The translations under genes were made by a program, and so were the position numbers. Below are positions 1-24,311 of a stretch of DNA of 24,311 nucleotides, in pieces. Each line of letters begins with the position of its first letter. Position 1 is the stretch's first letter. The notes under the pieces were generated by a model. It was given only the letters and a program-made list of their open reading frames with translations, had not been told where the DNA came from and made no database searches. This DNA is from a virus, in the IMG/VR virus record IMGVR_UViG_3300035698_008469, positions 1 to 24,311 of that record; one strand, written 5' to 3'.

Positions 1-732
1 CGATTTACAAAGGATAACATTCACAAAGGCACACGGTATGCAGATTGGACGACCTGGAACATTACCAATAACGGTGAATCAAATGCACTTAAATCATTTC
101 AAGCAGCGGTTGCTAAAAGCATTGATGAGATTGCCATTGTTCCAGGTCTGGGCGACAAGCCTTTGCTATTAAATCAAAAAGGATTTTACGGCAACATGTC
201 AAAGCTGATGTTTCAATTCAAATCATTCATGTTTGCAGCGACCAACAGACTTTTATATTCAGGGCTTCAAAACCTCAACGACATTAATTTATATATGGGT
301 GTTGCTTCAATGACGGGGCTTGGTATGCTGGGTTATATATCATCCGGTGAACTTAGAGGTAATACAGAAGTTGACCTATCAGTTGGCAATCTTTTACGTG
401 AGGGTGTTGACCGAAGTGGAGTGCTTGGAATTGTTGGCGAAGGAATTAACATCGCACAAAAGCTTTTCCAATTAGGTGGCGTATCAAGGTACAAATCACG
501 CGATGCCTTTGGCTCTGTACTTGGCCCAACTGGTGGAAGTGCCTCACAGCTTGTACAGTTGTTCAATAAATTAAATCCCTTGTCCTCAGCAAAAGGCGAG
601 TGGACAACAAAAGATGCTGATGCCGTAATGCGGTTAATGCCCTTGCAAAATTTGTTTTACCTTAACAAAATATCAAGATCTATATCACACAATATTGCAG
701 AAGGACTTGGGGCGACGCCCGTTAATGACTAG
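1..732 (+). CDS. Internal virion protein, C-terminal end (T7 gp16-like), 5' partial
   Basis: The frame is open from the first base to the stop at 732, so this is the last 243 residues of a gene that starts outside the window. In T7-like phages the very large gp16-type internal virion protein is ejected through the cell envelope during infection, and it lies just before the tail fibre gene, as here. The visible part is helical, with a stretch rich in Phe and Met (around MFQFKSFMFAATNRLLY) and a hydrophobic Gly/Met-rich segment after it (GVASMTGLGMLGYI). An internal ATG at 163 exists but has no good ribosome-binding site. The family call rests on position and on the general look of the C-terminus. 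No catalytic transglycosylase domain can be seen because the N-terminal part is missing. Confidence 0.6.
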   Translation, partial: RFTKDNIHKGTRYADWTTWNITNNGESNALKSFQAAVAKSIDEIAIVPGLGDKPLLLNQKGFYGNMSKLMFQFKSFMFAATNRLLYSGLQNLNDINLYMGVASMTGLGMLGYISSGELRGNTEVDLSVGNLLREGVDRSGVLGIVGEGINIAQKLFQLGGVSRYKSRDAFGSVLGPTGGSASQLVQLFNKLNPLSSAKGEWTTKDADAVMRLMPLQNLFYLNKISRSISHNIAEGLGATPVND

Positions 733-743
733 AGGGTAACTAA

Positions 744-2309
744 ATGTCTAACATCAAAATCAATGACGTTTTTCAGCGCGTCCAGTACACAGCAACAGCG
801 GCACAAACTGAGTTTGCGATCCCATTCCCGTTTTTTGATAACGTTTATGTTTACGTCTGGCAAAACGGGTTAATCATAAACCAAGGCGCTGGCGCTGGTG
901 AGTATGGAATCACAGGGGCTGGAACTTCAACGGGCGGTACAATTACGCTTGTGACGGCTGCTACGCTTGACGATATTATTACAATCGAGGGCATTATGCC
1001 CATCGATAGAACGTCCATTTATTCTGCGACAATCTCGAACCTGACTGGCTCAGACCTCAACGGAGATTTTAATCGCGAAGTCGTTATGATGAAGCAAATC
1101 GAGACGACTCAAGCGCTATTACAGTTGTACTATCGACCGTGGGCTTTAGTATCTCAAGACGAAACTGTGACTGTTGATCGATATATTCCGGTTCTTGAGG
1201 CAAATCAAATATGGGCTAAGAATGACAGCAACACTGAAATCATTCCTTATGATGTTCCGGCGGGTGGTGGTTTAGCACCTGCTGATGCGACCTATATTCT
1301 GCAAGTTCCAAATGTTTATTTAGCTAATGCTCAGGCCATGAGTGACTTAGCTTCGGGTGTTGTCGTTAATACAACCACATCCGGCGTGCAACTTACTAGA
1401 ACATTGACTGGAACAATTAGCCAAATAACGGTTGTCAATGGCAATGGTATATCTGGGAATCCGACATTTTTAATTGCTGACAATCCGATTTTGCCAGGCA
1501 TCGAGGCATTTATCCCTCCCAGCGGAACAACGGGGCAGCGTCCAGGTGTGCCTCTTGACGGCATGGTTCGATACAACACGACTTTAAGCAGCCTTGAGGT
1601 TTACGAGTTTAACGCTTGGGATCCACTTTCCGGAGGAATTGTTGATAGTGTTGTTGGTACTACAAACGAAATTGATGTTGATGCGACTGACCCCGCAAAT
1701 CCAATTTTGTCTTTATCTGAATCGCTCGATGTACCTGTAACATTTACAATTCAAAGTACAATCGCGATCGATTCTATCATTGACGATGATTCGATGGTTA
1801 CTGCTTCAGATTCTAATATCTCTACCAGCGAAGCCATAAAAGCTTATGTTGACAATCGAACAGACCTTGCGTTTTTGACCCCCGTTACGGCTGCAAGCAC
1901 GTCAAATTTGACCGGAGCTTATGATAATGGCACGCTAGGTGTCGGGGCAACAATCACAGCAACAGCGGTTGGTGCGTTTTCACTAGACGGTCAAGCAGGG
2001 GTTTTAAATGCTCGCTATTTGATGAAAGACCAGACTAGCACTTTAGAAAACGGCATTTACACTTTAACAGTGGTCGGTGACGGTGCGACTCAAGCTATTT
2101 TGACACGCGCAACAGACTTTGACGAAGCAGCCGAGATTGATGTTGGAGATATTGTTCCAGTCATTAACGGCACAGTTAACTCACAAACAATGTGGGTGCA
2201 AACAGCGGTTGTTAACGCGGTTGGGACTGACGCAATTACGTTTTCCCCGTGGCGTGCAATATCACCATCCGCCGATGCTGGCTTTACCTTCCTCCTTATG
2301 GGCGCTTAA
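744..2309 (+). CDS. Tail fibre protein with T7 gp17-like N-terminal domain
   Basis: 521 residues, against 553 for T7 gp17. Residues 1-150 match the N-terminal tail-attachment domain of T7-type fibres: the start with VFQRVQYTATAAQTEFAIPF, the VYVWQNG segment, the IMPIDRTS segment, and the 'LNGDFNREVVMMKQIETTQ' region that leads to the connector. The middle is rich in Gly, Thr and Asp. Residues about 380-500 resemble a domain common in phage fibres (a TAASTSNLTGAYDNG-like start, then GVGATITATA, ending TFSPW). The C-terminus is short, with no visible chaperone domain or lyase active site. GAGGG precedes the ATG with 8-base spacing, and the gene follows the gp16-like gene by 11 bases. It probably forms the host-recognition trimer or the adaptor for the adhesins encoded downstream. 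Confidence 0.85.
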   Translation: MSNIKINDVFQRVQYTATAAQTEFAIPFPFFDNVYVYVWQNGLIINQGAGAGEYGITGAGTSTGGTITLVTAATLDDIITIEGIMPIDRTSIYSATISNLTGSDLNGDFNREVVMMKQIETTQALLQLYYRPWALVSQDETVTVDRYIPVLEANQIWAKNDSNTEIIPYDVPAGGGLAPADATYILQVPNVYLANAQAMSDLASGVVVNTTTSGVQLTRTLTGTISQITVVNGNGISGNPTFLIADNPILPGIEAFIPPSGTTGQRPGVPLDGMVRYNTTLSSLEVYEFNAWDPLSGGIVDSVVGTTNEIDVDATDPANPILSLSESLDVPVTFTIQSTIAIDSIIDDDSMVTASDSNISTSEAIKAYVDNRTDLAFLTPVTAASTSNLTGAYDNGTLGVGATITATAVGAFSLDGQAGVLNARYLMKDQTSTLENGIYTLTVVGDGATQAILTRATDFDEAAEIDVGDIVPVINGTVNSQTMWVQTAVVNAVGTDAITFSPWRAISPSADAGFTFLLMGA

Positions 2310-2330
2310 TTTATTAACGGAGAGTATTAA

Positions 2331-2654
2331 ATGGCTACAACTTATAAAGTATTGGCTCAGTCAATGCCACTTGCTGCGACTTTGACGGCCGCCTACACGC
2401 CTAGCAGCGCGGCAACGGTCAGCACGCTTGTAGTTTCTAATCAGTCTGCAACGGCTACAAGTTTCCGCATATCTGTTGCGGTTGCTGCTGCCGTGGATTC
2501 GCCAGAGCAATATATTTACTATGATATTGCGATTTCAGGAAACGATACGTTTGCAGCGACAATCGGCTTAACTTTGGCAGCGACTGACCAAATTAGGGTT
2601 TATGCGACATTAGCAACCCTTTCTTTCAACTTTTTCGGCGCAGAAATTAGCTAG
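2331..2654 (+). CDS. Small tail-appendage or structural protein
   Basis: 107 residues, rich in Ala, Thr and Ser, with alternating polar and hydrophobic residues typical of an all-beta structural protein. It has no signal peptide and no catalytic motif. It starts 21 bases after the tail fibre with a good GGAGAG ribosome-binding site. Small proteins of this kind (starting roughly MATTYKVLAQS) are common among phage fibre genes and are thought to decorate or trimerise appendages. The exact role cannot be read from the sequence. Confidence 0.6.
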   Translation: MATTYKVLAQSMPLAATLTAAYTPSSAATVSTLVVSNQSATATSFRISVAVAAAVDSPEQYIYYDIAISGNDTFAATIGLTLAATDQIRVYATLATLSFNFFGAEIS

Positions 2655-2663
2655 GATTAAATA

Positions 2664-2705
2664 ATGGCGACTAAAAAATGGCAGGGCGCTTTGCAGGTCT
2701 TGTGA
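2664..2705 (+). pseudogene. Possible remnant of a structural gene start (13 codons)
   Basis: A good ribosome-binding site (AGGA) precedes an ATG that opens MATKKWQGALQVL and then stops. From memory, the opening 'MA.KKWQGA' resembles the first residues of phage appendage proteins that continue with a 'QV' repeat. Here TGA comes at codon 14 and AT-rich DNA follows. I read it as the truncated 5' end of a lost gene. A short real peptide or a chance ORF is also possible. Confidence 0.35.
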
Positions 2706-2771
2706 TAAATTAATTAATTATTGTTTCTTTCGGGAAAATAACCTAAGAAAAAACGACACGGAGATATCCTA

Positions 2772-3377
2772 ATGACGCAAGGATTTGTAAACGATAATTC
2801 AATACCATTGCCCGTTTCCGTTCTAAACGGCGGAACTGGTGTTACAACATCAACTGGCACAGGAAGTGTGGTTTTAAATAACTCGCCAACTTTTGTCACG
2901 CCTGATATTGCTGCCGCTCTTGCTGATAGCATCCAGTTTAATGACTATGCTACGGGTGGCATTTTAGGAACGACAACAAATAATGATGCGGCGGCAGGGT
3001 ATGTGGGAGAGGTTATATCATCATCTGTTTTGTCTTCCGTAGCAGTTACGCCTTTAAACGGTGTGGCAAAAAACATTACATCAATATCTGTTACCGCTGG
3101 GATTTGGGTTATTTCGGGCAATATATTCACATCCTTTTCAACCTCTGGAATTTATAGTGCAGGATGGATTAGCAGCACATCTGCTACAGCGCCAGATAAT
3201 TCAATAGTTAGTCGGTTTTATGCCAATACAGTCCCGTTAGTCAACCTTGGTTACGCTATTATGAATACGCCGTTATCTTTAACCGGAACAACCACATATT
3301 ATTTAACGGTTATAAATGGTTTTGGTAGCGGAACATCTGCATCGAGTGGCTATATATCAGCAAGGAGAATACGTTAA
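2772..3377 (+). CDS. Adhesin-like tail protein
   Basis: 201 residues. The N-terminus carries the 'LNGGTGVTTSTGTGSVVL' and 'NSPTFVTP' motifs that recur in phage tail fibres and tail spikes just before the receptor-binding part. The rest is low in charge, Ser/Thr/Gly-rich and probably beta-structured (jelly-roll-like); it ends in ISARRIR. GGAG lies 8 bases before the ATG. A 66-base AT-rich gap precedes the gene, wider than the other gaps in this cluster. The gene overlaps the next one by one base. It likely contributes to receptor binding, perhaps as a separate small fibre on the gp17-like adaptor. The receptor cannot be predicted. Confidence 0.7.
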   Translation: MTQGFVNDNSIPLPVSVLNGGTGVTTSTGTGSVVLNNSPTFVTPDIAAALADSIQFNDYATGGILGTTTNNDAAAGYVGEVISSSVLSSVAVTPLNGVAKNITSISVTAGIWVISGNIFTSFSTSGIYSAGWISSTSATAPDNSIVSRFYANTVPLVNLGYAIMNTPLSLTGTTTYYLTVINGFGSGTSASSGYISARRIR

Positions 3378-3838
3378 TGATTAAAATGAATATAGTTGAT
3401 GTAATCAATGCGCAGTGGCCAAACGCTATTAAAGATAATTTAGTTTCTTTGGGTGTCGACTCAGATGATGGTCCAATTTTAATTAAAAGATGGGATATTG
3501 CAGGCGACCAAAGACCGACAGAAAAAGAACTACTTGATTTGATACCAGCTCTTGAAGCCAAATTTAAAAGCGATAAACTTACAAGGGAAGGCTCAGCTTT
3601 GCTAAGCGAACACATAAATAAAGTCGCTAAGTCTAAAGATTATGAGTCCGCCTTATCTTGTGTTTCTTATCGACACAGTTTAAATGCTGAGTGGGCGCTA
3701 GATGCTGCGACTTTCAGCGAATGGCGCGATGCATGCTGGGCTTATGCGATAGATATGCAAAGCAAGGTTAATCGAGGTGAAGTTGCTTTTGAATCGTTTG
3801 ATTCTTTTATCGCAGGAATTCCGACAATCAATTGGTAA
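3377..3838 (+). CDS. Probable tail-fibre assembly or accessory protein
   Basis: 153 residues, soluble and charged, without membrane segments. The central 'ERGSALLSEHINK'-like helix and the C-terminal 'FSEWRDACWAYAIDMQ' segment resemble proteins that sit directly after fibre genes and are annotated as fibre assembly or hypothetical tail proteins. AAGGAG precedes the ATG at 3377; an alternative ATG lies 12 bases further on. The stop/start overlap with the adhesin gene suggests coupled translation, which fits a dedicated chaperone. Function is inferred from position and general resemblance only. Confidence 0.5.
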   Translation: MIKMNIVDVINAQWPNAIKDNLVSLGVDSDDGPILIKRWDIAGDQRPTEKELLDLIPALEAKFKSDKLTREGSALLSEHINKVAKSKDYESALSCVSYRHSLNAEWALDAATFSEWRDACWAYAIDMQSKVNRGEVAFESFDSFIAGIPTINW

Positions 3839-3851
3839 TAAGGACACAGCA

Positions 3852-3989
3852 ATGAAATTTGAAATAGAAGAACTAATGAAAGTTCGCGAGCAATTCTTAG
3901 AAAAGCGCGGCAATGCCGAAAAAGTTTTTCATCAACTTCCAGGAGCGATTGATTTGATATCGCTGCAAATTAATCAGAAGCAGAAATAG
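3852..3989 (+). CDS. Small helical protein of unknown function
   Basis: 45 residues, starting MKFEIEELMKVREQ, with a good AAGGA-type site 13 bases after the previous stop. It is highly charged and helix-forming, with no cysteine and no membrane segment. The open frame extends upstream inside the previous gene, but only this start has a ribosome-binding site. No family recognised. It may be a partner of the fibre assembly protein before it. Confidence 0.5.
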   Translation: MKFEIEELMKVREQFLEKRGNAEKVFHQLPGAIDLISLQINQKQK

Positions 3990-4030
3990 ATCAATACCGA
4001 AACAGCTAATCAACAAAAATTAGGTGATGT

Positions 4031-4291
4031 ATGAATTTTAGCATAGCGCTGGAGCAAATAAAGACAGGAAAATCATTGAAGCGTTCAGGGTGGAATGGAA
4101 AAAACCAGTTTGTTTTTCTAGTTCCAGGTTGGGAATTCAACGTGAACCGCGCTCCATTACTTGGCATATTCCTCGATGGGGATGATATTATCTGTCGACC
4201 GCATATTGATATGAAGTATCAAGATGGTCCTGTTGGCGTTTGGTCGCCAAGCATGGATGATTTGATGGCGGATGACTGGGAGATAAAATAA
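4031..4291 (+). CDS. DUF2829 / Tad2-family protein, candidate anti-Thoeris factor
   Basis: 86 residues, full length for the DUF2829 family (Pfam PF11195, now linked to Thoeris anti-defence 2). Family hallmarks are visible: an N-terminal helix ending in KSLKRSGWNGK (residues 15-24), a beta segment with FVFLVPG, then RPHIDMKYQDG (57-66) and the closing W-SPS-DDLMADDW block (71-83). Characterised Tad2 proteins bind and sequester the cyclic ADP-ribose signal made by the Thoeris TIR enzyme, so the effector is not switched on. Many DUF2829 members are untested, so this exact protein may bind another nucleotide or none. It has an AGGTG ribosome-binding site and sits alone between fibre and lysis genes, a common place for accessory genes in phages. 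Confidence 0.75.
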   Translation: MNFSIALEQIKTGKSLKRSGWNGKNQFVFLVPGWEFNVNRAPLLGIFLDGDDIICRPHIDMKYQDGPVGVWSPSMDDLMADDWEIK

Positions 4292-4394
4292 CAAGTTGAT
4301 TAAATAGCCTTTGGTGGTAAAGTTGGGTTGTGAGCGCGTTTGTTTTTTATCTCCATTCCATTTTTCACATGCGCGCCCACGATTCGGAGAACCT

Positions 4395-4574
4395 ATGAAA
4401 AATAAAGGCTTTGTTTTAATCCCCATAATTATTATTGCTGTTTGTGTTTTTGCAGGACTCGCAGCGATTATTGTCACTAAAAAAAACGACTCACCAATTG
4501 AGCAAACAGCCGAGGCTATTTTGCGCACTCAGGGGATTGATATTGATTTATCCCCAGATGATGAGTGCGGATGA
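4395..4574 (+). CDS. Small single-span membrane protein of the lysis region
   Basis: 59 residues: a short basic N-terminus (MKNKGF), one hydrophobic span at about residues 6-27 (VLIPIIIIAVCVFAGLAAIIV), KK after it, then an acidic tail with 'IEQTAEAILRTQGIDIDLSPDDE'. This tail pattern (EQ.AE.I...GIDIDL.P) is found in small phage membrane proteins next to endolysins. CGGAGA precedes the ATG. The frame stays open upstream, but those starts lack a site. It overlaps the endolysin start by 4 bases (ATGA), suggesting coupled translation. It might be a holin- or spanin-like helper. It lacks the two-gene Rz/Rz1 layout and a lipobox. Confidence 0.6.
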   Translation: MKNKGFVLIPIIIIAVCVFAGLAAIIVTKKNDSPIEQTAEAILRTQGIDIDLSPDDECG

Positions 4575-4969
4575 TGAAGGAAATTGATTTTAACGACTAT
4601 CCGAATTTTACGCGCGATGAGTTGAAGTGCAAATATACTGATGAATGCGAAATGCACCCCCTGACTATGTCAGTTTTGCAGGGGTTGCGGTACGGAATTG
4701 CGAAGCCTATTTTTATATCAAGTGGCTATCGCTCTGTTAAGCATCCGGTGGAAGCTGATAAAGACAAGCCAGGCGAGCACACGATGGGCATGGCGGTCGA
4801 TATAATTTGCTCTGGCTCAACTGCAATTGAGTTGATTAATTTGGCTTGTGAGCTAGGAATAAGGCGAATTGGAGTACACCAAAAAGGAAGCCCCGACGGC
4901 CGATTTATTCACATCGGAGTAGCTGATAAATTCGACTTGAGTTTTCCGGTAGCGATATGGACGTATTGA
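4571..4969 (+). CDS. Endolysin, M15-family zinc peptidase
   Basis: 132 residues from the ATG at 4571; a GTG six bases upstream is an alternative start. It shows the peptidase M15A layout: SGYRS (51-55), the zinc motif with H70 and D77 (GEHTMGMAVD), and the third ligand H114 in RFIHIGV, ending near WTY. The length equals that of single-domain M15 endolysins. These enzymes cut peptide bonds in the peptidoglycan stem at the end of infection. No signal peptide or cell-wall binding domain is present, so export probably needs a holin, which is not obvious here. The gene overlaps the small membrane protein before it and RusA after it. Confidence 0.85.
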   Translation: MMKEIDFNDYPNFTRDELKCKYTDECEMHPLTMSVLQGLRYGIAKPIFISSGYRSVKHPVEADKDKPGEHTMGMAVDIICSGSTAIELINLACELGIRRIGVHQKGSPDGRFIHIGVADKFDLSFPVAIWTY

Positions 4970-5313
4970 CTTTAAATCTTCCATACCCACCGAGCATTAA
5001 TCACTACTATAAACGGATTCTTCATGGAGTTGTTTTAGGGCCAAAAGGCCGCAAATACCGTGATGATATTATTTTACTTTGTCATAAGCACAAAGGGCGA
5101 TTTAATAAGGATATGCGCCTTGATGTGACGATCAATGCTTTTCCGCCTGACAGGCGCACGAGAGACCTAGACAATATCGTCAAAGCATGTCTTGACTCGC
5201 TTGAACACGCCGGAGTCTTTCCGAATGATAGTCAAATCGATCGATTAACAATCGTTAGGGGTGAGGTTGTGAAAGATGCGTATATAACAGTATCGATACA
5301 AGAATGCTCTTAA
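4957..5313 (+). CDS. rusA: RusA-type Holliday junction resolvase
   Basis: 118 residues, against 120 for Escherichia coli RusA. The catalytic aspartates D70, D72 and D91 and the essential lysine K76 fall at the same numbers as in E. coli RusA, inside PPDRRTRDLDNIVKACLD and GVFPNDSQID. The N-terminal LPYPPSINHYY is also typical. The dimer cuts four-way DNA junctions symmetrically. The gene overlaps both the endolysin gene (13 bases) and the large terminase gene (10 bases), so it is translated in the late packaging-lysis group rather than with the recombinase genes at 10810-12589. That suggests it resolves branched concatemers before or during packaging. Confidence 0.93.
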   Translation: MDVLTLNLPYPPSINHYYKRILHGVVLGPKGRKYRDDIILLCHKHKGRFNKDMRLDVTINAFPPDRRTRDLDNIVKACLDSLEHAGVFPNDSQIDRLTIVRGEVVKDAYITVSIQECS

Positions 5314-6659
5314 AACAAATTGATTTTTTTCAAGATATTTTCAACGCGTACCCCCATCAAAAAGAGTGGATGCTGGCCTTTTTTTCTGGCGAGTATGATT
5401 TTTTTATGGATAACGTTCATCGGCGAGGCGGTAAAGATGCGACTTTCTTTGCGACCGCGTGGCTTTTTTCGTCTATGGTGCGCGGCAATTATATCTATAC
5501 TCTTCCGAAGATAGCTCAAGCAAAAAACGTGATTTGGGAAGGTACAGACTTGGACGGTCGGCGGTGGGTTGATTTGATTCCAAGGCACTTATTATCTCGA
5601 CCCCCGAATCTTTCAGAGCGCAAAATATACTTTACATCCGGCTCGATGCTGCATATTACTGGGGCTGATAGTATATTGGGCGCGCATTTAGGCTCAAACT
5701 TGCGTGGCATATTCATGTCAGAATTTCAGCGCACAGCGCCGAATATATGGGATTATCTGCGTCCGATTATTCGCAGAAGCAAGGGTTTTGCGGCGTTTAA
5801 CTACACGTCATTCGGTCAGTGCTACGCGCACAATCTACGAGTCGCAAACAAAGATAATCCGAAATGGTTCACTCGCAAGCTGACTGTTGAACAAACTCGC
5901 GACAATGATGGAAATCACATCTTTTCGCCTGAGCAAGTCGAGGAAGAGCGGCGCAGCGGCATGGACGAGGATTTAATACAACAAGAGTACTATTGCGATG
6001 ACAGCGTTGCCGTCAAAGGAACGTACTTTGCAGAAGCTATGGCGCTTGCTGCGAAGGAAGGACGAATCGTTGAAGCGATGGAAATATTGCCAGGAAAGCC
6101 GGTTCACTCATCTTGGGATATCGGAAGCCGTGACACTAATTCAATTTGGTTCTTTCAGGTCGTTGGGGTTGGCGAGTCGCAAGAGTTTCGATACTTTTAT
6201 CAGCACGATGAGAATTACAAAGACATTGATTATTATCTCGCGTTGCTTGCAAAGATTCAAAGTCAGTACGGGTTTAGTCGTTACGGTCATCACTTCATGC
6301 CGCACGACATAGCGCAGACTGAGTGGACAACGGCAAAAACAAGGCTTGTGCGGCTGATGGAAAAAGGGCTTAAGGTTTCTTTGGTTCCGCGCCTTAAGGT
6401 CGTGGAGCGCGTCCAAGTAGCTCGCAGCAACTTAAAGCGGTGCTGGTTTCACAAAACCGGCTGCAAAAACGGTATTTTAGCGCTTGAAGCAAGTCGTGCT
6501 AAATACGATGAAAAGCTTAAGGCGCTTGGAACGGACGAGGTGCATGACTGGGCGTCGCATCCCAGCGCCGCGTTTCAGTACGGCCACGTGGGTTGGTTGG
6601 ACAGCTACAATCGGGCGCAGCTAGAACAGCAAAAGAGTTATGCCAGCTATAGACCTTAA
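5304..6659 (+). CDS. terL: Terminase large subunit
   Basis: 451 residues, normal length for the DNA-packaging motor. The ATPase part has a Walker A-like loop HRRGGKD (39-45) and a Walker B strand RGIFMSEF with E140. A coupling-type segment YTSFG lies near 167-171. The RNase H-like nuclease part shows candidate metal-binding aspartates D272 (SSWDIGS), D335 (MPHDIAQ) and D415 (EVHDWASH). It cuts concatemeric DNA and drives it through the portal into the prohead. The gene starts inside the end of rusA, and its stop shares bases with the stop of the oppositely directed gene 6656-7255. Confidence 0.93.
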   Translation: MLLKQIDFFQDIFNAYPHQKEWMLAFFSGEYDFFMDNVHRRGGKDATFFATAWLFSSMVRGNYIYTLPKIAQAKNVIWEGTDLDGRRWVDLIPRHLLSRPPNLSERKIYFTSGSMLHITGADSILGAHLGSNLRGIFMSEFQRTAPNIWDYLRPIIRRSKGFAAFNYTSFGQCYAHNLRVANKDNPKWFTRKLTVEQTRDNDGNHIFSPEQVEEERRSGMDEDLIQQEYYCDDSVAVKGTYFAEAMALAAKEGRIVEAMEILPGKPVHSSWDIGSRDTNSIWFFQVVGVGESQEFRYFYQHDENYKDIDYYLALLAKIQSQYGFSRYGHHFMPHDIAQTEWTTAKTRLVRLMEKGLKVSLVPRLKVVERVQVARSNLKRCWFHKTGCKNGILALEASRAKYDEKLKALGTDEVHDWASHPSAAFQYGHVGWLDSYNRAQLEQQKSYASYRP

Positions 6660-7255
6660 ACCTCTTTGAATCCGTCTTCGGTAACGCCAATCCTCTGCGC
6701 TTCTTCAACTGCTTTCAGTCGGTCTTCTGTCTCTACAGACTGTTTAACTTTCAAGCTTACATCAATTAAACCGCCAAGCTTGCTGGCTTCATCGGGTGTT
6801 AACTCACCTTCATCAACGGCACGCATCAAGCATTTGAGCATCTCTTTTTCATCTTTAGACTTGCCAAGGCCGCGCACTTTGACGCGCCGTTTGTCGGGAA
6901 TGTTAAATCGAGCGCTATACATGCGATTAAATAGGGCGTGATTAAGGCCGCTCATGCGCTTGTTTTCTAAGTCTATCTCTTGCTCAAGGTGCGAGTCTCT
7001 TAATTGGTCGTAGTAAGCTCTCGCGCAGTCGTGGGCAGCGTAGCAAGCGCGGTCAAATAGTTTGTGCCGTTTGCGCCATTTCTCAAAAGTGTCGTTACAT
7101 ATCGTGTGCCGTGCGCAGAACTGCGAGCGCGTCTTGCCTTCTGAAAACATATTGATTATTTCAAGGCACATCGAATCACGGTACTTGCTGCCCCATGGGT
7201 TAGTTGGATCGCTCAAATCTGGTACTTTATTGACCACCGTTTCTGCCCCCTCCAT
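6656..7255 (-). CDS. Probable terminase small subunit (DNA-binding)
   Basis: 199 residues with an N-terminal helix-turn-helix at about 30-66 (FSEGKTRSQFCARHTICNDTFEKWRKRH), followed by 'FDRACYAAHDCARAYYDQLRD'. This arrangement is typical of small terminases and related packaging proteins, in which the helix-turn-helix recognises pac or cos DNA. The C-terminal half is helical and charged. Position beside the large subunit supports the call, but it points the opposite way, which is unusual. The ATG at 7255 has a poor ribosome-binding site; a GTG at 7237, eight bases after GGAGGGGG, may be the true start. A DNA-binding regulator is the main alternative. Confidence 0.65.
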   Translation of the reverse strand: MEGAETVVNKVPDLSDPTNPWGSKYRDSMCLEIINMFSEGKTRSQFCARHTICNDTFEKWRKRHKLFDRACYAAHDCARAYYDQLRDSHLEQEIDLENKRMSGLNHALFNRMYSARFNIPDKRRVKVRGLGKSKDEKEMLKCLMRAVDEGELTPDEASKLGGLIDVSLKVKQSVETEDRLKAVEEAQRIGVTEDGFKEV

Positions 7256-7275
7256 TATTTTTTTATCTCAAACGC

Positions 7276-7307
7276 TTGCATTATATCTCAAGTTGTTGCA
7301 CTATAAC
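7276..7307. promoter_or_regulatory. Divergent promoter region with a 20-base-spaced direct repeat
   Basis: Between the small terminase (leftward) and the small-gene group (rightward) the motif TTGCA-N-TATA occurs twice, at 7276-7285 and 7296-7305, exactly 20 bases apart (about two helical turns). A TATAAC box at 7302-7307 fits a rightward -10. A TATAAT box on the minus strand at 7280-7285 fits a leftward -10. No good -35 is present for either at 16-18 bases, so activation by a bound protein is possible. Confidence 0.45.
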
Positions 7308-7333
7308 CCCACACGAACAAAGAGAGGTTAAAC

Positions 7334-7579
7334 ATGAATGTGCAATATAAATCTGAGCCATTAACTAAGTATACAGGAGGTTACAGCTATAAGACCAGAT
7401 TCGTTCCGCTCACAAGCGAATGGGTCTATGCGATAAGTTTTGACGGGGAAGATAATATAATTGAATCAAGTGCATTTATTGAATCCGAAATCGAGGCGAT
7501 AATTTATGCAAAAAGGACGATCGAGCAATTGGTTATCGAAAAAACCTTAAATGATGGGATGGAGTTTATTCATCCGTAA
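7334..7579 (+). CDS. Unknown early protein, 81 residues
   Basis: First gene of the rightward small-gene group, with a GAGAGG site before the ATG. Soluble, with a beta-rich first half (aromatic, YTGGYSYKTRFVPL) and a helical, acidic second half (FIESEIEAIIYAKRTIEQLV). No recognised family, no cysteines, no membrane segment. Its place directly behind a promoter region suggests early expression. Confidence 0.65.
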   Translation: MNVQYKSEPLTKYTGGYSYKTRFVPLTSEWVYAISFDGEDNIIESSAFIESEIEAIIYAKRTIEQLVIEKTLNDGMEFIHP

Positions 7580-7619
7580 AACATTTACGCTTAAGCGGTC
7601 TAAATAAGGAGAGAAAAAA

Positions 7620-7778
7620 ATGGATTACCAAGTTTTCTACGTTTCAAAATACATTAAAAAGATAAAAAAATGCGGTCATTTTAAAAGATGGTTGGAAGCT
7701 TTTGAGCACGTCCAGTATTTGCAAAAAAACCTACCAAATAGCTATAAGATTACATTCATTATTGAGCATCAGGCGTAA
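7620..7778 (+). CDS. Unknown basic small protein, 52 residues
   Basis: Starts MDYQVFYVSKYIKK with an excellent AAGGAGAG site. Rich in Lys and aromatic residues in the first half, with one cysteine and a beta-like end (KITFIIEHQA). No family recognised. It lies 40 bases after the preceding gene in the same direction. Coding is supported by the ribosome-binding site and spacing, not by homology. Confidence 0.55.
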   Translation: MDYQVFYVSKYIKKIKKCGHFKRWLEAFEHVQYLQKNLPNSYKITFIIEHQA

Positions 7779-7813
7779 AACAAAGGGCTGTCGCATGGCG
7801 TGGCAGCCTTAAA

Positions 7814-7848
7814 CAATCCACAAAAACCGTGGATAACATTGGGGATAA
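7814..7848 (+). other. Cluster of DnaA-box-like 9-mers and an inverted repeat
   Basis: ATCCAC (7816-7821) and GTGGAT (7829-7834) form a perfect 6-base inverted repeat with a 7-base loop. On the DnaA-box pattern TGTGNATAA (or its complement) there are three near matches: 7814-7822 (two mismatches), 7828-7836 (one) and 7840-7848 (one). The last contains the GGGGA ribosome-binding site of the next gene. It may be a translation-control hairpin, DnaA contact sites, or chance. Confidence 0.25.
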
Positions 7849-7851
7849 CTA

Positions 7852-7965
7852 ATGAGCACAGAAAACGAGGCGTTTGGCGATGAAGACGAAATTGCCGCGG
7901 AGGCGCTTAAATGCGCGGAAGAATACGAAGCAGAACATGCAGACGAATGGAAGGATGGGAAATGA
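7852..7965 (+). CDS. Very acidic 37-residue protein
   Basis: 14 of 37 residues are Asp or Glu, against 3 Lys and no Arg (starts MSTENEAFGDEDE). GGGGAT precedes the ATG, and the stop overlaps the next start (ATGA). Helical and strongly negative over its whole length. No family recognised. Acidic phage peptides sometimes mimic DNA, but nothing here proves that. Confidence 0.5.
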   Translation: MSTENEAFGDEDEIAAEALKCAEEYEAEHADEWKDGK

Positions 7966-8063
7966 TAACAATACTAATTTTTAAAATAGCGGTTTTTTGG
8001 TCGATTCTTTTTATCGTGCTGGGTGTCAAAAAATTCATGAAGAAGTACAAGGATGAAAAATGA
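7962..8063 (+). CDS. 33-residue single-span membrane peptide
   Basis: A hydrophobic span at about residues 3-22 (ILIFKIAVFWSILFIVLG) is followed by a strongly basic tail (KKFMKKYKDEK), predicting a cytoplasmic C-terminus. It overlaps both the previous and the next gene by ATGA, and this tight coupling supports coding. It could be a holin-like or envelope-modifying peptide. Its distance from the endolysin and its place in the presumed early group argue against the main holin. Confidence 0.5.
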   Translation: MITILIFKIAVFWSILFIVLGVKKFMKKYKDEK

Positions 8064-8299
8064 ACGGATTAGTAAAAAAATACAGTCATTATCAGTACAT
8101 GGTTAGGCGATGCTTTTATTTAAAGAAAGATAAAGGGGCTTTAATTTTTGATGATTATGAGTATTTTATTTATAACCCCCTCTATGTTCCTTGCGAAGCT
8201 TCTATTTTGCGCGAATCGGACGAAGTTTATTTATCGTACGATGAGGCTGAGCAAGCAGCACGTGAGCACATCGATCGCTTAGAATCAGGAGAGGGCTAA
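8060..8299 (+). CDS. Unknown early protein, 79 residues
   Basis: Last gene of the small group, starting MNGLVKKYSHYQYMVRR. Tyr-rich first half, acidic helical second half (LSYDEAEQAAREHIDRL). It starts by ATGA overlap with the membrane peptide gene. Its stop TAA shares bases with the TAG of the oncoming leftward gene, so two operons meet end to end without a spacer. No family recognised. Confidence 0.65.
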   Translation: MNGLVKKYSHYQYMVRRCFYLKKDKGALIFDDYEYFIYNPLYVPCEASILRESDEVYLSYDEAEQAAREHIDRLESGEG

Positions 8300-8574
8300 T
8301 CTAAATCATTTAGTCTTATCCCTGAATTAACTCTCAAAAACGTATTAGCAGCAAAACGTCCGCTAGAGTGTCTTGGCTGGCCGTTTGCTCTTTTCCCTTC
8401 CGCTTCTACCCATTCGTTGAAATAATCGCGCATAACCTGCTTATGGTTGTTTGTAGGTATGTTTCGCAAGCATCTTTCGATGAAAACTAAATCATCTTTC
8501 AATAATGGCATCCCTTTGCGCTCAAAATAAGGCCTTACAGCGCCGTGCAGCCATCCGAAGTTAACATTGTACAT
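8296..8574 (-). CDS. Unknown protein, 92 residues, end of the replication operon
   Basis: Starts MYNVNFGWLHGAVRPYFERKG with an AGGGA site. Soluble, basic, helical. It has a 'VMRDYFNEWVEAEGKRANGQPRHSSGRFAANTFLR' region with Arg and His that could bind nucleic acid. Its start overlaps the preceding leftward gene by 14 bases. Position after the initiator gene would suit a helicase-loader or accessory protein, but it is too short and has no ATPase motif. Confidence 0.65.
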   Translation of the reverse strand: MYNVNFGWLHGAVRPYFERKGMPLLKDDLVFIERCLRNIPTNNHKQVMRDYFNEWVEAEGKRANGQPRHSSGRFAANTFLRVNSGIRLNDLD

Positions 8575-8740
8575 TTTTGTATTCCCTTAATAGCCCACTA
8601 ATATGCTTTGGCCCTCTTGATTTTTGGCGCTCGTAAGCCAAGCCAGACCACTGAGCATAAGCAATCATGAATCGGTCAGAACTAGAAAATAGATTAACTT
8701 GCTCGATAGCCTCAGTTATTTTCGATCTTGAATTCCTCAT
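8561..8740 (-). CDS. Unknown 59-residue protein; frame continues upstream through a TAA
   Basis: The ATG at 8740 opens MRNSRSKITEAIEQVNLF and reads to a stop at 8561. It has only a weak ribosome-binding site. In the same frame upstream the sequence reads ATG (8785), CTT, ACA, TAA (8774-8776), then 11 sense codons to the ATG at 8740. The upstream ATG has a perfect AAGGAGG site (8792-8798) seven bases away, overlapping the stop of the replication gene. The gene may be a 74-codon frame broken at codon 4, or use a three-codon leader followed by re-initiation. Family unknown; mostly helical and basic. Confidence 0.5.
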   Translation of the reverse strand: MRNSRSKITEAIEQVNLFSSSDRFMIAYAQWSGLAYERQKSRGPKHISGLLREYKNVQC

Positions 8741-8796
8741 GATTTCATCGATTAAAAACTTTTTAAAATGGTTTTATGTAAGCATTCCGTGCCTCC

Positions 8797-9804
8797 TTAT
8801 TTAATCCCCATCTTTGCCTTTAGCTGCTTAAACCCGTCCGGCAAGTCACCTGCTTTTTTGACTGCGTTTCGGTACGCTTGGCCGTCATTATTGTAGTTTT
8901 CTTTTTTTGCGCGCTCATATTCTGCGTTCTTTCGGCTGAGATCCTCTTGCGCTTTCTGTCGCTTTTCGGCCTCTTGTTTCTGTAATTCGGAGGCCTTGGC
9001 CTTTCTTTCAAGCGCGAATTTATTTCGGTTGAAAATTTCGTCCTCCCATCCTGGGCTATCTGGGTTTAGGTATGTTGCTGGGTGAGCCGCATATCCTTCG
9101 ACCCAATGACTATCTCCCTTTCTTTTTTCGATGTCGTCAATTATCAAAGCAAACAATTCATCATCTGGATTTAGTCGAAGCCATGTTTTATAAGCATGAG
9201 CGGCTTTTTTTCTCACAGGATAGGCGTTGTAAAACTGCATGAACCTTTCGTCTTTTGAATATGTTTTTTTAGAATAATCCTTTTTATTTTTCGTGGCCTT
9301 TGGCGCAGCCGAGGCCAAAATAGAGTTGTATTCTTCTGTAGTACTCTTCTGTTCTTTATATGAAACGGACAAAGTGGCCGTTTCAGAGTCGGCCAAAGTG
9401 GCCGGATGGGGCATTTTTTGACCAACGGACAAATTGGCCTGTTGGGTCAGTAATTGATCAATCGAATTGAGGACGTTGTCGAGTTTTGGCCTACACCATA
9501 AAGTATTAATTCCGCGCACTTTTTTAACCTTGGATTCACAAAAACCCATGTCTTCTAAAATCCTTAGAGAGCGCCTCAATGTCCTTTCAGGGATTAAAAT
9601 CTCATCGAGCCATTTTTCATATGTTTTATAAAACCATCCGTTTTGCCCAACGGTTGATTTGTTCGACCAATAAATTATTTGGTTTAAGATGCTGGCTTTT
9701 TTATACGAGCCTGTGATTTGTACATAAATTCGGGGAACGGTGAGGATTTGATCTTGCCCTGAAAATCCGGCTAAAAGAAGTTTGTTTAAATTTGAGCTAT
9801 CCAT
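8797..9804 (-). CDS. Replication initiator, lambda O-like layout
   Basis: 335 residues. Residues about 20-110 form a winged-helix-like DNA-binding region (ILNQIIYWSNKS, then LIPERTLRRSLRILEDMGFCES). A linker at 111-185 is Ser/Thr/Lys-rich. Residues 187-258 carry the 'FMQFYNAYPVRKKAAHAYKTWLRL...HWVEGYAAHPATYLN..GWEDE' block seen in phage O-type and similar replication proteins. The C-terminus (262-310) is a charged coiled coil. It likely binds the origin and recruits the host helicase. The linker DNA holds three iteron-like repeats (9366-9439), as lambda ori lies inside gene O. AAGGA precedes the ATG. It follows the cro-like gene and a small gene in one leftward operon. No helicase or loader gene is visible nearby, so host DnaB/DnaC may be used. 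Confidence 0.78.
   Translation of the reverse strand: MDSSNLNKLLLAGFSGQDQILTVPRIYVQITGSYKKASILNQIIYWSNKSTVGQNGWFYKTYEKWLDEILIPERTLRRSLRILEDMGFCESKVKKVRGINTLWCRPKLDNVLNSIDQLLTQQANLSVGQKMPHPATLADSETATLSVSYKEQKSTTEEYNSILASAAPKATKNKKDYSKKTYSKDERFMQFYNAYPVRKKAAHAYKTWLRLNPDDELFALIIDDIEKRKGDSHWVEGYAAHPATYLNPDSPGWEDEIFNRNKFALERKAKASELQKQEAEKRQKAQEDLSRKNAEYERAKKENYNNDGQAYRNAVKKAGDLPDGFKQLKAKMGIK
9366..9439. other. Candidate replication origin: three iterons inside the initiator gene
   Basis: The 14-base unit CGG(A/C)CAAA(G/T)TGGCC occurs at 9366-9379, 9390-9403 and 9426-9439, with starts 24 and 36 bases apart. An AT-rich and A-rich stretch lies next to it (about 9240-9360). Lambda-type origins have iterons within the O gene plus an adjacent AT-rich region, and this matches. 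Caution: the repeats are in the same codon phase (ANLSVG, ATLADS, ATLSVS), so a short protein repeat is the alternative reading. Confidence 0.5.
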
Positions 9805-9816
9805 GATATAATCCTT

Positions 9817-9861
9817 ACTGGTTAATGCTCTTTTGACTGAGAGCTAAAACTGGTTAATGCT
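9817..9861 (-). repeat. 13-base perfect direct repeat before the initiator gene
   Basis: ACTGGTTAATGCT occurs at 9817-9829 and 9849-9861, 32 bases apart (about three helical turns). On the leftward transcript the nearer copy ends just before the AAGGA site of the replication gene. It could be an operator for a repressor, or a paired element controlling translation or replication. Confidence 0.55.
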
Positions 9862-9998
9862 TCTTGGTAGGCGGCTTTAATCCGAAAAGTGGATGACCGT
9901 TAGTTCTAGCTAACGGGTGCGCTGGATGCGCAAAACTTTCCTTTTTCTATGATAAACGTATTTTTTCAAAAAAATTCCTTTAAATTGATAAACCAGAC

Positions 9999-10026
9999 TT
10001 TACATAACGCAATCACCTGCTACAAT
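9999..10026 (+). promoter_or_regulatory. Possible rightward promoter
   Basis: TTTACA (9999-10004) and TACAAT (10021-10026) are separated by 16 bases. A transcript would start near 10033 and run through the dyad and hairpins, antisense to the leftward operon. No rightward gene follows until 10810, so this would make a small or antisense RNA if active. Confidence 0.3.
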
Positions 10027-10037
10027 TGCATCATGTT

Positions 10038-10060
10038 TTGACCTGGCGTTATCAGGTTAA
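10038..10060. promoter_or_regulatory. Operator-like dyad
   Basis: TTGACCTG (10038-10045) and CAGGTTAA (10053-10060) form an 8-base inverted repeat with one mismatch around a 7-base spacer. It lies just downstream of the possible promoter at 9999-10026. A further ACCTG is at 10015-10019, and ATAACGC (10004-10010) mirrors the GCGTTAT in the spacer. Confidence 0.35.
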
Positions 10061-10069
10061 AATGACCAC

Positions 10070-10115
10070 TGCGCTACGCGCATCGAGCTGTCGGTATGCT
10101 ATTACTGACAGCTCG
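10070..10115. other. Two adjacent hairpins
   Basis: Hairpin 1 is TGCGC-tac-GCGCA (10070-10082). Hairpin 2 pairs CGAGCTGTCGGTA (10084-10096) with TACTGACAGCTCG (10103-10115) around a 6-base loop. The single imperfect pair in hairpin 2 is G-U in rightward RNA but an A-C mismatch in leftward RNA. No T-run follows on either strand, so neither is a standard terminator. Possible roles are an antitermination element, a small RNA, or a single-strand priming site near the origin. Confidence 0.55.
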
Positions 10116-10141
10116 AATCCTAACTTAAAAAACTAGCAACA

Positions 10142-10330
10142 TCAATCACTTGATAAAAAGTCGCCCGTTATAATAAGCCGTTCAACATGATACAAAGCTT
10201 GAATAAAACCTTCTGAGCGCTCTTTCATCCCAACAGTTATCATCTTTGCGTTATCTATCTTGGTGTGTTGCTCAAAGATTAATTCGCTAATGCTTGCAAG
10301 TAACCTGTTTTTATCGATTGTGGTTTCCAT
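10142..10330 (-). CDS. Small helical protein, 62 residues, in the cII-like position
   Basis: The frame could start at 10351, but GAAGGA lies just before the ATG at 10330 (METTIDKNRLLASISELIFEQ), so that start is preferred. The protein is helical, with an MKERSEGFIQALYHVERLI segment, and shows no clear helix-turn-helix. It lies between the cro-like gene and the replication gene, where lambda has cII. Nothing in its sequence shows that it is a regulator. No family recognised. Confidence 0.6.
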   Translation of the reverse strand: METTIDKNRLLASISELIFEQHTKIDNAKMITVGMKERSEGFIQALYHVERLIITGDFLSSD

Positions 10331-10359
10331 GTCATCCTTCAGTTGCTCCATTGTGATGC

Positions 10360-10375
10360 CATTGCGTTCGCAATG
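10360..10375. promoter_or_regulatory. Perfect 7-base dyad, possible operator
   Basis: CATTGCG-TT-CGCAATG lies upstream of the 62-residue gene. The half-site CATTGCG recurs at 10761-10767, in the spacer of the rightward early promoter, suggesting one protein may bind both. It could also form a short RNA hairpin. Confidence 0.4.
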
Positions 10376-10487
10376 CCCCTAAATGTAATGCTTCTTAATC
10401 TCCCCCTATTTTCAGAGGGCGGCATTTTGTGAATCCTTTGCTCTCTGCCATCAACGATGTTCGTTGGCTCAAGAAGCGGCAGATTCT

Positions 10488-10700
10488 TCAACCACAGACA
10501 GCTCGCTTACGCTTCGGCTTTTCTTTGTCTTCCCATACTGCTACTAAAGCAGATTCAGTTAAATATTCAATCTTTTTCTGTGAAACAAATGGAATAAATC
10601 CGGCTTTTTCCCAATTTGTCAGCGTGTTATCTGACATTCCAGTTAACTTATGGAAGTTATAACCAGTTTTGTAATACTTTCTTATCTCTGACGGTTTCAT
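10488..10700 (-). CDS. Cro-like transcriptional repressor
   Basis: 70 residues from the ATG at 10700, with AAGGG five bases before it; a GTG two codons upstream is less likely. The first 45 residues form a helix-turn-helix of the Cro type (MKPSEIRKYYKTGYNFHKLTG, then SDNTLTNWEKAGFIP), followed by SQKKIEYLTESAL and a basic tail (KEKPKRKRAVCG). This pattern occurs in short phage Cro proteins of Gram-negative hosts. It is the first leftward gene after the divergent promoter region and probably binds it to lower both early promoters. No CI partner gene is seen in the window. Confidence 0.72.
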   Translation of the reverse strand: MKPSEIRKYYKTGYNFHKLTGMSDNTLTNWEKAGFIPFVSQKKIEYLTESALVAVWEDKEKPKRKRAVCG

Positions 10701-10728
10701 TATCACCCTTGTTGTTTAAATTTCCACG

Positions 10729-10758
10729 ATTGTATCACAATTACTTGCGTTAGCTCAA
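10729..10758 (-). promoter_or_regulatory. Leftward early promoter (cro-replication operon)
   Basis: On the minus strand TTGAGC (10753-10758) is followed after 18 bases by TACAAT (10729-10734), just upstream of the cro-like gene. Its -35 lies within three bases of the -35 of the rightward promoter, so the two promoters are back to back and probably regulated together. Confidence 0.6.
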
Positions 10759-10774
10759 TGCATTGCGATATAAT
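10745..10774 (+). promoter_or_regulatory. Rightward early promoter (recombination operon)
   Basis: TTGCGT (10745-10750), 18 bases, then a perfect TATAAT (10769-10774), 35 bases before the exonuclease ATG. The spacer contains the 10-base palindrome CAATGCATTG (10756-10765), a candidate repressor site. Confidence 0.65.
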
Positions 10775-10791
10775 GCAGCCTGTTGAGCTAA
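10750..10791. promoter_or_regulatory. Candidate operators: 9-base inverted repeat flanking the -10
   Basis: TTAGCTCAA (10750-10758) and TTGAGCTAA (10783-10791) are perfect inverted copies 33 bases apart. They cover the -35 zone shared by both promoters and the start region of the rightward transcript. This suits a repressor that binds two half-operators or loops DNA; the cro-like protein is the natural candidate. Confidence 0.5.
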
Positions 10792-10809
10792 TAGCGGAAA
10801 GGGGAATAG

Positions 10810-11697
10810 ATGAAAGTTTTTGAGGATGGTGTTTATGACATACCAAACGAGGTATATCATTCCAGCGCTGGCGTTAGCAGAAGCGGGTTGTGGGCGTTAA
10901 AGCGTTCGCCGTTCCACTATTGGGATAGATACATCAATCCAGATCGCGAACCGCAAAAAGAAACGTCAGCAATGAAGTTAGGCAGCTTGGTGCACACCAT
11001 GGTTTTAGAGCCGGATGAGTTCTTTAAACGCTACGCTATGCCGTTAGAGCTTGAAGAAATGCCGCCAGCGGTTTTAAAAAAGGACGTTGGGGCGTATGTT
11101 TTTGAAGCTGCGAAAGAGGCTAGAAGACTCACAAAAGAGATTAATGACCAAAAGCGTGAAGAGCACTTAATAAACAACCAGGGAAAACAGATAATAACGG
11201 CGGCGGAATATGAATACACAAAGACGCTGGCCGATGCGGTTTTGCGCGATGGTGTCGCAAAATATCTTTTCGGTGATGAATCCAAGGTTGAGCAAAGCAT
11301 ATACTTTACCCACGAAAAAACGGGCATTCAGTGCAAAGTGCGCCCTGACGCTTGGCTGGGATCTATTGTTACAGACTTAAAGACGTGCAAAGACGCGAGT
11401 TATAGACCGTTCCAGAGTTCTGCATTTAGTTCGGGGTACTTCTTGCAAGCAGCAATGATAAAATGCGCCATCGAATCAATCGGAATGGACCTTGAGCGGT
11501 TCGTTTTCTTCTGTGTTGAGAAAACAGACGGTAACGCGACCGTGCATTACGAAGTCGATGACGATGCAATGGAGCACGGCTTAAACCAATTTGATTGGCT
11601 CATGGAAAATTTCGCATGGTGCCAGCTAAATAATCAGTGGGGTTCTTACGAGTCTCGACCCTTATCACTTCCAGGTTACGCAAAATACGAGGATTAA
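10810..11697 (+). CDS. RecE-like exonuclease (PD-(D/E)XK, DUF3799 type)
   Basis: 295 residues. The N-terminal 'YDIPNEVYHSSAGVSRSGLWALKRSPFHYWDRYI' and 'LGSLVHTMVLEP' (58-68) are typical of the DUF3799/PDDEXK-like phage exonuclease group. Catalytic residues fit E161, D180 (VRPDAW), D189 and K191 (TDLKT), with the supporting GYFLQAAMIKCA helix (209-220) carrying Q213. It would resect double-strand ends 5' to 3', giving single strands for RecT. AAAGGGG precedes the ATG. First gene of the rightward early operon, five bases before recT. Confidence 0.88.
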   Translation: MKVFEDGVYDIPNEVYHSSAGVSRSGLWALKRSPFHYWDRYINPDREPQKETSAMKLGSLVHTMVLEPDEFFKRYAMPLELEEMPPAVLKKDVGAYVFEAAKEARRLTKEINDQKREEHLINNQGKQIITAAEYEYTKTLADAVLRDGVAKYLFGDESKVEQSIYFTHEKTGIQCKVRPDAWLGSIVTDLKTCKDASYRPFQSSAFSSGYFLQAAMIKCAIESIGMDLERFVFFCVEKTDGNATVHYEVDDDAMEHGLNQFDWLMENFAWCQLNNQWGSYESRPLSLPGYAKYED

Positions 11698-11701
11698 AAA
11701 A

Positions 11702-12589
11702 ATGAACCAACCAGCACGAACACAAAAGCAACAGATGGTCGCGTCTAATCAAAAATCAATACGTGGACTGCTTGAAAGCATGAAAAGCGAAATCGCCAGA
11801 TGCTTACCGAAGCATTTAACGCCGGATAGGATGGCGCGGATTGCTATGAGCGAGCTTAGAAAGTCGCCCAAGCTCTCGGAATGTGACCCAATGAGTTTCA
11901 TAGCTGCAATCATGCAGGCCTCACAGTTGGGATTAGAGCCTGGAATAATGGGCGCTTGTTACTTGATACCGTTTAACAACAACAAGACTGGAAAAGTCGA
12001 GTGCACTTTCATGCCTGGTTATCGTGGGTTTTTAGACCTTGCGAGGCGTTCCGGTCAAATTAAATCGCTGGTCGCTCGCGCAGTGTATGAGCATGATGAA
12101 TTTACGTTTGAGTATGGATTGACTGAGAGCATAACCCACAAGCCCTGCATGACCAACAAAGGCGCTTTGATTGCGGTTTATGCGGTCGCGCTGCTTAAAG
12201 ATGGCGGCCACCAATTCGAGGTTATGAGTCGTGAGGACGTTGAGAGAATCCGCGATACTTACTCGAAAGCTAAAAACACAGGGCCGTGGGTTACTGAGTT
12301 TGAAGAGATGGCGAAAAAAACCGTGCTGCGCAAAATGTTTAAATGGCTGCCGTGTAGTGTCGAAATGCAAAAAGCGGTTAGTTTTGACGAACAACAACAA
12401 AACGGCACGCAAAACATCAAAGAGGCCGCTTCCGATGAGTTTGGTTTTGATTTTATTGAGCATGAGGCCGAACCAACTGACCAAAAGCTGAGCGTTAAAG
12501 AGCTTGCGAACAAACAAAAGGCCGCGCCAAATCCGTTTAGTCTTGAGTACGACCCCGAAACAGGCGAAGAAATACCAAAAGGATTGTAA
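11702..12589 (+). CDS. recT: RecT-family single-strand annealing protein
   Basis: 295 residues, close to 269 for E. coli RecT. The RecT core is clear: MSFIAAIMQASQLGLEPG (64-81), ACYLIPFNN (85-93), FMPGYRGFLDLARRSGQI (103-120), and the AVYEHDEFTFEYG and 'EEMAKKTVLRKMFKWLP' segments. It anneals complementary strands and pairs with the exonuclease encoded just upstream. The C-terminus ends in a short NPFSLEYDPETGEEIP tail. GAGGA lies before the ATG. The recombination pair probably makes concatemers and recombines incoming DNA. Confidence 0.95.
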   Translation: MNQPARTQKQQMVASNQKSIRGLLESMKSEIARCLPKHLTPDRMARIAMSELRKSPKLSECDPMSFIAAIMQASQLGLEPGIMGACYLIPFNNNKTGKVECTFMPGYRGFLDLARRSGQIKSLVARAVYEHDEFTFEYGLTESITHKPCMTNKGALIAVYAVALLKDGGHQFEVMSREDVERIRDTYSKAKNTGPWVTEFEEMAKKTVLRKMFKWLPCSVEMQKAVSFDEQQQNGTQNIKEAASDEFGFDFIEHEAEPTDQKLSVKELANKQKAAPNPFSLEYDPETGEEIPKGL

Positions 12590-12591
12590 AA

Positions 12592-13398
12592 ATGAATGAA
12601 TTAGTCGTAATTGAAAAAACCGAAGCAATGGATATTTTTACTAATCGCGAATTGATATCGCCGTTGCTCGATAAAATACAAAGCTTGACCTTGGTTGGCG
12701 AGCAGGACACAACAACGGACAAGGGGCGCAAAGCAATTGCGTCTCTTGCTTATCGTGTTGCGCAATCCAAAACATATATTGAAACGCATGGCAAAGAGAT
12801 TGCAGCGCAGCTTAAAGAATTGCCAAAGCTTGTCGACAAAAACCGAAAGTTTGCCCGTGATTTTTTAGATAATCTTAGGGATGAAATAAGGCGCCCTTTG
12901 ACTGATTGGGAAAATGAGCAAGAGGCGATTAAGTTAAAAAAGAAAATAGAGAGCGATCACGAAGACGCTTTAATAATGAACGTTGACTGGACAATCTATA
13001 AAGAAAAAGAGAAGGCGCGGCAAGAACAGGCGCGGCTGGAATATGAAGCAAAGGTTTTAATGGAGGCACAGGCGCGCGCAAAAGAGGAGGCTAACGAAAA
13101 GGTTAGGCGTGAACTAATCGATGCGGAGGCGCGCGTTTTGGCTGCTCAGAACGAAACATCGAGAGCAAAAGACATCGCAAAAAAACAGTTTGAAGAAAGA
13201 CAGGAAAAAGAAAACCGCATCAAGAAAGAGCAAGAAGAATCTAGGAGCAAAAAAAAACAAGCTCATGACAACATTGTCAAAGTTCACGACTCTATTTTAA
13301 GCGATTTTATTAACATCGGTCTTAATGACGCGCAAGCTAAGTACATTCTTGATGCTGTTGTTGAGGGGAGGGTTAAGGCGTTGAGGGTTGAATACTAA
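12592..13398 (+). CDS. Coiled-coil protein of the recombination operon
   Basis: 268 residues. Residues 1-110 are a helical domain (DKGRKAIASLAYRVAQSKTYIETHGKE) that recurs in phage proteins beside RecT. Residues about 120-235 are a long, Lys/Glu/Arg/Ala-rich coiled coil. The C-terminus is a small globular helix pair (IGLNDAQAKYILDAVVEGRV). Such proteins are often labelled TolA-like because of composition, which says nothing about function. Tight spacing (two bases) after recT and AAGGA before the start suggest a role in the same process, perhaps as a recombinase or single-strand DNA partner. Confidence 0.7.
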   Translation: MNELVVIEKTEAMDIFTNRELISPLLDKIQSLTLVGEQDTTTDKGRKAIASLAYRVAQSKTYIETHGKEIAAQLKELPKLVDKNRKFARDFLDNLRDEIRRPLTDWENEQEAIKLKKKIESDHEDALIMNVDWTIYKEKEKARQEQARLEYEAKVLMEAQARAKEEANEKVRRELIDAEARVLAAQNETSRAKDIAKKQFEERQEKENRIKKEQEESRSKKKQAHDNIVKVHDSILSDFINIGLNDAQAKYILDAVVEGRVKALRVEY

Positions 13399-13622
13399 TG
13401 CTTCCAAAATCGGTCAGAGACATGCGGCAAGAGGGAAAGAAAAGCTTACTTGCGGCAAAGCGAGTGATTAAGCTCATGGATGCTAATCTATCGAGCAATG
13501 ACCCCGACAAAATATGCGTTGCATCGGCTTTTTTACAAATTCTTAAGCATCATATGGAGGAAGGGGATTTGAAAGACAATAACCTAGTTTTAGCAGTAAT
13601 GCTTAGAGGTGATTTAACTTAA
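13398..13622 (+). CDS. Unknown helical protein, 74 residues
   Basis: Begins by stop/start overlap with the coiled-coil gene (TAATG). Basic N-terminus (MLPKSVRDMRQEGKKSLLAAKRVIKLMD) and helical second half. Alpha-helical throughout, no membrane span. It is the last gene before the reversed gene at 13674-13859. No family recognised. Confidence 0.6.
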   Translation: MLPKSVRDMRQEGKKSLLAAKRVIKLMDANLSSNDPDKICVASAFLQILKHHMEEGDLKDNNLVLAVMLRGDLT

Positions 13623-13659
13623 AAAACTGTCGCAAGACGATGAGACAAAACGCTTGCGA
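13618..13659 (-). terminator. Leftward rho-independent terminator
   Basis: On the minus strand TCGCAAGCG pairs with CG-T-CTTGCGA (stem ends 13630 and 13659, one bulged T), followed after three bases by TTTTTT. It starts 15 bases after the stop of the leftward gene 13674-13859. In the rightward direction no T-run follows, so the operon can read through. Confidence 0.7.
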
Positions 13660-13673
13660 TAGTGTAAAATGGG

Positions 13674-13859
13674 TTATCTAAAATTGTATTGCTCATTGCG
13701 CTGGTTATCCTGTAGTGCTGTGTTTATTAGTTCGATTACAGCATCGATTATCTCAATGTGTAAGAAGTCGTTTGCTATCGCCAATACATCGCGAATAACT
13801 CGCGCTATATCTTTAATCAAGCGAACGGGGTCGGGGGGCTGGAAAAATCGAACGGCCAT
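13674..13859 (-). CDS. Reversed 61-residue gene, moron-like unit, function unknown
   Basis: Starts MAVRFFQPPDPVRLIKDIARV, with AGGAG eight bases before the ATG. Two amphipathic helices (RLIKDIARVIRDVLAIANDFL and IEIIDAVIELINTALQ) are separated by a short turn, and the tail is Asn/Gln/Arg-rich. It has no signal peptide or cysteine. The rightward frame over the same DNA lacks a ribosome-binding site, so this strand is preferred. It has a promoter upstream (13892-13921) and its own terminator (13618-13659) and points against the surrounding operon. This is the classical layout of a phage moron, often a host-altering or immunity gene. The amphipathic helices could fit a membrane-active or protein-binding peptide. 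Confidence 0.65.
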   Translation of the reverse strand: MAVRFFQPPDPVRLIKDIARVIRDVLAIANDFLHIEIIDAVIELINTALQDNQRNEQYNFR

Positions 13860-13891
13860 TTTATAACTCCTGTTTTAGTGGAATCACTTTA

Positions 13892-13921
13892 ATTATAGTT
13901 TATTTATTTAATAACAAACAA
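13892..13921 (-). promoter_or_regulatory. Leftward promoter of the reversed gene
   Basis: On the minus strand TTGTTT (13916-13921), 18 bases, then a perfect TATAAT (13892-13897), 33 bases before the ATG at 13859. The surrounding DNA is very AT-rich. It also overlaps the upstream leader of the rightward gene at 13936. Confidence 0.6.
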
Positions 13922-13935
13922 AAAGGTGGAAAATT

Positions 13936-14304
13936 ATGCAAAGCAAATCATTCGCGGCAAAGGTGGAGATTGACAAGATAAAGCTTGTTAAAGGCATTGC
14001 GGAATCGATTAATATTAAGTTTTTAGAATGCGGTGATATGCCGGACAACATCGTTGATGCTTGCTATGTGGCCACTCGTTTACTACGGAATGTCTCAGAG
14101 TGCGTAAAAGAAATGTCAGAGCAAAAAGCTTCGATTTTTGAACTGATTAGCGCATTAAATCTTGATGAAAATTTCAAAGATGAGATCGAGGTTGCTGGAA
14201 AAGACTTCTTAAACAAAGTAAAGCTGGATGAAGATATGCCGGATTTTTTAAAAGTTTTTCTTGAAAATGCGATTGAAAGAAAGCTAAAGGAAATGAAAGA
14301 ATGA
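13936..14304 (+). CDS. Unknown helical protein, 122 residues
   Basis: Starts MQSKSFAAKVEIDKIKLVKGIAES with AAAAGGTGG before the ATG. All-helical and charged; second half 'DENFKDEIEVAGKDFLNKVKLDEDMPDFLKVFLENAIERKLKEMKE'-like in composition, with several Phe and Leu. Two cysteines lie in 'LECGDMPDNIVDACYVATRLLRN'. It overlaps the next gene by ATGA. No family recognised. Confidence 0.65.
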   Translation: MQSKSFAAKVEIDKIKLVKGIAESINIKFLECGDMPDNIVDACYVATRLLRNVSECVKEMSEQKASIFELISALNLDENFKDEIEVAGKDFLNKVKLDEDMPDFLKVFLENAIERKLKEMKE

Positions 14305-14444
14305 TGCGATATATATTGCTCGTTTTAGTTATCTGCCTGGTGGTGATGAACGTCCTTTATGCGGATGACGAGTATGACGATTGCACAACTAAATGTCATT
14401 ACGACAAAGACGGCAATTACATTTGTCAGGTTAGGTGCGTTTGA
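14301..14444 (+). CDS. Small secreted protein with paired CX3C motifs
   Basis: 47 residues. Residues 1-21 are a signal-peptide-like segment (MMRYILLVLVICLVVMNVLYA) with a likely cut after YA. The mature part would be about 26 residues, acidic at its start (DDEYDD), with four cysteines as C-x3-C (28, 32) and C-x3-C (42, 46). Two CX3C pairs at this spacing suit a disulfide-locked helical hairpin in the periplasm. It overlaps its upstream neighbour by ATGA, which supports coding. Function unknown. An exported phage peptide made outside the lysis group may alter the envelope or block superinfection. Confidence 0.6.
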   Translation: MMRYILLVLVICLVVMNVLYADDEYDDCTTKCHYDKDGNYICQVRCV

Positions 14445-14474
14445 TGGTTAAAAAACGATTAAAACGGGGATGTC

Positions 14475-14654
14475 ATGGAACGATTAGAACTATTTTTTGA
14501 TGTAAAAATGAAGGATATTGCGGCGCGACTGCCATCGTTGGTGCACAATGAACCGGCAAGTTTTGCATGTGGGTTCAATGCAGGTTATAAACAATGCTTG
14601 CTAGACATAAAAAAAGAATTTTTACACGAAGAATTAGACGAGAGAATTTTATGA
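14475..14654 (+). CDS. Unknown 59-residue protein
   Basis: Starts MERLELFFDVKMKDIAARLP with GGGGA five bases before the ATG, and ends by ATGA overlap with the next gene. Helical, with 'FACGFNAGYKQCLLDIKKEF' in the centre, a segment that recalls small phage proteins with a G(F/Y)xxG(Y/F) helix. Function unknown. Confidence 0.6.
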   Translation: MERLELFFDVKMKDIAARLPSLVHNEPASFACGFNAGYKQCLLDIKKEFLHEELDERIL

Positions 14655-14827
14655 CAGACAAAAAAGAAATAATGACAAAGTGTAAAATCCATAATTACGT
14701 AGTTACTGGATGGTCAACAAAGGGCGGTCATAAAGAGGCTATGCAGATGAGATGCTCGCATTGCTTGCTTCCTGTGTCTCTTGAGCAGCTAACACAGAAA
14801 GAATGGCGCGAGGCTGAGGGCATTTAA
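14651..14827 (+). CDS. Small zinc-ribbon-like protein, 58 residues
   Basis: Start taken at the ATGA overlap (14651); the open frame extends upstream inside the previous gene without a good site. C11-x2-H14 and C35-x2-C38 form a plausible zinc-binding pair set (CKIH and CSHC) around a beta-like segment (YVVTGWSTKGG). Such small zinc ribbons often bind nucleic acid or protein. It overlaps the next gene by one base. Function unknown. Confidence 0.6.
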   Translation: MTDKKEIMTKCKIHNYVVTGWSTKGGHKEAMQMRCSHCLLPVSLEQLTQKEWREAEGI

Positions 14828-14982
14828 TGTCAAGCATAAAGTCGAGGCTAGACAAGCTTTACGCTGGAAGCATTAGCGCTATAACAAGCAAAATAACCGT
14901 GACAAAAGATGGCGAGATTCTCAAAGAAAAGACAATCGGGAACAACAAGAATAAGATGATTCAAATATTAGTTAAGTTTTAA
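14827..14982 (+). CDS. Unknown 51-residue basic protein
   Basis: Starts MSSIKSRLDKLYAGSISAIT by TAATG overlap with the zinc-ribbon gene. Basic, beta-like in the middle (KITVTKDGEILKEKTI), ending in MIQILVKF. Last gene of the early rightward group. No family recognised. Confidence 0.5.
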   Translation: MSSIKSRLDKLYAGSISAITSKITVTKDGEILKEKTIGNNKNKMIQILVKF

Positions 14983-14992
14983 AGTATCTCAA

Positions 14993-15008
14993 TGTTCCAC
15001 TTGAAACA
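14993..15008. other. Chromosomal parS-like 16-mer
   Basis: TGTTCCACTTGAAACA differs at one base (the central G to T) from the parS form TGTTCCACGTGAAACA that is bound by bacterial chromosomal ParB. It lies in the 50-base gap between the early small genes and the first late gene. No parA or parB gene is in the window. It could instead be an operator for a late-gene regulator. Confidence 0.45.
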
Positions 15009-15032
15009 TTTAAGAAAAGGACGAGCTTTTGA

Positions 15033-15446
15033 ATGCTGATTGACCACGATGCTTATCGAGAGATTTACCTGGTGTTTATGGATGCAAAATATCCTTTCGA
15101 CTGGCTTTTCAAAGACGGATTCAAGCACGTTTATGCTATTGAGCGTGAGGCGTTGGGCTGGACGTGCTCAGACCCATCGTATAGTGATTTGCACACCCAG
15201 ATTTTACCGGCTGCGTTTCATCATGACGTTATGCGAGAGTTTAAAAAACGAAACCCAACGTTCAAAATATTAAGATTACACGTCAAACCGCACGATAAAA
15301 TGGTTTTTCCAGCTCTTGGTGTTGTTTCGTGCGTCAGTGTTATGCAGTATATTATAGGCATAAGCTGGCCATTCGTTTTCACGCCGCACAAACTGTATAC
15401 TAAGTTGAAAAAGAAACCGCCAAAACACATTGAGGTGATTGAATGA
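15033..15446 (+). CDS. Conserved-looking pre-portal protein, 137 residues
   Basis: First gene of the late group. The C-terminal part 'LGVVSCVSVMQYIIGISWPFVFTPHKLYTKL' resembles small phage proteins that stand just before T7-type portal genes (a C-x(3-5)-K/M..LGI...TP..LY..L pattern, from memory). The N-terminal half is aromatic and acidic. No signal peptide; the hydrophobic stretch is too short for a clear span. The ribosome-binding site is weak (AAGGA is 11 bases away, GAG nearer). Function is unknown. Confidence 0.6.
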   Translation: MLIDHDAYREIYLVFMDAKYPFDWLFKDGFKHVYAIEREALGWTCSDPSYSDLHTQILPAAFHHDVMREFKKRNPTFKILRLHVKPHDKMVFPALGVVSCVSVMQYIIGISWPFVFTPHKLYTKLKKKPPKHIEVIE

Positions 15447-15682
15447 CGCGCAAGAAATCAAGTGGGGAAGCATCTGGAGCGGCTAGGGATGCAAGCAATA
15501 GCTCTGGAATACCGACACCAGGCACAATCGTTTCAAACAATACAGATGCTTCTAACGATGACGCACAGCGTGAAAAGAAAAAAGCGCAGCGATTATTAAT
15601 GCGATCAATTCGCGCCGGTGGTGCTGGTTACTTTGAAACGGACAAAGGTACGATGCTGGGTGGCAGTGGGGCAATCGGATAA
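15443..15682 (+). CDS. Low-complexity pre-portal protein, 79 residues
   Basis: N-terminal 45 residues are Ser/Asn/Ala/Gly/Thr-rich and likely disordered, followed by a basic helix (QREKKKAQRLLMRSIRAGG) and a Gly-rich end (GTMLGGSGAIG). ATGA overlap upstream and TAATG overlap with the portal gene. Similar small proteins precede portal genes in podoviruses and may be minor head components. Confidence 0.55.
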   Translation: MTRKKSSGEASGAARDASNSSGIPTPGTIVSNNTDASNDDAQREKKKAQRLLMRSIRAGGAGYFETDKGTMLGGSGAIG

Positions 15683-17346
15683 TGGTTGATTATCGAAAGG
15701 CAATGAATAAAAGAGACAACACGAACCTTTTTGACCAAGTAAAAAAAGAAACAAAAAAGGCTCTCGATGTTAATGCTGTTTGTGACATGCGCACAAAAGC
15801 CAAAAGCGATTTGGATATGTGGCGCAGTTTGTTAGAAACGACCTATCACTACGCAATGCCAAACTATAACCCCTTTGTGAATTTCGGTCTTGCTGGTGCC
15901 GTCACGCCAGGCCAGCAATACAATGCGAATATTTATGATTTGACGTTGCCAATAGCGCAAAAAAAGCTTGCTGATAAAATGTTGATGAGCATGGTTCCAC
16001 AGGGTGCTCAGTGGGTTAAGTTCGTGCCTGGTGATGTGTTTGGCGAGCCAGATACAGATTTGTATCAAGAAGCTTTGATCGCTACTCAGCGCATGACAGA
16101 CCATTTTTTCAAAATCGTTGACCGCTCAAACTTTTACCTAGCTGTTTCCGAAGCGCTTCCTGACGCTTTGATTTCAACCGGTGTCATTGCGGTTAATGAA
16201 GGAAACCGAAAGGATCCAATTAAATTTGAGTCAGTGCCAGCAAGTCATGTGATGTTTCAAGGTGACGCTGAGGGCAAAGTTGATGGTATTTTTAGAGATT
16301 GGTATCAAATCAGAGTACAAAACATTAAATCAATGTGGTCTGACGCAAAAACGGATTGTCTAAAAGACAAAAAGCCGACTGATAAAATAACAGTTTACGA
16401 ATGCGCTTGGATTGATTACGAGAAAGACGAAAAAAGTAAATACCAATATGTGGTAATGACCGACCAAAAAGACGTAATGGTACATCGCGAATCAAGCTCT
16501 TGGCCTTGGGTTGTGTTTAGAATGCGGAGACTGACCGGTGAGGTGCGCGGTCGTGGTCCAACGATGGACGCAACACCAACAGCGGCAACGATTAACAAGG
16601 CTTTGGAGGATGAGTTAATCGCGGCAGCGTTTCAAGCTAACCCGATGTATATGGCAGCTAGTGATTCAGCATTTAATCAAAAAACATTTACTCCGCGCCC
16701 TGGTTCAATTGTTCCCGTCCAATTAATTATGGGTGAGTTTCCGATTAAAGCGTTTGAGCAATCGGGTAATATTCAGTTCAACGCGCTGCTTGTGAACGAC
16801 TTTAGACAGCAAATCAATGAACTTATGTACCAATCGCCATTGGGTCAAGTAAACGCGCCAAATCGCACAGCGACAGAAGCCGAAATCAGATACACGGAAA
16901 ACTTAGAAAGCTTTGCGGCCATGGTTCCACGACTTCAAAATGAGTTTTTCATCCCCATGATTCAACGAATTTTGTGGGTGATTAACAAAGTCGTGCCGGA
17001 AACTTTTGCATCGATTCCAGAAGAGATTCGCGGAAAACTTTTGTCGGCTGACGGTCAAATCGTAGGGCTTGATTTCGATACGCCGCTAATGACATCTAAG
17101 GGCAAGATAAAAACAGGCGCACTTGTTGGATTCTATCAATCCATTGCGTCCATGGTAGGGCCGGAAGCTGCTACAGCCGCTCTTAATCCCGTTAATCTTA
17201 TCCAGGGCATTGCTGAGAATGAAGGCATTGACATTCGCAACATTAAAACACGAGAAGAGCTAGAGCAACTAGAACAAACCGCCGGAAGCATGGCGCAACA
17301 AGAAGCAGAAAACCAAGGGATAAATATTGATGAACAACAAGAGTGA
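15682..17346 (+). CDS. Portal (head-tail connector), T7 gp8-like
   Basis: 554 residues, against 536 for T7 gp8. Recognisable features are the early 'YHYAMPNYNPF' segment, 'PIAQKKLADKMLMSMVPQGAQWVKFVPGD', the 'RGRGPTMDA..TAATINKALEDEL' stretch near residue 290, 'ANPMYMA', and the C-terminal 'NRTATEAEIRYTENLESFAAMVPRLQNEF' helices. The C-terminal tail is acidic and Gln-rich (QEAENQGINIDEQQE). Twelve copies would form the ring through which DNA is packaged and to which the tail attaches. Translation is coupled to the preceding gene. Confidence 0.93.
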   Translation: MVDYRKAMNKRDNTNLFDQVKKETKKALDVNAVCDMRTKAKSDLDMWRSLLETTYHYAMPNYNPFVNFGLAGAVTPGQQYNANIYDLTLPIAQKKLADKMLMSMVPQGAQWVKFVPGDVFGEPDTDLYQEALIATQRMTDHFFKIVDRSNFYLAVSEALPDALISTGVIAVNEGNRKDPIKFESVPASHVMFQGDAEGKVDGIFRDWYQIRVQNIKSMWSDAKTDCLKDKKPTDKITVYECAWIDYEKDEKSKYQYVVMTDQKDVMVHRESSSWPWVVFRMRRLTGEVRGRGPTMDATPTAATINKALEDELIAAAFQANPMYMAASDSAFNQKTFTPRPGSIVPVQLIMGEFPIKAFEQSGNIQFNALLVNDFRQQINELMYQSPLGQVNAPNRTATEAEIRYTENLESFAAMVPRLQNEFFIPMIQRILWVINKVVPETFASIPEEIRGKLLSADGQIVGLDFDTPLMTSKGKIKTGALVGFYQSIASMVGPEAATAALNPVNLIQGIAENEGIDIRNIKTREELEQLEQTAGSMAQQEAENQGINIDEQQE

Positions 17347-17638
17347 CGAGATAAAATCAACGTTCAAGCCAACTTTCGACAAGAATTGGCAAGAGAAATT
17401 TAACGAGCTTTGCTATCTTGTTTTTTATAAAGATGGGCACGGAAAAGAGCTTTTGTCTCACTTAGAAAATAAGTTTTTTCGCAGTCCTGTCGCGTATCCA
17501 AATCGCGAGCCGTCTTGGGCGTTTTTTAATGAAGGTCAAAACGAAATTATTCGGTCTTTTTCGGCCGGAATCATGGGGTATGTAGCGCAGAATGCAGAAA
17601 AACGCGAGCAAGAAACCGTTAATAAACCAATAATTTAG
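17330..17638 (+). CDS. Bbp19-like phage protein, 102 residues
   Basis: Start taken at the ATG at 17330, inside the end of the portal gene; a TTG directly before it is in frame but less likely. The core 'FNELCYLVFYKDGHGKELLSHLENKFFRSPVAYP' and 'PSWAFFNEGQNEIIRSF' match a group of small proteins encoded between portal and scaffold in podoviruses, some named after Bbp19 of Bordetella phage BPP-1. Role unknown; presumably head assembly or a minor virion component. Confidence 0.65.
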   Translation: MNNKSDEIKSTFKPTFDKNWQEKFNELCYLVFYKDGHGKELLSHLENKFFRSPVAYPNREPSWAFFNEGQNEIIRSFSAGIMGYVAQNAEKREQETVNKPII

Positions 17639-17645
17639 GAACATT

Positions 17646-18434
17646 ATGCCTGATGAAGCAGTGATTGAAGCGGATGTTGAAGAATCAAACGAAAGCGCGC
17701 CAAGTGATTCGCCTGTAAAAACTCCTGTTGAAGCTAAACCGCAGGACGACAGCGATTACACAGAAAAAAAAGAGCCTGATGCAGAAGCAAAACCAGATGA
17801 GGCGAATGAAATGCCAGATTGGTTTATGAAAGACAAGTATAAATCAATCGAAGAGCAAGCCAAATCATCGTTTGAGCTTCAAAAGAAAATGGGTAAATAC
17901 TGGGGCAGTCCGTCCGACAACTACAGCATAGAAGGGTTAGATGGAATCGAGAAAGGCGACCCTTTAATCGAATCACTATCCCCTGCTTTAAAAGAGATGG
18001 GTATATCGCAGGATGGTTTTAAACATTTAGTATCTGAGTACATGGATGCTAATAAAACCATAATGCAGAAAATGGAAGCGGATTTGAAAAAGACTCTTAC
18101 AACCACAGACGCGCACGTTTATAACTCAATTGACAAATGGATGGGTGACAACCTGACCGCAGAAGAATCGCAGCTCGTTAAAAATAACTGGCTAATGACT
18201 GCTGACGATTTTAAATTGTTTAATCATCTTAGATTGATGGCAGCTCCGACAACAAGCGTGCCAAATAATTCTAAAAGCGTGCACTTTGAAACCTCAAAAG
18301 AGGTCGAGAACGACAAAATCACTTATCGCAAAGAGATTAAAGGCGGTCATCGGGTGGCTGATAAAAACTATGAAAATAGTCTTGCTGGTCGTTATCGTGA
18401 CGCTGTTGCAAGAGAGATTCGCTCAAAAAGTTAA
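17646..18434 (+). CDS. Scaffolding (capsid assembly) protein, T7 gp9-like
   Basis: 262 residues, against 307 in T7. The first 60 residues are very acidic and Pro/Ala/Lys-rich (disordered), followed by 'PDWFMKDKYKSIEEQAKSSFELQKKMGKYWGSP', a pattern found in gp9-type scaffolds. The middle is helical, and the C-terminus is basic (RYRDAVAREIRSKS), as needed to bind the coat protein. AGGA six bases before the ATG. Order portal-scaffold-coat supports the call. Confidence 0.88.
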   Translation: MPDEAVIEADVEESNESAPSDSPVKTPVEAKPQDDSDYTEKKEPDAEAKPDEANEMPDWFMKDKYKSIEEQAKSSFELQKKMGKYWGSPSDNYSIEGLDGIEKGDPLIESLSPALKEMGISQDGFKHLVSEYMDANKTIMQKMEADLKKTLTTTDAHVYNSIDKWMGDNLTAEESQLVKNNWLMTADDFKLFNHLRLMAAPTTSVPNNSKSVHFETSKEVENDKITYRKEIKGGHRVADKNYENSLAGRYRDAVAREIRSKS

Positions 18435-18440
18435 ATCCTA

Positions 18441-18468
18441 TTGATTCCGGCTAATCAGGTGCTATACT
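18441..18468 (+). promoter_or_regulatory. Possible promoter before the coat gene
   Basis: TTGATT (18441-18446), 16 bases, TATACT (18463-18468), in the 156-base gap before the coat gene. An extra promoter here would raise coat synthesis. The terminator-like hairpin begins at the same bases, so both cannot act in a simple way. Confidence 0.35.
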
Positions 18469-18514
18469 GGGTGTAATTTACTCAAGCCTGAGTTAAGCCG
18501 GATACCCATTTTTT
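18468..18514 (+). terminator. Terminator-like hairpin in the coat gene leader
   Basis: TGGGT (18468-18472) pairs with ACCCA (18504-18508), and ACTCA (18480-18484) with TGAGT (18489-18493), followed directly by TTTTTT (18509-18514). The stem is interrupted by internal loops. It may partly stop transcription from the scaffold gene or protect the 5' end of coat mRNA. A second small hairpin, TGATG / CATCA (18516-18533), follows. Confidence 0.45.
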
Positions 18515-18590
18515 CTGATGGCCTGGCGCATCACTTGGATACCTTGCTTGTAAACAATACTTTTTGTTTATTAATCAATGGAGCATCCAA

Positions 18591-19454
18591 ATGTCATTAC
18601 AATTAAGTCAGATTGAGATTCAACAATTCTTATCAGACGCACACGCCGAATTTCAATCCCAAGGTTTCTTATTAGAAAACGCCGTCCGCACAAAAACCGG
18701 AACTAAAGGCTCTAGTGTTCATTTTCCCGTTTTCGGACAAGGAATGGCTACACAAAAAGCGCCGCAGGATGATGTGACCCCAATGAATATCTCCAACCGT
18801 GACGCAATTGCCACGATTGAAGATTGGTATGCATCTGAATATGCTGACCGTTCTTTTCAAAACAAATTAGCAGTGAACGCAGTCGATGAGTACAGCAAAT
18901 TATGCTCTTGGGCTATCGGTCGCCGTGCCGACCAAATTTGCATCGATACCGTTGTTGGCGCTACTTACTCAGCAACACCAACAGACACCCAGGGCGCTTT
19001 GGTTGCAAGTGCTGCAACTGGATTTACTTTTGAAAAACTATTGGCTGGCCATAAGTTCTTACGTAAGCGGTCTGCAAACATGGGCAAGCGAACCGTAATT
19101 ATCGATGCGGCGGCTGAGGAACAATTGCTTGATATCGAACAATTGACCAACTCATTTTATGTAAATCAACAAATCCTCCAAAACGATGGATTAAATGGCT
19201 TGAATATTTTAGGTCTTAACTTCATTGTAATTCCTGATATGAATGAAGGCGGCATACCAACATCAACCGGCGGCACCATCGGAAACGCTTATTTTATTAA
19301 TGAAATGGCAGTTGGTTACGCATCAAGCGAACGCTTGGGCGGTGATATCTCATGGGAAAACGTCAAAACTTCTTACTTGATCAACATGTGGTTAGAAGCT
19401 GGCGCGACTGTCGTGGACCCTAAAGGCTTGGTTCAAGTCCAATTCGTATTATAA
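18591..19454 (+). CDS. Major capsid protein
   Basis: 287 residues from the ATG at 18591 (GGAG eight bases before it); the open frame runs nine codons further upstream but only from a TTG. It starts MSLQLSQIEIQQFLSDAHAEFQ and contains 'GSSVHFPVFGQGMATQKAP', a helix 'FEKLLAGHKFLRKRSANMGKRTVIID' like the HK97-fold spine region, and the end 'LEAGATVVDPKGLVQVQF', all usual in podovirus coat proteins. It is shorter than T7 gp10A (about 345) and has no visible frameshift extension. It forms the icosahedral shell around the scaffold. Confidence 0.9.
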   Translation: MSLQLSQIEIQQFLSDAHAEFQSQGFLLENAVRTKTGTKGSSVHFPVFGQGMATQKAPQDDVTPMNISNRDAIATIEDWYASEYADRSFQNKLAVNAVDEYSKLCSWAIGRRADQICIDTVVGATYSATPTDTQGALVASAATGFTFEKLLAGHKFLRKRSANMGKRTVIIDAAAEEQLLDIEQLTNSFYVNQQILQNDGLNGLNILGLNFIVIPDMNEGGIPTSTGGTIGNAYFINEMAVGYASSERLGGDISWENVKTSYLINMWLEAGATVVDPKGLVQVQFVL

Positions 19455-19468
19455 GAGGAGTTTAAAAA

Positions 19469-20089
19469 ATGGCTTTTAACATCAATTATTTATCTCGTGT
19501 ATCAACATCTGCAAACGATACTATTAAAGTTTGGATGTATAACGGTACAGCTACGGGTTCAAATGAAGCTGCTGCAACTTTAACGGCTGCGGGTTACTTT
19601 GACGGTGCAATGACAAACTTAACGCTTGGGCTTGGTGTCCTTGACGTTGATGATGTCATTTACATTATGGGTAATAACGCGAGCAGCATGTATTCTTTTA
19701 CCGCCGTCACAACCCAAGTTACTGTTTCGTCTTTTGCTGTGACTGGCACAATTGGAACTGCGAATATTGACAATGATGCGGTTACTAATGCAAAAATTGC
19801 TGATGATGCCGTTTCTCTTGAGAACTTAGACTCAGGTATTACTATGAGTCATGTTGTTAAATTCGCTAATCAATTGACCACTGTTGGCGGTGCTGCTGCA
19901 GAAGCCTTTACGGTTACAGGAGCGTTGGCGGCTGGTGACTTGGCTTACGTTCAAATGGTTAACCAAGGCACAAACACTGTTACCGCATTAATTGCTGTAG
20001 TAACAGATGATACTTTGACTATTACGTTCAGTGCTGACCCAGGCAATGACGCTGTAGTTAATTATCAAATACTACGCGCAGCCGCTTAA
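19469..20089 (+). CDS. Decoration or head-fibre-like protein
   Basis: 206 residues with a GAGGAG site. Beta-rich first half (Thr/Ala/Gly), then a short repetitive linker 'IDNDAVTNAKIADDAVSLENL' at about 98-120 that recalls trimeric fibre repeats, and a beta-rich C-terminal domain. Position right after the coat gene suggests a capsid decoration or head fibre protein. No specific family is certain. Confidence 0.65.
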   Translation: MAFNINYLSRVSTSANDTIKVWMYNGTATGSNEAAATLTAAGYFDGAMTNLTLGLGVLDVDDVIYIMGNNASSMYSFTAVTTQVTVSSFAVTGTIGTANIDNDAVTNAKIADDAVSLENLDSGITMSHVVKFANQLTTVGGAAAEAFTVTGALAAGDLAYVQMVNQGTNTVTALIAVVTDDTLTITFSADPGNDAVVNYQILRAAA

Positions 20090-20096
20090 ACCATTC

Positions 20097-20114
20097 GGGC
20101 GGCTTAGGTCGCCC
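20097..20114 (+). other. GC-rich hairpin between head and tail genes
   Basis: GGGCG (20097-20101) pairs with CGCCC (20110-20114) around 8 bases, in the 41-base gap before tail tube A. No T-run of terminator length follows (ACTTTGAC), so it may act as an mRNA processing or stabilising element. Confidence 0.4.
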
Positions 20115-20130
20115 ACTTTGACGGTGGATT

Positions 20131-20736
20131 ATGACTGAAATTCTTGCAGCACCCACAACTTCAATTGAGATTATATCCTCAGCGATTTCATTATGCGGAA
20201 AGCAACAAACCGTTAACACAATTGACGGCGGTGGGGCTTTGGCAACAGATGGGAAAAAGTTATACGGCTTATTAGTCAGCGCTGAATTAAGCTCTAATCG
20301 ATGGCGCTTTGCTCAAAACTTTCAACAGTCCGGAGTTCTTACAACGCTAACGCCTGATTTTGACGGCTGGCGTTATTATTATCAATTGCCAGCGCATGCA
20401 TTAATGGTTCAAGAAGTTTACCCAAACGTTGAATACATCGTATTTGGCGATAAGATTTTAACGAAAAGCAAACAAGCGATTACCGTTGTCTTTGCTCAAA
20501 ACGTACCTGTCTCAAAATGGCCGGGCGCTTTTTCCATGTATATCACCTATCACCTAGCTACTATGCTTGGTCAGTCTGTAGCAAACTCAGATAGATTGCT
20601 TGCTAGACTTTCGCAAAGCCTTCAAAAGTGGGAGTCAAGAGCGCTGTTTGCAGACGCACAAAGCACAATGACAGCACCATTTAGAGCCAACCCTTATCTT
20701 GATGTTCGATACCAAAACCGCACAAGGGGTTATTAA
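20131..20736 (+). CDS. Tail tubular protein A, T7 gp11-like
   Basis: 201 residues, against 196 in T7. Typical features are the N-terminal 'EIISSAISLCGKQQTVNTID', 'WRFAQNFQQSG' around residue 60, the 'YYYQLPAHALMVQEVYP' motif and the 'ITYHLATMLGQSVANSD' helix. Twelve copies form the adaptor ring under the portal. Its stop overlaps the tail tube B start (TAATG). Confidence 0.9.
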   Translation: MTEILAAPTTSIEIISSAISLCGKQQTVNTIDGGGALATDGKKLYGLLVSAELSSNRWRFAQNFQQSGVLTTLTPDFDGWRYYYQLPAHALMVQEVYPNVEYIVFGDKILTKSKQAITVVFAQNVPVSKWPGAFSMYITYHLATMLGQSVANSDRLLARLSQSLQKWESRALFADAQSTMTAPFRANPYLDVRYQNRTRGY

Positions 20737-23168
20737 TGGTAATGCGTTCGATTAACAACACGTTTAACAAGGGCGAACTAGACCCAACACTTTTGGCGCG
20801 TGACGATTTAGACTTATACGACAAAGGCGCTCAGAAGATTAGAAACATGATTACACTTTGGGCAGGAGCCGCAACGATTGCGCCTGGCTCAAAGTACGTT
20901 GATGTGATTTTAGACAGAGAAAATGCAAACGCGCCCGTGACTGATTATACCAACGTCAACGCATTCGATTTTACTTTTGACGCTGATGCAGGAACGATTT
21001 ACACGGTCGTGGTCAGAAAATCCAATGCAAATATAGCGTTTGATATTTATCTTGCAGGAGTTCTTGCCCAAACCGTCACATCAACCGCTTATACTTTCGC
21101 CGTAATCAAAGACCTGCATTTTGCGAGTGGAATCAATAGGATTTTGATTCTACATGACTCTATTCAAACGCAGCAATTAAAGCGAAGTTCTGGCGGAGTG
21201 TGGTCTATCGCGGACTTTATTCCAAACACCAAGCCAACTTATGATTACTCTGTTGTTGGTCGGGCAACTAATTATTATAATTTTTTATTTACTCTTTCCG
21301 CATCAACCGGAACGATTACGATTACTTCATCAAGTGCCGTATATACGGCAAATCATGTCGGTGGTCTGTTCCGAATAATAAGCGGTGGATACACTGGGAT
21401 GGCGCGCATTACGGCAGTTGGATCAGCAACCGTTTGTACAGCAACCGTAATTGATACTTTTACAAAAAGTACTATTTTTGGAAATTTGTGCAGCTTGTCA
21501 GAGAGTCTGTGGAGCGCAACCAGAGGATATCCAAGCCGTGGCGCGTTTTACTTAAACCGATTGATTCTTGCGCGCGCCAAAGAAACAAAAAACCTTGCGG
21601 CGTTTTCAACCGCTGGAATTTACGATAACTTCGATGATTCGGATTTAGACGGCCTTGTCGCATTCAGTATCACGCTGAACGGAAAAGGTAACCAAGATAT
21701 TCAGTCAGTGGTCACAGAAGACGCTTTATTATTTACAACATCAAGCAAAATATTCGCTCAAAACGCATTAATTGACGAGCCAATAAGCATTAACAATGTG
21801 TACTTTGCGCCTCAAAATCAATCGGCAGCGTGCAGCATTGAAGGTGTGTCAGTTGATAATCAAACTCTGTTTGTGTCGCAAGATAAAACAAAAGTATCGC
21901 AGCTTGTATACAGCACGGCGGACGGTAAATATTTAACGTTCCCTGCAACGATGCTGTCAAACCACCTTGTCCAGATAATCAATTCCAACGCCACTTGGGA
22001 ACCGCAAGGCGTAAGCTCGCGGCTATATCTTGCAACGCAAGAAGACGGAACTATGCTGATGTTTTCAACACTCAAAAGCCAGAACGTGGCCGGTTGGAGT
22101 TTGCGCGATACAGTTGGAAAGTTCAGGCAAGTAATTGGAGAAGGTGCTCAAAGTCACACGATTGTCGAGCGAGAAATTAACATCGGCGCATCCTTTGAGC
22201 AAGCTCTCGATTACGCATGGTTAAGCGGCTCAGATTTCGGCGCGGTCTATAGCGTGCAATCCGAGTTCGCGAGCCTTCCGGTAACGTCCGCAGTGGGTGT
22301 TTTGGAGGCTCAGTATGATTATATAGTTATAGGTAATCAAACACCATTCACAGCGCTCGATATTAGCTTGAACACTGTTGCAACCGAAGATTGCGGATTG
22401 AAATTTGAATACTTGGATAACAATCAAGCCTGGAATTTGTTTACGCCAACTGACAACACAACCGGCTTTACAGTTGCAGGAACAATCACATGGGATTTTG
22501 CAGACGTTATAAACTGGAACAAAAACACGCTTGATGGAAACGAAAATCAATTTTGGATAAGAATACGGCGAGAAACAGAGACGGTTAATACAACTCCTGT
22601 TATTGACCAAGTTTTAATAAATACCGGCGTTAGGATTTATTTAGAGCAGCAAGAAATAAATAACTACATGGACTCGACAATCACAACAACGTCAGATGCA
22701 AGCGGTCTTGTGACGGGTCTTGACCATCTTGCAGGGCAGCTTGTTTATACGATTACAAACGGCGCGACAATCGGCAGCTCTTTTGTCGACGACAGCGGAG
22801 AAACTACCGTTAAAAATGTAAATTCTGATGTGACCATTGGCCTTGAGTTCACGCCGATGCTTATACCTATGCCGGTTTATACGCCCACGCAAGAAGGCGA
22901 TAATCTTTATTCTGAAAAATACGTGCAAGACTTGTTTATTGATTATGTGGACTCGCTATACTTACAAGCAGGATTCTTGCCACAACTTACGGATATACCG
23001 AATATGATTCTTGGAAATTACACGCTTGGACAATACGTGCCGCCGCAAACAGGTGTTTATAAAATTTGTCCGCGCGGAAGCTGGGAGCCAAGACAGCAAT
23101 TTGTTATTACACAATCACAGCCTGGCCCGATGACCATTATCGGCGTGGGCTATACGGTAGAGGTGTAG
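20736..23168 (+). CDS. Tail tubular protein B (nozzle), T7 gp12-like
   Basis: 810 residues, against 794 in T7. The opening 'INNTFNKGELDPTLLARDDLDLYDKGAQKIRNMITLWAGAATIAPGSKYVDV' is the hallmark of this family, and the rest is beta-propeller-like. An alternative ATG lies two codons downstream. AAGGGG precedes the first ATG. It closes the short tail and contacts the fibres. Confidence 0.93.
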   Translation: MVMRSINNTFNKGELDPTLLARDDLDLYDKGAQKIRNMITLWAGAATIAPGSKYVDVILDRENANAPVTDYTNVNAFDFTFDADAGTIYTVVVRKSNANIAFDIYLAGVLAQTVTSTAYTFAVIKDLHFASGINRILILHDSIQTQQLKRSSGGVWSIADFIPNTKPTYDYSVVGRATNYYNFLFTLSASTGTITITSSSAVYTANHVGGLFRIISGGYTGMARITAVGSATVCTATVIDTFTKSTIFGNLCSLSESLWSATRGYPSRGAFYLNRLILARAKETKNLAAFSTAGIYDNFDDSDLDGLVAFSITLNGKGNQDIQSVVTEDALLFTTSSKIFAQNALIDEPISINNVYFAPQNQSAACSIEGVSVDNQTLFVSQDKTKVSQLVYSTADGKYLTFPATMLSNHLVQIINSNATWEPQGVSSRLYLATQEDGTMLMFSTLKSQNVAGWSLRDTVGKFRQVIGEGAQSHTIVEREINIGASFEQALDYAWLSGSDFGAVYSVQSEFASLPVTSAVGVLEAQYDYIVIGNQTPFTALDISLNTVATEDCGLKFEYLDNNQAWNLFTPTDNTTGFTVAGTITWDFADVINWNKNTLDGNENQFWIRIRRETETVNTTPVIDQVLINTGVRIYLEQQEINNYMDSTITTTSDASGLVTGLDHLAGQLVYTITNGATIGSSFVDDSGETTVKNVNSDVTIGLEFTPMLIPMPVYTPTQEGDNLYSEKYVQDLFIDYVDSLYLQAGFLPQLTDIPNMILGNYTLGQYVPPQTGVYKICPRGSWEPRQQFVITQSQPGPMTIIGVGYTVEV

Positions 23169-23169
23169 A

Positions 23170-23691
23170 ATGGCAAGTTCAGCTGGACAAGCGGCAGGCC
23201 TCGCAGTTGGAGCGGCAGTTGGTTCTATTTTAGCGCCAGGCGCTGGAACCTATGCAGGGGCTATAGCTGGTGCGTCAATCGGTGGTGGGATAGGTAGCGC
23301 TATTGGCACAGGTCGAAGCAGTGCGAGAGTCGCTAAGACTGAGCGTGAGGCAGCAAAGCTTAATCAAGAGCAATTTCACGCTAAAGCGGAAGAGCAAGCA
23401 CTAATCCATGCTCGAAATTTTAGACAGTCTTTAGCGCACCAAGTTTCTATTTCGACAATGCGCGGCGGAAGTGGTTCGCTTGCAACTCAGTTTGGATATC
23501 AAGCTTACAAAACTTTTGTCGAAGACCAAAACGCCATAAAGAAAGGCGTTGCAATTGCAGACAAACAAGCCGAATTAACAGACAAAGATATTACTAATCG
23601 TCAAACAGCTACAAATACGCTTGCAGTCGGTCGTGCAATATCAGCTTTTGATAGTGCTAATATAAACGCATTGCGCACCCCAAAAAAATAG
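23170..23691 (+). CDS. Internal virion protein, T7 gp14-like
   Basis: 173 residues, against 196 in T7. The first 50 residues are a Gly/Ala-rich, glycine-zipper-like hydrophobic segment (GLAVGAAVGSILAPGAGTYAG...GGGIGSAIG) suited to forming an outer-membrane pore. A charged helical part follows (KTEREAAKLNQEQF), with 'ISTMRGGSGSLATQFGYQ' near the centre. It lies one base after the tail tube B stop, in the T7 order. It probably forms the first part of the ejection channel. Confidence 0.82.
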   Translation: MASSAGQAAGLAVGAAVGSILAPGAGTYAGAIAGASIGGGIGSAIGTGRSSARVAKTEREAAKLNQEQFHAKAEEQALIHARNFRQSLAHQVSISTMRGGSGSLATQFGYQAYKTFVEDQNAIKKGVAIADKQAELTDKDITNRQTATNTLAVGRAISAFDSANINALRTPKK

Positions 23692-23698
23692 GGAAAAC

Positions 23699-24311
23699 AT
23701 GGCTATCAATCAGGAAGCAGCACAACGAAGCATTGCGCTACCAACGCAAAACCTAAACCCTGGCACAGGATTGTCGCAACTTGGACAAGCCACGGCATCG
23801 GTAGGCCAGCTAATCACTGAAAAAGTTGGTAATTTAGCAATCAGTGCGGCGGCACAGCAAGGACAAAAAGATGCGCTCGAAGGCAACGCGCCGGAAAATT
23901 TATTGCTCCCGATAACGACCGGAACAAAAGCTTATAATGATGCCGTTGCCAACGTTGAAGCGCGGCGCACAGTTCAGTCAGCAAGTTATTTAATCAATCA
24001 ATCTTTGACCGAAAGCACAAACCCAGCAACTTTTGACCGCAGCACGCCGGCCAAATTTGCGGCATCGCTTGAAGGAATTAAATCAGGCTTGCTTAAGAAT
24101 GTCAGGCCAGAGGTCAAATCACAGCTCACACAGGCCATTGATAAGCTATCCGCTGATGCCTCAGTTAATATGCTGCAACACTCGATACAGTTTGATAACC
24201 AGCAGGCCAATGCGAACCTAAAGCAAGACGTTACCGACTACCTGGAAGCAAGACGCAACGCATCAATTGCAGGAGACACCGCAACAGTAACCGCAATTGA
24301 CCAACAAATTA
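23699..24311 (+). CDS. Internal virion protein, T7 gp15-like, 3' partial
   Basis: 204 codons are visible and the frame is still open at the window edge. AGGGA five bases before the ATG. The sequence is helical, Ala/Gln/Asn-rich, with a 'LNPGTGLSQLGQATASVGQLITEKVGNLAISAAAQQGQK' opening common to large internal virion proteins. Placed after the gp14-like gene, as gp15 in T7. The full length (about 750 residues in T7) cannot be checked. Confidence 0.72.
   Translation, partial: MAINQEAAQRSIALPTQNLNPGTGLSQLGQATASVGQLITEKVGNLAISAAAQQGQKDALEGNAPENLLLPITTGTKAYNDAVANVEARRTVQSASYLINQSLTESTNPATFDRSTPAKFAASLEGIKSGLLKNVRPEVKSQLTQAIDKLSADASVNMLQHSIQFDNQQANANLKQDVTDYLEARRNASIAGDTATVTAIDQQI

Follow-up and report, generated by a model that had tools for sequence, protein, structure and literature searches.

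In an uncultured podovirus-like virus, a short reversed reading frame between recT and the portal gene is, with a probability that we put at roughly 0.6, a real small accessory gene that is autonomously transcribed, has a moron-like architecture, and most likely targets the host or rival phages. The 61-residue product has no known relatives, but the architecture and position of the gene are of a known kind. The window (the whole stretch of DNA analyzed here) is a linear IMG/VR record of 24,311 bases from an uncultured virus. Its relevant features are as follows.

5304-6659, plus strand: large terminase
8797-9804, minus strand: DnaD-like replication protein
10745-10774, plus strand: candidate early promoter of the rightward exo-recT operon, TTGCGT-18-TATAAT
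10750-10758 and 10783-10791: perfect 9-nt inverted repeat TTAGCTCAA, 24 nt apart, overlapping the early promoter
10810-11697: exonuclease, part of the rightward exo-recT operon
11702-12589: RecT, part of the same operon
13398-13622, plus strand: upstream gene, 74 aa, convergent with the orphan gene
13621-13663, minus strand: intrinsic-terminator-like hairpin, arms 13663-13653 and 13636-13626, T-run 13626-13621
13674-13859, minus strand: 61-aa ORFan frame MAVRFFQPPDPVRLIKDIARVIRDVLAIANDFLHIEIIDAVIELINTALQDNQRNEQYNFR with two predicted helices, ATG at 13859, stop at 13674-13676
13867-13871, minus strand: Shine-Dalgarno AGGAG, 7 nt 5' of the ATG
13892-13921, minus strand: candidate sigma-70 promoter TTGTTT-18-TATAAT, predicted transcript start at about 13885
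13936-14304, plus strand: downstream gene, 122 aa, diverging from the orphan gene
15682-17346: podovirus-type head-tail connector (PF12236)

Genome Setting and Relatives

All clear genes run rightward from 10810 up to the virion genes, and the preliminary description had claimed that a leftward gene sits inside this operon. The 61-codon frame is indeed present on the minus strand, in a reversed segment placed between the 74- and 122-residue rightward genes. Elsewhere in the window, a small-terminase-like gene (6656-7255, minus strand) is convergent with the large terminase and overlaps its end, an arrangement also present in the relative contig L002, and a Tad2-like protein (PF11195, Thoeris anti-defence 2-like; E = 7e-22) is encoded at 4031-4291 on the plus strand. 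A 47-residue frame at 14301-14444 (plus strand; CTTKCHYDKDGNYICQVRC) has four cysteines and a hydrophobic signal-like N terminus, features suggestive of a small exported protein; a family search with it gave zero matches.

Syntenic relative contigs were obtained by RecT and portal searches. L004 has the exonuclease, recT, and a 61% identical homologue of the 13398 gene in conserved order; its DNA similarity to the window stops at about 13612, and its next gene overlaps the 13398 homologue by ATGA, with no space for a leftward gene. L004 therefore lacks the segment, and it is the sole relative in this presence/absence comparison that keeps the upstream gene. Its next gene is unrelated to 13936-14304, so that the comparison leaves a clean insertion between two orthologous neighbors unproved. 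L012 has a remote relative of the 13936 gene immediately after recT (24% identity, pairwise E = 5e-7) and, two genes further on, one of the 13398 gene (28% identity). Searches for extra copies of the flanking genes returned only the known relative or nothing, and no flanking direct repeats of at least 8 nt were found at the segment ends. The orphan gene itself is absent from every relative examined, that is, from 20 related phage contigs and the fetched loci. A 64-residue frame in L027 (2682-2876), considered as a leftward counterpart, was rejected because it is antisense inside a real gene.

The recT-to-portal stretch of these phages has a varied content. Homologues of csrA (PF02599), phage-borne global regulators, lie in it in L013 (564-749, plus strand) and L030 (3705-3893, plus strand). 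In L012 it holds a Tad2-like gene (2911-3171, plus strand; PF11195, E = 4e-21) and a leftward HNH-like gene whose HNH match is slightly short of the cut-off; the Tad2-like genes of the window and of L012 occupy different genome places. On the contigs compared, the contents of the stretch are shuffled between phages, and the csrA, HNH-like, and Tad2-like genes in the relatives mark it as an accessory slot. When we sought a host assignment by prophages, the only genome match was L040, a phage-like contig of 31 kb whose portal is related (57%); it is binned in a Candidatus Nitrosotalea MAG and is probably a mis-binned phage.

The Candidate Early Switch and the Phage Lifestyle

L002 shares the exonuclease, recT, small terminase, and terminase with the window, and it carries a tyrosine integrase adjoining the replication gene together with a P22-Cro-like protein; judged by these gene contents, the phage family includes temperate members. 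An integrase and an HTH_3 repressor were looked for in the window, a 24.3-kb fragment, and neither was matched; the integrase is missing from most relatives too. Upstream of the exonuclease, the inverted repeat TTAGCTCAA at 10750 and 10783 looks like an operator, and the frame at 10488-10700 (minus strand) may be Cro-like by position and resemblance, the Pfam Cro family not being matched. The 10745-10791 region and the Cro-like frame beside it constitute a candidate lysis-lysogeny switch. No exact copies of TTAGCTCAA lie near the orphan gene or in its promoter; one-mismatch copies are modestly above chance in number, and the closest is at 13748, within the orphan frame.

The orphan promoter thus appears, from the placement of these repeats, to lie outside the early switch. 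Because it lacks the inverted repeat of the early promoter, we infer that host sigma-70 RNA polymerase would transcribe the orphan gene without phage factors. A host-polymerase promoter outside early control would leave the gene on while the rightward operon is silent, whether in a prophage, in a carrier state, or in the first moments of infection. Rightward read-through would make antisense RNA and so turn the orphan gene down, and such wiring would suit a gene that serves lysogens or the carrier state.

A factor-independent promoter within the early operon could instead belong to a lytic-programme gene for regulation or host takeover, whose tiny protein is made from a strong host promoter upon DNA entry and serves the life cycle of the phage itself, not the lysogen as an accessory. 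The lack of an integrase in the fragment and in most relatives fits this reading, as do the csrA regulators that relatives carry in the same stretch. Yet a gene that is missing in all relatives examined is no conserved part of a programme, and an immediate-early gene needs no opposed orientation, in which read-through yields antisense RNA. We therefore consider a lytic-programme role unlikely.

The Terminator-Like Hairpin and Its Two Strands

The hairpin and T6 reported just 3' of the orphan stop codon were both found, the run comprising six T residues when the last paired T is counted and TTTTT otherwise. The hairpin begins 10 nt beyond the stop codon on the minus strand and has a stem of 11 positions with one mismatch and a loop of 16 nt. 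The minus-strand RNA folds with -12.8 kcal/mol, corresponding to z-scores of -3.5 to -4.1 with short flanks and -2.2 with longer flanks. A terminator-like hairpin of -12 kcal/mol or lower, on either strand, arises in 5.5% of shuffles of the gap, and the hairpin/T-run pattern, which was defined post hoc, has one exact match in the window and 0 in 100 shuffles. The further claim that the T-run exists only on its own strand, leaving the operon uncut, also holds. On the plus strand the hairpin is followed by GTGTAAAATGGG, and there is therefore no plus-strand intrinsic terminator; a bidirectional terminator was rejected for want of a T-run on that strand. The TAA stop codon (13620-13622) of the rightward gene upstream lies partly within the minus-strand T-run, and the leftward mRNA, predicted at about 265 nt, would therefore halt at the end of that gene before entering it.

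The stem folds better on the plus strand (-17.1 kcal/mol) than on the minus strand that it should serve, the imperfect position being an A x C mismatch on the minus strand and a G.U pair on the plus strand. As a sequence prediction, this stronger fold would allow the hairpin an additional or another function in the rightward mRNA. It would favor an RNA element, either a leftward regulatory RNA or a hairpin that processes or stabilizes the 3' end after 13398-13622, with the frame being incidental, and the hairpin does lie 3 nt beyond the stop codon of the upstream gene. Against both forms of this proposal, an Rfam search of the window gave no match, the plus strand carries no U-run, a single wobble pair in a single sequence is weak evidence, and the frame has coding-like codon usage and a strong ribosome-binding site. 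We consider an RNA element, in either form, improbable.

Evidence that the Frame Is a Gene

The frame and its ribosome-binding site support the reading of the segment as a protein-coding gene. AGGAG is present at 13871-13867, and its 7-nt spacer to the ATG bears out the distance given in the preliminary description. Only 2 of the 45 non-annotated ATG frames of at least 45 aa in the window have a strong Shine-Dalgarno sequence. When the 313-nt gap is dinucleotide-shuffled, 5.1% of the shuffles contain an ATG frame of at least 61 aa, and 0.28% contain one of at least 61 codons with a Shine-Dalgarno sequence. Under a codon usage model trained on the genes of the window, the frame scores +0.082 bits/codon, which falls among the values of short real genes (-0.07 to +0.27) and exceeds the scores of 41 of the 45 unannotated frames; of the few with scores as high, several (10142-10351, 4395-4574, and 10488-10700) resemble real genes. 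The frame antisense to the orphan gene scores -0.153, and the plus-strand frame 13669-13866 was rejected as the true gene on this score and its lack of a ribosome-binding site.

Upstream, the promoter boxes that had been pointed out are in place, TTGTTT at 13921-13916 and TATAAT at 13897-13892 with an 18-nt spacer. Sites with TTGnnn, 18 nt, and an exact TATAAT occur in the window only here (13892-13921, minus strand) and at the early promoter (10745-10774, plus strand), and TTGnnn-16..18-TATAAT turns up in 0.48% of cases when the 76 nt upstream are shuffled. A promoter-like match at 9 or more of 12 positions is found in 29% of those shuffles. A rule-based scanner detected neither the orphan-gene promoter nor its terminator because the -35 box agrees with the consensus at 3 of 6 positions and the loop measures 16 nt. 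As sequence evidence, the promoter and terminator alone are weaker than the frame. The three elements ordered on one strand are hard to obtain by chance, even allowing for a scan of the whole window, and these chance levels together with the codon usage scores lead us to regard the 61-codon frame as a real gene. A chance frame with chance motifs in a non-coding spacer, which would draw on the 5% frequency of the frame alone, the commonness of 9/12 promoter matches, and the failure of the standard scanner to detect either signal, is highly improbable given the rarity of a frame with a Shine-Dalgarno sequence, the independent and proper placement of promoter and terminator on the same strand, the coding score, and how unusual an empty 313-nt spacer would be in so compact an operon.

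The Predicted Protein and the Search for Homologues

The protein had been described as two amphipathic helices of no recognized family, and both parts of this description agree with our data. The AF2 single-sequence model is a helix-turn-helix hairpin with helices at residues 11-29 and 35-60 (mean pLDDT 70, pTM 0.39). Hydrophobic moments show helix 1 to be clearly amphipathic (P = 0.0014) and helix 2 weakly so (P = 0.03-0.05). Short and slightly acidic, such a helical hairpin would probably oligomerize or bind a partner.

The collections searched yielded zero relatives. PHROGs and NCBIfam gave zero matches, and Pfam returned only DUF592 with E = 0.04, which failed its cut-off and was taken as chance. 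The HMMs of PADLOC-DB (anti-phage defence families) and tblastn against 50,697 phage records gave no match at E<=1, and tblastn against plasmids and a PDB sequence search gave zero. No relatives were found in viral contigs or bacterial genome contigs, the peptide was absent from the whole contigs of the 20 related phages, and a permissive phmmer search of six frames of all fetched loci produced nothing with E<1. Pattern-based collection scans detect close relatives only, so the absence of homologues speaks for close relatives. Foldseek of the model against BFVD and the PDB gave zero significant matches, as is expected for a low-confidence helical hairpin.

Comparison with Morons

Morons usually consist of one coding region with a promoter and a terminator at its flanks, inserted between genes that are adjacent in relatives and usually differing from them in nucleotide composition; some morons are expressed from a repressed prophage (PMC4378225). 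The orphan segment contains a single coding region with a ribosome-binding site and coding-like codons and, at the sequence level, its own terminator, the -12.8 kcal/mol hairpin with a T-run on its own strand. TTGTTT-18-TATAAT is present as a candidate promoter, 9/12 matches being common by chance. L004 is without the segment, but its downstream neighbor is another gene, and L012 has its relative of the 13936 gene elsewhere in the stretch. The usual, optional difference in composition is lacking: G+C is 42.5% in the orphan frame, 41.7% in the upstream genes, and 43.0% in the window, and the promoter stretch (21%) is the sole part of the segment that differs. The moron layout put forward in the preliminary description is thus upheld for the single reversed ORFan with its own signals in a variable stretch but not for the G+C content, which matches the neighbors. 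By these sequence features, the orphan gene is probably a moron in the formal sense.

Three described genes offer comparisons. The P22 moron pid, a reversed ORFan of 86 aa, occupies a variable site and has both a Shine-Dalgarno sequence and a Rho-independent terminator (PMC3573128). The orphan gene resembles it as a small ORFan opposite to its neighbors with a Shine-Dalgarno sequence and, at the sequence level, a 3' terminator of the Rho-independent type; pid differs in position, being a gene of the P22 late region, and in the carrier state it lifts the repression of the host dgo operon. JBD26 tab is a minus-strand moron of 83 aa with its own promoter, active from the prophage, that blocks tail assembly of other phages (PMC10884400). 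It too is a small minus-strand orphan at an accessory position of a rightward operon, and its own promoter has a predicted counterpart at the orphan gene; it differs in separating the terminase genes of its phage, a Mu-like Pseudomonas phage, and in having an adjacent counter-gene. No similarity to Pid or Tab was detected by tblastn at E<=1 in the 50,697 phage records, in which the P22 and JBD26 entries were not individually confirmed. A further parallel is STMMW_20121 of ST64B, an accessory locus that has a promoter of its own and runs antisense to lytic genes of the prophage; its transcription was shown by RNA-seq, whereas that of the orphan gene is predicted (PMC7067206).

Implications

By such precedent, the most likely guess is that the protein is directed at the host or at competing phages, as an inhibitor, decoy, or exclusion factor. 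More specifically, and as a tentative proposal of which we are doubtful, it may be the founding member of a new family of phage mini-proteins that block competing phages or host defence in the prophage state and are silenced by antisense read-through once the early operon fires. Small reversed ORFans in phage operons have repeatedly proved to be host-modifying or phage-excluding, as with pid and tab. If expressed, the orphan gene would provide a compact candidate protein without known relatives. Together with the csrA, HNH, and Tad2-like genes found there, it would point to the recT-to-portal stretch as an accessory slot of this uncultured phage group.
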